A stretch of 64,000 bases of DNA, from the NCBI GenBank assembly GCA_026671195.1, contig JAPOHD010000027.1:372001-436000 (forward strand), in the 5' to 3' direction. Both the position numbers and the translations under genes were made by a program. Below are positions 1-64,000 of the stretch, piece after piece; positions within the stretch are counted from its first letter, which is position 1, and each line of letters starts with the position of its first letter. Under the pieces are notes generated by a model. That model was not told the origin of the DNA. It did not search any database and saw only the letters and a program-made list of their open reading frames with translations. Source of the DNA: Draconibacterium aestuarii. GTDB taxonomy: Bacteria; Bacteroidota; Bacteroidia; Bacteroidales; Prolixibacteraceae.

Positions 1-1
1 G

Positions 2-736
2 TTGAAAATGGCCGAACGCAACATCGAAATTATTCAGGCGGGACTGGCTGCAACTCTTGCGAGCGATTCGTTAACACAGGTTGTGCCAGTCAGTAATTTG
101 TTTATGAACAAAGAATTAACAGATCTTTCTTACTGGATACAAAAAGCCAAAATCAACAATCCCCAGTTGAAGCAAATTGAGGGGAAACGAGAGTTGGTAG
201 AAATTAAACACGGTATTGAAAAGAAAGAGTATTTACCAACCATTGCTATGATGGGAACCTACAACATGGTGGATAAGAATTTGTCGCCATACATGCCCAA
301 CTGGCTGGTTGGAGTGGGTATGAAATGGACGGTTTTTAATGGGATGGCCCGAAAGAATGATATCAAAGCCAGTGAGACTATGCAAAACCAGGTGGATTTT
401 GCAGAACAAAAAGCGCACAACGATTTAGAAGCCTATCTGACCAAATTGTACCAGGAACTTCAGATGCAAATAGAGCAAAGGACAGAGCTGGAAACTACCC
501 TCGACCTGTCGGAAGAATACCTGCGAAGTACACAAACCGCTTTTAACGAAGGTTTGGCAACATCAACAGCAGTGGTTGATGCCTTTACGAAAGTTGCCCA
601 GGTAAAAACATTAAGCTTAAAAGTATTGTACGAGTACGATGTGGCGTTGGCCTGCTTCATGCAAACGGCTGGTGCTCCCGAAGAATATATTGACTTTTGT
701 TCGGGTGAAAATGTAATAACCGGTTCTATAAAATAG
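2..736 (+). CDS. TolC family outer membrane efflux protein (5' end outside window)
   Basis: This is the C-terminal part of a TolC/OEP outer-membrane channel protein, the exit duct of a tripartite efflux system. The frame is open to the window edge and only 244 residues remain of a family that usually has 420-480, so the apparent first codon is not a real start. Visible family features are the strand segment VGVGMKWTVFNG (like the W..F.G motif after the second hairpin), then a long Ala/Gln/Glu-rich helix and a second helix containing YLRSTQTAFNEGLAT, as in the TolC repeat. It lies 40 bp before an HlyD gene and two ABC-2 permease genes on the same strand, so it is the outer-membrane partner of that operon. 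Family assignment is firm; the substrate is unknown. Confidence 0.85.
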   Translation: MKMAERNIEIIQAGLAATLASDSLTQVVPVSNLFMNKELTDLSYWIQKAKINNPQLKQIEGKRELVEIKHGIEKKEYLPTIAMMGTYNMVDKNLSPYMPNWLVGVGMKWTVFNGMARKNDIKASETMQNQVDFAEQKAHNDLEAYLTKLYQELQMQIEQRTELETTLDLSEEYLRSTQTAFNEGLATSTAVVDAFTKVAQVKTLSLKVLYEYDVALACFMQTAGAPEEYIDFCSGENVITGSIK

Positions 737-776
737 AATACTCAATTCATTGTCTAAAATATAAATACAATATAAA

Positions 777-1763
777 ATGAATAAAAAAACATTAACCACA
801 ATAGTTGTACTGCTCGCTATTCTCGCTTTTATAGCGTACACGTTTATTGTTGTAACAAAACCGCAACCCGTAATTTTGCAGGGCGAAGTGGAGGCCAAAC
901 AGTTTAGCATCGCCTCAAAAGTTCCGGGACGAATTCAGGAAGTAGCCGTAAACAAAGGACAAAAAGTAAAAAAAGGCGATTTTATTTTTTCGATCAGCAG
1001 CCCTGAAATTGATGCAAAACTGGCCGAGGCACATGCTGCACGTTCTGCTGCCAGTGCACAAAGCCGGAAAGCTCAAAACGGAGCCCAGGAAGAAGATATT
1101 GTTGCCGCTTACAGTGTATATGTAAAAGCTGAAGCAGCAGCACAGTTTGCCGAAAAATCATTTACACGTATTCAGAATTTATTCAACGAAGGTGTGGTGC
1201 CGGAGCAACAACGTGATGAGGTGGAAACAAAAATGAAGGCCGCCCGTGAGTCAGCCAATGCAGCAAAAGCCGTTTGGCAGAAAGCCGAAAAAGGAGCACG
1301 CGAGGAAGATAAGGCCACCGCAGCTGCTCTTGTAAAACGTGCCGACGCTGCCATCGATCAGGTGCAGGCCTACCTTGACGAAACCACCATTAATGCCATT
1401 GCCGATGGCGAAGTGTCGGGTGTAAATGTTGAGACAGGCGAGTTGGTGTCGACCGGGTTTCCTGTGGTAACAATTTTAAATCTCGACGATATTTGGGTAA
1501 CACTTTTCGTACGCGAAGATTATTTAAGTCATTTTAAAATGGGAAGTACTTTTAAAGCCATTTTACCCGGTTTGGAAAATAGATCGTACGACTTTAAGGT
1601 AAGTTCCATTAGTCCTGCCGGAAGTTTTGCCCGCTGGAATGCCACAAAAACCTCGGGTGAGTTTGATCTGAAATCGTTTGAAATTGAAGCCCGTCCGGTG
1701 ATCCATATCGAAGGCTTGCGTCCTGGAATGTCGGCAGTTGTAACCTTGCCCGAAAAGCAATAA
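777..1763 (+). CDS. HlyD family efflux periplasmic adaptor
   Basis: A 328-residue membrane-fusion protein linking inner-membrane pump to TolC. It has one N-terminal membrane anchor (residues about 6-25), a split lipoyl/barrel-sandwich half (VPGRIQEVAVNKGQKVKKGD, about 47-66), and an Ala/Glu/Lys-rich coiled-coil hairpin (about 75-200). The second lipoyl half and beta-barrel follow (ADGEVSGVNVETGELV, then a segment around VREDYL). The length and order fit EmrA/YhiI-type adaptors. It lies between the tolC-like gene and two permease genes; the next start is only 4 bp past its stop, so they are surely co-transcribed. The substrate cannot be told from sequence. Confidence 0.88.
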   Translation: MNKKTLTTIVVLLAILAFIAYTFIVVTKPQPVILQGEVEAKQFSIASKVPGRIQEVAVNKGQKVKKGDFIFSISSPEIDAKLAEAHAARSAASAQSRKAQNGAQEEDIVAAYSVYVKAEAAAQFAEKSFTRIQNLFNEGVVPEQQRDEVETKMKAARESANAAKAVWQKAEKGAREEDKATAAALVKRADAAIDQVQAYLDETTINAIADGEVSGVNVETGELVSTGFPVVTILNLDDIWVTLFVREDYLSHFKMGSTFKAILPGLENRSYDFKVSSISPAGSFARWNATKTSGEFDLKSFEIEARPVIHIEGLRPGMSAVVTLPEKQ

Positions 1764-1767
1764 TCCT

Positions 1768-2949
1768 ATGAAGGGAATGACGAATCATCCCATGTTTCTT
1801 GTTCTTTTACGGGAAATCGAACGGATTAAACTTAATCCTGCTTATCGTTTCCTGTTGTTTGGCGGACCACTGATCGGTATTCTGCTGCTGTTTTTTATTT
1901 TTCATCAGGGCACTACACAAAAATTACCAATTGCAGTGGTCGACCAAAGCAACTCGACGCTCTCGATAAAAATCAGCAACGCCTTAAATGCATCGGCCGA
2001 TGTTGCCGTGGTTGAAATGGCCTGTGATATGTTTGAGGCAAAAAAAATGCTGGAACAGGCTGTTGTTGATGCCATTGTTCTTCTGCCAAAAGAGCTGGAG
2101 AAAAATGTTTTTATGGGAACTGAAGCGCCGGTACTGGTGTATATTAATGGCACCAATGTGTTAAAATCGGGATTAATTCAAAGCTCGGTATTGACTACCA
2201 TAAAAACCATTTCTGGCGGTGTTCAGCTGAAAAAACTCTTGCTGGAAGGTAAAAACAGTGAGCAGGCGATGGCAAGAATAATGCCTGTAGATATACAAAA
2301 GCACGTTCTTTTTAATCCCTATACCAACTACGGCTACTTTTTAAACTCGGCAATGGTATATGTAATGCTGTATTTGTTTGTTTTTTTGGCAGCTATTTAC
2401 TCCTTTGGAAACGAATTAAAACGCGGCACTGGTATGGCTTTGCTCGAAACAAGCAACAACAGTGTACGACTCGCCGTTGCCGGGAAAATAATCCCGTATA
2501 CCATTTTATTTTCAGGGTTTGCCGTGCTGATCAACTATTTGTTGTACGAGGTGGAGGGAATGCCTCTAAACGGGAACTACCTGGTAATCTTTTTGGGGCA
2601 GTTTGTTACGATTATCACCTACCAGGCAATGGGAGTAATGATTGTGGCGGTTACCAAAAACCTGCGGCTGGCTTTGTCGGTAGGTAGTGCCTACTCCATG
2701 ATGGGGATTACTTTTTCGGGATTAACTTTTCCGCTGGAAGGAATGCCGGCTGTTGCGCGTGGTTTTGCAAGCCTTTTTCCGTTTACCTGGTGGGAAAAAA
2801 TAATGATTTCGCAGTCGTTACGAGGTGCACCCGTTGGTGAAGCACTGGTGTATATGTGTTATATATTCATTTTTATGTTGGTGAGTTTTGCATCTTTTAG
2901 TTTGTACAAACGTTGCCTCAGAGATCCAAAACAGTGGGGAAAATCGTAA
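1768..2949 (+). CDS. ABC-2 type transporter permease (first of two)
   Basis: A 393-residue inner-membrane permease of the ABC-2/YhgE-like type. It has one N-terminal membrane helix (about residues 27-45), a large periplasmic loop starting with the typical LPIAVVDQSNSTLS segment, and about five C-terminal helices (from about residue 195). It follows the HlyD gene by 4 bp and precedes a second, related permease by 8 bp. Paired half-permeases with an HlyD and TolC partner are usual for Bacteroidota export operons of this kind. No ATP-binding subunit is encoded in the visible part, so either it lies upstream of the window or elsewhere, or the pair works differently. Confidence 0.85.
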   Translation: MKGMTNHPMFLVLLREIERIKLNPAYRFLLFGGPLIGILLLFFIFHQGTTQKLPIAVVDQSNSTLSIKISNALNASADVAVVEMACDMFEAKKMLEQAVVDAIVLLPKELEKNVFMGTEAPVLVYINGTNVLKSGLIQSSVLTTIKTISGGVQLKKLLLEGKNSEQAMARIMPVDIQKHVLFNPYTNYGYFLNSAMVYVMLYLFVFLAAIYSFGNELKRGTGMALLETSNNSVRLAVAGKIIPYTILFSGFAVLINYLLYEVEGMPLNGNYLVIFLGQFVTIITYQAMGVMIVAVTKNLRLALSVGSAYSMMGITFSGLTFPLEGMPAVARGFASLFPFTWWEKIMISQSLRGAPVGEALVYMCYIFIFMLVSFASFSLYKRCLRDPKQWGKS

Positions 2950-2957
2950 AAACAATC

Positions 2958-4187
2958 ATGAAGGGAAATTGGAATAAAATAAACAGCTTCGAATTAACAG
3001 CGATTCATTTTAAAAATGAGCTCAAGTCGGTTTTTACCGACAGTGGTGCTCTGCTTATCCTTATTGGAGCAATGCTTATCTATCCGCTGGTGTATTCTGT
3101 TGGATATGTTAACGAAACGCTCACGAATATGGAAGTTGCAGTGGTGGACCTCGATCAGAGTGTTGCCAGCCGTAAATATACCGGGATGCTGGATGCCACT
3201 TCGGAACTGAAGGTTACATGCAACCCAGTTGATTTAAAAGAGGCCGAGCAGCTTTTTATGGACAATAAAATCAACGGGGTTATTCTTATTCCCAACGGTT
3301 TTGAAAAAGATCTGCTATCGGGCAAACAGGCGAATGTAGCGGTTTATGCCGACGGCAGTTATTTTCTGAAATATAAAACTGAGTACATGGCAGCTTCGTA
3401 TGTAAATGCCTATTTTAATGGCGGCGTTGCCGTAAAACATTACATGGCCGAAGGGAAATCGTTTGGGCAGGCGCAGATTTGCAGCAATCCGCTCGATGTA
3501 CAAACGCATATTTTGTACAATCCTTCGTCGGCATATGGTAGTTTTATAATGCCTGGGTTGATTCTCATTATCATTCAGCAAACCCTGTTAGTTGGTATCG
3601 GTATTCTTGGCGGTTCGTTTTCCGAGTCGAAAGCTTCTCCTTTTTTACTTGCCCCGCAAAAAAGAGCCAAAGAGGTACTTCCTTTGTTGCTGGGCAAAAC
3701 AGGCGCCTATATTTTGATTTCAATTTTTAATATTTGCCTGGCTGTAATTTTGGTACATCACTGGTTTGCCTACCCCGATAAAGCCTGCATACTGAATGTG
3801 CTGATGTTGTTATTTCCATTTTTACTGGCTGTTATTTTCCTGGGAATTGGTCTGTCAACGCTGTTTAAACACCGCGAATCGGCCATTGTATTTATGATTT
3901 TTATATCGCCCATTGCCCTGTTTTTAAGCGGAATTTCGTGGCCCGTTTCGGCAATGCCCGGGTGGTTGGTCGGCTTATCCAAACTTTTGCCGGGAACCAC
4001 GGTGGTTCCGGCGTATTTGCGTCTCCGGATTATGGGAGTTCAACTCACCGATATAAAACCCGAATTGTTTTTTCTTTATAAGCAAGCAGCACTTTACGCG
4101 GCTTTAACCATTGGCTACTTTTTTATTCGGGTAAACTGGGATCGCCAAAAATCAAAGTCGGACCTGAAGGCGAATAAAGTCAAATAA
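2958..4187 (+). CDS. ABC-2 type transporter permease (second of two)
   Basis: The partner of the preceding permease, with the same plan: N-terminal helix (about residues 30-50), an extracytoplasmic loop opening with MEVAVVDLDQSVASRKYTG, and C-terminal membrane helices. I place the start at the ATG at 2958, 8 bp after the previous stop; an in-frame ATG at 2913 would overlap the upstream gene by 37 bp and adds a basic stretch with no family likeness. It is the last gene of the operon: its stop is only 7 bp from the stop of the convergent phosphatase gene, leaving no room for a separate terminator. Confidence 0.85.
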   Translation: MKGNWNKINSFELTAIHFKNELKSVFTDSGALLILIGAMLIYPLVYSVGYVNETLTNMEVAVVDLDQSVASRKYTGMLDATSELKVTCNPVDLKEAEQLFMDNKINGVILIPNGFEKDLLSGKQANVAVYADGSYFLKYKTEYMAASYVNAYFNGGVAVKHYMAEGKSFGQAQICSNPLDVQTHILYNPSSAYGSFIMPGLILIIIQQTLLVGIGILGGSFSESKASPFLLAPQKRAKEVLPLLLGKTGAYILISIFNICLAVILVHHWFAYPDKACILNVLMLLFPFLLAVIFLGIGLSTLFKHRESAIVFMIFISPIALFLSGISWPVSAMPGWLVGLSKLLPGTTVVPAYLRLRIMGVQLTDIKPELFFLYKQAALYAALTIGYFFIRVNWDRQKSKSDLKANKVK

Positions 4188-4194
4188 AAGGCAA

Positions 4195-5664
4195 TTATTT
4201 TGTGAAAACTTCTTTGTGCACCACATTGCCGTCCACATCGCAATGCTCAAACGTTAATGTTGGAGTGCCGTTGACTCGTTCTACATTGGCTTTTAAAAAG
4301 CCGCCTTTCACGCGCAAAAAACGATGTTCCGGGCGCAGGTCTTCCTGCTTCCAGCCACCAGCATGCATATCTGCACCGGCACCACAACTGAACTCCCAAA
4401 GGTTGGTGTCTTCAAAATGGGTTACATATTGCCAATGACGGTCGCCATTGCATAAATACACATTGTCGAACTGGTTTATATAATCGCGGATTTCGTCTCC
4501 TTCAGTTTGGTAGGTTTTGTTGGAGTAATTATCGTTTTTCGAATCCCTGTCGGGGCCTAAAATCGGGTTGGCATTAATTATCACCTTAAAGGTTGCATCC
4601 GATTCCTTAAGCGTTTTAAACAGCCATTGTTTTTGCTCATCGCCAAAAATTGTTTTTTCCGGTCCGTCGGGAATGTTGTTTGGGCTGCGATAATTCCTGC
4701 CTTCGGTAATCCAAATTTGGAGGTCTTTTCCCCATCGTACCGTTTTGTAGTCTTTATTGTGCGAAGGGAACTGTTCTTTTGCAAATATTTCCAGTCCGCG
4801 TTCCCACGAAACGGTTCCATATCGCATTCCCGGATAAGCGTCGTCGCGCAATACATCGTGATCGTCTTTTTGGAAATAAGTAGTTACCTGCGACAAAAAT
4901 CTTCGTTGTAAAGGTAGGGCAAAAATACGGTCCCATTTAAAGCGCATCAGTTCCTCTGTCATTGCCCAGGGTTGCGGTTTATCGTAATATTCAATATCGC
5001 CGGTGTGCACATAAAAATCAGGAAAAAGTTTCATCATGGCATCATAAATTTTGTGTCCGTCGGTGGTGTCTTTTCTCCAAAAATCGTGACAGGTTACCAC
5101 ACAAAATTCTATTTCTTCAGTTACTTCTTGCGCCGGAGGAGTTCGAAAAGCCCCTGCAATTTTATCCGATACTTTTGAGTTTTCATTCAGCCGTGCTTCA
5201 ATTTCGACTACGTATTTTGAGCCGGGTGTCAGGTTGCTAAGTTTCCACTGCGTTGTAAAATTTTTTTCGTTATCTACTTTTATCCAATCCAGTTCTGTTT
5301 TTTGCTCCCTGTTTGTTAATGGATAATAGGTAAGTTTTACTTCACCGGCTGCTCCCGAACAAGCACTTTCCATGTCGTTTAAAGTTAAACCTTCAGGAAT
5401 TTGTGCAGCATGTATTTTTGCGGCATCAGCTTCTTTATCCAAAGCCCGCATTTTGTCAGCCGATATGTCTATAAACTTCGAACCTTTGGAATTTCCATCC
5501 GGGTTTTGTGTTAAACGTGTCCAAAGTACAATGGAGTTTTGGTCGGCCCAGCCATTGTGAAAACCATTCCCAAAATAGGGTCCGTCTGTTTCTTTTTTTG
5601 TAGTACAAGAAGCGATAACAAGGAAGATGAAAATGACAAAAACTTGATCAGGATAAGATTTCAT
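4195..5664 (-). CDS. PhoD-like alkaline phosphatase, lipoprotein
   Basis: A secreted metallophosphatase of the PhoD family, probably anchored in the outer membrane or periplasm as a lipoprotein. With the start at 5664 (MKSYPDQ) the N-terminus is a short signal peptide ending in the lipobox VIASC; in-frame ATGs at 5676 and 5706 would extend it without improving the signal. An Ig-like PhoD_N region comes first. The catalytic domain has CVVTCHDFW, DFYVHTGDIEYYD (metal Asp), KDDHDVLRDDAYPG, NANPILGPDRD and CNGDRHWQY (metal His), in the PhoD order. The length, about 489 residues, is normal. It hydrolyses phosphomono- or diesters; whether it is phosphate-regulated is not visible. Confidence 0.85.
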   Translation of the reverse strand: MKSYPDQVFVIFIFLVIASCTTKKETDGPYFGNGFHNGWADQNSIVLWTRLTQNPDGNSKGSKFIDISADKMRALDKEADAAKIHAAQIPEGLTLNDMESACSGAAGEVKLTYYPLTNREQKTELDWIKVDNEKNFTTQWKLSNLTPGSKYVVEIEARLNENSKVSDKIAGAFRTPPAQEVTEEIEFCVVTCHDFWRKDTTDGHKIYDAMMKLFPDFYVHTGDIEYYDKPQPWAMTEELMRFKWDRIFALPLQRRFLSQVTTYFQKDDHDVLRDDAYPGMRYGTVSWERGLEIFAKEQFPSHNKDYKTVRWGKDLQIWITEGRNYRSPNNIPDGPEKTIFGDEQKQWLFKTLKESDATFKVIINANPILGPDRDSKNDNYSNKTYQTEGDEIRDYINQFDNVYLCNGDRHWQYVTHFEDTNLWEFSCGAGADMHAGGWKQEDLRPEHRFLRVKGGFLKANVERVNGTPTLTFEHCDVDGNVVHKEVFTK

Positions 5665-5784
5665 TTTTAGGTTCATTATTGGTTTCTGATTTGATCGTAC
5701 TCCCAAAAATAGAAAAAGAGAAGAAGAAGCGCTTCTTTATGTCCGATAATTTTGAAAAAATGATTTGGGAATTCTTATAAAATA

Positions 5785-5815
5785 CAAAAGGGAAAAACAT
5801 TGTTTTTCCCTTTTG
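5785..5815 (-). terminator. Terminator after tRNA-Phe
   Basis: Perfect inverted repeat with 14-bp arms (5785-5798 and 5802-5815) and a 3-nt loop, starting at the base next to the tRNA 3' end. The arm carries its own T-rich strand, as expected for a rho-independent terminator read on the minus strand. Confidence 0.7.
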
Positions 5816-5888
<73 letters not shown>

Positions 5889-6117
5889 TTGTAAAAGCGG
5901 CTTTTAGTAGCACCCCCTTTATTTTGGTGTGACAAAAGTAAATATTTTTTTTTAATCACAAAGAAAAAATTACTTCTTCTAAAAAAAAATCTAAAAAGTT
6001 GCATTTTAAAATAAATCAGGGCAGTTCAAATAAAGTATGTAACGTTAAGAGGAACAGAAATTTACAATTACCCCGCGGTTCATTCACCACAAAAAACATT
6101 TAATCAATTTCTTTTTT

Positions 6118-6125
6118 TACTTTTG
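6118..6125 (+). promoter_or_regulatory. Putative -7 promoter element TACTTTTG
   Basis: An exact match to the Bacteroidota -7 consensus TAnnTTTG, 19 bp before the start codon of the M16 peptidase gene, in a 256-bp AT-rich intergenic region. No clear TTG -33 element lies at the usual spacing, so the call rests on the -7 box and its position alone. Confidence 0.4.
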
Positions 6126-6144
6126 CACGCCTATATATAAAGTA

Positions 6145-7374
6145 ATGGTTGATACTGATTTTCTGATACATACATTGAATAACGGCATCCGGGTAATACA
6201 TCAATACACCGATTCGCCAGTGGCGCATTTGGGAATATTGATTAATGCCGGCTCACGCGACGAAGAGGAGAGTGAGCACGGTTTGGCGCATTTTATCGAA
6301 CACTCCGTTTTTAAAGGCACAAAAAAAAGGAAAGCTTTTCATGTGCTAAGCCGGATTGAGGGTGTTGGAGGTGAGTTGAATGCCTATACAACAAAAGAAG
6401 AAACCGTACTTTACTCTACTTTTTTAAATGAATATTACGAGCGTACCGCCGAACTGATAAGCGATATTCTTTTTAATAGTGTTTATCCGGAAAAGGAATT
6501 AACCCGGGAAAAGGAAGTTGTGGTTGAAGAAATTAATTCGTACAAAGATTCGCCATCGGAGCTGATCTTTGATGAGTTTGAAGAATTGGTATTTGATGGC
6601 CATCCAATCGCAAGAAATATTCTGGGTACAAAAAAGAACGTACGCAAATTTGATCGCGATGCCATACTGCGTTTTATTGAAAATAATTATCACACCGACC
6701 ATATGGTAATTAGTTCGGTGGGAAATATCGATTTTGGTGCATTGATTAAAATGCTTGATAAACATTTTGGGCATGTCGATCATAAAGCGCGAACAAATAC
6801 GAGGGTGAAATTTGAAAATTACATACCTCAAAAGAAGATCGTTACAAAAGATACTTTTCAATCGCATTGTTTGGTGGGAAACACAGCATTTGACATTACA
6901 CATCCCAAACGGGTAGCAATGGTATTTTTGAATAATATTTTGGGTGGACAGGCACTGAATTCGCGTTTGAATCTGGCTTTGCGTGAAAGGCGGGGAATGG
7001 CTTACAATGTAGAGTCGAGCTACACGGCGTATTCCGACACTGGTTTGTTTAATGTATATTTTGGGACAGATAAGGAAAACCTTAACAGAGCATTGGCCCT
7101 GGTGCAAAAAGAATTTGATTTACTCCGCGATAAAAAACTGGGTGGTGTTCAGTTGAGCCGTGCAAAAAAACAATTAATCGGGCAAATCGCTATTTCAACC
7201 GAAAGCCATGAAGATTTAATGCTTGCCAACGGTAAAAGTTACCTTGTTTATGATAAGGTTGATCCGCTTCGGGTGATTTTTAAGAAAATTGAGCAAATAA
7301 CTGCTGAAGAAGTGCTGGAAGTTGCCAATTTTGTGTTGGATAAAGAAAAAATGAGTACGCTCATCTATCAATAA
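6145..7374 (+). CDS. M16 family zinc metallopeptidase (pitrilysin/MPP-like)
   Basis: A 409-residue processing-type peptidase of family M16. The inverted zinc motif HxxEH is present as H49-F-I-E52-H53 in GLAHFIEHSVFKGT, followed by the usual NAYTTKEETVLYSTF strand and the downstream conserved region EVVVEEINSYKDSP that supplies the third zinc-binding Glu. The C-terminal half contains LNSRLNLALRERRGMAYNVES, the R-x-x-x-G-x-x-Y motif of the M16 C domain. There is no signal peptide, so it is cytoplasmic or peripheral. The length fits the YmxG/MPP-beta group. The methyltransferase gene starts just after its stop, so the two are probably co-transcribed. Confidence 0.9.
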   Translation: MVDTDFLIHTLNNGIRVIHQYTDSPVAHLGILINAGSRDEEESEHGLAHFIEHSVFKGTKKRKAFHVLSRIEGVGGELNAYTTKEETVLYSTFLNEYYERTAELISDILFNSVYPEKELTREKEVVVEEINSYKDSPSELIFDEFEELVFDGHPIARNILGTKKNVRKFDRDAILRFIENNYHTDHMVISSVGNIDFGALIKMLDKHFGHVDHKARTNTRVKFENYIPQKKIVTKDTFQSHCLVGNTAFDITHPKRVAMVFLNNILGGQALNSRLNLALRERRGMAYNVESSYTAYSDTGLFNVYFGTDKENLNRALALVQKEFDLLRDKKLGGVQLSRAKKQLIGQIAISTESHEDLMLANGKSYLVYDKVDPLRVIFKKIEQITAEEVLEVANFVLDKEKMSTLIYQ

Positions 7375-7408
7375 AATGATAAGTTGTGGCATTGAAGAGT
7401 ACCTTACA

Positions 7409-8047
7409 ATGAATCGTTTAAAAGACATAGATAACTATATAAGAGAGCACATCGATGACGAAGATTTCGTACTAAGCGAATTGGATCGGGAAACCAACCT
7501 GAAAGTATTGGGTGCCCGTATGATATCGGGGCATCTTCAGGGTCAGGTTTTAACCATGCTGTCGAAAATGATTCGTCCTAAAATTATTCTTGAACTGGGA
7601 ACATTTACCGGTTATTCGGCAATCTGTCTTGCAAAAGGATTACAGGCGAAGGGCAAACTAATTACTATTGAAATTGACGATGAACTGGAAACTCTTGCTC
7701 AGAAATACTTCAAAAAGGCCGGATTACAGGATAAAATTGACCAGCGAATTGGTTCGGCACTCGAAATTATTCCAACTCTAAACGAAAAGTTTGATCTGGT
7801 TTTTCTCGATGCCGACAAACGCGAATACATAAAGTACTACGAACTAATAATTGATAAAATGGAAAGCGGTGCCTATATAATTGCCGACAATACGCTCTGG
7901 AATGGCAAAGTATTGGTAACCCCCAAAGCCGACGACTATCAAACCCAGGGAATTCTTGAATTTAATCAACTGGTGAAAAATGATTCCCGAGTTGAAAAGG
8001 TAATTCTGCCACTTCGCGATGGAATGACCTTAATCCGAAAGAAATAA
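7409..8047 (+). CDS. SAM-dependent O-methyltransferase (family 3)
   Basis: A 212-residue class I methyltransferase of the O-methyltransferase family 3 (COMT/CCoAOMT-like). The SAM-binding motif I is ILELGTFTGYSAICLAKGL. The conserved acidic region is LDADKREYIKYYE, followed by IIADNTLWNGKVL, all typical. I chose the ATG at 7409 because MNRLKDIDNYI matches where relatives begin; an in-frame ATG at 7376, 1 bp after the upstream stop, would add 11 residues and cannot be excluded. Relatives act on catechol-type hydroxyls, but the substrate here is unknown. It probably shares a transcript with the M16 peptidase. Confidence 0.88.
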   Translation: MNRLKDIDNYIREHIDDEDFVLSELDRETNLKVLGARMISGHLQGQVLTMLSKMIRPKIILELGTFTGYSAICLAKGLQAKGKLITIEIDDELETLAQKYFKKAGLQDKIDQRIGSALEIIPTLNEKFDLVFLDADKREYIKYYELIIDKMESGAYIIADNTLWNGKVLVTPKADDYQTQGILEFNQLVKNDSRVEKVILPLRDGMTLIRKK

Positions 8048-8227
8048 ACATATTGGTTTTTTTTAGGCTAAACACGGTTCAACGATATTCGGAATTGTCG
8101 GGGGCGTAACTTTTAGCCAGAATATTTGTATTCCTTATCAAGAAGTTTTAATTTCATTGATTCAAACTTGATTGATTATCAGGTGTGTAGATTGTGACTG
8201 ATTAACAAACCCGATAGAATTTAACCC

Positions 8228-10477
8228 ATGGATAACGTAAAACCTCAAGAGATTCTAGATGCATTTCCAACGCAATATTTTGTAGTTGACACAAAGACAA
8301 GAAAAATAATTCAGACGAATTACAAGGGAGTGTTCCCCGGTAATTGCTGTTATAAGGCTATTTTTAACCTCGATAAACCTTGCTTAATAGAAGATCATAA
8401 ATGCTTTTGCCAGCAACAATCGAAGGGGGCTAATAAATTTGTTTTTATACTGGAAAGCGAAATTGAAGGTATAAAAAGGTATGTTAAATCCTTTGGGGGC
8501 ATGATTAAGAAGGATTTGGTTGTATTAAATTATAGTGATATTACGGAATGTATTCAACAGCGCAACGAAATTGAGGATAACAAAAAACGCCTGGAGGAGG
8601 TTGAAAAATTAGCCAACTTTGGATATTGGGAGATTGATTGTGAAACAGAAGTAATCAAACCGTCGTTGGGAAGTAAGATCATTTATGGGCTTACACAAAA
8701 TACTGTAACCCTCGATGAAGTAAGAGAATATACATTGCCGGAGGACCGGGGAAAGGTGGATGAGAGTACAACAAATCTTATTCAAAAGGGGGTTTCTTTC
8801 AATATAAAATATAAGATCAGGCGGCCTTCTGATGATGCTATACGACACATTCATACAATTGCTGAATTCTGGGAAGAAAAGAATATGGGCTATGGTATTG
8901 TGCTTGATATAACCGAAGCGGCAGTAGCCCACGAAGCACTGATGGAAAACAAGGAGTATTTGAATTTGTTGTTTGACAATATGAACAGTGCTTTTGGCCA
9001 ACATAAAATTATAACGGACGAAAAGGGCGAACCTGTCGATTATATTTTTTTGGATGTAAACAATAAATTTGAAGAATTAACGGGCCTGAAAAAGGAACAA
9101 ATTCTGAATAAAACCTTAAGACAAGTTCTGCCAAACGCTGAAAATTCGTGGATTAAGCGATATGGTAAAGTTGCTCTAACCGGCAAGTCTACTATTTTTA
9201 CCGACTACTCAAAGGATCTCGATAAATATTTCGAGGTGGCCGCGTTTTCGCCACGTAGAGAATATTTTGCTGTTAGCTTTACTGACATCACCAATCGTAA
9301 GAAAACTGAAATGGATTTGGTAGCCGCGAAAGAAAAGGCGATTGAAAGCGATCGTTTAAAAACCTTGTTTCTGGCCAATATGAGTCACGAGATAAGGACT
9401 CCGCTCAATGGAATTCTTGGCTTTTCGAGCCTGTTAACCAGCAATGGTATGGATGATGAACAGCGTCAGTATTACGGGAAAATTATTGAAAATTCAGGAC
9501 ATCGTTTAATGACGGTTATTGATGATATTGTGAACATATCAATGATTCAGTCGAACCAGCTTAAAATCGATAATTACGAATTTGATTTGGTGGATTTACT
9601 GGAAGAAATTTATGTGGTCTATCAAAAACAAAATCAGGAAAAATTAGCTCAAATAGATTTTAAGTTTGTGCTTTCTTCTGATTCAAAAATGATTCTTGTT
9701 TACTCCGATAAAGACCGGATTTTCCAAGTTTTAAAAAACCTTTTAGATAATGCCTTTAAATTTACAAAAGAAGGATTTATTGAATTTGGAATTAGGAAGG
9801 TTGAAGCTGATGAAATTCAGCTATATGTGAGGGATTCGGGTATCGGAATTGCAGAAAGCAAGCAGCAGGTAATTTTTGAAACCTTTCGTCAGGTTGAGGA
9901 AGGCCAGGGTAGGAAGTATGACGGATCGGGGCTTGGTCTTGCCATTGTTTCAGGTATCCTCGATAAATTAAAAGGATCGGTTTCTGTTACTTCCGCCTTA
10001 AACAAGGGAACTGAGTTTTTGGTATGCTTCCCTCGTAATGAGCATAAACTGAGCAGTTATACTATAGAAATGATTACCCCTCATCGAATGGATTATGAAG
10101 ATGTAGAACAGTCAAAAACAATTGTGTCGTTCGAAGACGATATTCCGAGTGCCGAGTTTTTAGGTACCGTGGCTGAAATGGTGGGGTGCAGGCATGTAAA
10201 CTTTGTTTATCCGACGCAAGGACTCGAATATGTTCGGAGCAATAAGGTTGATCTGATTCTGATGGATGTTCAGTTGCCGGAAATGGACGGGTATCAGGTA
10301 ACACAAATAATAAAAGCTGAATTTCCTGAAATTCCAGTGATTATTCAAACCGCATTTGTAATGCAGGGCGATAAGGAAAAAGCCTTTAGTGCCGGATGCG
10401 ATGATTATATTTCAAAGCCGATTTCAATTGACGTCTTTCGCAAAAAAATAATCAAATGTCTTCAGGAGGAATATTAA
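8228..10477 (+). CDS. Hybrid sensor histidine kinase with PAS domains and receiver
   Basis: A 749-residue cytoplasmic hybrid kinase with no membrane helix. The N-terminal PAS-like module (1-105) carries a cysteine cluster (C40, C41, C52, C59, C61). It is followed by two more PAS segments (about 115-235 and 240-360), then a HisKA domain with phospho-acceptor H387 in NMSHEIRTPLNGILGF. The HATPase has N-box LKNLLDNAFKFT, DSGIGI and GSGLGLAI. A C-terminal receiver follows with D680 in LILMDVQLPEMDGYQ. No output domain follows, so the signal must pass to a separate regulator not seen here. It stands alone, with 180 bp upstream that I could not assign. The cysteines suggest a metal, Fe-S or redox input; that is inference. 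Confidence 0.92.
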   Translation: MDNVKPQEILDAFPTQYFVVDTKTRKIIQTNYKGVFPGNCCYKAIFNLDKPCLIEDHKCFCQQQSKGANKFVFILESEIEGIKRYVKSFGGMIKKDLVVLNYSDITECIQQRNEIEDNKKRLEEVEKLANFGYWEIDCETEVIKPSLGSKIIYGLTQNTVTLDEVREYTLPEDRGKVDESTTNLIQKGVSFNIKYKIRRPSDDAIRHIHTIAEFWEEKNMGYGIVLDITEAAVAHEALMENKEYLNLLFDNMNSAFGQHKIITDEKGEPVDYIFLDVNNKFEELTGLKKEQILNKTLRQVLPNAENSWIKRYGKVALTGKSTIFTDYSKDLDKYFEVAAFSPRREYFAVSFTDITNRKKTEMDLVAAKEKAIESDRLKTLFLANMSHEIRTPLNGILGFSSLLTSNGMDDEQRQYYGKIIENSGHRLMTVIDDIVNISMIQSNQLKIDNYEFDLVDLLEEIYVVYQKQNQEKLAQIDFKFVLSSDSKMILVYSDKDRIFQVLKNLLDNAFKFTKEGFIEFGIRKVEADEIQLYVRDSGIGIAESKQQVIFETFRQVEEGQGRKYDGSGLGLAIVSGILDKLKGSVSVTSALNKGTEFLVCFPRNEHKLSSYTIEMITPHRMDYEDVEQSKTIVSFEDDIPSAEFLGTVAEMVGCRHVNFVYPTQGLEYVRSNKVDLILMDVQLPEMDGYQVTQIIKAEFPEIPVIIQTAFVMQGDKEKAFSAGCDDYISKPISIDVFRKKIIKCLQEEY

Positions 10478-10643
10478 TCGCTGGTATAACTACAAAACGA
10501 TGCATTGGGTTCTTTTTTTCTCTGATTCGTTGAAAAATTATACCGTAACCGTGGCAACGTTACAATTTTTCGCCTTCCATAAACAAACACCAACTCAATA
10601 TCCAATATGGAATTTTAGAATTGGGTTGGTATAACTCCGATTC

Positions 10644-11771
10644 TTACTTTTCTTGTTTCTTTTTTACCGTAAATTTTGGATTAACATTTTTAGAACGATT
10701 ATTCCTACGTTTATTATTCTTTTTTCGCGGTGGCCTTTTATTGTTGAATCTATCCAGGCTTTCATCCAGAGTTACTTCCAGCTTGGTTTCTTTTTCTTCT
10801 ATCTTTTCCGTAGACGTATTTACCTCGGGTTTTAAACCTCTTTTGTTTTTCTGAATAATATTTTTAACCTGCTTTAGCGAAAGGTTAAAAGTTACACCAA
10901 CACTGCCTTCCAGTATATACCAGATTTCTTTCTTTAAATAATCTGTTTTAAATGGTTTGGCGGTTCCTTTGGCCAGCTCAAGGTTGAGTAATTCGCGTGG
11001 GAATTCGTTTCCGGCTTCAATATAGGCGTCCAGCTCGTACAATAAACAACACTTGAGTTTTCCGCAGGCTCCTGCCATTTTTTGTGCCGATGGTGAAAGT
11101 CCTTGTTTTAGTGCTGCGTCTGATGAGATACTCGAAAAATCAGTTCTCCAGCTCGAACAGCAAAGTTCGCGGCCGCACGATCCAATTCCTCCAATTAGTC
11201 CGGCTTCCTGGCGTGCGCCAATTTGTTTCATTTCAACTTTAATGCGAAAATCACGGGCATAAATCCTGATCAGTTCACGAAAATCAACACGGCCTTCGGC
11301 GATGTAATAGAAAATGGCTTTTTTGTTATCTCCACGAAATTCAACATCACCGATTTTCATGTTAAGGCCAAGCTCTGACGCAGCTTGTCTGGCTTTAATC
11401 ATCGTTTCTTTTTCGCGCAAACGGGCTTGCTGAAGTTTTTCAATATCCATTTCAGTAGCTTTGCGGTACACCGAATTTAGGGTGTACCTGCCCGGGTTTT
11501 TGATTTTTTGCTTAAACTGTTTTTCCGCCAGGTAACCGGTTAAGGTAACCTCGCCTACATCGTGCCCCGGCGAAGTTGCAACAACTACCTTGTCGCCACG
11601 TTTTAAGGGCAATCCTTCTATATTTTTAAAATACTCCTTTCGGGTAGTTTTGAATTTAACTTCAACAATATCTGATTGGTCAGAAGTATCAGGCAAATCG
11701 TTTAGCCAGTCGTAACTGTTGGCTAAGGTATCGCTTGTTGAATTATTAAATGAACATCCATTGCAACTCAT
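10644..11771 (-). CDS. ricT: PSP1/RicT-like iron-sulfur regulatory subunit
   Basis: A member of the PSP1 C-terminal (RicT/YaaT) family. In Bacillus, RicT joins RicA and RicF in an Fe-S complex that affects RNase Y and sporulation/biofilm; the role in Bacteroidota is not settled. The conserved part contains VDFRELIRIYARDFRIKVEM and two cysteine motifs, GSCGRELCCSSW and ACGKLKCCLLYELD, which match the family. The start at 11771 (MSCNGCS) has AGAGAGG a few bases upstream, a better ribosome site than the ATG at 11840, which would add 23 residues. The C-terminus is a long Lys/Arg-rich tail (about residues 320-375), possibly RNA-binding. RicA/RicF partners are not in the window. Confidence 0.85.
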   Translation of the reverse strand: MSCNGCSFNNSTSDTLANSYDWLNDLPDTSDQSDIVEVKFKTTRKEYFKNIEGLPLKRGDKVVVATSPGHDVGEVTLTGYLAEKQFKQKIKNPGRYTLNSVYRKATEMDIEKLQQARLREKETMIKARQAASELGLNMKIGDVEFRGDNKKAIFYYIAEGRVDFRELIRIYARDFRIKVEMKQIGARQEAGLIGGIGSCGRELCCSSWRTDFSSISSDAALKQGLSPSAQKMAGACGKLKCCLLYELDAYIEAGNEFPRELLNLELAKGTAKPFKTDYLKKEIWYILEGSVGVTFNLSLKQVKNIIQKNKRGLKPEVNTSTEKIEEKETKLEVTLDESLDRFNNKRPPRKKNNKRRNNRSKNVNPKFTVKKKQEK

Positions 11772-11989
11772 AAAATCCTCTCTAGCTTTCTGTTGATTGC
11801 GTGAAAAATGGGGGTGTAAAATTCGCCTCCTATTGTCCAATACTCACAATCACAATAAAATAATTCGGGGCAAAGATCAGAAAAAGAATTTAATATCCTA
11901 ATATGGAATCGGTCTAAATTAAGATATTGTTCTTTTTTTTGGGGAGTGTTTTTTTCTTTTTGTTCCTTTATGGTCGGTTAAAAACATAC

Positions 11990-13219
11990 ATGGTGAAACA
12001 AAGAATTGAAGTTTATAAAAGAGGCCTGATTATTTTTGCAATGTTGATTGGCGCAGTAGTGTTATCTCCCTTAAAAAGCCGGGCTTTTCAACTTTCAGGT
12101 CAGGCAGAAATTAGTGTGGTTACCTGTAGCCCGGGAAACGAAGCCTACTCGGTGTATGGGCATTCGGCTATTCGGGTGCATGATGCAGCTTACAATTACG
12201 ATATCGTTTTCAATTATGGAATATTCGATTTTAGTGCACCCAATTTTATCTACAGGTTTGCTGCCGGCGAAACAGATTATTTATTAGGTGCGTACCGGTT
12301 CGATGCTTTTGTAGAAGGATACAAAAAAGAGAAACGGAGCGTTTTTGAGCAGACACTGGATCTAACTCCATCCGAGAAACAAAAGATATTCGATTTTTTA
12401 CTCTGGAACGCAAAACCCGAAAATCGCGTGTATCGATACAATTTCTTTTTTGATAATTGCGCCACTCGAATCCGAGATGTATTGGCCGATAACATAGAAG
12501 GAGGGCTGGAGTTTAATCTGGAAGATCAAAGCCATAAAACGCTTCGAAGACTTACAAAAGATTATCATGGTAAGTTGTTGTGGCTGAACTTTGGAATCGA
12601 TTTTCTGGTGAGTTCCGAATCGGATAGGGAAGCAACTGTTTTGGAAGAAATGTTTTTACCCGATTATGTAATGAAACATTTCGCAAATGCAAAAAAAAAT
12701 GGGGAAGGAATTCCGGTGGTCAAAAAGTTAACAACCATTTACAAAGCTCCCAACAACGATTTTAAATCGTCGAAAATAACCAGCCCTTTTGTGGTATTTT
12801 TGTTGCTCACTCTTTTTGTTGTTTATTTCTCGGTAAAAGAATTCAGGCAGGGCAAGATAAAAAACGGGATGGATTATTTTGTGTTTGGATTTAACGGTTT
12901 AATGGGAATTGTAATGGGCTGGTTTGTGCTGTTTTCCGAACATCCGGCCATGAGCCCAAACTATAACTTGCTGTGGGGAGTACCGCTTAACCTTGTATTT
13001 GCTTTTGCCTGGTCGATTAAAAAGTGGAGGCCTGTTTTAAACTATTACCATGTATTTATTTCGGTGTGGTTAATAGCCTTTATTTGTTGTGCTTCCTTTG
13101 TTCCACAATATTTTCATCCGGTATTCTATCTTTTTGTAATAATGGTTCTAAGCCGTTCGCTGGCGCACTCTATAATCATTTTTAAAAGATTTAAATTCGG
13201 GCAACAAAGTGTTGCGTAA
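11990..13219 (+). CDS. DUF4105 domain membrane protein
   Basis: A DUF4105 family protein (Lnb N-terminal-like periplasmic domain), common in Bacteroidota and of unproven function. From the ATG at 11990 it has a signal peptide/membrane helix (about residues 12-30). The exported domain carries EISVVTCSPGNEAYSVYGHSA, FNYGIFDFSAPNF and the Cys-containing motif NFFFDNCATRIRD, the family signature. Four hydrophobic helices follow at the C-terminus (about 260-400). The ATG at 11927 would add another hydrophobic stretch and is less likely. It is divergent from the ricT-like gene and ends 80 bp before mutS; no functional link is visible. Confidence 0.8.
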   Translation: MVKQRIEVYKRGLIIFAMLIGAVVLSPLKSRAFQLSGQAEISVVTCSPGNEAYSVYGHSAIRVHDAAYNYDIVFNYGIFDFSAPNFIYRFAAGETDYLLGAYRFDAFVEGYKKEKRSVFEQTLDLTPSEKQKIFDFLLWNAKPENRVYRYNFFFDNCATRIRDVLADNIEGGLEFNLEDQSHKTLRRLTKDYHGKLLWLNFGIDFLVSSESDREATVLEEMFLPDYVMKHFANAKKNGEGIPVVKKLTTIYKAPNNDFKSSKITSPFVVFLLLTLFVVYFSVKEFRQGKIKNGMDYFVFGFNGLMGIVMGWFVLFSEHPAMSPNYNLLWGVPLNLVFAFAWSIKKWRPVLNYYHVFISVWLIAFICCASFVPQYFHPVFYLFVIMVLSRSLAHSIIIFKRFKFGQQSVA

Positions 13220-13283
13220 ACAACTTGTTGAAAAAATTGGATGAACATTTTGTTGCTAAGTTTCCTTCCTGAATGGAAACGTT

Positions 13284-13291
13284 TATCTTTG
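13284..13291 (+). promoter_or_regulatory. Putative -7 element TATCTTTG before mutS
   Basis: A TAnnTTTG match ends 7 bp before the mutS start codon. If used, the transcript would be almost leaderless. No TTG is present at the normal -33 spacing, so this is tentative. Confidence 0.3.
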
Positions 13292-13298
13292 TTCACCT

Positions 13299-15920
13299 AT
13301 GGCAAAAACCGCAAAAAAATACGCAGAAACTCCGTTGATGAAACAGTATTACGACATCAAGGACAAACATCCTGATGCGATTTTACTTTTTCGTGTGGGC
13401 GACTTCTACGAAACCTTTGGAGAAGATGCTATAAAAACAGCCGAAATAGTTGGAATTACCTTAACGCGTCGTGCAAACGGAGCAGCCAGTTATGTCGAGT
13501 TAGCCGGATTTCCACATCATGCGCTCGATACGTATTTGCCAAAACTGGTAAGGGCAGGGCAGCGTGTTGCCATTTGCGAGCAACTGGAAGACCCGAAACT
13601 CACCAAAAAAATTGTAAAACGCGGAATTACCGAGTTGGTTACTCCTGGAGTTTCCATCAACGATAACATTCTCGAAAACCGCGAAAATAATTTTTTAGCA
13701 TCGGTTCATTTTGATAAAAAGAGGGCAGGAGTTGCTTTCCTCGACATCTCAACAGGGGAGTTTTTAACTGCTGAAGGAAATTACGAATACATTGATAAGC
13801 TGCTGAGTTCGTTTCAACCCAAAGAAGTGTTGTTTCAGCGGGGCAGGACAAAAGAATTTAATGCCATTTTTGGCTCAAAATATTACACTTTTAATCTCGA
13901 AGATTGGATATATACAAGCGATGCAGCCAACGATCGTTTGATACGTCATTTCGAAACCAGCTCGTTAAAAGGGTTTGGCGTACAAAATTTGCAACTGGCA
14001 GTTATTGCGGCCGGTGCAGTGTTGCACTATCTCGATCTTACCGAGCACCTGCGTTTAAGCCATATTTCGGGATTAAGTCGGATTGAAGAAGAGCATTATG
14101 TGTGGCTCGACCGTTTTACCATTCGTAACCTGGAGCTTTTTGCACCTCTACACGAAAGTGGAAAGTCGCTGATTGCTGTGATTGATAAGACCATTTCACC
14201 CATGGGCTCGCGTTTGCTAAAACGTTGGATGGCTTTGCCTTTAAAAGACATAAAGCCAATTAACGAGCGGCTTGATGTGGTGGAACTCTTTCTGAAAAGA
14301 CCAGAGACAAAGGAAAACCTGGAGGAACATCTGCGCCAGATTGGCGATCTGGAACGATTGATTTCGAAGGTGGCGGTCGGAAGGATCAATCCACGCGAAG
14401 TGGTTCAGGTAAAAAATGCACTAAACGCCATTGTCCCTATTAAAGAGGTTTGTGCCAATGCCGAAGACAGCGCTTTGAACCGCTTTGCAGAACAGCTGAA
14501 CCCCTGTGATCTTATTCGCGGAAAAATTCAGCATGAACTTGTTGCCGATCCGCCAACGGCAATAAACAAAGGAAAAGTAATTGCCGAAGGTATTTCGGAA
14601 GAGCTCGACGAGTTGCGAAAGATTGCCTATTCGGGCAAAGATTACCTGGCGCAAATTCAACAGCGCGAAAGTGAAAAACACGGTATTCCTTCGTTAAAAA
14701 TTAGTTTTAACAATGTGTTTGGCTATTACATTGAAGTAAGGAATACACACAAAGACAAAGTGCCTGCGGAGTGGATTCGTAAACAAACTTTGGTAAGTGC
14801 CGAACGTTATATAACCGAGGAATTAAAAGAGTACGAAACAAAAATACTTGGGGCCGAAGAGAAAATACAGTCGCTGGAAAGTAAGTTGTTTGGGGAGTTG
14901 GTTTTTGCGCTTTCCGAATACATTTCAGCTATCCAGTTAAATTCAAATATTTTGGCACAAATCGATTGTTTATTGTCGTATGCTACCTGTGCCACCTCGT
15001 ATAAATATTTCCGCCCCGAAGTACACCCGGGGGTTGAAATTAATATTCGCGAAGGCCGCCATCCGGTAATCGAACGGCAGTTGCCCATTGGCGAGTCGTA
15101 CATTTCGAACGATGTATTGCTCGATCAGGAAGACCAGCAGATCATCATCATCACCGGGCCAAACATGGCGGGTAAATCGGCCTTGTTACGTCAAACAGCC
15201 TTAATTGTATTGCTGGCGCAAATGGGATCGTTTGTTCCGGCCGAGGTGGCCAAAATCGGGTTTGTCGATAAAATATTTACACGTGTTGGCGCATCGGATA
15301 ACATTTCGCTGGGCGAATCAACATTTATGGTTGAAATGAACGAAGCGGCCAGCATCCTGAATAACGTTTCCGACCGCAGCCTGATTCTTTTTGATGAGTT
15401 GGGGCGCGGAACATCAACCTACGATGGTATTTCAATTGCCTGGTCGATTGTGGAACACCTGCACGAACATGCCTACGCCAAAGCAAAAACCTTGTTTGCC
15501 ACGCATTACCACGAGTTAAACGAAATGGAAGGTGCATTCCCACGAGTGAAAAATTACAATGTTTCTATAAAGGAAGTGGGGAACAAGGTAATTTTTCTCC
15601 GAAAACTGGTTCGCGGGGGCAGTAATCACAGTTTTGGTATCCACGTTGCAGGCATGGCCGGCATGCCAAAATCGGTAATAAAACGTGCCGAACAAATATT
15701 AACAAAACTTGAAGGCGGAAAAGAAAAAGAAAATTTAGCAAAACCTTTGGAAGAAATTGGCGAGAACCGCGAAGGAATGCAATTAAGCTTTTTTCAATTA
15801 GATGACCCTGTTTTAAAGCAAATTAGAGACGAGATTTTAGGATTGGATATAAATAATCTTACTCCGATTGAAGCCTTAAATAAGCTGAATGAGATAAAAA
15901 AATTGACAGGAATTAAGTAA
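13299..15920 (+). CDS. mutS: DNA mismatch repair protein MutS
   Basis: Full-length MutS1 (873 residues), which recognises mismatches and recruits MutL. The mismatch-wedging Phe-x-Glu is present as F36-Y-E38 in [14 protein letters not shown]. The connector, lever and clamp regions follow in order. The ATPase has Walker A GPNMAGKS (620-627), Walker [18 protein letters not shown], and [11 protein letters not shown]. The C-terminal tail has [18 protein letters not shown], resembling the usual PVLKELR-type motif near the MutS tail. Nothing is missing. It is followed directly by the tRNA-Gly/Leu/Gly cluster on the same strand. Confidence 0.98.
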
Positions 15921-15998
15921 AGCGGCAAATTTAATTTTGCGAGATAAAAAAATAGCAATATATTTGCAGCGCTTAAAAAGAAAAGTTCTTTTAAATAT

Positions 15999-16071
<73 letters not shown>

Positions 16072-16115
16072 CTGTATAGAGTCGATTTTTTCTCGCTCAG
16101 TACGAACACAAGGAT

Positions 16116-16200
16116 GCCCGGATGGTGGAATTGGTAGACACGTTGGACTTAAAATCCAATGAACATTATGTTCGTGGGGGTTCAAGTCCCCCTCTGGGTA
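16116..16200 (+). tRNA. tRNA-Leu (TAA)
   Basis: An 85-nt class II tRNA. The acceptor stem GCCCGGA pairs with TCTGGGT (two G-T pairs). The anticodon stem-loop is TTGGA-CTTAAAA-TCCAA with anticodon TAA. A long variable arm (GAACATTATGTTC) and the T-arm GGGGGTTCAAGTCCCCC follow. The discriminator is A and CCA is not encoded. Confidence 0.96.
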
Positions 16201-16205
16201 CTACT

Positions 16206-16278
<73 letters not shown>

Positions 16279-16285
16279 CGAAAAG

Positions 16286-16315
16286 AAGCTTCACATTTTT
16301 TGTGAGGCTTTTTTT
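16286..16315 (+). terminator. Terminator of the tRNA cluster
   Basis: Hairpin arms AAGCTTCACA (16286-16295) and TGTGAGGCTT (16301-16310) followed by a run of T. A closely similar hairpin lies at 16679-16710 after the tRNA-tail copy, which shows that tail and terminator were duplicated together. Confidence 0.75.
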
Positions 16316-16339
16316 GTGTCAAATTTGTAACTTGCTTTC

Positions 16340-16633
16340 ATGAGTTATTTTGTTTACATCCTCTATTCTTCAGGAACTGATGCCTATTATAAAGGGCAAA
16401 CATCGGATATAAAGGAGCGATTACATCGCCATAATTGGGGTAAAGAAAAGGCTACAAAGTTTGGCGTCCCATGGAATCTGGTTTGGTTTACAGAAAAGCC
16501 CACAAGAGGAGAAGCTCTTCTCTTGGAATGAAAGCTCAAAAACTTGTCAAGAGAAAAAACAAAACAATTTATTGCAAAATATAAAGTGGAGGTCGCGGGC
16601 CCTGACGATTCCGTTGGAATGTCAGGATGCTGA
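16340..16633 (+). pseudogene. GIY-YIG nuclease, interrupted by one in-frame TGA
   Basis: A small GIY-YIG (UPF0213/UvrC-N-like) nuclease gene. The open part begins MSYFVYILYSSGTDAYYKGQ (degenerate GIY...YIG: YVYIL / YYKGQ), with RLHRHNWGKEKATKF and the EALLLE helix carrying the catalytic-region Glu. A TGA at 16529-16531 stops it after 63 residues. Reading through in the same frame gives KLKNLSREKTKQFIAKYK, the normal family C-terminus (relatives have E-R-K-x-K-x-L-S-R-E-K). So a CGA-to-TGA change in one Arg codon explains the break and no frameshift is needed. The frame runs on to 16633, into a tRNA-Gly-like region. It sits between tRNA-Gly copy 2 and a copy of the tRNA-Gly 3' end. A sequencing error at the TGA is the main alternative. 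Confidence 0.75.
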
Positions 16634-16648
16634 CCCGAGGCGTCAGCA
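16599..16648. repeat. Twin-hairpin insert within a tRNA-Gly tail copy
   Basis: About 50 bp holding two adjacent hairpins. The first is CTGACgATTCC-gtt-GGAATgTCAG and the second has arms GCTGAC and GTCAGC around CCGAGGC. It lies between GGTCGCGG (16591-16598), which resembles tRNA-Gly just before its T-arm, and TTCGAG (16649 on), which continues it, as if inserted into a duplicated T-arm. Confidence 0.45.
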
Positions 16649-16673
16649 TTCGAGTCTCGTTTCTCGCTCTGTA
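16649..16673 (+). repeat. tRNA-Gly 3'-end copy (att-like remnant)
   Basis: 25 bp identical to positions 16052-16076, that is, the T-arm and acceptor 3' strand of tRNA-Gly copy 1 plus 5 bp of its downstream flank. Copy 2 shares only the first 21-22 bp, so the remnant derives from a tRNA-Gly with copy 1's flank. No D-arm or anticodon arm precedes it, so it is not a gene. Confidence 0.75.
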
Positions 16674-16678
16674 CAGAA

Positions 16679-16710
16679 AAGCTTCACAATTTATTGTGGA
16701 GCTTTTTTTG
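16679..16710 (+). terminator. Duplicated terminator after tRNA-tail copy
   Basis: Arms AAGCTTCACAA (16679-16689) and TTGTGGAGCTT (16694-16704), then seven T. It is close in sequence and position to the terminator at 16286-16315. Confidence 0.65.
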
Positions 16711-17290
16711 TGTCCTACTCTGATGAAATTTTTTGTATAAAGCTAAGTTTATGGAATCTCCTCGGTTCCTCGGAGTTTCCCGCTCTCAGTAAGGCTTTGT
16801 TTTGATTCAGCACTCGACAAAAGAGGCCGGTTCACGAACAAACGTCATTAGAAATTCCAAGATTTGTAGCCTGCTGGGTCCGCCTTCGAGAAAAAGCGTA
16901 AAGAAAATAAATGGAGAGAACGTTAAAAAATCAAGTCTGTTTGACGCTCGTTAGCCTGAGTTATGAAAGGCTAAAAGGAGTAGTTTCTTGATTTTAGTGA
17001 ATGGAATTTATTTTTAGCTTTTTATCGTCAGCTGTGGCTTTTTTGAATACTTTTTCAGCTATAGGAAAAAGTATTTCCTGTCTGGAAAGACAAAAAATAA
17101 TGTTTTTTGGAATGCAACACATAAAAATGCCTTTTGTATTGTTCCTACCAGTATTTCGATATTATCTATTTTTACTCCACCGGAATTTCAATGTGATCCA
17201 AAACCAGTCGCTTGTCTGCAACAGGGTGCCGCTGCAATCCCTGCCAGTTGGGGCCGGTGGTTTAAGGTTTTGCATCATCATGAATAATCA
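16711..17290. other. Intergenic region with no supported gene
   Basis: About 580 bp between the tRNA cassette and the aminotransferase terminator region. The longest frame (17001-17312, plus strand) has an unconvincing hydrophobic composition and no recognisable domain. On the minus strand a short protein-like piece (17172-17269, reading GPNWQGLQRHPVADKRL) may be a gene remnant. The rest shows no RNA fold I can name. Confidence 0.5.
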
Positions 17291-17332
17291 GGATCCGATC
17301 CGTATATGTTGACGCATAAACGGATCGGATCC
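17291..17332 (-). terminator. Perfect 13-bp inverted repeat past the aminotransferase
   Basis: Arms GGATCCGATCCGT (17291-17303) and ACGGATCGGATCC (17320-17332) with a 16-nt loop, 16 bp past the stop of the minus-strand aminotransferase gene. There is no T-run, so it may be a transcript-end stabiliser or a repeat rather than a classic terminator. A second hairpin with the same GATCCGATCC core is at 55119-55170. Confidence 0.5.
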
Positions 17333-17348
17333 TTGCGTGTGCCAGGTA

Positions 17349-18563
17349 TTATGCGATAACAGTAGTCTCTTTTTGCATCTCTTCCATTTCTTCGGCAATA
17401 ATTTTTATCCCTTTTTCAATTTCGGCAAAACCGGCATTTGTAAAATTCAGCCGGATGTGTTCGGCTCCCTGTCCATTGGTGAAAAACGAATTACCGGGAA
17501 CAAATACCACACCTTTTTTTAGGGTGCGTTTCACCAACTCATCCGAACAGATGTTTCCGGGAAGGGTAAGCCAGATAAACATTCCGCCCGAAGGCTGTGT
17601 TGCCTGCACATTTTCAGGTAAATATTTTTTTAGCATTTGCTGCATAAACAGGCATTGCTCAGCATATTTGATGTTAATCTTCGCCAAATGATCGTCAATA
17701 TTGTTATGCGTTAAAAAGTGAAACAACATGTATTGTGTAATGTTGTTCGGATTCAGGTCGGTCGACTGTTTGGCTTTGTCGAAATGAGGTACCAACTCAG
17801 GAGGCAAAACTACCCAGCCATTTCGTAAACCGGGAGCTACCATCTTCGAAAACGAGCCTGTCCAGGCCACATTATCCGGAGCATGTTTTTTTATGGGTGC
17901 CGGGAAATCACCTTCGAAACATATTTCGTTGTAGGGATCGTCTTCCAAAAGAAATTGATTGTACTTTTTTAAAAGCATGGCCAAATCCAATCGTTTTTCT
18001 TCTGAGTAGCTTATCCCTGATGGATTTTGTGCATTGGGTACGGTGTACATTAATTTGATATCGTGATTTAGAAATCCTTCCTCCACTTGCATTAAATTGG
18101 CTCCGTTGGCTTCCATGTCAACTTCATAAAAATTGGGTTGATAAGCCGAAAAGGCCTGTATAGCTCCTAAATAACTGGGTTTTTCCAGAATCACCGAATC
18201 ATTTTTATTCAGAAATAACTTGGCCATTATATCAAGTACCTGTTGCGACCCATTTGTAATGACAACCATTTCGGGGCTTATATCCATGTTGTACTTTTGC
18301 CGGTAGCGGTTGGCAATCCATTCCCGTAACGGATAATACCCCAGCGATCCTGCATATTGTAAAATGGTTGGGCCACTTTCTTGCATTACACTTTGAGCTG
18401 ACTCAGCTAATTCCTTTACCGGGAACAACCCGGGGTTGGGTAACCCTCCGGCAAACGAAATCATTTCCTTGTTTCCGGCAACATTTAATATACTTCGTAC
18501 AAACGACGGCGGAATGTTGCGATACTGTCCGGATAACTTCTCTTCAAAAAATTGATTTTTCAT
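17349..18563 (-). CDS. PLP-dependent aminotransferase (class I/II, LysN/ARO8-like)
   Basis: A 404-residue fold-type I aminotransferase of the MocR-related/2-aminoadipate aminotransferase group. The visible motifs are SFAGGLPNPGLFPVKEL, ITNGSQQVLDIMAKL, TVPNAQNPSG (N and P of the cofactor pocket), EDDPYNEICF, and the PLP lysine K240 in GSFSKMVAPGLRNGWV. Relatives act on aromatic, branched-chain or 2-aminoadipate substrates. The key context is upstream: two short ORFs rich in Ile, Val, Leu and Ala, each followed by a terminator hairpin (18597-18872), arranged as amino-acid attenuators. From this I infer that the gene responds to branched-chain amino-acid supply and probably transaminates Val, Leu or Ile. 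Confidence 0.88.
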   Translation of the reverse strand: MKNQFFEEKLSGQYRNIPPSFVRSILNVAGNKEMISFAGGLPNPGLFPVKELAESAQSVMQESGPTILQYAGSLGYYPLREWIANRYRQKYNMDISPEMVVITNGSQQVLDIMAKLFLNKNDSVILEKPSYLGAIQAFSAYQPNFYEVDMEANGANLMQVEEGFLNHDIKLMYTVPNAQNPSGISYSEEKRLDLAMLLKKYNQFLLEDDPYNEICFEGDFPAPIKKHAPDNVAWTGSFSKMVAPGLRNGWVVLPPELVPHFDKAKQSTDLNPNNITQYMLFHFLTHNNIDDHLAKINIKYAEQCLFMQQMLKKYLPENVQATQPSGGMFIWLTLPGNICSDELVKRTLKKGVVFVPGNSFFTNGQGAEHIRLNFTNAGFAEIEKGIKIIAEEMEEMQKETTVIA

Positions 18564-18596
18564 ACGGTTTTATTTTAAGTTGAAAAATTGGCAAAA

Positions 18597-18634
18597 AAAA
18601 GCCCTTTCCGGTTACCATACCGGAAAGGGCTTTT
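18597..18634 (-). terminator. Attenuator hairpin 2, before the aminotransferase
   Basis: A perfect 16-bp stem (18597-18612 with 18619-18634) and 6-nt loop, followed on the minus strand by eight T, between leader peptide 2 and the aminotransferase start codon 33 bp further on. A terminator this strong ahead of an intact gene implies conditional read-through. Confidence 0.8.
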
Positions 18635-18658
18635 ACAATGTGCTATACAAGCCTGTTC

Positions 18659-18730
18659 CTATATGGTAAGAACCACAAGGGCAAGTGCGACGATTGCTGC
18701 AATATTGATAATACTTGTAACCTGATTCAT
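18659..18730 (-). CDS. Leader peptide 2 (23 aa, branched-chain rich)
   Basis: A 23-codon ORF reading MNQVTSIINIAAIVALALVV and ending LTI, then TAG. It contains five Ile, four Val, three Leu and four Ala, far above chance. It starts just after the hairpin that ends leader unit 1 and stops 24 bp before the strong hairpin ahead of the aminotransferase. This is the classic layout of an ilv-type attenuation leader: stalling at Ile/Val/Leu codons would favour read-through. No standard Shine-Dalgarno is seen, which is normal in Bacteroidota. Too short for family assignment; the call rests on composition and position. Confidence 0.65.
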   Translation of the reverse strand: MNQVTSIINIAAIVALALVVLTI

Positions 18731-18742
18731 TTGTTTAAATTT

Positions 18743-18777
18743 AAAAAGGCCATCCTCTGCTATAGAGAATGGCCTTT
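18743..18777 (-). terminator. Attenuator hairpin 1, between the two leaders
   Basis: A 14-bp stem (18745-18758 with 18764-18777, one G-T pair) and a 5-nt loop, followed on the minus strand by TTTTTAAATTT. It lies 33 bp after leader peptide 1 and 13 bp before leader peptide 2. Confidence 0.75.
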
Positions 18778-18809
18778 ATTGTATTGTTTATTTTATACCC
18801 ACACTCCGT

Positions 18810-18872
18810 TTAGCTGAAAGCGATTGCCGCTGCCGCTGAGACGAGAATGATATGGATATTATTTGTTGTCAT
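18810..18872 (-). CDS. Leader peptide 1 (20 aa, Ile/Ala rich)
   Basis: A 20-codon ORF, MTTNNIHIILVSAAAAIAFS then TAA, first in the leader of the aminotransferase transcript. It has four Ile, one Leu, one Val and five Ala, clustered before the stop, and is followed by its own terminator hairpin. With leader 2 and its hairpin it makes two attenuators in series. Tentative because of its size, but composition, order and spacing repeat in the second unit. Confidence 0.55.
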   Translation of the reverse strand: MTTNNIHIILVSAAAAIAFS

Positions 18873-19025
18873 TATTAAAAGCAAAGAAACATATTATTTT
18901 TTATCCGGGTTATTATGAATCCGAGATTTTATTGAATCTGACATATATTTAAGATTGATGGTTGTAGCCATCGTGGATTCTTAACTTTATATTTAAATTT
19001 ACGGCTAAACTAACTGAAGCGAATT

Positions 19026-20279
19026 ATGAAAAACCAACTTTGTGTATTATTCCTTTTTGTTGGATTGATTGTTTCTTTTAACTCGTGTAAACAACTTGTT
19101 CAGGAAACTGAATCACCAAAATTTATTACCATCGATGGTCCTGATCTGATTGCACCATCGGGCGAAAAATTATTTATACAGGGAATTAACCTTGGCAACT
19201 GGCTTAATCCCGAAGGATATATGTTTCAGTTTCGGAAAACCAGTTCGGCACGTTTAATCGATCAGGCTTTCAGAGAAATGGCAGGACCCGATTTTACCAA
19301 CGAATTCTGGAAACTATTTAAAGACAATTACATTACTCGCGAGGATATTCAGTACATAAAAAGTGCCGGGGTGAATTCCATTCGCCTGCCGTTTCATTAC
19401 AAACTTTTTACCGATGAAGACTACATGGGACTTAGCGCAAATCAGGATGGTTTTGAACGTATCGATAGTTTACTTTCCTGGTGTAGCAAAGCTGAGTTGT
19501 ATGTAATATTAGATATGCACGATGCTCCCGGCGGGCAAACCGGCGATAATATCGACGATAGTTACGGGTATCCGTGGTTGATGGTGAGTGAAAAAAGCCA
19601 GGAACTGTTTGTCGGGATATGGAGGGAAATTGCCGACAGATATAAAGACGAACCGCTTATTTTGGGTTACGACCTGTTAAACGAACCCATTGCCACATAT
19701 TTTGGAGATGAAATCCCGGAATTAAACAAACAGCTTGAGCCGCTTTATATGCGCGCGGTTGCTGCTATTCGCGAAGTGGATAAAAATCATATTGTGTTAC
19801 TGGGTGGTGCACAGTGGAACAGTAATTTTAGCATTTTTACTGACTCAAAATTCGACGACAACATCATGTAAACTTGTCACCGGTACTGGTGCGATACCTT
19901 GCAGGCCAATATCCAGGATTTTGTGGATTTCAGAGATTCAGTAAATCTCCCGATTTATATGGGCGAAACCGGCGAAAACACCGACGAGTGGATTTCGGCA
20001 TGGACACGTTTAATGATTAAAAACAATATCGGCTACCACTATTGGCCTTATAAAAAAATGGGAAGTCCCCGTTGTATGGTTACCATCCCAACTCCTGAGA
20101 ACTGGGACAAAATTGTAGAGTTTACTGAAGCGCCAAGAGGTGATTTTAATGCCATAAGAAAAGCGCGACCCAATCAGGAAATGGTTAAAAAAGCCATGCT
20201 CGATTATATTGGAAATCTGAAAGTTTCAAAATGTCGCATAAACGAGGAGTATATAAAGGCAATGGGAATGGAGCCTTAA
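19026..20279 (+). pseudogene. GH5-like glycosidase lipoprotein split by one in-frame TAA
   Basis: A cellulase-family (GH5) glycoside hydrolase with a lipoprotein signal (VSFNSC, residues about 16-21). The barrel motifs are GINLGNWLNPEGYMF, GVNSIRLPFHYKLF, YVILDMHDAPGGQ, and the acid/base E220 in YDLLNEP. Codon 282 (19869-19871) is TAA. Reading through in the same frame continues at once with TCHRYWCDTLQANIQDFVDF and the nucleophile E314 in YMGETGENTDEW, and ends at 20279 (417 codons). Relatives have a Tyr in the M-Y-T-x-H-x-Y-W stretch, so a TAC/TAT-to-TAA change is the simplest explanation. The truncated 281-residue product lacks the nucleophile and should be inactive. It is not in an operon. 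A sequencing error is possible. Confidence 0.8.
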
Positions 20280-20540
20280 AGTAAGGTTTGTACCTGTCAA
20301 AAAAAACATTTATGATTTCCCGAAATCACTAACGGGAATGAAAGCTACCAATCTCCTTTCATTTCCCTTTTCGGCAAACCTGTCTGCAGGTAGGCAGATG
20401 GAACTAACCTTCGGTTAAGCAAAAGCTATTTTGGGCTAATCCTTCTTATTAATAAGGAGGTGGCCGTAGATCGGCCAGACGAAGGATTAATACCAGGTTT
20501 GAGAAAGCTTACTGTTGAGAAAGGAAGTTACCTTTATAAA
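20280..20540. other. Intergenic region with nested palindromes
   Basis: No gene is seen. Near 20380-20398 there is CTGTCTGCAGGTAGGCAG, a small hairpin of a type often seen between Bacteroidota genes. At 20437-20489 a 9-bp outer stem (TAATCCTTC/GAAGGATTA) encloses a TTATTAATAA palindrome and a TGGCC...GGCCA hairpin, so the segment can fold like a three-way junction. Confidence 0.5.
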
Positions 20541-20566
20541 AAAAGGCAGCCTGATGACTGCCTTTT
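20541..20566 (-). terminator. Terminator after the outer-membrane protein gene
   Basis: Arms AAAAGGCAG (20541-20549) and CTGCCTTTT (20558-20566); on the minus strand the stem is followed by a T-run. It lies 21 bp past the stop of the 161-aa gene. Confidence 0.75.
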
Positions 20567-20587
20567 CCTATATTTATTACTGTTCTG

Positions 20588-21073
20588 CTAGTTAAATACA
20601 TAACGTACATTAAACCCAAAACCACCCCCGTGAAACGAAGTATGGTCAATCACTTCCAGGGCAGGGCGGTAGTCAACTCCAAGGGCAATCGGAACTGCCT
20701 TAAAGCGGTATTCCAAACCAATCTCGAAAACTGCGCCCAAATTAAAGTCGGTTTTGGTCTTATATATACCATCCTCCTTTACCTTTTTGTCGAGTATGGC
20801 CAGGTAAGGTCCTACACCCATGTACCAGTTAAATGCTTCGTCGCCCAACGGACGGTATAAAAAGTCCCATAGTAAATCGGCAGCTACCCCGTTGCCAAAC
20901 GAAAGATCGGCGTGTAAACGGTTAAACTCTCCGGTCGAAAAAATGGCATCAATGGCAACACTTCCGGCAGAAACATCACCAAACCGAACTCCTACCTCCT
21001 GAGCATTTCCTGCATACACTGCTCCAATAAGAAGCGTTGTAATAATTAAAACTTGTTTCAATACTTTTTTCAT
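20588..21073 (-). CDS. Small outer-membrane beta-barrel protein, unknown function
   Basis: A 161-residue exported protein with a clear signal peptide (MKKVLKQVLIITTLLIGAVY, cleavage near GNAQ). The mature part is built of alternating short strands and turns (GVRFGDVSAGSVAIDAIF, WYMGVGPYLAILD, GLEYRFKAVPIALGVDYRP) and ends in VRYVFN, whose final aromatic and strand pattern fits an outer-membrane beta-barrel (8 strands by size). I cannot name a family more precisely. It is a single gene with its own terminator and about 140 bp upstream to the M48 protease gene. Confidence 0.7.
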   Translation of the reverse strand: MKKVLKQVLIITTLLIGAVYAGNAQEVGVRFGDVSAGSVAIDAIFSTGEFNRLHADLSFGNGVAADLLWDFLYRPLGDEAFNWYMGVGPYLAILDKKVKEDGIYKTKTDFNLGAVFEIGLEYRFKAVPIALGVDYRPALEVIDHTSFHGGGFGFNVRYVFN

Positions 21074-21213
21074 GTCAAAAAAATTGTTTGTTTTCTATTG
21101 TATAATTGTGCCTGCCCCCGATCAGACAGGCGTTCATGGAATTCACGATATTACAGTGTATATATTTTTAGGTGCCAGTATAGATAAACTGTTTAATTCA
21201 GAAAACATTTACA

Positions 21214-22680
21214 TTACTGCCCGATAACTTTAATCATATCGCCTTTACTAAGTGTATGATCGAGTTCCAGATTGTTGAGCAAAGCCAGCTCGTTGAATTT
21301 CGATTCGGGAACTTTGTAGTATTTAAACGCATCGGCCACCGTAACAGAAGCACTGCGTATGGTAATCACTTTAATTCTCTCGGGCTGTATATTCAGTTTC
21401 GAGCTGTCGGTTAGTGGTGCAAAATTCATCATGGTTGTTTCAAAAGCAGCTTTGTTGCTGTTAAACAAAGCCTCAGATGTCAGGCCATGGAACGTATAAA
21501 TCATACCTTCTTTTTCGATAAAATATGAAAGTATTTGTAAGGTTTGTTGCTGGCCATTGTCGGCCTGCGACACCTGTTGCGAGAGTGTGGTTGTCGCATT
21601 CAGGCCATTTATTTTTACATTTTTGCTATCGATAACTGTAAGTTGTAATTCGCTTAATGTTTTTTGAGCCGCTGTTTCTGAGTTTTTTTCACTGGCCAGC
21701 GAAAAAATCATGGCTGCATTTTGGTCGGCCGGTACAATCTGTACCTGTAAGGGCGAATTTATCAACTCCCACCCGTTTGGAATGGGAAACTGAAATTTAA
21801 GGTCGGGGTGATAAAACATACTGTTTTCAACAAAACCATGTCGCGGATTTTCGCCATATACAATCCCGTCGATCATTTTCAGGTAGCTGTTTGTATTTAC
21901 AGCAAACGATTTTCCGGGGAGTTTGGCTTGCCACTCGTTGGTAGTTTGATTCACCGAAATATTTCTTTCTCCCGGATCGGGGTGAGTCGACATCCAGGTT
22001 GGAACACCTGCATGGCTGCTGGCCATCGACATTTTATTTAGTACCTCAAAAAAATCGGCCATTTTATGTGCATCGTATCCGATTTTCGATGAGTATTCAA
22101 CCCCCAGACGGTCGGCTTCGCGTTCGTTGGTACGACTAAAACTCAAGAACAAAAGTTGCATAGCTTGCATGGCTTCGTTGGCAAACTGTGCCACTTCTTT
22201 TGAAGCGATCATCCCTGCAGTTAGAGCTACCTGCCCCAATTGTTGGCGTGTTTGCTGTTGCGCCGTATGTCGGGCCGTAACATGTCCCATTTCATGCCCC
22301 AGCACCCCCATTAGCTCGGCTTCGTTATTAAATTGTGCCAGTATTCCGCGTGTGAGGTAAATGTATCCACCGGGAACAGCAAAAGCATTTACCACCGGCG
22401 AATCAAGAACTTTAAAATGATATTGTAAGTTGGGACGGTGCGATATTTTTCCCATTTCAGTTCCTTTTTGGGTAATGAAATTCAACAGGACATCATCTTC
22501 GTAAAGCCCAAATGTTGATACCACCGAAGGATCGTATTGTGTTCCTAAAGCAACTTCCTGTTCTTCCGACATAAACATGAGTTGCGACTTACCGGTAACC
22601 GGGTTAACGGCACACGAAGGAACCAAAAGAACGAGCGAAACGATAAGGATTAAAATTGAAAATGATTTTAATGTCTTCAT
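21214..22680 (-). CDS. M48 family metalloprotease lipoprotein (BepA/YfgC-like)
   Basis: A periplasmic or outer-membrane-linked zinc protease of family M48, related to BepA, which helps assemble or remove outer-membrane proteins. From the ATG at 22680 it has a signal with lipobox LLVPSC. The catalytic domain contains VNAFAVPGGYIYLTRG, the zinc motif HEMGH in LGHEMGHVTARH, and NEREADRLGVEYSSKIGYD (third ligand Glu). The C-terminal third (about residues 280-490) is not tetratricopeptide but ends in a LysM-like/NlpC-type region (AFKYYKVPESKFNELALLNN, then KGDMIKVIG). An ATG at 22701 would place extra residues ahead of the signal. Single gene. Confidence 0.88.
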   Translation of the reverse strand: MKTLKSFSILILIVSLVLLVPSCAVNPVTGKSQLMFMSEEQEVALGTQYDPSVVSTFGLYEDDVLLNFITQKGTEMGKISHRPNLQYHFKVLDSPVVNAFAVPGGYIYLTRGILAQFNNEAELMGVLGHEMGHVTARHTAQQQTRQQLGQVALTAGMIASKEVAQFANEAMQAMQLLFLSFSRTNEREADRLGVEYSSKIGYDAHKMADFFEVLNKMSMASSHAGVPTWMSTHPDPGERNISVNQTTNEWQAKLPGKSFAVNTNSYLKMIDGIVYGENPRHGFVENSMFYHPDLKFQFPIPNGWELINSPLQVQIVPADQNAAMIFSLASEKNSETAAQKTLSELQLTVIDSKNVKINGLNATTTLSQQVSQADNGQQQTLQILSYFIEKEGMIYTFHGLTSEALFNSNKAAFETTMMNFAPLTDSSKLNIQPERIKVITIRSASVTVADAFKYYKVPESKFNELALLNNLELDHTLSKGDMIKVIGQ

Positions 22681-22824
22681 ATTTGGTAAACTTTTGATCA
22701 AAATTAGTTAGCTTATTAATAAATAATGCCAATTTGAATTGACGATTGTTGTGACTTTAGTCTTAATTATTAATTTTAACTCGTACGCAAAGATAAGTAT
22801 CTCTAATAAATTATTTACTCTTTT

Positions 22825-24375
22825 ATGTTTTTAACAAAGATCACACAAATTTTTTATGTTTTATGTCTGATTAGTTTTAGCTCTTTTGCGCAAACTGATG
22901 CGCTGAAAAAAATTGATAAAGCCAATTTAGAAAGGCACCTTAAGTTTATTGCTTCCGATGAATTACAAGGAAGAAAATTGGGAACCGAAGTTGACGGGTT
23001 AGGAATTACTGCCAATTATATTGCCGATTTTGCAAAACAAACCGGGCTGAAACCCGGAGCCGATAATTATTTTCAAACAGTTGATATTCTATCGGTAAAA
23101 CCCGGAGAAAACAGTTTTATTGAAATACAGAACACTAAAGGGAAATCGCTGTTTAAAACAAATTCGTTGATTGCAATTGGCGGACCACAGGCAACTCAAC
23201 AAATTGAAATGAAAGATCCAATTCTGCTTGGTTTTGGCGAGAATGAAATACCGGATGTGAACGGAAAAGTTGTTGTAGTGGCTCAGGGAAATGCCGAACT
23301 GTTTAAAAAGGGCAATGTGTTTGGGTGGAACAGGGGAATGGAACAACGTAAAATAACAATGATTTCAGAGAAAAAGCCTGAAGCGATAATTATAGTTACC
23401 AATCCAAACGATAAAGAAAACAAAACCTTCAAACAAATTGATTCATGGATTAACCGCGAAACTTACAGCTTAAAATACAAAGCCCGGAACGATCAGCCTT
23501 TGGTAATTCTGACAAAACCGGATTTTACAGATAAACTATTGGGAGGAAAAGGAAAATTCAAAAAATACCTCACAGAAATAGCTGAAGGAAAAATAACGAA
23601 TGCAGATTTGCCGGCCAATAAAAAGTTAAATCTAAAGGTAGAAAAACAGGTTGAATCCGTTGCGGGTAAAAATGTAATTGGGGTTGTTGAAGGATCGGAT
23701 CCGCAGTTAAAAAATGAGTATGTGGTTTTTATGGCGCATTACGATCACATTGGAATGGGAAAGGATGGAGAAGTGTTTAACGGAGCCGATGACAATGGTT
23801 CGGGAACAGTGGCTATTATGGAAGTGGCTAAAGCATTTATGAGCCTGGAAACAAAGCCCAAACGAAGCATCGTATTTTTATGGGTCACCGGCGAAGAGAT
23901 TGGGCACTTTGGTTCTATGTACTATTGCGATCATCTCATATTTCCGCTCGAAAAAACAGTAGCAGCTATTAATCTCGATATGGTAGGACGCGTTTACGAC
24001 GGGCCTCGGGATGATGTATGGAAGGATTCGCCTAAAAAAGTGAAAGACTTTGATGGTTTGTATACCCTGTCGAACGATGTGTGGCCCAAACTGGCTGAAA
24101 TAAACGACCAAAAGTGTAAAGAACTTGGTTTGGTTCCCGATACTTCGTTGCCAAAAGATCCTTTTTTACGGGCCAGCGATCATTATCATTTTCATAAAAA
24201 CGGGGTGCCGATTTTAAATTACGCCACCGGTTACCATGCCGATTACCACAAGGTTGGCGATGAGGTGGAAAAAATAAATTTCGATAAAATAAAACGTGTG
24301 GCCGACCTCTGTTTTTTAGTGGGGCTCGAAGTGGCCAATACTGATCACATAGAAATTGCCGGGAAACAGGAATAA
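22825..24375 (+). CDS. M28 family aminopeptidase-like metallopeptidase (copy 1)
   Basis: A secreted 516-residue zinc peptidase of family M28 with a signal peptide (cleavage near SSFAQ), a PA-domain-like insert (about 110-270) and the catalytic domain from about residue 290. The zinc ligands are seen in MAHYDHIGMG (His), FNGADDNGSG (bridging Asp), VTGEEIGHFGS (catalytic Glu pair), NLDMVGR (Asp) and a late His in ASDHYHFHKNGVP/ATGYHADYHK. It likely trims peptides in the periplasm. It is followed 95 bp later by a close paralogue on the same strand. Confidence 0.9.
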   Translation: MFLTKITQIFYVLCLISFSSFAQTDALKKIDKANLERHLKFIASDELQGRKLGTEVDGLGITANYIADFAKQTGLKPGADNYFQTVDILSVKPGENSFIEIQNTKGKSLFKTNSLIAIGGPQATQQIEMKDPILLGFGENEIPDVNGKVVVVAQGNAELFKKGNVFGWNRGMEQRKITMISEKKPEAIIIVTNPNDKENKTFKQIDSWINRETYSLKYKARNDQPLVILTKPDFTDKLLGGKGKFKKYLTEIAEGKITNADLPANKKLNLKVEKQVESVAGKNVIGVVEGSDPQLKNEYVVFMAHYDHIGMGKDGEVFNGADDNGSGTVAIMEVAKAFMSLETKPKRSIVFLWVTGEEIGHFGSMYYCDHLIFPLEKTVAAINLDMVGRVYDGPRDDVWKDSPKKVKDFDGLYTLSNDVWPKLAEINDQKCKELGLVPDTSLPKDPFLRASDHYHFHKNGVPILNYATGYHADYHKVGDEVEKINFDKIKRVADLCFLVGLEVANTDHIEIAGKQE

Positions 24376-24470
24376 CAGGCTTGCTGCATTTTCTGATTTG
24401 TAATGTATGGAAGAGTTTTAGTACATATTAGTGAATTGCGCTTTCGGAGAAAACAAATTAAATCAAACAA

Positions 24471-26045
24471 ATGATGAACACAAAAATTAACCTGGTCCTT
24501 CTTTTTCTTTTCGTTTCGGTGAATGTTATAGCGCAAAAATCGGAAATGCAAACCATTACAGAAAACGATTTGAAAGCGCATTTGGAGTTTGTTGCAAGTG
24601 ATTATTTGCAGGGCCGCGATTTTAATTCCACGGTTCCGGGGCTCGAAATCACCGCCAATTATTTAAAAGCTCAATGTACAAAGATGGGGCTCAAACCGGG
24701 TGTCGATGGCTTTTTTCAGAAAGTAGAAATGGTTTCGGTAATCCCCGATCTGGCAAATACTTCCTGTAAACTTCTGGATAAAACCGGGAATGAAATTTAT
24801 TCAAACGGCGATATTTTTTCACTTGGGGGATCAACAAAGTCGGATACCATTACCGGTGACATTGTATTTGCCGGCTACGGTTGGTATAACGACGAAACAA
24901 AATACAACGATACCGACGGCCTGGATATAAAAGGCAAAGTGGTTCTGGTAATGACCCGAAACCTGGAACTTGCAAAAGAAGGGGGGAAGGTTGATCCTAA
25001 TATTGAAATGAAAAAAATGCAGAAGGCTCTGATGGGTGGTGCCAAAGCGCTTATTTTGGTTCCCGATCCAATGGATACTGAAGCCGGTGTTTTAGACGAG
25101 ATAAAAAAATATGCCAATGGAGGAATGTTTCAGTTAAAAGATACCAAAGCCCGGCCGTTTGTTCCCATAACGTTGATTGTTGGAAGCAGACAATTGGGTA
25201 ATGAGATTGTAAAAGAATCGGGAAAGACATTGGCAGATTTTCAGAACGAGATAAATGAAAGCGGCGCCCCAAAATCTTTTGAACTGAAAGAATGTACGGC
25301 CAAAATACAGCTTGCAAAAATTACAAAACCTGTTGATGGACAGAATGTGATCGCCATTGTTGAGGGCAGCGATCCGGTGTTAAAGAATGAATGTGTGGTT
25401 ATTTCGGCGCACTACGATCACGTTGGTGTTGATGAAAATGGGGAAGTGTACAACGGTGCCGACGATAACGGAACCGGAACTGTAGCCTTGCTCGAAATTG
25501 CCGAGGCTTTTCAGACTATGAAAAAGAAACCCAAACGAAGCATTGTTTTTGCGTGGGTAACCGCCGAGGAAAAGGGTTTGTTTGGCTCCAGTTATTATTC
25601 GCAAAACCCGGTAATTCCGCTTGCGAATACTTTGGCTAATATTAACCTCGATATGGTAGGGCGCTCGGCTGAAAAGGAACCCGAAAAGGGGGACGAAATG
25701 AACAAACAACTTGCAGGACCAAACGGGCTGTATATAGTTTCCGGAAAACAAAGTTCGGAACTGATGAAAATAAGCGATGAGGTTTGCGAAGAGCTGGGAC
25801 TTATTCCAAGCGATGAATTGACAAAAGCCTTTTTAACCCGAAGCGATTATTATCATTTCTATAAAAACGGAATTCCAATTCTTGGGCTATCAACCGGCAT
25901 GCACGACGATTACCATAAAACCACCGACGAAATTGATAAAATTGATTTCACAAAAATGAAACGCGTGGCACAGTATGCCTTTTTAGTTGCTGATAAAGTG
26001 GCCAACCAGAAAGCACGTATTAAAGTTGATAATACGGCAGAATAA
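24471..26045 (+). CDS. M28 family metallopeptidase (copy 2, tandem paralogue)
   Basis: A 524-residue paralogue of the preceding gene with the same order of parts: signal peptide (cleavage near VIAQK), SDYLQGRDF near the N-terminus, PA-like insert, then SAHYDHVGVD, YNGADDNGTG, VTAEEKGLFGS, NLDMVGR and HDDYHKTTDEID. All zinc and catalytic residues are kept. ATGs at 24471 and 24474 are both possible starts. A bidirectional terminator follows at 26111. Both copies intact suggests divided substrate range rather than decay. Confidence 0.9.
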   Translation: MMNTKINLVLLFLFVSVNVIAQKSEMQTITENDLKAHLEFVASDYLQGRDFNSTVPGLEITANYLKAQCTKMGLKPGVDGFFQKVEMVSVIPDLANTSCKLLDKTGNEIYSNGDIFSLGGSTKSDTITGDIVFAGYGWYNDETKYNDTDGLDIKGKVVLVMTRNLELAKEGGKVDPNIEMKKMQKALMGGAKALILVPDPMDTEAGVLDEIKKYANGGMFQLKDTKARPFVPITLIVGSRQLGNEIVKESGKTLADFQNEINESGAPKSFELKECTAKIQLAKITKPVDGQNVIAIVEGSDPVLKNECVVISAHYDHVGVDENGEVYNGADDNGTGTVALLEIAEAFQTMKKKPKRSIVFAWVTAEEKGLFGSSYYSQNPVIPLANTLANINLDMVGRSAEKEPEKGDEMNKQLAGPNGLYIVSGKQSSELMKISDEVCEELGLIPSDELTKAFLTRSDYYHFYKNGIPILGLSTGMHDDYHKTTDEIDKIDFTKMKRVAQYAFLVADKVANQKARIKVDNTAE

Positions 26046-26110
26046 CTACTTCCGGTTTTTATGAATGGATGAAGCTCTCAGAGTATTTTATGGTACAGGT
26101 AGGTAAAAGA

Positions 26111-26146
26111 AAAAGGCGGTTTACATTTTTTGTAAACCGCCTTTTT
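26111..26146. terminator. Bidirectional terminator between convergent genes
   Basis: A 15-bp perfect stem (26111-26125 with 26131-26145), a loop of five T, and A/T runs on both flanks. It serves the M28 gene from the left and the oxidoreductase gene from the right. Confidence 0.85.
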
Positions 26147-26179
26147 ACTATCTCATTATTTACTACTAGCCACTCATTA

Positions 26180-27589
26180 CTAATCTTTCATGGCAGCCTT
26201 CATGCCTTCTGTTGTAGTGTAGTATTTTACAATCATATTCGGAACTTCCCACTCAGGTAGTTTACCGTCGATTAAGTACTGTAGGTATTTTTCGGTAACC
26301 TGTCCGAAATGTGCTTCGTGACCCACGCTGTATTTGTCAGGGATAGTTAAAGTCCATTTTTTGTCGCTAATTTTTTCAAGCGCAATACCCGGATAGTTGG
26401 CAGTTAAACCTTCAACAGCATTGTAAAGGCTTCCGGCAAATTCTTTTACATCACCTGCAGTAGATTCGATGTAAAGTTTTGGTTTGTATCCTTCTTTTTC
26501 TCCTTGCTCAATAACCAGGTTACATTTTTCGCCCCGCATAATTGAATAGTGTGTATCGGCAGCGCCTTCAGGTGCCTGGAAATTCCAGATTACCGATGCT
26601 TTGGCATAAATACCTTTTAGTTTGAAGTTAATTTCGCCATTGCTGTACACTTTTAGTACGTCACCATCAACATCTTTTTTCAGGTATTCAGGATATTCAT
26701 CAAGATAAGTTACCTTTTTGAACATTTCGGGAGTTAAATCAGTAGTCCAACGCCTGGCCGAAACAATTTCAACATCGCTTTTTGAAAGAATTACCTCAGG
26801 AAAAGCCTCCCACTGAATTAAGTCAACCAGGTGTGTGTTTACATCTACAATTCCTTCGCCTTGTTGAGCAGTGTCGAAAAACCACGCCGGACGTTTTAAT
26901 GCTTTCCCCGAAACGTATTTAAAAAAGTGGTGTACACTTTCTTTGGTAATGGCCGGTTCTTCTTCAGATCCCACAAGCAGTTTCCCAAACACTTCAGGAA
27001 GTTGCGATAGCTCGCGTTGAAGCATAGTTGTAATTTCGTGACGTTCGGTCATAATATCGTAGAGCAAAACTCCTTTTTCGTCGGCCAGCTGAAACGCTTT
27101 TTCCAACATCGGAAATTCATCGGGTGTAATTACCATTGGTTTATCGGCCAAAACATTAATTCCGGCATCAATGGTTTTGTAAATGTAATCCGTTTTTTTC
27201 GCGTTATTCCCGGCGGTCATCATTACATTCCCGGGTTTTTCCGAAATCATTTTTTCAAAAAAGTCATCGCCTTTGTACACTTTTTCTTCCCACGAAGTTG
27301 GGTTCTCAGCACGCGTGTTAAATCCCTCAATACGTTTCAGATGATCCACCACATCTTCGCCATCGGGTGCAAATACATAAACCACCGGATCAACCTGTTC
27401 GTACATCGATTTTTGCACTAATGCGGCATGGAAGTGTCCCGGGTCGAGGGTCATAATTTTTACTTCGCCTTTGGTACCGGTAAACATTGCTTTAGTTTCT
27501 TTTTGAGTTTCAGTTGATTTTTGGCTTCCTCCTGTACATGCCGAAAGCATGATTACAAGGGCAAAAACCAGCATTGATAAATTCTTCAT
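26180..27589 (-). CDS. Gfo/Idh/MocA-like putative oxidoreductase, lipoprotein
   Basis: A 469-residue exported protein with lipobox VIMLSAC and a Gfo/Idh/MocA fold. Visible parts are MTLDPGHFHAALVQKSMYEQ, the GNNAKKTDYI segment, VLADKPMVIT (with the conserved Lys-Pro) and a C-terminal region of the type found in Bacteroidota putative oxidoreductases. The usual GxGxxG dinucleotide loop is replaced by GHFHA, so cofactor binding is altered or differs. Such proteins lie in polysaccharide loci, some in the 3-keto-glycoside pathway; that role here is inference. It is separated by about 100 bp from the plug-only gene upstream on the same strand. Confidence 0.75.
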   Translation of the reverse strand: MKNLSMLVFALVIMLSACTGGSQKSTETQKETKAMFTGTKGEVKIMTLDPGHFHAALVQKSMYEQVDPVVYVFAPDGEDVVDHLKRIEGFNTRAENPTSWEEKVYKGDDFFEKMISEKPGNVMMTAGNNAKKTDYIYKTIDAGINVLADKPMVITPDEFPMLEKAFQLADEKGVLLYDIMTERHEITTMLQRELSQLPEVFGKLLVGSEEEPAITKESVHHFFKYVSGKALKRPAWFFDTAQQGEGIVDVNTHLVDLIQWEAFPEVILSKSDVEIVSARRWTTDLTPEMFKKVTYLDEYPEYLKKDVDGDVLKVYSNGEINFKLKGIYAKASVIWNFQAPEGAADTHYSIMRGEKCNLVIEQGEKEGYKPKLYIESTAGDVKEFAGSLYNAVEGLTANYPGIALEKISDKKWTLTIPDKYSVGHEAHFGQVTEKYLQYLIDGKLPEWEVPNMIVKYYTTTEGMKAAMKD

Positions 27590-27697
27590 ATTTAGTTGAT
27601 TTTAAAAATTCCCGTTAACGTTCACGCAAAATTATAATTTTATTTGAATACGTCTATAATTATGTCAGGTGATATTTATTGTTAATGCAGGCAAAAG

Positions 27698-28405
27698 TTA
27701 CTTCCTGCCTTTTTTTGTGGTAATAATTACAACGCCGTTGGCACCGCGTGAACCATAAACCGAGGAAGAGCCATCTTTTAAAACATCAATTGATTGGACA
27801 TCGTGAGGCGACATATTTATCAAATCGTTGTAATTTGTGATCGCACCATCAATAACAACAAGTGCAGCATCTCCCTGCGAACCATAAAATGTTGATGCAC
27901 CTCTGATTATAATTGTGCCATTTTGAACTGAAACTCCGGGGAATTGTCCTTGAATAGCATCGAGAATATTATCATAGTTTGCAAAGTCGATGTCGTTGTT
28001 ATTGGCGTGAGAAACTGCATAAAGTAAGTCTTTGGAATTTGAATAACCATATCCTACATTTACATAACGTTCGGCCCGGTCAAGATTCGTTTCACCTCTT
28101 TTTAAGTCGAGATTAACCAAAATCATCCGAATATGTTCTTCAATTTTTACTCTTTTGGGAAAGAAACCATCCGCTTCAACCAAAATTCTATCCTTTGGAT
28201 TACAAAACGTTTGAAATCGGCCAAGGGTATCTGTTTGTACACTTTCCCCTGTGCTTTTAACCTGAATATTAACACCAATAAGTGGAATACTATCAAAAGT
28301 GGTTATTTTCCCAACAAGTGTTTTTTCTTGTGCCGAAATGAAGGATACAGAAAGAAATAGAACAAAAAACAAAACGGATTTAAAGTCAATTTTTAGTTTC
28401 ATCAT
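27698..28405 (-). CDS. Plug-only TonB-dependent receptor-like protein
   Basis: A 235-residue exported protein made of a signal peptide (cleavage near SFISAQ), a CarboxypepD_reg-like beta-sandwich (about residues 27-95) and a TonB-receptor plug (about 140-235). The plug has ILDAIQGQFPGVSVQNGT, IIIRGAS, VVIDGAITNYNDL, IDVLKDGSSSVYGSRGANG and ends VVIITTKKGRK, exactly where a SusC would enter its 22-strand barrel. The gene stops there and no barrel sequence follows downstream, so it is either a SusC remnant cut cleanly at the plug-barrel boundary or a genuine plug-only protein. The frame is intact with normal codon use, which favours function. SusC/SusD lie upstream but are terminated at 28550. 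Confidence 0.8.
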   Translation of the reverse strand: MMKLKIDFKSVLFFVLFLSVSFISAQEKTLVGKITTFDSIPLIGVNIQVKSTGESVQTDTLGRFQTFCNPKDRILVEADGFFPKRVKIEEHIRMILVNLDLKRGETNLDRAERYVNVGYGYSNSKDLLYAVSHANNNDIDFANYDNILDAIQGQFPGVSVQNGTIIIRGASTFYGSQGDAALVVIDGAITNYNDLINMSPHDVQSIDVLKDGSSSVYGSRGANGVVIITTKKGRK

Positions 28406-28549
28406 TACTTTTTTTGGGGTTTACGATCATCTATCCCTACTTTCATTTCTTCGTAAAATTAGTTTGTTTTTGTTACATAATAAGCAGTTTGTCAGTTAAT
28501 TGTAAGTTTCTGTTGATTTTTAATGTATTCTGTAGTTAAAATATTGAAT

Positions 28550-28581
28550 AAGCGCCATCCGTTTATCAACGAATGGCGCTT
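28550..28581 (-). terminator. Terminator of the SusC/SusD operon
   Basis: A hairpin with 9-bp outer arms (28550-28558 with 28573-28581), one mismatch, four further pairs and a 4-nt loop, 66 bp past the SusD stop on the minus strand. Confidence 0.7.
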
Positions 28582-28647
28582 TCAAATCAAACCTAACTAA
28601 ACTTTTACATTACTGGGAATGTAAAACTATTTCTATAAAAAACGCAT

Positions 28648-30549
28648 CTATTCAGTCGCGTTTGGATCAACAATTGTTCCTTCTCCTTCACCGTCTTGCC
28701 AATATACCGGTTCGCGGTAAACTTCTTCACCAGGATATCCTTTATTCTGGTTGATTACTCCCTTGGTATTGGAGTTGATTGCCGGTGCAGGTATTGGCCA
28801 AAGTGCAATCCAGGGAGCTGCACGGTAGGTATAGTGAGGTGCAACCACATTGTCGCGGTAAAATGAATTTTTCTCAATAACACGATCGTACCAGAAATTG
28901 TCTTCAGAGAAATTGCTCATGCTGTACGTTTTCCCGTTATAACAGGGTTTTCCACTTTCAGCCAGCATAAATGCCATTCGTGTAATTTCTGTTTTTCGTG
29001 GTTCTTCGTAGAATAACTCACGGGCACGTTCGTCGAGGATGGTACCTAAGTTAATTTCAGAGGCAGGATACGGAGCAGCATTTGCACGGGTACGTACCGC
29101 ATTTAAATCATCAGCTGCCATTTGTGTTTGTCCTTTCCAGAAATAAGCTTCAGCACGTAATAAGTAGGTTTCGGCTAAACGGTATGCATACCAGTCGCCA
29201 TTACCTCCGTCAGGAGTATTGTCGGTTGGATCGGGTACATACAATTTGTAGTGCGGCCATCCAAACCACGAACGAATTGTATCGGTACAGAGGATTCCAC
29301 CAGCATCGGTATATAACTGAAGGTTTTTCCCATAGTAGTCATCGTTCTTATTTTTTAAATCCGGATTGTTATAGACCATGTCTTCCATATCCATCCAGTT
29401 TCCTTCGGCATGTCGGTAGTCGTTCGGGTCATCCCAGTTAGTAGTATGACTATAAGGCGACTGACGACAACGACCAATACCACGACCATATGTTGTTACC
29501 ATATCAATTTCAACCTCCTTGCCACTAACTTTACTCCCCAGCGGTTTGTCAGACATTCCGTTGTTGCCATTAGGTGTTTTAATGTTTTTGGGCCAGAATG
29601 GAACACATTGGCGCATCGTTGAAATACGCTCACTTGCATCGTCTTCGGTTAATTCTTCGCGCGAAGTAAATAAGTAAATCCTTTCGCGGTTTTCCGACAA
29701 AGCTTTGTTCGGTACCTGGTGTAAGTCCCAGGTAATGTTTTTGGTTGGGTCATCTTTGTCAATTCCAAAACGATCGGTCATTAGATGGTGGTAGCCATCG
29801 TTAATAATGGCACTGGCCGAAGCAATCGCATCGTCGTATTCGTGTAAAGCCAGGTTCACTTTGGTAAGCAGGTGATTACAGGCTGCTTTATTGATATCAC
29901 CTACAGAAACGCCTTCTGATTCAGGTTTGACCCACATTGCTGCAAATTCCAAATCCTTTTTCATTTTACGCAAAATACTTTCGCGTGTACAGGAATAGAA
30001 GTCAAGTTTTGGTGCAGTAATTTCTTCTAAAAGAAGAGGTACATCGCCAAACTGCTGCGTTAAACGGTAATAAACACGGGCGCGGTGGAAATAAGCTTTT
30101 CCCAGAATATTATTACGGTCGGCATCGCTTTTCCAGTTGGCTACATCAATACGCGAAACCACAGTGTTGGCATATTTGATCCGGTAATAACCTTCCTGCC
30201 AATACCAGCCAATACGGTTGTAGTTGGTATTGTTTAAATTGGCATCGGGTAAAATCTGTGCCGGTAAGTCCATTGCCGGTCCCGATTTATCCGTTGTTCC
30301 TTCAACGGCAACATCCGAAAAAATATTCTCCGTAATCATTGGGTTACCATCTCCGTAAAATTCATGACGGGCATTACGTAAGCAGGCAACCAATGCAGCA
30401 TCCAATCCTTCTTCATTCACAAAGGTACTACTTGGCTCATAAAACGATAATGGTTTAGGTTCAAGAAAATCTTCTGAACAACTGGTCCACATTAAAACCA
30501 TTACCAGGGTAACAATTGAAATTATTTTATTCTTTTTCATAATCTTCAT
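28648..30549 (-). CDS. RagB/SusD family nutrient-binding lipoprotein
   Basis: The surface glycan-binding partner of the SusC transporter. It has a lipobox (MWTSC), then SEDFLEPKPLSFYEPSSTF typical of the SusD N-terminus, tetratricopeptide-like helices (ILGKAYFHRARVYYRLTQQF is the classic AYFxRAxxYY motif) and the C-terminal YRLAETYLLRAEAYFWKGQ and ARELFYEEPRKTEITRM motifs. Its 633 residues are on the long side. Start at 30549 or, 9 bp inside, at 30540. It follows SusC by 3-12 bp, so the two are co-transcribed. The ligand cannot be read from sequence. Confidence 0.93.
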   Translation of the reverse strand: MKIMKKNKIISIVTLVMVLMWTSCSEDFLEPKPLSFYEPSSTFVNEEGLDAALVACLRNARHEFYGDGNPMITENIFSDVAVEGTTDKSGPAMDLPAQILPDANLNNTNYNRIGWYWQEGYYRIKYANTVVSRIDVANWKSDADRNNILGKAYFHRARVYYRLTQQFGDVPLLLEEITAPKLDFYSCTRESILRKMKKDLEFAAMWVKPESEGVSVGDINKAACNHLLTKVNLALHEYDDAIASASAIINDGYHHLMTDRFGIDKDDPTKNITWDLHQVPNKALSENRERIYLFTSREELTEDDASERISTMRQCVPFWPKNIKTPNGNNGMSDKPLGSKVSGKEVEIDMVTTYGRGIGRCRQSPYSHTTNWDDPNDYRHAEGNWMDMEDMVYNNPDLKNKNDDYYGKNLQLYTDAGGILCTDTIRSWFGWPHYKLYVPDPTDNTPDGGNGDWYAYRLAETYLLRAEAYFWKGQTQMAADDLNAVRTRANAAPYPASEINLGTILDERARELFYEEPRKTEITRMAFMLAESGKPCYNGKTYSMSNFSEDNFWYDRVIEKNSFYRDNVVAPHYTYRAAPWIALWPIPAPAINSNTKGVINQNKGYPGEEVYREPVYWQDGEGEGTIVDPNATE

Positions 30550-30552
30550 CTT

Positions 30553-33500
30553 TTAAAGTGTAAGGTTCAGTTTAAGCGAATAAGTTGATGGAGTATAACC
30601 CCATGTAGAGTTTCTTTCCGGATCCATCCACGACCATGTAGTAAATACATATGGATTTGATGCTACAAACGATATTCTGCATCGGTCAACCTGAATGCGT
30701 TCCAACAGACTTTTCGGTACATTGTAAGTTAATGAAACATTATCAATTCTTAAGAAAGAATTGTTTTCGTATACATTAAAACCCGATTCGTAACTCTCAA
30801 CACTTGCCCACTTGTTATTGGGATTATCAGGTGTCCAGTAAGGAACATCGAAAGAAGAACCCCTGTCGTAAAATACGTCGTTATTACGTAAATGGTTATT
30901 GGCTGTTTTAAAACCGGTATACGCATACATTTTTATCGATGCTTCCCAGTTTTTCCAACTGAAATCATTTCTCAGGTTCCAGCGCCACGGTGGTTTTGAA
31001 TAGCCTTGGAAGACCTTATCATCGTTGGTATAATATCCATCCGGTGCATCAGGAATGCCATCCCCATCAGTATCTTCTGTTAATTGATCCATAATTTTAT
31101 AATCACCTGGTTTACGTGAGTATTTGGCTGCTTCCTCAACCTCGTCTAATTGCCAGATCCCATCGGTTTGGTAGTTCCATATTTCATCCAAAGCATGGCC
31201 AATAAACCAACCGTTAGTCGGATCATCCAATTCAACACCTTCTTCATCGTAATCGCCATAAAGGCTAACAATTTCATTCCGGTTAAATGCTACAGCAAAA
31301 TTGGTTGACCATTCGAAATCGTTTTTCTGCATATTAATTGAAGTTAATGACAGCTCGAATCCGCGGTTATTAATTTGACCTAAGTTTGAGAATACGCTGT
31401 TGTATCCTGTAATTGTAGGTAATTTACGAGGGATAAGCAAGTCAGTAGTTTCCATTAAGTAACCTTCCAGGTTTCCACGTAGTCGGCCATTAAAAGTAGA
31501 GAAGTCGACACCAACGTTATAAGCGGATGTTCTTTCCCATTTCAGCTCTTTGTTCTCCATACGGTTGGAATACAGTTGCGAGACATAGTGTGCAGTACCA
31601 GCGGTTTGCAGCACATATTTTCCGGTGGCCAGTTGCGACATCGCATCGTAGGTACCCACGCCTCGGTTACCATTGTCGCCATACGAAACACGCAGTTTCA
31701 ACATGTCCATCCAGGAAACATTAAAGAAATCTTCTTCACTGATAGTCCACGCTGCTGCCGCTGAGCCAAAATTCGCACGCGGATTGGCTTGTCCAAAGGC
31801 GGAATAACCATCGCGGCGCCATGCACCGGTAAAATGGTAACGTCCTTTATAGATGTAATTCATCCGGGCCATAAGGGCATCGGCAGTACTGTAAGTGTCG
31901 TCACTTGATATTTCAATATCTTCGGTAGCAGCTTGCATGCGGTGATACCCTAAGATGTCGCTAGGCTGAAATTGCCTTCTTTCCATGTAACTTTTCCAGT
32001 ACTGGTTTTTCTCAGCATTTTGCAGGAAGGTAAAATCGAAGGAGTGCTCGCCATAGGATTTATTCCATTTTAAAATATTATTCAATTGCCACTCGAAGCG
32101 TTTTTGGTGCTGACGCAATGCTACACCTCCTTCCTTTCCCCAGTCGGGATGCGCTGATGATTGGTGACGGTAGTATTCGTCCCAGGAGAAACGAGGAATA
32201 AACTCAGAAGTGAAGCTAAATCCATACGGCAGGGTTAACTGCGCATACAGTTTACTGTAAAGGTTCGTGAAAGTACGTAGTCTGTCGCGATATTCAAGCT
32301 CCAGCCAAGGGTTACGTGATGCTGAAATGTTACCTGTCGGTGCATATTCCAATACATCGGTAAAATTTCCATCGGCATCTCTTTCGTACATTTGCGAGTA
32401 AGGTGTAACGCGTCCCCAGTTATCACTTGAAACTTCATTGCTTTCGTCGCGAATGGAGAATTGTGTATTGGTTCCCACTTTTAACCAGTCGGTAACTTTT
32501 GCCTCGAGGTTCATACGCGAACGATACGATTCAAATTTTTCGTTATAGCGGATACCTTCGTTGTTGGTATATCCCAACGACCAGTAGTAACTTACGTTTT
32601 CAGTTGCACCGCTTAAACTTAAACTATAATCCTGGCGCAATCCGGTTTGGTACATAATGTCTTTCCAGTTTTCCTGGTGGCCACTTTTATAATTGGCAAT
32701 TTCCAGTGGATAAAAACCTAAACGGTTCAACCAAATCTGGTCTAAATCGTCAACGGAACCCGATCCATCATATTCTTTCCAGGTTTGTAAATCAACACCG
32801 GCTTCATCTGGATTTCTGTAGTATCCAGGTTTGTCAATTTGGTGTCTTTCTTTGTTCTCGAAACCTGCAATACGCCAGTCGATAAATTCTTCGCCACTCA
32901 TCCAGTCTAATGCAGTGTGTGCAATTACTGCAACACCCACACTGGCACTTGCATTAATGGTAGGTTTCCCTTTTTTTCCTTTTTTAGTAGTAATGATGAT
33001 AACACCATTCGAAGCCCGCGATCCGTAAATCGCAGCAGATGATGCATCCTTAAGGATATCAAATGCCTGAATGTCGTTCGGGTTGATATCGGCAAGGTCG
33101 CCGTTGTAAATCATTCCATCAACAACAATCAATGGGGCGTTGGCTCTTTTCTGGTCATCGTTATCGGAACGCACAGAAGTCTCACCACGTACCAGCATAT
33201 CGCTGGCACTGCTCACACCTTTAGCACTGCTGCTAAAGTTAACGTTTAAGCCGGGCACTGCACCACGTAATACATCGGTCATATTGGCGGTAGCTTCTTT
33301 TTCAAGGCTTTCGGCATTTACCTGGGTAACCGCACCGGTAAGGTCTTTCTTTTTAACTGTACCATAACCAATGGCCACAACCTCTTCCAATCCAATAACA
33401 TCGGGTTCCATGGTTACATTAAACGTTGTTTGATCACCAATCTCAACTTCCTGGGTTTTCATTCCGATAAAGGAGAATAGAAGAACTTTGGCATTGTCTG

Positions 33501-33687
33501 GTACCGTGAAGGTAAATTTACCATCGATGTTGGTTACTGTACCCGTAACCGTTTCTTTTAGAATAACAGTTACACCGGGCATGGGAGCTCCATCGTTGCC
33601 GGTTACTGTTCCGCTAAGCGTTTTTTGTGCCATAGCACTACCAATAGTAGTCACAAGCACTACAATAAGCAATAGTAGTTTTCGCAT
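30553..33687 (-). CDS. SusC/RagA family TonB-linked outer membrane protein
   Basis: A complete 1044-residue SusC-type TonB-dependent transporter that imports oligosaccharides with its SusD lid. It has a signal peptide, a CarboxypepD_reg domain (LSGTVTGNDGAPMPGVTVIL, about 22-100), a plug (GYGTVKKKDLTGAVTQV to SNGVIIITTKKGKKGKP, about 108-235) and a barrel ending YTPSTYSLKLNLTL. No sigma/anti-sigma pair flanks it, and it lacks the N-terminal STN domain used for that signalling, so control is probably by another regulator. The long 527-bp region upstream holds its likely promoter. Confidence 0.95.
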   Translation of the reverse strand: MRKLLLLIVVLVTTIGSAMAQKTLSGTVTGNDGAPMPGVTVILKETVTGTVTNIDGKFTFTVPDNAKVLLFSFIGMKTQEVEIGDQTTFNVTMEPDVIGLEEVVAIGYGTVKKKDLTGAVTQVNAESLEKEATANMTDVLRGAVPGLNVNFSSSAKGVSSASDMLVRGETSVRSDNDDQKRANAPLIVVDGMIYNGDLADINPNDIQAFDILKDASSAAIYGSRASNGVIIITTKKGKKGKPTINASASVGVAVIAHTALDWMSGEEFIDWRIAGFENKERHQIDKPGYYRNPDEAGVDLQTWKEYDGSGSVDDLDQIWLNRLGFYPLEIANYKSGHQENWKDIMYQTGLRQDYSLSLSGATENVSYYWSLGYTNNEGIRYNEKFESYRSRMNLEAKVTDWLKVGTNTQFSIRDESNEVSSDNWGRVTPYSQMYERDADGNFTDVLEYAPTGNISASRNPWLELEYRDRLRTFTNLYSKLYAQLTLPYGFSFTSEFIPRFSWDEYYRHQSSAHPDWGKEGGVALRQHQKRFEWQLNNILKWNKSYGEHSFDFTFLQNAEKNQYWKSYMERRQFQPSDILGYHRMQAATEDIEISSDDTYSTADALMARMNYIYKGRYHFTGAWRRDGYSAFGQANPRANFGSAAAAWTISEEDFFNVSWMDMLKLRVSYGDNGNRGVGTYDAMSQLATGKYVLQTAGTAHYVSQLYSNRMENKELKWERTSAYNVGVDFSTFNGRLRGNLEGYLMETTDLLIPRKLPTITGYNSVFSNLGQINNRGFELSLTSINMQKNDFEWSTNFAVAFNRNEIVSLYGDYDEEGVELDDPTNGWFIGHALDEIWNYQTDGIWQLDEVEEAAKYSRKPGDYKIMDQLTEDTDGDGIPDAPDGYYTNDDKVFQGYSKPPWRWNLRNDFSWKNWEASIKMYAYTGFKTANNHLRNNDVFYDRGSSFDVPYWTPDNPNNKWASVESYESGFNVYENNSFLRIDNVSLTYNVPKSLLERIQVDRCRISFVASNPYVFTTWSWMDPERNSTWGYTPSTYSLKLNLTL

Positions 33688-34214
33688 AAAATTTTGATTT
33701 TATAGGTTTATTAAAATGTAGAAATTAATTCCAGTGTATAGAATTGAGGCGAAACAGGTTGTCTGTTTCGCAATTGTTAAGAATAGTTATAGAATGCTAT
33801 GTCTTAAGGTAATGAAGATGTTTTTTCATAAGTTTGAATTGTTTAGTTAAAGTACGATTTGATTAAGCAAATTATAAGGGAGAAATGTTGCAGCATTTCT
33901 CCTTTTCTAGTTAGTTATATAGTTTCTTGAAATTCTTTATTGAATATAAACATATTAGGATTTGTTCTTCTCATATAAAAATAATCAGGTTTTGTTTATA
34001 GTCTAATGTTTGTCTCAAAGTTAAGTTTGAAAACGTTTTGATGCTAGTATTTTATTTGCAAAAGCTGATATGAAATTTGCGAGATCATGTGCTTTTTATT
34101 GCAAAGTATCATAAAATTGATAAACATCGTTTGCGTTAACGAACCCTAATATTTTTATTAACCTATGGATACTGTCCACATTTTCCAATTCTGATTATTT
34201 TGCGAAAGTTGTCA
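33688..34214. other. Regulatory intergenic region upstream of SusC
   Basis: A 527-bp AT-rich region with no gene. It contains, read on the minus strand, a TAnnTTTG element and next to it a short palindrome (separate entry). No leader peptide or named riboswitch was found. Confidence 0.5.
34016..34039 (-). promoter_or_regulatory. Putative SusC promoter with overlapping palindrome
   Basis: On the minus strand TAACTTTG (34016-34023) matches the Bacteroidota -7 box. Just upstream, in the -33/-7 spacer, lies AAAACGTTTT (34030-34039), part of TGAAAACGTTTTGA, a near-palindrome like LacI-family operators. No TTG sits at the right -33 distance. A regulator binding here would block the promoter; this is inference. 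Confidence 0.35.
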
Positions 34215-35129
34215 TTATTGTTTTATTGGCGAATCGTCACATTTTAAATCACCTAATACATATTGAGCTCCATCCAAATAGAACTTCAGCAAACGTGCAT
34301 CCTCGAAACTTTGTGCATTGTGCGATGGCGACACATAAAATACCCGGCCCTTTCCATGTTTTTTTATCCAGGCTACATAGCGGATATTTTCTTCAATAGG
34401 TTTTCTTTTTCCTTCAAGTTTGTCGGTATCCATGTATAACAGTGGTTTGAAGTTCTTTTGTTCGTATGCTTTATTAAAAAGATAAGGTTCATCGATATGT
34501 ACAAATGGTTTTCCTTCAAAAGCTTTTGCTAAAGGATGACCAGCTTCGCATAACTCAAGCGTAACTTCCTGTTGTTTTGGGTGATAGTCGAAACTTCCAC
34601 CCACCATTTCGCTAAATGGCATCGAGTTGTTTTGCATTACAATGGCCCCATGTGTAACCATTAATCCACCACCTTTTTTTACGTAATCAATGAGATTGGC
34701 TTCCAATTCAGCGGCTTTTGTTTTCTTCTCTTCTTCGCCCATGCTGGTGTCTATGTCCAGACAATCGAGAATTAAATCACGACGCGGACCAATGGAACAG
34801 GCGCTGTTCAGCACAACTGCATCGTAGTTTTGCAGGTTACTTTTTTCAAAACAAAAAACATCTTTGGTTATTCTAACTTCGTAAGCACCGGTTTTTTGCC
34901 CCAATACTTTAATAACCTGGCTGGTATGTGGAATAACCCAGTGGTCGAAACCGGTAAACCGGTCGAATAGTAATATTTTTCTTGTTTTTTGAGGTTGTAT
35001 TTCTGCTTTATCCGGAGCAATTTTCTCAATTTTCTGTACCCATTCGGGTGAGCATTTAAACTCTTTTATTTGGGCGTTTACTGTAATAACTGTAATCAGT
35101 AATACAGCTGCCAATAGTATTCTAGTCAT
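34215..35129 (-). CDS. ThuA-domain protein, secreted
   Basis: A 304-residue ThuA-like (class I glutamine-amidotransferase fold) protein with a signal peptide (LLITVITVNAQ). Typical parts are KILLFDRFTGFDHWVIPHT, NYDAVVLNSACSIGP, YVKKGGGLMVTHGAIV, VGGSFDYHPKQQEV and GRVFYVSPSHNAQSFED, which match the trehalose-utilisation ThuA family. ThuA relatives take part in 3-keto-disaccharide metabolism in rhizobia. It is the last gene of a four-gene operon, after a 123-bp gap that holds a hairpin. The periplasmic location is predicted from the signal. Confidence 0.85.
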   Translation of the reverse strand: MTRILLAAVLLITVITVNAQIKEFKCSPEWVQKIEKIAPDKAEIQPQKTRKILLFDRFTGFDHWVIPHTSQVIKVLGQKTGAYEVRITKDVFCFEKSNLQNYDAVVLNSACSIGPRRDLILDCLDIDTSMGEEEKKTKAAELEANLIDYVKKGGGLMVTHGAIVMQNNSMPFSEMVGGSFDYHPKQQEVTLELCEAGHPLAKAFEGKPFVHIDEPYLFNKAYEQKNFKPLLYMDTDKLEGKRKPIEENIRYVAWIKKHGKGRVFYVSPSHNAQSFEDARLLKFYLDGAQYVLGDLKCDDSPIKQ

Positions 35130-35177
35130 TTTGTTTCTGAAATTTAAGGGCCAAAGCCCACATTTAAATTATATGTT

Positions 35178-35203
35178 TTCCCCCGGGTTTAAGCCCGGGG
35201 GAA
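35178..35203. repeat. Perfect GC-rich hairpin inside the operon
   Basis: Arms TTCCCCCGGG (35178-35187) and CCCGGGGGAA (35194-35203) with loop TTTAAG, in the gap between the Gfo/Idh/MocA and ThuA genes. It may lower downstream expression or protect the upstream message. A related CCCGGGCTTAAG stretch lies near 52184. Confidence 0.6.
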
Positions 35204-35252
35204 GATATTTTGTTTTAACAGAGGACTTTAATCCTGATGGATTTGCTTTAAG

Positions 35253-36629
35253 TTATCGTTTAATATAGTCGGTACCATAAGGATAACGTTGCGGACGGCT
35301 TAACATTGAGTTGGCCAGGTCGTTGTTTTTAAAACGTTCTGTTGCCGGATTCCATTCCAGTACTCCCGGAATTTGCATGGCGATGTCGCTGATTAAACAT
35401 GTTGTACATGCGCGGTGTCCAACTTCAATTGTACAAATTGGTTGTTTGCGTGTTTTAATCGAATTTAACCAATCACCATGGTGTTCTTTACTCACGTATA
35501 GTTTTGTTTCATCGTCGCCAATTTTCGATTCCAGGATTTTAGGATCGCTGGCATTTAAAGCTTGTGAACTTTTTTCCTTTGAAACAGGATCGCTGGCTGA
35601 TGCAGTGTAACTTCCACGCGATACAAATATCCATCCATCGTCGCCAATGTATTTTATTCCATTGGTAAATCCGCCACTTGTTAATACGGTAATGCCGTTT
35701 GCATATTCGTGTTTTACCATAAAATCGCCGTGTACATTCCAATCGCCCGATTTTGGGAATTCGGCAATAGCTTCAACCGAAATTGGTCCGGTATGCTCGG
35801 TATCCATTCCCCAGGCTGCCGAATCGTAATGATGTTGTCCCCATCCTGTAATCATACCTGCGCCATAATTCCGGTGGCGTAACCAACCCGGGCGGCTGTA
35901 ACCGTCTTGTGGATGAACCATTTTTTCTTTGTATTCCACTTCCGGTGTTGAACCTAACCACATGTCAAAATCGAGGTTTGCAGGAACAGGTCCGGTTTCA
36001 AAAACAGGGCCTCCTGGATCGCCGGGTAATCCAATCTTGACCGTATGTATTTTACCAATCCGTCCATTACGAACTAATTCGGCAGCAATACGGAATTGTG
36101 GCATTGAACGCTGTTGGGTACCCATTTGAAGGATAACGCCTGTGCGGTTTACAATGTCGCTAAGCAATCGTCCTTCTTCAACTGTAAGCGAAGTTGGTTT
36201 CTGCAGGTAAATATCTTTGCCAGCCAAAGCGGCCTCAATGGCAGGCTGCGAGTGCCAATGGTCGGGTGTACTAATAAGCACTGCATCAATGTTTTTATCT
36301 GCCAGTAAATCTTTGTAGTCCTGGTACATTTTCACATCAACAGCATTGTCGCTACCCGATTTTTTATTGTAATAACCTTCGATACGTTTTTTCGAGTCGG
36401 CCATACGTTTTGTGTCTACATCGCTAACTGCAACAAATTGTGCGTGTGCATATTTTAAGGTTTCAGCAGTATCATGGTCGCGGGCAATACGGCCGCAGCC
36501 AATTTGTGCAACATGGATTTTATTGCTGGGTGCGCTGGCTCCAAAAACCGATGACGGAACAATAGTCGGAATTACGATAGCTCCGGTAGTAGTTGCTATC
36601 GTGTTTTTTAAAAAATTTCTTCTTTTCAT
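35253..36629 (-). CDS. Gfo/Idh/MocA family oxidoreductase with Tat signal
   Basis: A 458-residue NAD(P)-dependent dehydrogenase of the Gfo/Idh/MocA family, exported by the Tat system: the N-terminus MKRRNFLKNT holds a twin-arginine motif, with a hydrophobic stretch ending SVFGA. The Rossmann loop is AQIGCGRIARDHD, followed by FVAVSDVD, AVLISTPDHWH and IYLQKPTSLTVEEG (conserved Lys-Pro). Tat export fits a protein that folds with its cofactor before leaving the cell. Members of this type oxidise or reduce sugars, including to 3-keto sugars. It lies between a PmoA-like gene (35 bp upstream) and ThuA. Confidence 0.88.
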   Translation of the reverse strand: MKRRNFLKNTIATTTGAIVIPTIVPSSVFGASAPSNKIHVAQIGCGRIARDHDTAETLKYAHAQFVAVSDVDTKRMADSKKRIEGYYNKKSGSDNAVDVKMYQDYKDLLADKNIDAVLISTPDHWHSQPAIEAALAGKDIYLQKPTSLTVEEGRLLSDIVNRTGVILQMGTQQRSMPQFRIAAELVRNGRIGKIHTVKIGLPGDPGGPVFETGPVPANLDFDMWLGSTPEVEYKEKMVHPQDGYSRPGWLRHRNYGAGMITGWGQHHYDSAAWGMDTEHTGPISVEAIAEFPKSGDWNVHGDFMVKHEYANGITVLTSGGFTNGIKYIGDDGWIFVSRGSYTASASDPVSKEKSSQALNASDPKILESKIGDDETKLYVSKEHHGDWLNSIKTRKQPICTIEVGHRACTTCLISDIAMQIPGVLEWNPATERFKNNDLANSMLSRPQRYPYGTDYIKR

Positions 36630-36664
36630 CTATCTATTGATTTAAGTTATTATAATATATTCTT

Positions 36665-37912
36665 CTACTTGTTTTCAAACTCGATAACCGGATTCGCAGC
36701 AAAACTGTTCCAATACTTTTCAGCCGTTTCTGCATCCAGTTTCCCATCGAATATAATCATTCTGTACTTTAAAGTATAATTTTGTTTGGGTTCCAGTTTC
36801 CAGTCATCATGGCGAATAGGCACAAATTCGAAATACATATCGCCACGTCCGTTGTTGGCGTCCAAAGGCCACACACGCATGGGTTCGGGGTGCATCCGGT
36901 TCGATGGGTGGCTCAGGAACAATATTCCGGAACGACCTTCTTTAACTTCCGATTCGCCTTCAACCATACACCAGCGGGCATACGAGCCATCGGCATCCAC
37001 CCGGGTTTTATTGTCGGATGTTAAAACAGTGCAGTTGTCTTTGTGCCATTTTTCGGTAGCACGCCAGCCAATTCCGCCACCATAACGATAAGCATCGAGC
37101 ATTATTCCATTTTTCAGCGGGCTGTTTAACGAAGTCGTGTAATCGACCATCCAAACACCTTCACCCAGGTTCCAGGCCCGTACATCCAGTATTTCGTTCA
37201 TGGCAATCTGGTCTTCGCCTAAACCGCCAAAATCGATGTGTTGTTGTAATGCTTTAAATCCGCTGTAAACGGCCCCCTCCGCTTCCGAAAGAAATCCGGC
37301 AAATTTTACGGTTCCCTCACCCGATTTCAGGTTCCAGAAATCAACAGCACGGTCGTCGATGTGGGTTTTTGTCCACGGACCCCAAATGCCGTAATGATGG
37401 TAATGATCGGGTGCCTGAATACGGGTTAATATTTTTCCGCCCGGCGACCACAGCGGATGAATGAATCCCGAACGTTTGTATAGCGGATCAACTCCATCGG
37501 GTGGATAAGTTGTTGCAAACCGGTAGTTGAGAACAGGCTTTTCGTTTACCAGTAAACTCAAATCTTTGCTATCCTTTTTTAACGAAACAATTGTTTCTGC
37601 AAGGGCTGCCTTCTCTTCCCGTTTCAGGACAAATTTCCGTTCCGATCCTTTTTTCGATTCGCCTTTTAAAATAAACCATAAACGTGCAGAGTGTCCTGGT
37701 TCAAGTTGAGAAGCAATTTGCATTTCACCTGCTTTATTTATTTCATATAAAACAAGGTTTCCTTTGTCGGTATTGTAATTTAAGCCATCGAGTGAAACAG
37801 CAACCGGCGCATCGATTCTGTCTTTTTGAATTTGAACTTTAAATTTTACAAGTTCCTGTGCAAACAGCGAATGACACAACAGCAGTGTAATGATTAGTAG
37901 TTTTAGTCTCAT
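36665..37912 (-). CDS. PmoA-like (DUF6807) secreted protein
   Basis: A 415-residue secreted protein (signal cleaved near SLFAQE) of the family databases call 'methane oxygenase PmoA' or DUF6807, a misnomer for soluble proteins of polysaccharide loci. Visible blocks are RFATTYPPDGVDPLYKRSGF, IHPLWSPGGKILTRIQAPDH, YHHYGIWGPWTKTHIDDRAV and GGIGWRATEKWHKDNCTV; the His-rich YHHYGIW region is the likely active site. The biochemical role is unproven. Four bp after the URO-D-like gene and 35 bp before the Gfo/Idh/MocA gene, so clearly in that operon. Confidence 0.8.
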   Translation of the reverse strand: MRLKLLIITLLLCHSLFAQELVKFKVQIQKDRIDAPVAVSLDGLNYNTDKGNLVLYEINKAGEMQIASQLEPGHSARLWFILKGESKKGSERKFVLKREEKAALAETIVSLKKDSKDLSLLVNEKPVLNYRFATTYPPDGVDPLYKRSGFIHPLWSPGGKILTRIQAPDHYHHYGIWGPWTKTHIDDRAVDFWNLKSGEGTVKFAGFLSEAEGAVYSGFKALQQHIDFGGLGEDQIAMNEILDVRAWNLGEGVWMVDYTTSLNSPLKNGIMLDAYRYGGGIGWRATEKWHKDNCTVLTSDNKTRVDADGSYARWCMVEGESEVKEGRSGILFLSHPSNRMHPEPMRVWPLDANNGRGDMYFEFVPIRHDDWKLEPKQNYTLKYRMIIFDGKLDAETAEKYWNSFAANPVIEFENK

Positions 37913-37916
37913 AGCT

Positions 37917-38975
37917 CTATTGTTTATTTTGTTCTATTTCAGGTACAACCTGGTCAATGGTTTCTTTAAAGGCGCGAATGTTTTCGGTACTTACATTTTG
38001 AGGCATTCCGCCACCACACGACCAAATAACACGCTGTGGATCGCCAAAGTCGGTTACCATTTTACGCGTTTCTGCACGAACTTGTTCCGGTGTTCCGGCA
38101 GCCAGCACATCGCGTGGGGGCAGGTTCCCGATTAACGCAACTTCAGGTCCGGCCAACGCTCGAATCTCCTTCATACTATGCTCGAAGCTAAAGTTAAATA
38201 AATTAATGCCCATGTCTTTTAAATAAGGCGATGAAATTAATCCGGGTGCATCGTTATGGAAGAAGTTGATTTTCGAATCAATTGAGTTAAAAATTCGTTT
38301 GATGTATGGCACTGCAAACTGCTGACATTCATCGTCGCCAATAAAACCAACAATATCGTCTAAGAGTAAAATACCTTCAATATCCGGCAACATTTCTTTT
38401 TGATGTTGAATCCAGTTGATGCTAAATTGTGTAATTGTTTCCAGCAATTTATGGCTGTTCTCCGGATCCATCATAAAACCCATCATTAATTCTGTGGTCC
38501 CCATTAAAAACGATGCAATATTCAGGGGGCCACGGGCAATGGCAAACTTTATTTCGTGTCCCATTTCCTGAATGGGTTTTTGGTAATTTACCAGTCGCTG
38601 GATGATAAAAGGCAGAAGTCCATCGGTTTTTGGATTTGGATTATGCAAACTTCCGGCTTGCGAAATGTCACTAATAATTTTGTCGGCATGAGGCAAACTG
38701 TATTCGTTCCATACCATTTTTGCTCCAAAGGCAGAGGGCTCGGTACACATGCCGAATTCCGACCAGAATCCCGGCAAGAACATTGTTTCAGGAAATGTAT
38801 CAATGGCCTTTTTGTTGGCTTCGAACCAGATTTGTTCAGAAGAATAATACTGCAGATTTGAAATCCCTGCCCATCCCGGAATCCATGGGCTGTCTATAAT
38901 AAACCCTGTAACAGGCTTTTGTGGAATTTCGCCATGAACTGTTTTAAGCAACAGTTCCCATTGTTCACTCGTCAT
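37917..38975 (-). CDS. Uroporphyrinogen decarboxylase-family protein (non-haem type)
   Basis: A 352-residue TIM-barrel of the URO-D superfamily and first gene of the operon. Conserved-looking parts are TMFLPGFWSEFGMCTEPSAF, IARGPLNIASFLMGTTELMM, LLLDDIVGFIGDDECQQF, NFFHNDAP, GINLFNFSFEHSM and WSCGGGMPQNVSTENIRAF. It lacks the arginine-rich N-terminal region of true HemE and is not near haem genes. Related non-HemE members act as corrinoid or thiol methyltransferases (MtaA/CmuA type), or have unknown roles in sugar loci. Its place at the head of a carbohydrate operon implies a sugar-linked role, but the reaction cannot be stated. Confidence 0.8.
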   Translation of the reverse strand: MTSEQWELLLKTVHGEIPQKPVTGFIIDSPWIPGWAGISNLQYYSSEQIWFEANKKAIDTFPETMFLPGFWSEFGMCTEPSAFGAKMVWNEYSLPHADKIISDISQAGSLHNPNPKTDGLLPFIIQRLVNYQKPIQEMGHEIKFAIARGPLNIASFLMGTTELMMGFMMDPENSHKLLETITQFSINWIQHQKEMLPDIEGILLLDDIVGFIGDDECQQFAVPYIKRIFNSIDSKINFFHNDAPGLISSPYLKDMGINLFNFSFEHSMKEIRALAGPEVALIGNLPPRDVLAAGTPEQVRAETRKMVTDFGDPQRVIWSCGGGMPQNVSTENIRAFKETIDQVVPEIEQNKQ

Positions 38976-38996
38976 ACTTTATTGGTTTAAATCATA

Positions 38997-39025
38997 CAAA
39001 TATAGGTTTGTACAGAATACTTCAA
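38997..39025 (-). promoter_or_regulatory. Promoter of the URO-D/ThuA operon
   Basis: On the minus strand TATATTTG (38997-39004) is an exact TAnnTTTG box, and TTG lies 18 bp upstream of it, the spacing reported for Bacteroidota promoters. The box is 22 bp before the start codon. This is the best-formed promoter I saw in the window. Confidence 0.6.
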
Positions 39026-39185
39026 CAGTATTAAATTTGCAAGGCTTTATACTCTGTTAACATTTTTACTATTTTTAGGGAATGAAACGAGTGTGGACGA
39101 AGATACTTTACAAAGTGGTGAACTATTGTTGTGCAGGTTTCAACTGCCAGCTGGCGGATAGCAAAAAACTTTTAATTTCGATCGT

Positions 39186-40079
39186 ATGAAAATTATGCAC
39201 GAGCAGATTGACTTTCCCGGCAGGGCGGCGGTAAAAGTCAAATTACAGGAAAAATCTCATTTTACTTATCCCTGGCATTTTCATACCGAATATGAGTTGT
39301 TGTATGTGATGGAAGGGTACGGTACCCGTTTTATCGCTGATAATATTGAACCATTCGGGGTGGGCGATTTGGTTTTGCTTGGCAGTAATTTACCTCATTT
39401 TTGGAAAAGCGACAGCACGTTTTACGGGAATGAAGGAACTAAAAAGATGAAATACGTTGTCATTCAGTTTGCAAATGAGTTTTTTAAGGAGGCAATTTCA
39501 GAATACCCGGAGTTTCATTTAATAAAGGAATTGCTGGAGCGCTCTATCCGCGGAATAAGTTTTTCAAAAGCCTTTTCAAGGCGGGTAAAACCAAAAATAA
39601 TGAAGGTGGTTGAATCGAAGGGGTTTGAAAGGGCCTTGCGTACTTTGGAACTCTTACAGATGTTAACGGCATCAGAAGATCATCGGTTCTTGGCTGGAGA
39701 GTTATACCAGATTGAGAACTATAATTTTATTAGCGACCGGATGAAAAAAGTGATGTACTATTTAAATTCAACTTACCTTAAAAAAGTTGAGTTGGAAAAG
39801 GTGGCCGAGGTGGCAACCCTGCATCCTTCTGCATTTTGCAGGTATTTTAAAGAAAAATCGGGAAAGTCGCTTTCCGAATTTGTTAACGATATGCGCGTAA
39901 GTTATGCCTGCCGTTTAATTATTGAAGGCAAAATATCGGTTTCGCAAATTTGTTACGAAAGTGGTTTTAACAACCTCTCGAATTTTAACCGCATTTTTAA
40001 AAAACATACCGGATTTACACCAACGGCCTATTTCCAGGAATTCAATAAAGGACAGGAAAATCATACAATAAAAGTTTAG
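39186..40079 (+). CDS. AraC family transcriptional regulator (cupin + HTH)
   Basis: A 297-residue regulator with an N-terminal cupin sensing domain (FTYPWHFHTEYELLYVMEGY, residues about 20-100) and a C-terminal AraC double helix-turn-helix (about 195-292). The second half shows EVATLHPSAFCRYFKEKSG, VSQICYESGFNNLSNFNRIF and KKHTGFTPTAY, the AraC signature. It is divergent from the URO-D-like operon (210 bp between starts) and 79 bp ahead of the GH2 gene, so it probably controls one or both in response to a sugar. Confidence 0.92.
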   Translation: MKIMHEQIDFPGRAAVKVKLQEKSHFTYPWHFHTEYELLYVMEGYGTRFIADNIEPFGVGDLVLLGSNLPHFWKSDSTFYGNEGTKKMKYVVIQFANEFFKEAISEYPEFHLIKELLERSIRGISFSKAFSRRVKPKIMKVVESKGFERALRTLELLQMLTASEDHRFLAGELYQIENYNFISDRMKKVMYYLNSTYLKKVELEKVAEVATLHPSAFCRYFKEKSGKSLSEFVNDMRVSYACRLIIEGKISVSQICYESGFNNLSNFNRIFKKHTGFTPTAYFQEFNKGQENHTIKV

Positions 40080-40158
40080 TTTTGAGTATCTTTTCAGAAT
40101 CTCTTTTTATTGTAAATTTAGGATTCTGAAAAGTAAACATTAAGCAAACCAAATTCAT

Positions 40159-43100
40159 ATGTATCGTTACCTGGCATTATTCCTGATCTGTTTTCCTTTT
40201 TATTGTATATCACAGCAAGTTGAATTTCTTCCGAACGACTGGCAAAATCCCGCGGTTTTTGAAAAAGGGCAAAACCAGCCGCATGCTTTTTTTATCCCTT
40301 ATTCTTCGAAGGAGGCGGCCATTCAGAACCTGCCCAAAAAGTGTGAGAATTATATATTACTAAACGGGCAATGGAAATTTAAGTGGGTAGAAACACCACA
40401 ACAGGTTCCTGATGGTTTTTGGCAACCCGAATTTGATGTGAAAGACTGGGACGAAATAAAAGTACCATCCAACTGGCAAGTGGAGGGCTACGGACATCCA
40501 AAATTCAGGAATGTGGCGCTGAGTTTTGAAAGCGATCCACCCAATATCCCGAAATATTACAATCCGGTTGGATGTTACAAAAACAAATTCACAGTACCTG
40601 AAAGTTGGGAAGAAAAGGAAGTAATGCTTCGTTTCGAGGGAATAAAATCGGCTTCGTACATTTGGTTGAACGGAAACCGGGTGGGTTACAATCAGGGAGG
40701 TTTCGAGCCGGCAGAGTTTAACCTCACACCATTTCTTCGAAAGGGCGAAAATGATTTGGCAGTACAGGTCATCCGTTTTTCCGACGGATCGTATCTGGAG
40801 AACCAGGATATGTGGCGGCTGTCGGGGATTTTTCGCGATGTAAAATTATACGCAAAACCCAAAACATATATTCACGATTATTACGTAACTACCGATTTGG
40901 ATGACAATTACAAAGATGCCACACTAACCGTTGAAATTGATGTTCAAAACAAGTTGCTTGAGGCCGTTGAAGGAACAATTGAAATCGACGTTTTTACAGA
41001 TGAAGGACGGTCTGTTTTAGTCGAAGGAGTTCAAAAGTATACATTTAAAGTAGATTCTGTTTCGCACGAAAAAGTGCAGATTTCAACTTTGGTTGTCGAT
41101 CCGGAGAAATGGTCGGCCGAGTTTCCGAATTTGTATTTGCTGCTGGTTCAACTAAAAAATGCCGAGGGGATAACCACGGAAGCTTTTACGCAAAAAATTG
41201 GATTCCGCGAGGTGGAGTATAAAAACAAAATACTTACGGTGAATGGCGTTCCGGTAAAACTGAATGGGGTAAACAGTCACATGCACCATCCCGAACATGG
41301 GCAGGCTGTTCCGCTGGAAACACTAAAAAAGGATTTGCTGCTGATGAAACAGCATAACATAAATTGTGTACGTACCTGCCATTATCCACCAACACCCGAA
41401 TATATTTCTATGGCCGATGAATTAGGTATGTATATTTTTGATGAAGTGGGCGACGAAGCACACAGCAATACGCAACTTTCTGAAAAACCGGAGTGGACCG
41501 AAATGTACCGCGACCGCTCGCGGAAACTGGTGTATCGCGACAGAAATCACCCCTCGGTAATTGTTTGGAGTGCCGGGAACGAATCGGGAAGTGGGTTTAA
41601 TATTCACGAGGTAATTAAAACAGGGAAAGCCATTGATCCGAGCCGGCCTGCATGGATGTACGGTGGCAATACCTTTTATATTCCTTTTGAAGATATTGTA
41701 GGGCCGCGTTACTGGTCGCCAATCGATTATAAAAACCTGGCACAGGGGAAAGTGCTGAATGAAAGCGACCTGCGTGCCTCGTTTATGGACGAATACCTGG
41801 CTGCCACCGGTAACGGCCTGGGCGGCATGGATGAATACTGGGAACTGATATGGAAATATCCGCGTTTATCGGGTGGTGCTATTTGGGATTGGATTAGCCC
41901 GGGGATAAAAACACAGCGTTGGATTTTGCCCGATCGATCGGAAAATAAAAATGATGGACAAATTATGGGACGGCCTGTTTTTGCAGAAGGGGCGATCGGT
42001 TGGGGAATGGAGTTTTCGGGGCACGACGATTGGATTGAGTTTTATCGCGATAAGAGTCTGGATATAACCGGGAAACAGCTTTCAATAGGTTTTTGGGTGA
42101 AACCTGCAGAAATTCCGCAAGCCAATGTTTTTATAACAAAAGGAAAACACCAGTACGGAATTCAAATGGAAGATGCACAAACGCTGGAATTTTATATTCA
42201 GAGTGATAAACGTATTTCTGCAAAAGCAAAAGTTGGAAGTAATTTTTACGGCAACTGGCACCATATTGCAGGAATTTACGATGGCAGGCAACTGCAGCTT
42301 TTCATCGATGGGAAACGAGCAGCAAGTACCTCTTTTTTAGGAGATATTCGTTCAACGCCTTTCCCTTTGTGTATTGGCCGCGAAGCAGAAACCCAGGATC
42401 AGGGAGAGTATTCCGGAAGGATGTCGCGAATGGTGATTGACGAGGTGCAGATTTTTAATAAAGCTGTTACTATTTCTGATTTTGAAAAACCGGTTAGCGA
42501 TGAAGTTTTGTATCTCGATTTTGAAGCAGATAAAAAAGACGGTGATTTTTATTCCGTTGGTATGGGAGGCCGCACTTATGGAATTATCTGGCCCGATCGG
42601 GAAGTTCAACCCGAAATCAATCAGATAAAAAAATCAGGACAACCGATAAAAATTGAGGCCATCGATATTGAAACCGGACGCCTGAAAGTTACCAACCGTC
42701 ATCATTTTAAAAATCTGAGTGAGTTAGGTGGTGTTTGGCAAATCTGGGTAGATGGAGAACCTTCTCAGCGTGGATTTTTTACGTGTGATATTCCTGCGCA
42801 GCAATCAGGGGAAATTACCATTGATTACCGCCGGCCAAGAATCGATTCGAAAGCAGAGTGTTTGTTACTGGTTTCATTTGTACTAAAAGAGGATTTGAAT
42901 TGGGAAAAAAAAGGACATGAGATCGCCTGGGAACAGTTTCCGGTTCCAACCGATTTGTATTTTGTTGATGAGGTTGAAAATACCAATCGGGTAATCGCTT
43001 CGGAGAACGAAACACAGTTAAAAATTAGCGGTACTGATTTTCAATATATCATCGATAAAAATACGGGGGAATTTGTGTCGATGAAATACAATGGGATTGA

Positions 43101-43926
43101 GTATCTGGAAGGCGGGCCGGCTTTTAATGTTTGGCGCGCACCCATTGCAAACGACATCGATCCCTGGGGAAGTTATATGTTTAGCCGCGAAAACCGAACC
43201 ACCGGTTTTGGGCGCAGCATCGATAATCAGCTGCGAACGCTTGGTATGCGCCACCTGCTTTCGGAGGTGGATGATATAGAAGTGCAGCAGATTAACGATA
43301 ATAAACTGACCGTAAAAATCAAAGCCTATTCAAATTCGTCGCTGCCCGCCAACCGACGCCTTCAGTGGGGTGGTTATGCTTCGGCATTCGAGCGAAATGA
43401 AAAGTGGACAATTTTAGCGAACGGTACCATTGAATTGGAACAGGAAATCATTCCACACGGGCCAATGCCCGATATGCTGCAAAAAATGGGGTTACAGTTT
43501 CAATTGCCCAAAACGTTTAATAAAGTTGAATATTACGGGCGTGGCCCGTTCGAAAATTACCCCGACCGGAAAACCGGAGCAAAAGTGGGATTGTATAGTT
43601 CTACTGCCGATTCGATGTATGTCCCTTACATTATTCCGCAGGAATATGGCAATCGCAGCGATGTGCGCTGGTTAAAAGTTAAAAATGAAGAGGGGAACGG
43701 ATTGCTGATTAAAAGTGATAATCTGCTGAATTTCAGTCTGCACAAATACTCAACCGATAACCTCTCGAGGGCCATGTACACCTATCAGCTGGAAGAAGCA
43801 TCAAACACCCTGTTAAATGTCGATTACGAGGTTTCGGGTGTTGGAGGGACAGCAATCAGACAGTTGCAAAAATACCGTTTGCGGCCGCATGTTGGGAATT
43901 ATAGGTTGATTATTCAGCCATTTTGA
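40159..43926 (+). CDS. GH2 beta-galactosidase-like enzyme with inserted LamG domain
   Basis: A 1255-residue secreted glycosidase (signal cleaved near CISQQ) of family GH2. It has the LacZ order: sugar-binding jelly roll (about 65-230), Ig-like domain, TIM barrel from about 340 with LNGVNSHMHHPEHG, acid/base E475 in WSAGNESGSG, and probable nucleophile E545 in FMDEYLAATGNG. A bgal small-chain-like C-terminal domain (about 960-1255) contains GRGPFENYPDRKTGAKVG. LacZ relatives have about 1020-1050 residues; the extra length is a LamG/concanavalin-like domain at about 611-777 (MEFSGHDDWIEF, ISIGFWVKPA-like IGFWVKPAEI, WHHIAGIYDGRQLQLFIDGK), placed just after the barrel. It may bind a polymer. The AraC gene lies upstream and a sulfatase downstream. 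Confidence 0.9.
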   Translation: MYRYLALFLICFPFYCISQQVEFLPNDWQNPAVFEKGQNQPHAFFIPYSSKEAAIQNLPKKCENYILLNGQWKFKWVETPQQVPDGFWQPEFDVKDWDEIKVPSNWQVEGYGHPKFRNVALSFESDPPNIPKYYNPVGCYKNKFTVPESWEEKEVMLRFEGIKSASYIWLNGNRVGYNQGGFEPAEFNLTPFLRKGENDLAVQVIRFSDGSYLENQDMWRLSGIFRDVKLYAKPKTYIHDYYVTTDLDDNYKDATLTVEIDVQNKLLEAVEGTIEIDVFTDEGRSVLVEGVQKYTFKVDSVSHEKVQISTLVVDPEKWSAEFPNLYLLLVQLKNAEGITTEAFTQKIGFREVEYKNKILTVNGVPVKLNGVNSHMHHPEHGQAVPLETLKKDLLLMKQHNINCVRTCHYPPTPEYISMADELGMYIFDEVGDEAHSNTQLSEKPEWTEMYRDRSRKLVYRDRNHPSVIVWSAGNESGSGFNIHEVIKTGKAIDPSRPAWMYGGNTFYIPFEDIVGPRYWSPIDYKNLAQGKVLNESDLRASFMDEYLAATGNGLGGMDEYWELIWKYPRLSGGAIWDWISPGIKTQRWILPDRSENKNDGQIMGRPVFAEGAIGWGMEFSGHDDWIEFYRDKSLDITGKQLSIGFWVKPAEIPQANVFITKGKHQYGIQMEDAQTLEFYIQSDKRISAKAKVGSNFYGNWHHIAGIYDGRQLQLFIDGKRAASTSFLGDIRSTPFPLCIGREAETQDQGEYSGRMSRMVIDEVQIFNKAVTISDFEKPVSDEVLYLDFEADKKDGDFYSVGMGGRTYGIIWPDREVQPEINQIKKSGQPIKIEAIDIETGRLKVTNRHHFKNLSELGGVWQIWVDGEPSQRGFFTCDIPAQQSGEITIDYRRPRIDSKAECLLLVSFVLKEDLNWEKKGHEIAWEQFPVPTDLYFVDEVENTNRVIASENETQLKISGTDFQYIIDKNTGEFVSMKYNGIEYLEGGPAFNVWRAPIANDIDPWGSYMFSRENRTTGFGRSIDNQLRTLGMRHLLSEVDDIEVQQINDNKLTVKIKAYSNSSLPANRRLQWGGYASAFERNEKWTILANGTIELEQEIIPHGPMPDMLQKMGLQFQLPKTFNKVEYYGRGPFENYPDRKTGAKVGLYSSTADSMYVPYIIPQEYGNRSDVRWLKVKNEEGNGLLIKSDNLLNFSLHKYSTDNLSRAMYTYQLEEASNTLLNVDYEVSGVGGTAIRQLQKYRLRPHVGNYRLIIQPF

Positions 43927-43939
43927 AAGAAACAGCTAC

Positions 43940-43967
43940 ACCTCCAAGTTTTTGTAACCTTGAAGGT
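43940..43967. repeat. CCTTGAAGG hairpin repeat, copy A
   Basis: Arms ACCTCCAAG and CTTGAAGGT around a T-rich loop, 13 bp past the GH2 stop; one of three related hairpins in 43.9-45.6 kb. It may serve as the GH2 terminator. Confidence 0.5.
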
Positions 43968-44172
43968 TTGAAAAAGTATTCATTCAATTTAGGACTTTGG
44001 AAAAGGTGTAAGCCCGTTGCTGATGTATCGAATTAATTGTAGTACTCATCAGTGGCTTTCAACTCTTTTGCGTATTTGCAAATGTCAATGATCAAATTGT
44101 CAGGCAAAAGTGTTATTTTACGATGTGTTAGGTTCATAATTCGCGATATGAATGTTTGCAAAAAGAGGAAGT

Positions 44173-44532
44173 ATGGAGACAGAAAGAATTAAATATCAGG
44201 ATAAGGCATTTAACTGTTCGTTGGCATTTGCGCTTCATTTAATTGGAGACAAGTATAAAAGTTTAATCCTTTATCACCTAAAAGATGGTGCGCAGCGGTC
44301 GGGTGAACTGCAAAAGAGTATTACCGATCTTTCAAACAGAATGTTTACCTACTCGATTCGTGCGCTGGAAAAAGATAAGCTGGTGAAACGAACGGTTTAT
44401 CCGGTAACGCCACCAAAGGTTGAATATCAATTAACCGATGATGGCAAATCGCTTATCCCCATTATTCTTGAGCTGAACAAATGGGGACAAAGCTTTGCCA
44501 CTGAACATCATTTGTTCTCTCCAACCGAATAA
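44173..44532 (+). CDS. HxlR family winged-helix regulator
   Basis: A 119-residue MarR-like HxlR regulator. The start at 44173 (METERIKY) is chosen because AGAGGA lies 5-10 bp upstream; the ATG at 44152 would add seven residues. It holds the family's N-terminal cysteine in FNCSLAFALHLIGDKYKSLI, the wing segment SGELQKSITDLSNRMFTYSI and RTVYPVTPPKVEYQLTDDG. Members often sense redox or reactive carbonyl stress through that Cys. It converges with and overlaps the VOC/glyoxalase-like gene by 25 bp; a regulatory link is likely but not shown. Confidence 0.9.
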   Translation: METERIKYQDKAFNCSLAFALHLIGDKYKSLILYHLKDGAQRSGELQKSITDLSNRMFTYSIRALEKDKLVKRTVYPVTPPKVEYQLTDDGKSLIPIILELNKWGQSFATEHHLFSPTE

Positions 44533-45110
44533 TGTAATTCGTACGAGTGAGAATATATTTCGAAAACCGTTCCAAATGGATCCTCAACGTAACACATCCG
44601 GTAGAGTTTATGGCCCGGGTAATATTCCCTGATTGGCATTCTTTGTTTACCTCCGGCATCTACAATTTTCTTCACTAATCCTTCAACATCGGGATCTTGT
44701 ACCGAAAAATGAAACAAACCACTTCTGAAAGGTTCAAAGTTAGGCTTCAGTTCTTTACTCTCTTTAAATTCGAATAGCTCAAAGCCAATTTTATCGCCTG
44801 ATGAAAGGTGCGCAATTTTAAAAGTACCCCATCCCTCACCAAACACATCGATACACATTTGACCAATGGCTGTTTCATTTTCTTCTTTTACAACAGTTGG
44901 TTCCATAATCACATAGAAGCCCATTACCTCGGTATAAAACTTAACAGCTTCTTCAATATTCGGAACGGTAATTCCAATATGCGAGAAAGTTTTTGGGTAG
45001 GTTTTTAAAGATTCATCTCTATTTTTCATACTATTTGTTTTTTGTGAATAAACAGGTGTTGCAAGCAACATTATTAAAGCAACACGTATTAATACTGATA
45101 TGTTTTTCAT
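44508..45110 (-). CDS. VOC (glyoxalase/dioxygenase fold) protein, exported
   Basis: A 200-residue vicinal-oxygen-chelate protein with a signal peptide (LIRVALIMLLATPVYSQ). The VOC fold is seen in FSHIGITVPNIEEAVKFYTE, VMGFYVIMEP, GIFHFSVQ-like LFHFSVQDPDVEGLVKKI, and CYVEDPFGTVFEIYSHSYEL. One His and late Glu are in place for metal binding. Exported VOC proteins are less common than cytoplasmic ones. It overlaps the convergent HxlR gene by 25 bp, which could give antisense effects. Function (glyoxalase, dioxygenase or resistance) cannot be decided. Confidence 0.83.
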   Translation of the reverse strand: MKNISVLIRVALIMLLATPVYSQKTNSMKNRDESLKTYPKTFSHIGITVPNIEEAVKFYTEVMGFYVIMEPTVVKEENETAIGQMCIDVFGEGWGTFKIAHLSSGDKIGFELFEFKESKELKPNFEPFRSGLFHFSVQDPDVEGLVKKIVDAGGKQRMPIREYYPGHKLYRMCYVEDPFGTVFEIYSHSYELHYSVGENK

Positions 45111-45320
45111 TTTATATTATTTTAAATTCGTGTGCAAAATAAAAGTGAAAATATCAGTAAAACAAGAAGTTACATTGTTTGCATATAGTTACACCAATGT
45201 GTATTTTTAAGATTGCAAAGGATTTGCGACGCAAAAAAAATTGAAAAAAGTTAGTGGTTATTGGGTTTGGTGGAAGCAGGCAGATCTTTTCTACAGTTTG
45301 GAACTTTGGAATAGGTAAAC

Positions 45321-45345
45321 CTTCAAGGTTTTTAAACCCTTGAAG
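45321..45345. repeat. CCTTCAAGG hairpin repeat, copy B
   Basis: Perfect 8-bp arms CTTCAAGG (45321-45328) and CCTTGAAG (45338-45345) around a T/A-rich 9-nt loop. Confidence 0.6.
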
Positions 45346-45435
45346 ATTTACACTACTATCCAATAGCACGTAAACCTAAAAAACACCGAGGAAACACAAA
45401 AAAACACTCAGAAATGGCACACAACCACGTCGTGT

Positions 45436-45560
45436 TGCATTTCTGACTGGTTAATCCCATTTATTTCCCGTTTTTTGCATTTCTGTGCGGTCGTGTTGCA
45501 TTTTCCGGCGGTTTCTTACGTTCCCTGGTGGTCTGTCGTATTTCCGTCCGGTAATTTTGA
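45436..45560. repeat. Degenerate 20-21-bp tandem repeat
   Basis: About six units. Successive GGT triplets are spaced 40, 21, 20 and 20 bp, with TGCATTTCTG- or TTTCCG-type blocks before them, for example TGCATTTCTGTGCGGT, then TGCATTTTCCGGCGGT. The period is half the 42 bp seen in the array at 54742, and both use TTTCCG blocks. Confidence 0.55.
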
Positions 45561-45576
45561 AATCTGCCGGATACAA

Positions 45577-45613
45577 CAAGACCTTCAAGGTTTTTGCAAC
45601 CTTGAAGGTCTTG
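45577..45613. repeat. CCTTCAAGG hairpin repeat, copy C (likely terminator)
   Basis: Perfect 14-bp arms (45577-45590 with 45600-45613) around TTTTTGCAA, 20 bp past the sulfatase stop on the minus strand, so it probably ends that transcript. Confidence 0.7.
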
Positions 45614-45633
45614 TGAAATTTGCAGGAACATTT

Positions 45634-47094
45634 TTATTTTCTGCCGATCTCCCGGTTTCCTGCCCCTTTTTCAATACCCACATTTAAATCGCCCAGCTCG
45701 GCGCGGGCTTCCTCAACAAGTTTCATCAATTCTGCTACTTTTTCCGGATGATACTCAATCACATTGTATTGCTCGCCCGGATCGCGCATCATGTTGTACA
45801 ACTCGGGTTCTTCAACTTTCATTCTAATTCGTTTTCCTCCGTAGCCATTTTCTCCGGGCTGAGTATGATACGAAGCCCAGGTGTGCGGCAATACCAGTTT
45901 CCAGTTGTCTTTGCGCACGCCGTTCAGATTGTTTTTGCCGTAGTAAAACAATATGGTTTCACGTGGTTCTGTTTCGGTTTTTCCTTTCCAGAGATCTGTG
46001 ATGTCCAACCCGTCTATTTTTAATTCAGGTAGTTTTGCTTCGGCAATTTTGGCAAAACTTGGCAGTATGTCAATGGCACAGCCCAGCTTGTTGCAAATAG
46101 TTCCGGCAGGGGTTGCTGCCGGCCATTTAATAATAAAAGGTACCCGTTGTCCACCTTCCCAACTGGTTGTTTTTCCTTCGCGCAAACCACCCGCCGATCC
46201 GGCATGATTGCCATAATTTAACCACGGCCCATTGTCGGTAGTAAAAATAAAAACGGTGTTTTCAGCAATACCATTGGCTGCTAATGCTTTTTCAATTTGG
46301 CCAACACTCCAGTCAATTTCCATCATTACATCGCCATACAGGCCTTGTTTGCTTTTTCCCCTGAATTTATCGGAAACGCCCAGCGGAACATGGCTCATAC
46401 TGTGTGGTACATACAAAAAGAATGGGTTGTCAGCATTGCGGTTAATAAAATCTACCGCTTTTTCTGTGTACAATGTTGTTAGTGTATCCTGGCCTTTTAG
46501 GTCGGTAATGGTCATCATTATGTCATTCCCATTTAAAACCGGCAGATCCGGGTTTTTTAAGCGTCCATGCCCTTCCGGAACAGGATTTCCAACATCGTCG
46601 AGCGGCCACATATCGTTGGAGTAGGGAATTCCCACATATTCATCAAAACCATGTTGCAGGGGTAAAAATTCGGTTGGACGCCCTAAATGCCATTTCCCAA
46701 AAATACCCGTGGCATATCCTTTTTCTTTCAGCATTTCGGCAATGGTGGTTTCGTTTGGATTAATGCCTACCTGGTCATTCGGAAAAAGAGCGCCCGAAAA
46801 TCCAATTCGATTGGGGTAGCAGCCTGTCATCAATCCGGCGCGCGAGGCACTGCATACGGGTTGTGCTGCATAAAAATTGGTAAAACGCATTCCTTCGGCA
46901 GCCATTTTGTCGAGGTTGGGAGTAGTCCAGCCGGTGGCTCCCTGGGTGCCAATATCGCCGTAACCCATGTCGTCGATAAAAACAACTACAAAGTTGGTAT
47001 GATCAATTGTTGCCGATTTCTGTTCGGGTTTGGGTGAACACGAAACTGCAGTTAAAAGTATTGCAGCAAAAAAGGAAATGATTAATGTCTTCAT
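45634..47094 (-). CDS. Type I (formylglycine) sulfatase lipoprotein
   Basis: A 486-residue arylsulfatase-like enzyme with lipobox LTAVSC. The formylglycine signature is complete: C81-S-A-S-R85 followed by AGLMTG. Other metal and active-site blocks are FVVVFIDDMGYGDIG (two Asp), GIFGKWHLG (Lys, His), PHSMSHVPL and IFTTDNGPW (Asp, Asn). As a Cys-type sulfatase it needs a maturase (anSME), which is not in the window. Placed 1.7 kb from the GH2 gene, it suggests removal of sulfate from a galactan-like glycan, but the sulfate position cannot be told from sequence. Confidence 0.92.
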   Translation of the reverse strand: MKTLIISFFAAILLTAVSCSPKPEQKSATIDHTNFVVVFIDDMGYGDIGTQGATGWTTPNLDKMAAEGMRFTNFYAAQPVCSASRAGLMTGCYPNRIGFSGALFPNDQVGINPNETTIAEMLKEKGYATGIFGKWHLGRPTEFLPLQHGFDEYVGIPYSNDMWPLDDVGNPVPEGHGRLKNPDLPVLNGNDIMMTITDLKGQDTLTTLYTEKAVDFINRNADNPFFLYVPHSMSHVPLGVSDKFRGKSKQGLYGDVMMEIDWSVGQIEKALAANGIAENTVFIFTTDNGPWLNYGNHAGSAGGLREGKTTSWEGGQRVPFIIKWPAATPAGTICNKLGCAIDILPSFAKIAEAKLPELKIDGLDITDLWKGKTETEPRETILFYYGKNNLNGVRKDNWKLVLPHTWASYHTQPGENGYGGKRIRMKVEEPELYNMMRDPGEQYNVIEYHPEKVAELMKLVEEARAELGDLNVGIEKGAGNREIGRK

Positions 47095-47321
47095 TCGGTT
47101 TTTATTGTTGGTTTTTGATTGCTAAAAGTAGTGATTTAAACCGGATTATGCATGAAGGAGTTGTTATGAGCATTGAAAATACAATAAAACAAGCACTTGC
47201 TGAGACGAGGTATAGCACTGTTCTGGTGAGTTGGGGCAAGTGAGTGAAGCGCCTTGTTTTGAAGTGGTTTCAATGCGCAATAGACTTTTTAATGCATATT
47301 ACGGGTTGATCTGAAAGGAAC

Positions 47322-47792
47322 TTATTTTTTCCCCGCATATTGTTCAATCAGGAACTGGAACAAACGGTTGATGCGATTTACTTTTATGTCATCGTTTTTG
47401 GGCTCCTCAATAAATCCCACCCAGAACTTTTTAGCAGAAACGGGCATCCTGGCGAAGTAATTTGCCATTTCCGAATCGTTGTCGAGCAGCCATTGTAAAT
47501 AGTCAGGTATTTTAATTGTGCGGGGCGCAGTGTCTCGTTCCACCTGAATTTTTATGTTGTCGCCTTCCTGTTTCCCTACAGCCGTTAATATTTCTTTTTT
47601 CAGGTGAATCCAGTGGCCTCCCTTGCCGTTTGGGAGCAGGTTCATCGAATACCTTGCACCTTCCACCTCTACCTTCCACCAAACGTGTTTTTTTGTGCCA
47701 AACTCGGCAATGCTGTCAAACGGAAATTCGGCATAAACCCCCTTAAACGGGCCGTTGATTAAAACTGTTTCGTAGGTAAACTTTTTAGCCAT
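47322..47792 (-). CDS. DUF1905/YdeI-like protein
   Basis: A 156-residue cytoplasmic protein with an N-terminal DUF1905 beta domain (FPFDSIAEFGTKKHVWWKVE, WIHLKKEILTAVGKQEGDNI) and a C-terminal YdeI/OmpD-associated helix pair (YFARMPVSAKKFWVGFIEEP, then NRINRLFQFL). The function of the family is unknown. Start at 47792 (MAKKFTYE) or two codons earlier at 47798. It overlaps the end of queG by a few bases on the same strand, so the two are translationally coupled. Confidence 0.85.
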   Translation of the reverse strand: MAKKFTYETVLINGPFKGVYAEFPFDSIAEFGTKKHVWWKVEVEGARYSMNLLPNGKGGHWIHLKKEILTAVGKQEGDNIKIQVERDTAPRTIKIPDYLQWLLDNDSEMANYFARMPVSAKKFWVGFIEEPKNDDIKVNRINRLFQFLIEQYAGKK

Positions 47793-48723
47793 TTCCAAGG
47801 AATTTGAGGTTGCGCTGTAAACCTTTAAATCCGGTTCGTTTAACCGCCGAATTTTTGAAAAGTTCGTTGAAGAGCGGTTTTTCCATTGTGTTCCAATCTT
47901 CCTTTTTTAACTGAAGTAGTTTGGGATGAGGCTCAAACCCGGGTTCGCTGTGTGGTACCGATTTTAAATTCCACGGACAAACATCCTGGCAAATGTCGCA
48001 GCCAAAAATACGATTCTCAAACTGTCCCCCGAGGTTTTTGTCCAGTTCGCCACGTAGTTCAATGGTTTGGTACGATATACACAAGCGGGCATCAACAACC
48101 CGTTCGGCAACAATGGCTTTTGTTGGGCAGGCATCCACGCATTTTGTACAGTTTCCGCAGTGGTTGCGCACCAGTCCGAATTCATCGTAAGGCAGTTCAA
48201 TATCAATAATCAATTCTCCGATAAAAAAGAAACTGCCGTGCTCTACCGAAATCAGGTTGCTGTTTTTGCCGATCCATCCCAAACCTGCTTTTTTTGCCCA
48301 GGCACGTTCCAATACCGGCGCCGAATCAACAAAAGGACGGCCTTCGCAAGGATTTATTTCGTTTTGAATAAATTGGAGTAATTTTCGTAATTTATCTTTC
48401 AATACAAAATGATAGTCGGTTCCGTAAGCGTATTTCGAAATCACGGGTGCCTCCTTGTCATCCTGTGTTTTCTCGGGGAAATAGTTTTGTAAAACCACAA
48501 GGATGGTTTTGGCTCCTTCAACCAGTAGTTCAGGATTGAGACGTTTATCTGTGTTTCGTTCCATATAGCCCATTTCTCCGTGCATCCCTCCTGAAATCCA
48601 CGATTCGAAATGAGTTTTTTCTTCATTCAGAGAAGATGCGGGTACCCAGTTGCAGGCCTCCAGACCTAATTCTTTTGCTTTGTCCTTTATTTTCCTGATT
48701 ATTTCGTCTTGCCCGGCTTTCAT
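47785..48723 (-). CDS. queG: Epoxyqueuosine reductase QueG
   Basis: A 312-residue cobalamin and Fe-S enzyme that makes the last step of queuosine synthesis on tRNA. The N-terminal B12-binding part has YAYGTDYHFVLKDKL and the conserved RPFVDSAPVLERAWAKKAGL (catalytic Asp region). Two 4Fe-4S motifs follow, CGNCTKCVDACPTKAI and CDICQDVCPWN. It is full length apart from lacking the HEAT repeats of longer homologues, as is normal for short QueG. Coupled to the downstream DUF1905 gene. Confidence 0.95.
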   Translation of the reverse strand: MKAGQDEIIRKIKDKAKELGLEACNWVPASSLNEEKTHFESWISGGMHGEMGYMERNTDKRLNPELLVEGAKTILVVLQNYFPEKTQDDKEAPVISKYAYGTDYHFVLKDKLRKLLQFIQNEINPCEGRPFVDSAPVLERAWAKKAGLGWIGKNSNLISVEHGSFFFIGELIIDIELPYDEFGLVRNHCGNCTKCVDACPTKAIVAERVVDARLCISYQTIELRGELDKNLGGQFENRIFGCDICQDVCPWNLKSVPHSEPGFEPHPKLLQLKKEDWNTMEKPLFNELFKNSAVKRTGFKGLQRNLKFLGNG

Positions 48724-48956
48724 TTACTGTTTAAAATTTCTGCAGAAATAAAACTAAACATTTTATTTTAAACCGGCCATGGTAAATGAAACGATAGTAC
48801 AGCGGTATTAAGTAAAAAAGGGCACAGTCAGGTCAAAAACAACTGGACCAAACTTATTAATTAGCAATATTTAAGGTGTGGAACCAATTATGAATGCCCA
48901 TTTTTATAGCGATGTAATTTATAGGAAATAAAAATGTGTAATTTCTAACTTCGTTG

Positions 48957-48964
48957 TATATTTG
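48957..48964 (+). promoter_or_regulatory. Putative -7 element TATATTTG before ppx/gppA-like gene
   Basis: An exact TAnnTTTG box 19 bp before the start codon, with GGAGAGAG following as a rare, well-formed ribosome site (12-5 bp before the ATG). No TTG at the -33 spacing. Confidence 0.4.
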
Positions 48965-48983
48965 ATTTTGGAGAGAGTATTTT

Positions 48984-49910
48984 ATGCGCATTGCAGTAAT
49001 CGACTTAGGGACAAATACATGTAACTTGCTGGTAGCCCAATTAGAGAATGGTGGCTACAAAATATTGCACCAAAGTAAGCAGTTGGTGAAGCTTGGTGAC
49101 GATAAGATTAAAGAAAATGAGATCAGCAAGGAAGCGACTCAAAGAACTATTGATTCGTTTTGTGCCCACGGCAAAATTATTGAGGAGTTGGAGGTTGATT
49201 ATGTAAAAGTAATAGCAACTTCGGCCGTTCGAACCGCAGAAAATAAAATTCCGTTTCTTGAAAAATTGGGCGAATCGAATGGTTGGTTAGTAAAATTAGT
49301 GTCGGGAGAAAGAGAGGCTGAGTTAATTTTTAAAGGTGTACTTCTGGCATTTGGCAGTTTGTCTGATCCATCTGTTATTCTTGATATCGGAGGAGGAAGC
49401 AACGAAATAATTCTGGCGCACAACAAAACTGTGGTTTGGAAAGAAAGCCGGCCAACCGGTATGGCTCGCATTATCAATAAATTTAAATTGTCGGATCCAA
49501 TTGAGGCATCTGAAGTTGAAGGGCTGCAAAACTATTTTGCAGAACAACATGTGGCAGCCATACAAAATTGTAAGCAGAAACTAGTAGAAACACTTATCGG
49601 TTGCTCGGGTGCTTTCGATACGGTTGTTGATTTGATCGACGGGGTTGATCCGGGTGAAAAATCGCGGATAAAACAGGAGGTTACACTGGATGATTTTTAT
49701 ACGGTGTACAAAACATTATTAAAATCAACACGTGAAGAGCGAATGCAAATGAAAGGTATGGATTATGTTCGTGTGGATTTAATTGTGCCGGCGGTGATTT
49801 TAATTGAGTGTTTGGTTGCTGAGATTGGGATCAAAAAAATCGTTCAGACCGATTTTGCCCTTCGCGAAGGTGTTTTGTTTGAAAAGATGCAAAAGCTGGC
49901 TAAAGTTTAA
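48984..49910 (+). CDS. Ppx/GppA family phosphatase
   Basis: A 308-residue exopolyphosphatase/guanosine pentaphosphatase-family enzyme of the actin-like ATPase fold. The phosphate loops are AVIDLGTNTCNLLVAQ at the N-terminus and ILDIGGGSNEIILA (about residues 130-143), with ATSAVRTAENK and LIGCSGAFDTVVDLI also typical. It has only the two-lobed core (about 300 residues) and lacks the C-terminal HD-type domain of long Ppx/GppA, as in many Bacteroidota. It hydrolyses polyphosphate or pppGpp; which one is undecided. It overlaps the convergent amrS-like gene by 11 bp. Confidence 0.92.
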   Translation: MRIAVIDLGTNTCNLLVAQLENGGYKILHQSKQLVKLGDDKIKENEISKEATQRTIDSFCAHGKIIEELEVDYVKVIATSAVRTAENKIPFLEKLGESNGWLVKLVSGEREAELIFKGVLLAFGSLSDPSVILDIGGGSNEIILAHNKTVVWKESRPTGMARIINKFKLSDPIEASEVEGLQNYFAEQHVAAIQNCKQKLVETLIGCSGAFDTVVDLIDGVDPGEKSRIKQEVTLDDFYTVYKTLLKSTREERMQMKGMDYVRVDLIVPAVILIECLVAEIGIKKIVQTDFALREGVLFEKMQKLAKV

Positions 49911-50907
49911 TGTTGGAAGGAGTACCACAATTTGTACAATTTCCGTTGGTTGTAAGTCGATTCAGTTCTGTGTTGTACCGGTTTCTGGTCACCAAAACCT
50001 CTCCGCAGGAAGAGCAAAAAGTCGATGATCTTTCAACATCGCTCACATTTCCTAAATATACATGCTGAAGATGCTGCTTTGCTATGTTGTAAAACGAAGT
50101 TAACGTTTCAATGGGGGTAGGCGAAATAGTCATTTTAAATTGTGGATAGTAGCGCGAAAGGTGCAGCGGAGTTTTCTCCCCAAGTTCCGAAGCCACCCAT
50201 TTTACCATATTCTCAAACTCGGGTTTGTTATCGTTTAGCCCTGGAATTACAAGGTTGGTAATCTCTAAATGTGTTTGGCTTTGTGCAATTGTTTTTAAGG
50301 TTTCTAAAACCGGCTGAAGTTTCCCTTTGGTGTGCTTCTGATAAAATTCTTCCGAAAATGCTTTTAAATCGATGTTAAAGGCATCGATAAATGGAATTAA
50401 ATGCTGAAGCGGTTCAGTGTTGATATAGCCGTTTGAAACCACTACATTTTTAAGATTTGCCGCTTTTGCTTTTTCTGCGGTTTCCAGCATAAATTCGTAA
50501 AACGTAAAAGGTTCGTTGTAGGTGTAGGCAATTCCAATATTGTTCCAGGTTTTAAGTGCTTCGGTAATAATTTGGTCAGATGCGATGTTGTGAAATCCTG
50601 AAAACTGTTTTGCCTCGCATTGCGAAATCCGGTGGTTCTGGCAAAAGCTACAGTGCAGGTTGCACCCTACTTCTCCAATCGATAATATGCTGGTGCCGGG
50701 ATAAAAATGATAAAGTGGTTTTTTCTCAATAGGATCGGAACCCAGAGCAGCAACTTTGTTGTAGACCTCTGTAATCAGCCTGCCGTTTTGGTTGGTACGT
50801 ACCTTACAATTTCCTGTCTGATCAATATTCAGAATACAATTCCACGGACAAAGCTCACATTTTACCCGGTTCTCTTTCAATTTTGTATAAAAAAGAGCCT
50901 CTTTCAT
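49900..50907 (-). CDS. amrS: AmmeMemoRadiSam system radical SAM protein AmrS
   Basis: A 335-residue radical-SAM protein of the AmmeMemoRadiSam group. The SAM-cluster motif is C-N-L-H-C-S-F-C in GEVGCNLHCSFCQNHRISQ, with an N-terminal cysteine motif CELCPWNCIL and, at the C-terminus, a zinc-ribbon-like pair CSSCGEVL and CTNCG. The partners AmmeMemo (AmrA/AmrB) are not in the window. The system's reaction is not established. The gene starts 56 bp after the truncated GNAT gene stop, and repressor, GNAT and this gene may form one transcript. Confidence 0.9.
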   Translation of the reverse strand: MKEALFYTKLKENRVKCELCPWNCILNIDQTGNCKVRTNQNGRLITEVYNKVAALGSDPIEKKPLYHFYPGTSILSIGEVGCNLHCSFCQNHRISQCEAKQFSGFHNIASDQIITEALKTWNNIGIAYTYNEPFTFYEFMLETAEKAKAANLKNVVVSNGYINTEPLQHLIPFIDAFNIDLKAFSEEFYQKHTKGKLQPVLETLKTIAQSQTHLEITNLVIPGLNDNKPEFENMVKWVASELGEKTPLHLSRYYPQFKMTISPTPIETLTSFYNIAKQHLQHVYLGNVSDVERSSTFCSSCGEVLVTRNRYNTELNRLTTNGNCTNCGTPSNIKL

Positions 50908-50963
50908 TTTTTCCGAATTTATTTAAAGGTACAAAAAGCCTGACAATTGACCTTGAGCAGTCC

Positions 50964-51335
50964 TTAACAAAAGGGGAGGGAGGTCGGATTTTTCCTGGTT
51001 GTGCCGGTATTTCGCAAACTTTGTTTACCGCTCGAAAGTAACCAGTGTTCGGCAAGGTTTAAAAGCCGGGTTTCAATTTGTTTGTTTTTGTGAGTTGGCA
51101 AAACAGCCAGCATATAAATTGCGGTTGTCAGTTTGTCGGCAATAATAAAACCAACTACTTCGTTTTCAACTTCGCACAGCCAGCCTTTGTAAGAAGTTTT
51201 AAGTTTTTCGGCTATTGTTTCAACTGAGATTCCGCGCGTTTCCAGTTCTTCGTAAGTGAAATTGTTCTCATCGGTTGCCACTCTTACTTCAAAAATGGCT
51301 GGAATATCTTGCTGGGTAATTTCTTTAAATTTCAT
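50964..51335 (-). CDS. GNAT acetyltransferase, C-terminally truncated
   Basis: A 123-residue GNAT-fold protein. The N-terminal and core strands are normal (ITQQDIPAIFEVRVATDENN, WLCEVENEVVGFIIAD, AIYMLAVLPTHKNKQIETRL, where the acetyl-CoA loop Q/R-x-x-G/A appears as THKNKQIETRL). After LAEHWLLSSGKQSLR the sequence turns to NTGTTRKNPTSLPFC and stops, so the final strand-helix with the catalytic Tyr (usually AYGFYxKxGW) is missing. The acetyl-CoA loop also lacks its glycines. It is probably decaying or non-catalytic. It starts 1 bp after the stop of the S24 repressor gene, so it is co-transcribed with it. Confidence 0.7.
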   Translation of the reverse strand: MKFKEITQQDIPAIFEVRVATDENNFTYEELETRGISVETIAEKLKTSYKGWLCEVENEVVGFIIADKLTTAIYMLAVLPTHKNKQIETRLLNLAEHWLLSSGKQSLRNTGTTRKNPTSLPFC

Positions 51336-51336
51336 T

Positions 51337-52134
51337 TTACATTTTTTGAGTAAGTAAATTAATGTCAGATTTCATTTGTTCCACTTGTTTTACAAGCTTG
51401 CTTAAATCCGTCTCCGGATCAGGGAGTTCGGTGTTTAGGTAGCACACAAACTTCCAGGCTTCTTTTACTTCCGAAATGGGCACATCGTAAGGTTCAAAGT
51501 CGGTATTTAACGAAATCAGCCGAAGCAATCTGTTTTCGCTGATATTGTTTTCAGCCACTTTAAAAACAATGCCTTCATCGCGGGTAACAATAATGTAGGC
51601 CTGGTTGGTTTTTATATCGAAAAAATCCTGTATGAATTCGGCAATCACAATCGACCCATCCGGAATAGGCAGCATCGAATCGCCTTCAATAGAAAATGCA
51701 CGGTACTTTTTCTCTTTCGATAAAAAGGGCAACTGAAACACGGGCAGGTTGCCAATGTATTCCGGATCGGCAAAACTGTTTACGTAGCCCGCCTTGGCTT
51801 TTTCGTTTACAAATTCAATGTTGTCGGTGTTGCCCGAATCAACAGTGGTGGCAATTACCCGCAAATTGCTACCCCGGATAAACACATCAAAGCCGTTCTG
51901 TATATCGGTAAACTGGCTTTCTGAAAGTTGGCTCAGATCAATATTAATTAATGTATCGATTGCAATTCCAAAATACTTTGAAAACGACTGCAAATGATTT
52001 ACCGTTGGTTGACTAATGGTATTCTCCAGCGCATTTACAGTTGTTCGTTTTATATCGAGTGCCACTGCCACATCGTTTTGTGTTCGTTTTTTGCGGTTTC
52101 GCAATAATTTTATGTTGCTGCTGAAATAGTTCAT
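51337..52134 (-). CDS. LexA/CI-like repressor (HTH-XRE + S24 peptidase domain)
   Basis: A 265-residue self-cleaving-type repressor. The XRE helix-turn-helix is at about residues 5-60 (RKKRTQNDVAVALDIKRTTV, NALENTISQPTVNHL). The S24 domain has the Ala-Gly cleavage pair in EKAKAGYVNSF, the catalytic Ser in FSIEGDSMLPIPDGS and the Lys in GIVFKVAEN. So it could cleave itself in a RecA-dependent or similar stress response. A coiled C-terminus follows. Upstream lies a cluster of inverted repeats (52274-52307), its likely operator. It heads the GNAT gene; no phage genes are nearby, so it looks like a chromosomal stress repressor. Confidence 0.88.
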   Translation of the reverse strand: MNYFSSNIKLLRNRKKRTQNDVAVALDIKRTTVNALENTISQPTVNHLQSFSKYFGIAIDTLINIDLSQLSESQFTDIQNGFDVFIRGSNLRVIATTVDSGNTDNIEFVNEKAKAGYVNSFADPEYIGNLPVFQLPFLSKEKKYRAFSIEGDSMLPIPDGSIVIAEFIQDFFDIKTNQAYIIVTRDEGIVFKVAENNISENRLLRLISLNTDFEPYDVPISEVKEAWKFVCYLNTELPDPETDLSKLVKQVEQMKSDINLLTQKM

Positions 52135-52273
52135 GTTGTATCGTTTTGTTAATGACTAAAGTCCATCGGCGGGGAAACCTCGTTAATCCCGGGCTTAAGT
52201 CTTTAATCTTTTTTAATTCTAAATAGCACTCAAATTTACAAAATATTATTGCTGAAATAAAATAAATGATTAA

Positions 52274-52307
52274 ATTATTATCGGTATAAATGATAATAAT
52301 ATTATCA
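52274..52307. promoter_or_regulatory. Putative operator: overlapping TTATTATC/GATAATAA repeats
   Basis: Three half-sites: ATTATTATC (52274-52282) pairs with GATAATAAT (52292-52300) as 9-bp arms 9 bp apart, and TGATAATA-A-TATTATCA (52291-52307) is a perfect 17-bp palindrome sharing the middle half-site. They lie about 140-170 bp ahead of the LexA/CI-like repressor and 160 bp ahead of the radical-SAM gene, so a dimer bound here could control either side. Binding is inferred from symmetry and context. Confidence 0.5.
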
Positions 52308-52377
52308 ACGTGTGATATGACAGTAAAGATGACTCTCTAAAAATTCCTAAGTGTTCTCCTCTGTGTAGATGTAAAAT

Positions 52378-52399
52378 ATCCCCGGTTTTGTCCGGGGAT
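52378..52399 (+). terminator. GC-rich hairpin with T-tail upstream of the radical-SAM gene
   Basis: Arms ATCCCCGG (52378-52385) and CCGGGGAT (52392-52399), then five more T from 52400. It looks like a rho-independent terminator, yet no gene on the plus strand ends there; it may be a leader attenuator of the radical-SAM gene 67 bp downstream, or a repeat. Confidence 0.5.
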
Positions 52400-52466
52400 T
52401 TTTGCGAAAGGAAATGGATTTAAGGGATTTCTGCTTTGGATGAGATAAGAGTGTGTGAAATGAATA

Positions 52467-53765
52467 ATGAAAATGAGTAAGGACAAAGTTCATGAAAAAC
52501 TAAAGATACTTTCTGACGCGGCCAAATACGATGTGTCGTGCGCGTCGAGTGGAAGCAACCGTGCCAATACAGGCAAAGGAATTGGTACAGGTGTAGCTTG
52601 TGGAATTTGCCATAGTTTTACCGAGGATGGACGCTGTGTGAGTTTGTTTAAAATATTAATGACCAACAATTGTATATACGATTGCGCCTATTGTGTGAAC
52701 CGACGCACCAACGACCGTCCGCGTGCTACTTTTACGGCTCAGGAAATTGTGGATCTCACCATTGGTTTTTACCGCCGTAATTATATTGAAGGACTTTTTC
52801 TGAGTTCGGGCGTAATTAAAAGCCCCGATTATACGATGGAACGAATGGTACAGGTAGCCAAAAAACTCAGAAACGAAGAGAATTACAATGGTTATATTCA
52901 CTTAAAAGCCATTCCGGGAGCAAGCCGCGAGTTAATAAACGAAGCAGGAATTTGGGCCGACAGGTTGAGTGTAAATATGGAAATCCCGACAGAGCTTCAC
53001 CTAAAAAAATTGGCACCTGAAAAAAACTATCCCGATATAATTTCTCCGATGGGGCAAATACGCGATTCAATTCTAATGGCTAAAGAAGAACGGCAAAAAT
53101 ACCGCAAGGCACCGCGATTTGCTCCGGCCGGACAAAGTACACAGTTGATTGTTGGCGCATCACCCGAAACTGACCGGCAAATTATTTTGTTATCGTCGGG
53201 ATTGTACAAAAAACAAAACCTGAAACGCGTATATTTTTCGGGCTACCTGCCGGTAAATAGTTACGATCAGCGTTTGCCGGCCATAAACCGTCCGCCGCTG
53301 GTGCGCGAAAACCGGCTGTACCAAAGCGATTGGCTGATGCGTTTTTATCATTTTAAAGCCGAAGAGATTTTGTCGGAAGACCAGCCTTTCCTTGATTTGG
53401 ATGTAGATCCAAAACTTGGATTTGCCCTGCGAAACATGCATTTGTTTCCGGTGGATATTAACCGGGCCGATTACGAAATGATTTTGCGGATTCCGGGAGT
53501 TGGGGTGCAGTCGGCACAAAAAATTATTCTGGCCCGCAAACACCGTCGACTTAATTCGCTGCATCTAAAAAATATAGGAATTGTAATGAAACGAGCCAAG
53601 TACTTTATTACTTGCAACGAGCTGCCGGCCCACCGAATAGATTGGGAGCCGCAACGCTTAAAACATAAACTGCTTTGCGAAATGGATTCGAAATACAAAA
53701 AATCGCTGGACACACAGCTGAAACTTTTTACCGATTTCCGGCAGGCTCTTCCGCCTCTGCACTGA
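52467..53765 (+). CDS. Putative DNA modification/repair radical SAM protein
   Basis: A 432-residue radical-SAM protein of the group annotated 'putative DNA modification/repair radical SAM protein' (TIGR03916), often next to uracil-DNA glycosylase. The cluster motif is C-I-Y-D-C-A-Y-C in NNCIYDCAYCVNRRTNDRPR. The Ser/Cys-rich N-terminal CASSGSNRANTGKG and RFAPAGQSTQLIVGASPETD are also family traits. A helix-hairpin-helix DNA-binding motif is at the C-terminus (ADYEMILRIPGVGVQSAQKI). The start may instead be two codons in, at 52473. The reaction is unknown. The partner gene follows. Confidence 0.9.
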   Translation: MKMSKDKVHEKLKILSDAAKYDVSCASSGSNRANTGKGIGTGVACGICHSFTEDGRCVSLFKILMTNNCIYDCAYCVNRRTNDRPRATFTAQEIVDLTIGFYRRNYIEGLFLSSGVIKSPDYTMERMVQVAKKLRNEENYNGYIHLKAIPGASRELINEAGIWADRLSVNMEIPTELHLKKLAPEKNYPDIISPMGQIRDSILMAKEERQKYRKAPRFAPAGQSTQLIVGASPETDRQIILLSSGLYKKQNLKRVYFSGYLPVNSYDQRLPAINRPPLVRENRLYQSDWLMRFYHFKAEEILSEDQPFLDLDVDPKLGFALRNMHLFPVDINRADYEMILRIPGVGVQSAQKIILARKHRRLNSLHLKNIGIVMKRAKYFITCNELPAHRIDWEPQRLKHKLLCEMDSKYKKSLDTQLKLFTDFRQALPPLH

Positions 53766-53955
53766 AGTTCAAAGTTTAGAGTTGGGTGTTCCGTTTTTAT
53801 GAAACAGGAGTTAAAATGTCAGCCCATTTCTCTTCCTGTTGAAGAAATGGAAGCCCTCCCGGCAAGACCATCGGACGGAGACGAAGAGAAACAACGAGGG
53901 GGTTGTTGGAGTTGTAAGTTTAAGTTATGCTACATCAGGTATTCAGAATCATGTC

Positions 53956-54732
53956 ATGAAAATATACACCTACGATAATACATTTGAAGGGTTGCTTACC
54001 TGTGTTTTTGAGTGTTATAACCGCAAAGATTTTCCGGTTGATATTTGCTCGCGCACTGGTGAACAGCGTTATTTGTTTGTTGAAAAAATTGATATTGAAA
54101 CCAATCCCCAAAAGGCAGAGCGCGTTTGGAAAGGGATACAGAAACAGCTTTCGGGAAAAAATAAACAACTGTTGTTTTATGCTTTCCTTTCGGAAGAAAT
54201 GGGAATAGAAATGAAGATTTACCGTTTTCTGCGACGGTTGTTTAGCGGGCACCTGAACCTGGAAACCGATTATGGCGATTCGGATGTATTGTACCTTACA
54301 CAAACCTCGCAAAAGGTTAAAAAGGAAGCTATGCGTATGTTACAGTTTGTGCGTTTTCAGCGAACAAAAGACCGGATGTTTTTTTGTGGTATTGAGCCCA
54401 AATACGATGTTGTTCCGCTTATTCTCGATCATTATAAAAAACGCTTTGCCGATCAGAAGTGGCTGATTTACGACCTGAAACGGAACTATGGAGTTTTCTA
54501 TGACAAAGACAAAGTGGAGGAAGTGGAAATTTCGAAAAAACAGTTTAATACACTGACCGGGCAAGTGAATAAGCAATTATTGGACGATAGCGAAGATTTT
54601 TACCAAAAACTCTGGCGCTCGTATTTTAAGCACATTACTATTGAAGAGCGGAAAAACCTGCGTTTGCAACGCCAGCACATGCCCCGGCGGTTTTGGCGGT
54701 ATTTGCCCGAAAAACAGGGGGAGAAGAAATAG
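53956..54732 (+). CDS. DUF4130/TIGR03915 family putative DNA-metabolism protein
   Basis: A 258-residue protein of the family that pairs with the preceding radical-SAM gene (TIGR03915, C-terminal DUF4130). In other bacteria a uracil-DNA glycosylase is fused or adjacent; none is seen here. The start at 53956 (MKIYTYDNTFEGLLTCVF) fits the family; the longer frame from 53839 adds 39 residues of unlikely sequence. Typical blocks are MLQFVRFQRTKDRMFFCGIE, PKYDVVPLILDHYKKRFAD, W-Y-D-like WLIYDLKRNYGVFYD, and a C-terminal LWRSYFKHITIEERKNLRLQ. The palindrome array starts 10 bp after its stop. The gap to the radical-SAM gene is about 190 bp. Confidence 0.9.
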   Translation: MKIYTYDNTFEGLLTCVFECYNRKDFPVDICSRTGEQRYLFVEKIDIETNPQKAERVWKGIQKQLSGKNKQLLFYAFLSEEMGIEMKIYRFLRRLFSGHLNLETDYGDSDVLYLTQTSQKVKKEAMRMLQFVRFQRTKDRMFFCGIEPKYDVVPLILDHYKKRFADQKWLIYDLKRNYGVFYDKDKVEEVEISKKQFNTLTGQVNKQLLDDSEDFYQKLWRSYFKHITIEERKNLRLQRQHMPRRFWRYLPEKQGEKK

Positions 54733-54741
54733 TAGGCAGGT

Positions 54742-54969
54742 TTTCCCGGGCATGGGAAAGTCTCTGCTAATGCGCAATGAAGGTTTCCCGCTGTTGGGAA
54801 AGTCAGAACCGGATTTAAAAGAACATTTCCGCACTTGCGGAAAACAAGAACCAGAATAAGAACAGACTTTCCGCAAGTGCGGAAAGCCTAAACTGAAATT
54901 CAGACAAACTTTCCGCAGCTGCGGAAAATTGCAACTCAACTTATAACGAGGTTTCCGTAAAGGCGGAAA
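54742..54969. repeat. Six 18-bp palindromes at an exact 42-bp period
   Basis: Palindromes start at 54742, 54784, 54826, 54868, 54910 and 54952, exactly 42 bp apart, with 24-bp unique spacers. All have arms TTTCC and GGAAA. The first two use C at arm position 6 and G opposite (TTTCCC/GGGAAA). The other four use G and C (TTTCCG/CGGAAA). This is a compensatory change that keeps pairing. The central copies are longest: TTTCCGCA/TGCGGAAA at 54826 and 54868, and a full 18-bp palindrome at 54910. The spacers differ from each other and are A-rich on the plus strand. The array lies just past the DUF4130 gene. It is not a CRISPR: repeats are too short and not identical. 42 bp is four turns of B-DNA, and also 2 x 21. 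Confidence 0.85.
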
Positions 54970-55118
54970 TTAATTATCCATTCGGCAGAAGGGATGGTCT
55001 TTTAAACGTGTCGACAGCAACTGAGCTTATTTTTCTTACTCTCTTTCAAAACTGCCTTTGAGCACAGTTGCAACAAATGGAAGTAACTTTGCGGGCTTTC
55101 AGAGCGAATGAAGTTTAT
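54970..55118. other. Intergenic region after the palindrome array
   Basis: About 150 bp with no gene or fold I can name, ending at the hairpin before the permease stop. Confidence 0.4.
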
Positions 55119-55170
55119 AAAAAAGATCCGATCCTTTCGATATCAAATAAATAAGGATCGGATCTTTTTT
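55119..55170. terminator. Long terminator hairpin, GATCCGATCC core
   Basis: Perfect 18-bp arms (55119-55136 with 55153-55170), 16-nt loop, with A-runs on one side and T-runs on the other, 30 bp past the permease stop. It can end transcripts from both directions. It shares the GATCCGATCC core with the hairpin at 17291-17332. Confidence 0.8.
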
Positions 55171-55199
55171 TACTGTCAACTGCGATTAAATGCTGAACT

Positions 55200-56405
55200 C
55201 TATTTGTCTTCTTCCTTCGTTTTTGGCAGGATCAGATTCAGGATAATTCCAACAGTTGCTGCCAAACCAATTCCGGCCAGAGAGAAAGTTCCATACGAAA
55301 TAATGGCTCCACCAATTCCAACGGTAAGCACTATCGAAACAATTACCTGGTTGCGTGTTTCTGCCATATTTGTTCTCGAATCAATCATGGTTTTAATGCC
55401 GATTGAAGCAATCATTCCAAAAAGCAGAAGCATAATTCCGCCTAAAACTGCCTGCGGAATGGTTTTCAGGAAACCACTTATTTTACCTACAAAGGCAAAA
55501 ACAATGGCTGTAATGGCCGAAACGCGCAAAATAAAAGGGTTGGTTACTTTAGTCAGTGTTATTGCTCCGGTAACTTCAGAGTAGGTTGTGTTGGGTACAC
55601 CCCCAAAAAATCCGGCCAGTGCGGTTGCAATACCATCGCCAAGTAAGGTGCGGTGTAAACCCGGTTTTTCAATAAAATTCTTATCGCATACACCGCCAAT
55701 GGCGTACATATCGCCCACGTGTTCAATAATTGGAGCAATGGCCACCGGTACCATATATAAAATGGCCTGCCAGCTAAATTTTGGAGTGGTAAATTGGGGT
55801 AAGGTAAGCCAGTCGGCGTTTTGAATTGCGGAGTAATCCACCTTTCCCCAAGTTAATGCCACAGCGTAGCCAACGGCAATGGCAATAAAAATAGGAATCA
55901 GTTTGATCATTTTTTTACCAAAAATTACTACTATAATGGCAGTAAAAAGAGTAACAACGGCAATTGCCCAATCGGTTTTGGCCATGTCGACAGCTGTTGA
56001 TGCCAGCGACAAACCAATAAGTAAAATAATTGGCCCAACCACAACCGCAGGAAACAGGCGCTCTACAAATGTAATTCCGCGCAGTTTTACCAGGGTCGAT
56101 ACAATGCCGTAAACAAGACCGACTGCAATTATGCCCGACAGCGTTCCCGGCCAGCCATATAATCTTGTGGCTTCAATAATTGGTGCAATAAAAGCAAAAC
56201 TACTTCCCAAAAATACGGGTACCTGTCCTTTGGTAATCAGGTGAAATAACAAGGTGCCAATACCTGCTGTAAATAATGCTACGGCCGGATCGATACCTAC
56301 CAGCAACGGAACAAGCACGGTTGCTCCAAAAGCAACAAATAAAAACTGAACACCCAATACGGTGTTTTTAAAGGTTAACTGTTCTTGTAAAGTTTTACCA
56401 CTCAT
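55200..56405 (-). CDS. NCS2 family uracil/xanthine permease
   Basis: A 401-residue nucleobase:cation symporter of the NCS2 (UraA/PbuX) family with about 12-14 membrane helices. The start at 56405 (MSGKTLQEQLTF) begins where the family normally does; the ATG at 56477 would add 24 poor residues. Signature blocks are QFLFVAFGATVLVPLLVGID, VFLGSSFAFIAPI (helix 3), PVAIAPIIEHVGDMYAIGG (the key Glu of the NCS2 motif) and GGVPNTTYSEVTGAITLTKV. The UraA-like Glu-His pattern in IIEHVGD favours uracil. It is followed by a strong terminator. Confidence 0.92.
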   Translation of the reverse strand: MSGKTLQEQLTFKNTVLGVQFLFVAFGATVLVPLLVGIDPAVALFTAGIGTLLFHLITKGQVPVFLGSSFAFIAPIIEATRLYGWPGTLSGIIAVGLVYGIVSTLVKLRGITFVERLFPAVVVGPIILLIGLSLASTAVDMAKTDWAIAVVTLFTAIIVVIFGKKMIKLIPIFIAIAVGYAVALTWGKVDYSAIQNADWLTLPQFTTPKFSWQAILYMVPVAIAPIIEHVGDMYAIGGVCDKNFIEKPGLHRTLLGDGIATALAGFFGGVPNTTYSEVTGAITLTKVTNPFILRVSAITAIVFAFVGKISGFLKTIPQAVLGGIMLLLFGMIASIGIKTMIDSRTNMAETRNQVIVSIVLTVGIGGAIISYGTFSLAGIGLAATVGIILNLILPKTKEEDK

Positions 56406-56481
56406 ACTTTTCTTTTTATCTGATTTTAAATTTTGCACAAAAATATACCCACTTCGAAAGAAATGGGTATAAAACAATTTT

Positions 56482-57282
56482 TTATTGAAGTATTTCAGCC
56501 GGTATTTCTTTTATCGGCTTTATTTTAACCGTTCGAATATACAATTCACCACCTTCCGATTGAAATTGAATTTTTCCTTTCGAGAGTGGCTCTGTGTTTC
56601 CTTCACCCAGGTATTTCCCCGAGTTGTAATTAATCATGTTAACTTTTCCATTAACTACATGTGCCGAAGTTGTTCCCGCACAATACAGTTCCACAGTATT
56701 CCATTCTCCAACCGGATTCTCATAATCGGCGTCTTTTGCCACAACTCTGGTTTCAGTATCAGGGATCGAAGGGATTTTATCTGCACCTTTAGCGTAACCA
56801 TATTTTCCTTCGCTGTTTTTCTTCATTGGAATTTCGCAATACGATTTCCCCATACGGTACGAGTCGCCAATATTTCCAGACCACAATTGTAATTCGTGTG
56901 AACTCATCCATACGCCAAGTCCAACTCCAAAATCACCATAACTGTGGTATAACAATCCTGAGTTTCTGGTTTTAAATACCTTGTCGCCCCATTTAAACTC
57001 AACCTGTAAATGATAATTTTCAAATTCTTCGAGAGTGGCCAGCGAGGCATTTATTTCTCCCGATATCCGAATTACCTTTTCGCCGTCAAGATCGACAACT
57101 GAAAACAGGTTCAAAGGGTCCTTGTTTAACCCAACCGGGTCTCCTCCTTCTTCGGTCGGTCCAACATAGGTTTCCCACCCGTCCAGATTTTCTCCATTAA
57201 AGAGTTGTTGCCAGGGTTTTTCGCATGAGTTGAATAGAATTGCCGAAATGGCCAGTGAAAGAAAGAATACTAATTTCTTCAT
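56482..57282 (-). CDS. DUF1080 (3-keto-disaccharide hydrolase) lipoprotein
   Basis: A 266-residue lipoprotein (lipobox SAILFNSC) of the DUF1080/3-keto-disaccharide hydrolase family, a concanavalin-like fold. Visible blocks are LFNGENLDGWETYVG, NYHLQVEFKWGDKVFKTRNS, GLLYHSYGDFGVGLGVWMSS, HELQLWSGNIGDSY and the C-terminal LSKGKIQFQSEGGELYIRTV, all typical. Known relatives act on 3-keto-glycosides made by Gfo/Idh/MocA dehydrogenases, which fits other genes of the window, although it is about 20 kb from them. No operon partner is evident. Confidence 0.88.
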   Translation of the reverse strand: MKKLVFFLSLAISAILFNSCEKPWQQLFNGENLDGWETYVGPTEEGGDPVGLNKDPLNLFSVVDLDGEKVIRISGEINASLATLEEFENYHLQVEFKWGDKVFKTRNSGLLYHSYGDFGVGLGVWMSSHELQLWSGNIGDSYRMGKSYCEIPMKKNSEGKYGYAKGADKIPSIPDTETRVVAKDADYENPVGEWNTVELYCAGTTSAHVVNGKVNMINYNSGKYLGEGNTEPLSKGKIQFQSEGGELYIRTVKIKPIKEIPAEILQ

Positions 57283-57378
57283 GATATAATATAAAGTTTA
57301 GATGAATAAAGGCATAAAAAAACTGCCCTATAAATATAGAACAGTTTCTTAAATATTTTTGGTAACTTTTGTTTTTTG

Positions 57379-57633
57379 TTAAACTGCTTCTGCTTTGATT
57401 AATTCTTTTGCCCTGTCGAGGATTGTTGTGTCATCCAAGAGTACAATACCACCGTTAGGACCTGGTTCCATATGGATTCCAACTGCTTTCCCCTCTCTGT
57501 AATTCGCGCCTCCAAAATAATTCCTGACGGTTGCTACTGATACGTCAAATTCTTGCGCCATTTGTCTAATTGCTCCGTCAGGTAAGCTGTCTTTGATTTT
57601 TCGCAGCTCGTTAAATGTTATTTTTTTCTCCAT
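57379..57633 (-). CDS. Small helix-turn-helix DNA-binding protein
   Basis: An 84-residue protein. The N-terminal part (about 1-45) reads like a helix-turn-helix: ITFNELRKIKDSLPDGAIRQ, AQEFDVSVATVRNYFGG. The second half (YREGKAVGIHMEPGPNGGIV, then LLDDTTILDRAKELIKAEA) is typical of small DNA-binding proteins found in many Bacteroidota genomes, of unknown role. Two perfect inverted repeats lie upstream (57667-57681 and 57797-57817) and may be its operators. Single gene. Confidence 0.8.
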   Translation of the reverse strand: MEKKITFNELRKIKDSLPDGAIRQMAQEFDVSVATVRNYFGGANYREGKAVGIHMEPGPNGGIVLLDDTTILDRAKELIKAEAV

Positions 57634-57666
57634 ATCGCTGTAGTATTATTTTGATTAATAAATATG

Positions 57667-57681
57667 GTTCTTTTAAAGAAC
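57667..57681. promoter_or_regulatory. Inverted repeat next to small HTH gene (operator candidate)
   Basis: GTTCTTT-T-AAAGAAC, perfect 7-bp arms, 33 bp before the start of the 84-residue DNA-binding gene. Its symmetry and position fit an autoregulatory operator. Confidence 0.4.
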
Positions 57682-57796
57682 AATGTCTCGTACAGGTAAA
57701 AATAGAATTAATAATTTAATAATAAAAGTCTGAAGAGCATGTATTGTTTATTCCTGAGAAGAAGCGTTTTTTTTATGTAAATTATAAGTGACTTTG

Positions 57797-57817
57797 GATT
57801 GTGTAATGTACACAATC
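57797..57817. promoter_or_regulatory. Inverted repeat GATTGTGTA/TACACAATC
   Basis: Perfect 9-bp arms (57797-57805 and 57809-57817) around ATG. No T-run follows, so it is more like a protein site than a terminator. Confidence 0.4.
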
Positions 57818-57973
57818 GCAATTGATTATGTGTTTCGGTCTATTCTGAGGCGGTTATTGGGCCATTGATTTATTAACATTTTTTAAGTCATTGATTTGTT
57901 GGTTTTAGGCTGATTTGTATAATAATTAATATTGAATTAAAAAAATCAGTTATTCACGGCGAGAAATGTTCTG

Positions 57974-60922
57974 TTAGAATGCCTTTTTCTCAAAGCTGTC
58001 GTATATGGCTTGATGAATGGCAGTTCGTATGTTGAGCTCGTACAGTTTTGGGTTTTCGCGTGTGGGGTGAACGCGGTTCGACATAAAAATATAGAGCAAC
58101 CCATTTTCAGGATCGGCCCAGGCAAAAGTTCCTGTATATCCACTGTGACCAAAGCTACTGCGACTTGCAGATACGGCCGGGTAGGCGTCCTTTAAGTTGT
58201 TTTTGTTGTTATCAATTAAGGGTTTGTCGAAACCTAAACCTCGCCTGTTTTTATTTTCGGCATACTGGATGCGTGTGAATTCATCTATTGTTTTTTCGGA
58301 AATATATCTTCTGCCGCCAAAATAACCTTTCTGCAGGTACATTTGAAATAGCTTGGCCAAATCGTTTGTATTCCCAAAAAGACCTGCATTGCCAGATATA
58401 CCTCCCATCATGGCAGCTCCTTCGTCGTGAACAAAACCGTGCAGTTTATCCATCCTGAAAAAGTCATCGTTTTCGGTGGGAATAATTTGTTTAAGCGGAA
58501 AATGAAGGTAAGCATTGTGGGTAACAGTATAAGCGCCCAGGGGTTTAAAAAAAGTTTCTTTGAGGTAGTCTTCGTAGGGTTGGCCTGTCATATTCTCAAT
58601 TATGTCGGGGTATAAATAAAAGCTAAGTCCCGAGTACAGATAACGATGTCGATTTTCAAGTTTTGAAGTTCGGATGGTATCGAACATCTCTTTTTTGAAA
58701 TCCACATTCATGTACATCTTTTCTGAAACGCGAACACAGAATTTTTCACTCGGGTGATCACTAAATACCTGTTTGTCGAGTTTTCCGTTTTTGTCAAGAG
58801 TGGTCGACCAGAACGGAATCCACGAGGCCAGACGTGCCTGGTGTGCCAGTATTTCCCTGAATTTTAGGTTTTCTTTATTTGATCCTTTAAAATCGGGCCA
58901 ATAATCACTGAATTTGGCATCGATATTAATCTTTTTCTCATCTACCAATTTCATTATTACCGGCAGTGGGCCGGTAACCTTTGTAACAGATGCCCAATCG
59001 TATATATTTTCCTGGGTTACTTCTAAAATACTGTCGTATGTTTGGTATCCATAACATTTATGAAATATTACCTGACCGTTTTTCGCCACCAGAACCTGGC
59101 AGCCCGGATAGGCTTTTTCGCTTATTCCCAGTTCTGCAATCGAATCTATCTGGCGATAAAGTCTTTTTGAGTTTATTTTGGCCTCTTCAGGGATGGTGTA
59201 CGAAAAACAGCTATTTTTTTTTACTTCGTGCCCGTCGTTTAATTTAAAGCGTTGGTCAATTGTGATGGGCAATTTCCCGTTAGCATCGAATGCCCCAAAA
59301 ATAAGTTGTGCTGCCAGCTCCTGCGTTAGTTTGTTGTCCTGATGAGCTAAAATTAAAGCCTTGGCATGATGAATGTTTTCAAAATGTTTTAGAGCGTAGG
59401 CATTGCCAAAAAATACAAATGTTGTTTTATTTTCTTCCACCAGATCAGAAACTGCTTTACGCTGAATTTCTGTTGTACCGTATTTTTGTGATGAATATCT
59501 GTGAATCCCGTCTATTCCGGCAATTATCTGCGAGTAATTTTCTAATTTCTGACGCAAGTTGACCCATTCTTTTTCTGTGGCATTTTTCGATATCCGGAAA
59601 TGGTCTACTTCAGTATATTTTGCCAGCATTTTCTGAAAGGCAGTGTACTGACCGCTTCCAATCATTAGAGTGGCAATTTTTGTTTTCTCCAAATCCTGAA
59701 CCGGCAAAGCATCATTGTTGACTAACACAGTAAACGAGCCTTTTATTAGTTTTCGGTTGGTTACTTCAAAATAGGGCGAATTTAACCGATAAGTCAGATC
59801 TTTTATGATGGTTGGTTTGTATTCGTTTAAACCTACCCAGCGTTTTAATGCCAGTATTGTACGGCATTTTTCATTAATTTCTTTTTCCGAAATCTGGTTT
59901 TTCGAAATGGCCCCAACTATCGAACTTATAGCCTTTTCAAGGTCTGGTACAAACTCAACCATGTCGTTCCCCGCATTAATGGCTTCAAATTCGGCTTTGC
60001 CTGGTGCGGCCTGTACTCCTTTCATGGTAATCGCATCGGTAACCACAAATCCTTTAAATCCAATTTCGGTTTTTAAGTATTCGTTAATTACTTTTTTCGA
60101 AAGCGACGAGGTTTTGCCCGATTCGTCAAGCGATGGAACATTCAGGTGTCCCGACATAATTCCCGATATTCCTTTTTCTGCAAGATAACGGAACGGATAA
60201 CTTTCAACTGTGTCGATACGTTTTTTTGAATGCGGAACAAGCGGGAGGGTTTTATGCGAATCTGTTTGGGTATCGCCATGTCCGGGGAAATGTTTGGCCA
60301 CTGGAATTACGCCCGCATCCTGCATCCCTTTGGCTACCATCCACGATTTTATGGCTACATTTTCTTTGTCTTCGCCAAACGAGCGGAAATTAATAACCGG
60401 ATTGTTTGGATTTGTATTAATGTCGGCAACCGGAGCGAAATTCATATGAATGCCCAACAGTTTTAACTGGTAGGCATAATCGCGTCCCATCTGGTAAATA
60501 AAAGTAGTGTCCTGAATGGCTCCGAGTGTTTGTGCGTAGGGATAAATAATGGTACTGTCGATGCGCATTGCCGGTCCCCATTCTCCGTCAACGGCAACTA
60601 ATAATGGCGTTTCAGAGGCTTCCTGGAATTGGTTGATCCACGTTGCTGTTTTACACGGGGTGCCCTGCATAATTAAAATTCCACCGGGTTTGTAGCTTTC
60701 TATTTTTTTTAGGATGGCATCTTTACTGGCGTCATTTTGTTTGGGATAAACCGTAATCATCATTAGTTGAGCAATTTTTTCCTCAAGAGTAAGTTGTTCT
60801 AACTGTTGATTTACCCAATCATCGTTTTTGTATTTGCTAAATGGAGGTTCTGTGGCATGTAATTCGAAGGTGTTAAATAAAAATGCACAGATAATTATGT
60901 ATGTATAGTTGGTGACTTTCAT
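57974..60922 (-). CDS. GH3 (NagZ-like) + serine hydrolase (AmiE-like) fusion
   Basis: A 982-residue exported two-enzyme protein (signal peptide about 1-24). The N-terminal GH3 part (about 30-370) has the NagZ-type dyad in KHFPGHGDTQTDSH (K210, H211, H223) and nucleophile D296 in FVVTDAITMKGV; a GH3 C-terminal domain follows (about 390-570). The second enzyme (about 595-970) is a class-C beta-lactamase/AmiE-type serine hydrolase with S645-V-T-K648 in WASVTKVTGP, a Tyr-containing YSGLSFYLYPDI and HSGYTGTFAWADPENG near the end. In Bacillus, separate NagZ (GH3) and AmiE (beta-lactamase-like amidase) work with NamZ in muropeptide rescue; here the next, divergent gene is NamZ-like. I infer a GlcNAc-MurNAc-peptide-degrading protein. 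Confidence 0.88.
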   Translation of the reverse strand: MKVTNYTYIIICAFLFNTFELHATEPPFSKYKNDDWVNQQLEQLTLEEKIAQLMMITVYPKQNDASKDAILKKIESYKPGGILIMQGTPCKTATWINQFQEASETPLLVAVDGEWGPAMRIDSTIIYPYAQTLGAIQDTTFIYQMGRDYAYQLKLLGIHMNFAPVADINTNPNNPVINFRSFGEDKENVAIKSWMVAKGMQDAGVIPVAKHFPGHGDTQTDSHKTLPLVPHSKKRIDTVESYPFRYLAEKGISGIMSGHLNVPSLDESGKTSSLSKKVINEYLKTEIGFKGFVVTDAITMKGVQAAPGKAEFEAINAGNDMVEFVPDLEKAISSIVGAISKNQISEKEINEKCRTILALKRWVGLNEYKPTIIKDLTYRLNSPYFEVTNRKLIKGSFTVLVNNDALPVQDLEKTKIATLMIGSGQYTAFQKMLAKYTEVDHFRISKNATEKEWVNLRQKLENYSQIIAGIDGIHRYSSQKYGTTEIQRKAVSDLVEENKTTFVFFGNAYALKHFENIHHAKALILAHQDNKLTQELAAQLIFGAFDANGKLPITIDQRFKLNDGHEVKKNSCFSYTIPEEAKINSKRLYRQIDSIAELGISEKAYPGCQVLVAKNGQVIFHKCYGYQTYDSILEVTQENIYDWASVTKVTGPLPVIMKLVDEKKINIDAKFSDYWPDFKGSNKENLKFREILAHQARLASWIPFWSTTLDKNGKLDKQVFSDHPSEKFCVRVSEKMYMNVDFKKEMFDTIRTSKLENRHRYLYSGLSFYLYPDIIENMTGQPYEDYLKETFFKPLGAYTVTHNAYLHFPLKQIIPTENDDFFRMDKLHGFVHDEGAAMMGGISGNAGLFGNTNDLAKLFQMYLQKGYFGGRRYISEKTIDEFTRIQYAENKNRRGLGFDKPLIDNNKNNLKDAYPAVSASRSSFGHSGYTGTFAWADPENGLLYIFMSNRVHPTRENPKLYELNIRTAIHQAIYDSFEKKAF

Positions 60923-60971
60923 CTTTTTAATATTAATATTGGTAAATATGTAATACCAAAATCAAAAAATA

Positions 60972-60979
60972 TAACTTTG
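60972..60979 (+). promoter_or_regulatory. Putative -7 element TAACTTTG before namZ-like gene
   Basis: An exact TAnnTTTG box 27 bp before the start codon of the DUF1343 gene, in the 84-bp divergent gap to the GH3 gene. A minus-strand box (TACATTTG, 60986-60993) overlaps this promoter region and could drive the GH3 gene. No TTG sits at the usual -33 distance. Confidence 0.4.
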
Positions 60980-61006
60980 TGACAACAAATGTAGCTAATT
61001 TAATTT

Positions 61007-62173
61007 ATGTGTAGGAATATTGTATTTGTATTACTTCTTGTTTTTTTGAGCCTGCAATCATGTCGTGCCAAAGATATAAAAGTAGGTGCAGAACAACCTG
61101 AAGAATACTTACCTTTTTTAAAAGATAAGAAAGTTGGTTTGGTTGTAAACAACACTTCTTTAGTTCAGGGAGTGCATCTTGTTGATTATTTGCTGGCCAA
61201 TGAACTTCAGATAGTAAAAATATTTGCTCCGGAACATGGTTTTAGAGGCGATGTGTCGGCCGGCGGGAATGTAGAGGATGGTGTGGATACACGTACCGGC
61301 GTGCCGGTATTGTCGTTATACGGAAAGGACAAAAAACCAACACCGGAACATTTAAACGTGATTGACGTGGTTGTTTATGATATTCAGGATGTGGGGTGCA
61401 GGTTCTATACTTACATTTCAACTTTACATTTAGTGATGGAAGCGTGCGCCGAGAACAACTTGCCACTGGTGGTTTTCGACCGACCTAATCCGAATGGTGA
61501 TTATGTTGCCGGACCAATTCGAAAACCCGGATTTGAATCGTTTGTGGGAATGGACCCGATACCAGTTGTGCACGGTTGTACGGTAGGTGAGTTGGCCAAA
61601 ATGATAAACGAAGAAGGCTGGCATAAAGCCGGGAAAAAATGTGAGTTGATGGTTGTTCCGGTAAAAAATTACGACCATAAAATGCGTTATTCTTTGCCAG
61701 AGCGGCCATCTCCAAATTTACCCAATGATTTAGCCATTCGGTTGTATCCGTCGTTGTGTTTTTTTGAAGCCACAAGTGTTAGCGTTGGTCGCGGAACTGA
61801 ATTCCCATTTCAGGTTTTAGGAGGATTACATGAGAATTTAGGTGATTTTGAATTTACGCCAAAGAGTATTCCGGGTGTGGCCATAAATCCACTCAATATG
61901 GATAAAAAGTGTTATGGGATTGACTTACGTGTATTGCAGGAAATCCCAAGATTCACTCTAAAATACTTTATCGATTATTATTCCAGTTACGAGAATGAAG
62001 AAGAATTTTTAACCCGTGAAAACTGGTTCAATCTGCTTGCCGGAACCGATGAATTAATAAAACAAATTAGGGAAGGAAAGACCGAGGAGGAGATAGTAAA
62101 AAGCTGGCAACCGGAATTGGATCAATTTAAAGCGCTTCGTAAAAAATATTTATTATATCCCGATTTTGAATAA
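61007..62173 (+). CDS. namZ: DUF1343 exo-beta-N-acetylmuramidase (NamZ-like), lipoprotein
   Basis: A 388-residue lipoprotein (lipobox SLQSC) of the DUF1343 family, now known as NamZ, which removes terminal MurNAc from peptidoglycan fragments. Family blocks are KKVGLVVNNTSLVQG, IFAPEHGFRGDVSAGGNVED, TGVPVLSLYGKDKKPT, YDIQDVGCRFYTYISTLHL, VVFDRPNPNG and FFEATSVSVGRGTEFPFQVL. Beside the NagZ-AmiE fusion it completes the set of enzymes for breaking down GlcNAc-MurNAc-peptide, and the following symporter may import the sugar. It overlaps neither neighbour; the symporter starts 7 bp after its stop. Confidence 0.9.
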   Translation: MCRNIVFVLLLVFLSLQSCRAKDIKVGAEQPEEYLPFLKDKKVGLVVNNTSLVQGVHLVDYLLANELQIVKIFAPEHGFRGDVSAGGNVEDGVDTRTGVPVLSLYGKDKKPTPEHLNVIDVVVYDIQDVGCRFYTYISTLHLVMEACAENNLPLVVFDRPNPNGDYVAGPIRKPGFESFVGMDPIPVVHGCTVGELAKMINEEGWHKAGKKCELMVVPVKNYDHKMRYSLPERPSPNLPNDLAIRLYPSLCFFEATSVSVGRGTEFPFQVLGGLHENLGDFEFTPKSIPGVAINPLNMDKKCYGIDLRVLQEIPRFTLKYFIDYYSSYENEEEFLTRENWFNLLAGTDELIKQIREGKTEEEIVKSWQPELDQFKALRKKYLLYPDFE

Positions 62174-62180
62174 CTAACAT

Positions 62181-63629
62181 ATGAATCCATACCTCGTTCT
62201 AGGAATAATTTTAGGATACTTTTTTGTATTAATTGGTATTTCGTGGCTTACATCGCGTAATGCCGACACACAGGCTTTTTTTACTGCTAACCGTAAATCT
62301 CCCTGGTATTTGGTGGCTTTTGGAATGGTTGGCGCCACCCTTTCGGGTGTAACTTTTATTTCGGTGCCTGGCGAAGTTGGTCGTTCGGCCTTTTCGTATC
62401 TGCAATTTGTTTTTGGAAATATAGTAGGGTATTGGGTTGTGGCCGGAATTCTACTCCCCCTTTATTATAAACTAAACCTTGTGTCTATCTATTCATTTTT
62501 GGAACAGCGGTTTGGTGTACATTCCTATAAAACCGGCTCATTTTTCTTCTTAATCTCAAAATTAATAGGAGCAGCATTCCGTTTGTTTCTGGTAGCAGGT
62601 GTGCTTCAAATTGCCTTCTTCGATGCATTTGATATACCATTTTCTGTTACTGTAATTATGACTGTTGCCTTAATCTGGGTGTATACTTTTCGGGGTGGTA
62701 TTAAAACCATTGTATGGACAGATACTTTACAGACGCTATTTTTAGTGAGTGCAGTCATTTTTACGATCATTGCTATTTCAAGAGGTCTGGATCTAAATTT
62801 TAGGGCGTTGGTAAAAGAAATATTACAGGATTCAAATTCAAAAATCTTTTTTTGGGACTGGCGCTCGGGAGATAACTTTTTTAAACAGTTTTTGGCAGGT
62901 ATTTTTATAACGATTGTAATGGTTGGAATGGACCAGGATATGATGCAAAAAAACCTGACTTGCAAGAATATAAAGGATGCTCAGAAAAATATGATGGTTT
63001 TTAGCCTTTCATTTTTAGTTACTGTTTGTTTATTTTTAAGTTTAGGAGTGATGCTTTATATTTTTGCTGAAAAAAATGGAATTGCCATTCCTTCCAGTAC
63101 CGATGATTTGTACCCGCTTTTGGCTTTACACTATTTTGGATTGCCTGTTGGTATGGCTTTCTTGCTAGGGATTACTGCCGCCGCATACTCCAGTGCTGAT
63201 TCAGCATTAACAGCCTTAACTACATCGTTTAGTGTTGATTTTATAAGGATTGAACGTTTTGATGAAAAGAAAAAACAGCGCATAAAAATGGCATCGCATC
63301 TGTTATTTTCTGTTTTGTTGATCCTAGTAATTCTGCTATTTAAAGCTATAAATGATCAGAGTATAGTAACGGCTGTTTTTAAAGTGGCAGGATATACTTA
63401 CGGTCCAATTTTAGGGTTATTTACTTTTGGTATATATTCAAAAAGAAAAGTGATTGATAAGTGGGTGCCGGTAGTTGGTTTATCAGCCCCTATTGTCTGT
63501 TTTTTTATATCAAACTATTCTGAAGAAATATTCCACGGTTATAAGTTCGGATTTGAACTTCTTATAGTAAATGGCTTATTAACTATGGCCGGTTTGTTAC
63601 TAATTTCTAAAAAACATGTTGAAGAATAG
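62181..63629 (+). CDS. Sodium:solute symporter (SSS family)
   Basis: A 482-residue inner-membrane symporter of the SSS family with about 13 helices. Signature parts are SWLTSRNADTQAFFTANRKS, GATLSGVTFISVPGEVGRS, LIGAAFRLFLVAGVLQI, FRGGIKTIVWTDTLQTLFL and the SSS motif region GITAAAYSSADSALTALTTS. It starts 7 bp after namZ, so it is co-transcribed with it. Given the neighbours I infer import of MurNAc or a related amino sugar, but sequence alone does not give the substrate. It lacks any kinase domain. The transcript probably ends before 63738. Confidence 0.88.
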   Translation: MNPYLVLGIILGYFFVLIGISWLTSRNADTQAFFTANRKSPWYLVAFGMVGATLSGVTFISVPGEVGRSAFSYLQFVFGNIVGYWVVAGILLPLYYKLNLVSIYSFLEQRFGVHSYKTGSFFFLISKLIGAAFRLFLVAGVLQIAFFDAFDIPFSVTVIMTVALIWVYTFRGGIKTIVWTDTLQTLFLVSAVIFTIIAISRGLDLNFRALVKEILQDSNSKIFFWDWRSGDNFFKQFLAGIFITIVMVGMDQDMMQKNLTCKNIKDAQKNMMVFSLSFLVTVCLFLSLGVMLYIFAEKNGIAIPSSTDDLYPLLALHYFGLPVGMAFLLGITAAAYSSADSALTALTTSFSVDFIRIERFDEKKKQRIKMASHLLFSVLLILVILLFKAINDQSIVTAVFKVAGYTYGPILGLFTFGIYSKRKVIDKWVPVVGLSAPIVCFFISNYSEEIFHGYKFGFELLIVNGLLTMAGLLLISKKHVEE

Positions 63630-63737
63630 ATTTGAATGCAAATAAATGTTAAAAAATGTAAATTGATTTTTTATATTTGTAAAATAACGGGAAGAAAGTG
63701 ACGTTATAATCTAACAATTGATAGAACACTTAAAATT

Positions 63738-64000
63738 TTGAACCGATATCTACTTCAAATATTGCTGGCAGGTGCATTGTTCATTTCGCTTTTTTCATGC
63801 GAGGATGAGGGATATTTGTCGTCTACCGATGCACAGCTACAATTTTCGGTAGATACAATAACATTCGATACTATTTTTACAACAATTGGCTCAACAACAC
63901 AGCGATTCACAGTTAGGAACCCATACGATGAAAATGTACTGATATCAAGGATTCGTTTGGGAGGAGGTGATGTTTCAAATTTCAGGCTGAATGTAAATGG
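63738..64000 (+). CDS. Exported lipoprotein, unknown function (3' end outside window)
   Basis: The first 87 codons of a lipoprotein common in Bacteroidota. The only in-frame start after an upstream stop at 63699 is the TTG at 63738; no ATG is available. The product begins LNRYLLQILLAGALFISLFS and continues CEDEGYLSSTD, giving a signal with lipobox SLFSC. The mature start SVDTITFDTIFTTIGSTTQR is followed by FTVRNPYDENVLISRIRLGG, a repeat-like strand pattern often found next to surface proteins. A TAnnTTTG box (TATATTTG) at 63672 lies upstream. Function is unknown. Confidence 0.7.
   Translation, partial: MNRYLLQILLAGALFISLFSCEDEGYLSSTDAQLQFSVDTITFDTIFTTIGSTTQRFTVRNPYDENVLISRIRLGGGDVSNFRLNVN

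What the first reader, a model, noticed from the sequence alone, without database searches (positions are those of the whole stretch)
54742..54969. Six hairpin palindromes at an exact 42-bp period next to a DNA-repair gene pair
Six 18-bp palindromes start at exactly 42-bp steps (54742, 54784, 54826, 54868, 54910, 54952), separated by 24-bp spacers that differ in sequence. Arm position 6 changes C to G with the matching G to C change on the other arm, which argues for selection on pairing or dyad symmetry rather than on sequence. The 42-bp step puts all six sites on the same face of the DNA. The spacers are A-rich on the plus strand, as expected for unpaired linkers in an RNA. It could be a multi-dimer protein-binding array, a string-of-hairpins RNA, or a repeat that spreads by slippage. 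It does not match CRISPR (short, non-identical repeats; no cas genes).
Basis: seen in the sequence. Interest (0 to 1): 0.88.

Follow-up and report, generated by a model that had tools for sequence, protein, structure and literature searches.

The report
Orphan array of evenly spaced palindromes
The window holds six palindromes at an exact 42-base step, and related bacteria often carry the same kind of array just in front of genes of an unstudied protein family (DUF6261), so this looks like a stand-alone copy of an undescribed array-plus-gene pair.

Summary
In detail: six TTTCC-N8-GGAAA dyads at exact 42-bp steps. Relatives carry many such arrays; a period-free scan of 395 phylum genomes gave 13 of 15 matches at 42 bp and 2 at 41. 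Arms change in pairs; before one gene, all six units differ in their arms between species.

The partner is not the DNA-repair pair. Of 67 DUF6261 loci found by protein search, 22 have a 41-43-bp dyad chain within 700 bp upstream and none downstream. Of 135 arrays, 22 have DUF6261 within 600 bp, each with the array 5' of the gene. The window array is a solo copy: the same slot is empty in G358, holds array plus DUF6261 in G359, and array alone in G000 and G334. One copy (array, DUF6261, RAYT) sits between cas9 and cas1.

No G-U preference in stems (48 GT, 51 AC) and no common reading frame argue for DNA rather than RNA or protein. I favour a helically phased multi-dimer site serving DUF6261; binding is inferred, not shown.

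The parts
54742..54969 (.). six-unit dyad array, step 42 bp (the finding)
   Evidence: the A-rich spacer strand is + (spacers), the strand on which DUF6261 lies after related arrays (L265)
54742..54759 (.). dyad 1 TTTCCCGGGCATGGGAAA
54784..54801 (.). dyad 2 TTTCCCGCTGTTGGGAAA
54826..54843 (.). dyad 3 TTTCCGCACTTGCGGAAA
54868..54885 (.). dyad 4 TTTCCGCAAGTGCGGAAA
54910..54927 (.). dyad 5 TTTCCGCAGCTGCGGAAA
54952..54969 (.). dyad 6 TTTCCGTAAAGGCGGAAA
54760..54951 (.). five 24-bp spacers between the dyads, diverged copies of a sequence shared with other arrays of the genus
   Evidence: identity 0.42 within this array, 0.53 to the G332 C24 array, background 0.29
53953..54732 (+). left edge of the slot: putative DNA repair gene TIGR03915/DUF4130 (not part of the module)
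55119..55170 (.). 18-bp inverted repeat, terminator-like, between array and permease gene
55200..56477 (-). right edge of the slot: NCS2-family permease gene (not part of the module); no DUF6261 gene between array and this gene
   Evidence: no DUF6261 hit at E 1e-4 in window 50001-60000

Best explanation
The array is a solo copy of a two-part module of Bacteroidota: a run of dyad-symmetric sites (3-13, most often 4-6) every 42 bp (41-43), and a DUF6261 gene that in complete copies begins within about 0.4 kb after it. Shown: the phasing, the paired arm changes, the place 5' of DUF6261, and the solo state in this window. Inferred: the array works as double-stranded DNA. Each dyad has two 7-bp half-sites around 4 free bases and would be bound by a protein dimer; the step of about four helical turns (10.5 bp per turn, recalled) puts all dimers on one face so that they bind together. 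The likely binder is the DUF6261 protein or a regulator that travels with it, so that in complete copies the array controls or anchors DUF6261. Here, without the gene, it is an orphan site that a DUF6261 protein from elsewhere in the genome may still use.
For: Period-free: 13 of 15 matches at 42 and 2 at 41 in 395 genomes, reversed pattern 1; in 255,630 bp of G352 dyads of any sequence chain only at 42 (8), 84 (4) and 21 (1) of periods 18-99. Units matching an array's own arms lie 42 bp apart 100 times in the genus, against 84 three times and 19, 23, 41, 67, 74, 85 once each. Covariation: 224 of 380 inner pairs Watson-Crick, shuffles 141, largest 167. Arms more alike than spacers within arrays in 14 of 15 (genus) and 48 of 65 (others). 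Arm switch before the same gene between G332/G334 and G000. DUF6261: 22 of 67 loci with a 41-43 chain upstream, 0 downstream; 22 of 135 arrays within 600 bp, 22 of 22 with the array on the 5' side. Slot states. DNA rather than RNA; no gene-end bias, 81 three-prime and 88 five-prime ends.
Against: No binding data. The helical DUF6261 model (pTM 0.57) has no PDB match at E 0.001 and shows no known DNA-binding fold. Arm likeness follows protein likeness only weakly (Spearman 0.17, Mantel p 0.037; 0.10 for pairs under 60% protein identity). 113 of 135 arrays have no DUF6261 within 600 bp, and 45 of 67 DUF6261 loci have no chain. Direct orthologue comparison does not show fewer gaps in arrays (2 gaps to 77 changes) than in flanks (9 to 251). 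Arms differ between arrays of one genome, which a single sequence-specific protein would not need. The query came from an array locus, and 5 of the 22 loci were already known array loci.
Confidence: 0.5

Rival explanations
1. REP/BIME-like mobile element: the array is an extragenic palindromic repeat copied in trans; the module array-DUF6261 (sometimes with a RAYT) is the autonomous form and solo arrays are non-autonomous copies. The dyads matter as hairpins in single-stranded DNA.
For: Presence/absence at the same slot. Array, DUF6261 and a REP-associated transposase-like gene together between cas9 and cas1 in L171. RAYT, array and DUF6261 in a row in G331 and G346. A DUF6261 gene next to a RAYT in G359 (L510). 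TTTCGTA arrays of one subfamily at loci without shared flanking genes (L266 against L269 and L272). PMC6006769 (passages) reports atypical secondary structures beside Bacteroidetes subclass 2.6 RAYTs.
Against: RAYT beside the array is rare: 1 orthologous pair among 19 Y1_Tnp loci of the genus (a third, L295, has a chain about 700 bp off); among 30 RAYT homologue loci of the order 0 at 42 or 21 and 1 at 41, no more than other periods. A hairpin needs no 42-bp step.
Confidence: 0.25
2. RNA leader: the arrays are transcribed before DUF6261 as strings of hairpins that control its mRNA or bind the protein; the window array is an RNA element in the 3' UTR of the repair gene.
For: Place 5' of DUF6261. 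Spacers A-richer on the sense strand in 24 of 34 co-directional arrays, p 0.008, strongest in the genus and including orthologue duplicates. Strong folding, z -5.5 and -5.7. The window array starts 9 bp after a stop codon.
Against: GT 48 and AC 51 in sense-strand stems; 28 and 29 when the rows are summed by hand in gene orientation for 18 of the 22 DUF6261-linked arrays; both strands fold alike; constant spacing is not needed.
Confidence: 0.1
3. Neutral self-perfecting repeat: template switching in hairpins and unequal crossing-over make the arms symmetric and alike within an array, with no function.
For: Explains arms alike within and different between arrays, paired changes without G-U steps, and solo copies.
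Against: Does not explain the shared 41-43 step in several families, the scarcity of other spacings or the 5' side of DUF6261 in 22 of 22.
Confidence: 0.1
4. Coding repeat of 14 amino acids.
For: 42 is a multiple of 3; one minus-strand frame is open through the window array.
Against: 7 of 24 genus arrays have stops in all six frames; 41-bp arrays keep no frame.
Confidence: 0.01

Closest known systems
REP/BIME elements with RAYT transposases, especially Bacteroidetes subclass 2.6 (PMC6006769, passages read)
   Same: Short palindromes, extragenic, dispersed, clustered, solo and gene-linked copies; a RAYT stands beside the module in a few loci
   Different: Constant 41-43-bp step, arms private to each array, DUF6261 rather than RAYT as the usual neighbour; no GTAG foot in the dyads
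sopC-type partition sites and plasmid iterons (recalled, no call)
   Same: Tandem units of about 43 bp with a central inverted repeat bound by a dimer (recalled)
   Different: Many chromosomal copies with different arms per genome; linked to DUF6261; no partition gene family stood out beside arrays
32-33-bp TTTC/GAAA dyad pairs before AAA ATPase genes (seen here)
   Same: 18-bp dyads with the same outer bases, 5' of a gene, about three helical turns apart
   Different: 2-3 copies, other period, other gene family; the window genome has one weak DUF4143 match
CRISPR arrays
   Same: Regularly spaced palindromic repeats
   Different: 18-bp non-identical dyads; spacers are homologous between arrays

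Membership tests
REP/BIME-RAYT (REPtron) | RAYT gene flanked by the repeat | tested here: not met
   1 orthologous pair of 19 genus loci directly adjacent; 0 of 30 order loci at 42 or 21 bp; exceptions L171, G331/G346
REP/BIME-RAYT (REPtron) | GT[AG]G foot at the hairpin (not required for subclass 2.6) | tested here: not met
   dyads are TTTC..GAAA with no such foot in the window array
REP/BIME-RAYT (REPtron) | extragenic, dispersed, varying between relatives | tested here: met
Partition (ParB/sopC-like) site | tandem inverted repeats at constant spacing | tested here: met
Partition (ParB/sopC-like) site | ParA/ParB genes beside the array | tested here: inconclusive
   not among the neighbour clusters printed; no specific search made
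CRISPR | near-identical repeats and unrelated spacers | tested here: not met
CRISPR | cas genes beside the window array | not tested
   no cas search; flanking genes are those
Structured RNA | stems that tolerate G-U more than A-C on the transcribed strand | tested here: not met
   48 GT, 51 AC
Structured RNA | match to a described RNA family | tested here: not met
   only four tRNAs in the window
Array-DUF6261 module (proposed here) | DUF6261 gene downstream of the array | tested here: not met
   absent in the window: solo copy; met in 22 of 135 arrays
Array-DUF6261 module (proposed here) | DUF6261 binds the array | not testable with these tools
   needs protein-DNA assays

The most novel reading that the evidence does not exclude
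A widespread two-part system of Bacteroidota in which each DUF6261 paralogue has its own phased array of dyads; the arms are a private recognition code that can change in all units of an array, the proteins assemble along the array, and solo arrays such as this one are distant anchoring or control sites. It would be a class of protein-DNA array distinct from CRISPR, REP and partition sites.
Probability: 0.3. Interest if true: 0.9.

Novelty: categorically new. Interest (0 to 1): 0.8.

Why it matters
Eight paper searches (open-licence PubMed Central only) showed no description of these arrays, and DUF6261 is named in one paper, seen only as a listing. The pairing gives a first functional handle on DUF6261, makes a direct prediction (each protein binds its own array), and offers a natural series of sites in which the recognition sequence changes while symmetry and spacing stay fixed.

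Tried and rejected
RAYT as general partner: the neighbour in G331 looked promising, but it fails for most RAYT loci; later checks found further RAYT neighbours of DUF6261 (L171, L510), so the REP-like reading stays as the main rival. AAA ATPases with 32-33-bp dyads as binders: the window genome has one weak DUF4143 match. Coding repeat. 3' UTR element: no 3' bias, 81 to 88. Phage origin: 7 stretches in the viral collection, no blastn match of the array in phages, no DUF6261 match in plasmids, one unannotated 4,155-base phage record at 32% identity, not followed. Defence-system models: no match for 3 DUF6261 proteins. PDB sequence search: a partial coiled-coil match, best E 6e-4, not followed.

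My own slips: one search already showed a 46-locus neighbour cluster that I dismissed as frames running through arrays; the masked run found 21 DUF6261 loci clustering together. In one search minus-strand loci were read in the wrong orientation; one search replaces it. The order-wide pattern was too loose. The second dyad at phase 21 follows in part from the symmetry of the repeat and is not used as independent support.

For some searches, 108 of 144 loci offered passed a filter of three dyads with 6 of 9 Watson-Crick pairs, which favours paired units. Some orthologues were dropped by hand, others remain. The 14 genomes were chosen because most had matches. One search located 67 of 70 loci; L455 and L515 are the same gene, so 66 are distinct. 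Two of the eight G000 matches counted are not in its listing; their spacing is taken.

Full report
Observation. The window has six 18-bp dyads TTTCC-N8-GGAAA at exactly 42-bp steps, 54742 to 54969, and no other in 64 kb; shuffles give a mean of 0.28. Units 1-2 have TTTCCC/GGGAAA arms and units 3-6 TTTCCG/CGGAAA, a paired change. The array starts 9 bp after the stop of a TIGR03915/DUF4130 gene, which follows a TIGR03916 radical SAM gene. A terminator-like inverted repeat and a convergent NCS2 permease gene lie beyond it.

More arrays. The window genome has others of the same step: C20:656063 onward (TTTCCGC-type units followed by TTTCAT-type units), C64:137474-137701, C2:132569 and C69:23930. 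In 14 same-genus genomes, most chosen for having matches, 113 dyad pairs lie exactly 42 bp apart and the reversed pattern gives 1; allowing any period from 27 to 57 in the same genomes raises this to 142, reversed pattern 12.

Period without bias. A scan of 395 phylum genomes for TTTCC-N8-GGAAA pairs at any period 27-57 matched 4 genomes of 4 families, 15 matches, 13 at 42 and 2 at 41; the reversed pattern matched once. An order-wide scan of 393 genomes with TTTC[CG] arms matched 34 genomes (reversed pattern 4 matches); in its incomplete listing the recurrent periods gather at 41-43 and at 32-33, with one AT-rich array at 44-46 and scattered single pairs. In 255,630 bp of G352, dyads of any sequence form chains of three or more at 42 (8), 84 (4) and 21 (1) and at no other period from 18 to 99; arms there include CAATC/GATTG and TTGCAGAA/TTCTGCAA.

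Dyads kept by paired change. In 76 distinct 18-mers inner pairs are Watson-Crick in 224 of 380, against 141 in shuffles (largest of 1000: 167); pair 5-14 is in 72 of 76 with all four pair types; pairs 8-11 and 9-10 are in 25 and 18 of 76. Between orthologous arrays, arms changed at 18 of 433 sites, loops at 13 of 124, spacers at 46 of 576, flanks at 251 of 3534. Within arrays of the genus inner arms are alike at 0.78, spacers at 0.53, loops at 0.46 (15 arrays); elsewhere 0.87, 0.81 and 0.72 (65 arrays).

Spacing kept. Successive units that match an array's own arms, sought without a period condition, lie 42 bp apart 100 times in the genus, 84 three times, and 19, 23, 41, 67, 74 and 85 once each; elsewhere 42 (290), 21 (138) and 41 (16) lead. 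Against this, orthologue comparison shows 2 gaps to 77 changes in arrays and 9 to 251 in flanks: indel avoidance is seen between units, not over short times.

Arrays with different arms are related. Spacers of TTTCCGC, TTTCCCA and TTTCGGG arrays are about 0.5-0.6 alike in the best pairs, against 0.29 for shuffled ones. Before a gene whose protein is 74% identical, G332 and G334 have six units with G at position 6 and C at 13 in six of six; G000 has six units with C at position 6 in six of six and the matching G at 13 in four of six. The loci are matched by this downstream gene only.

The linked gene. That gene is DUF6261 (PF19775). Among 67 DUF6261 loci of the genus found by protein search (66 distinct genes; the query came from an array locus, and 5 of the positives were known before), dyad chains of three or more within 700 bp upstream occur at 42 (17 loci), 41 (6), 43 (1) and in at most 2 loci at any other period from 28 to 56; downstream there is one chain, at 45. 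Twenty-two of 67 have a 41-43-bp chain upstream. Their arms are diverse: TTTCC, TTTCG, TGTTTT/AAAACA, TCTCGAC/GTCGACA and others. From the other side, of 135 arrays (118 from the contig scan and 17 of the genus), 22 have DUF6261 within 600 bp, all 22 with the array 5' of the gene, and none lies farther off in those loci. Twelve of these 22 proteins were checked and pass the Pfam cut-off. Hosts named include Kaistella, Chryseobacterium, Flavobacterium, Tannerella, Alistipes, Prevotellaceae and one Fibrobacter bin. A second family follows arrays of the 21-bp kind in 6 of 6 loci, within 132 bp and on the same side; 5 of these 6 proteins were scanned and none passes a Pfam cut-off.

A solo copy. 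In relatives the slot between DUF4130 and the permease gene has three states. It is empty in G358 and, judged from the sequence print, in seven more (L241, L247, L249, L253, L257, L258, L259). It holds DUF6261 in G359, with three dyads of TTTCGC arms at -242, -200 and -74 before it, in 42-bp phase but too broken to count as a chain. It holds an array alone in G000 and G334, and in G332 and G336 after another gene. No DUF6261 hit lies within window 50001-60000. The window genome has eight DUF6261 matches elsewhere, two of them fragments at contig ends.

Mobility. In L171 an array with TTTCGGG arms, a DUF6261 gene and a REP-associated-transposase-like gene (below the NCBIfam cut-off, above Pfam's for Y1_Tnp) lie in this order between cas9 and cas1. 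G331 and G346 have RAYT, array and DUF6261 in a row. These keep a REP-like, mobile reading open.

DNA or RNA. In sense-strand stems of 34 co-directional arrays there are 48 G-T and 51 A-C mismatches; a selected RNA stem should prefer G-U. Summing the rows by hand for 18 DUF6261-linked arrays in gene orientation gives 28 and 29. Array neighbours face it with 81 three-prime and 88 five-prime ends. The one result for RNA is that spacers are A-richer on the sense strand in 24 of 34 arrays, p 0.008. Both strands of the window array fold well (z -5.5 and -5.7), as a palindrome array must. Seven of 24 genus arrays have stops in all six frames.

Mechanism. I take the array to be a row of dimer sites on one face of the DNA, belonging to DUF6261. 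The protein model (Kaistella sequence, 15-row alignment) is all-helical, mean pLDDT 90.9, pTM 0.57, without a PDB match at E 0.001; it neither supports nor excludes DNA binding. Each paralogue may read its own arms, but protein and arm likeness are only weakly linked (Spearman 0.17, Mantel p 0.037). Binding is an inference.

Known systems. REP/BIME elements are nearest by look, but the RAYT is a rare neighbour. PMC6006769 (passages) reports atypical secondary structures, without the GT[AG]G foot, beside Bacteroidetes subclass 2.6 RAYTs; I could not see them and cannot exclude that some are such arrays. PMC3733652 (passages) describes GTAG and CGTC repeats of another form. In working, sopC and iterons are nearest (recalled). 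Eight paper searches showed no description of such arrays; the library lacks most subscription papers.

Noticed in passing
L379, L386, L387, L389, L390, L393, L395, L402, L404, L406: Two or three TTTC..GAAA dyads 32-33 bp apart lie 3-161 bp before AAA-ATPase-like genes in 10 of 13 loci looked at; operator-like. The AAA_14/DUF4143 label is recalled from the sequence (GPRQVGKTT), not scanned.
   Followed up: partly
L105, L142, L143, L146, L149, L155: A second small protein family, without a Pfam match above cut-off in the 5 scanned, follows arrays with a 21-bp period in 6 of 6 loci.
   Followed up: partly
L171 1-4495: Array, DUF6261 and a RAYT-like gene lie between cas9 and cas1 of a type II CRISPR locus.
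   Followed up: partly
L262 and L300: RAYT with the YIHQNP motif, array with TTTCGGG-type arms and DUF6261 in a row in G331 and G346.
   Followed up: yes
L510 1489-2913: A DUF6261 gene and a RAYT gene stand 190 bp apart in G359 without a detected array.
   Followed up: partly
L266 2500-3000: TTTCGTA arrays of G332 repeat their spacers in threes, a 126-bp higher-order period.
   Followed up: no
L041 1500-1620: G059 has runs of 16-bp TTTCCC/GGGAAA dyads every 22 bp (read from the sequence), a further period class.
   Followed up: no
G876:C149:15153-15420: One array mixes 41- and 42-bp steps, useful for testing the phase idea.
   Followed up: no
L015 1063-1570: One array of the window genome changes halfway from TTTCC-type to TTTCAT/ATGAAA arms while keeping the 42-bp step.
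   Followed up: partly
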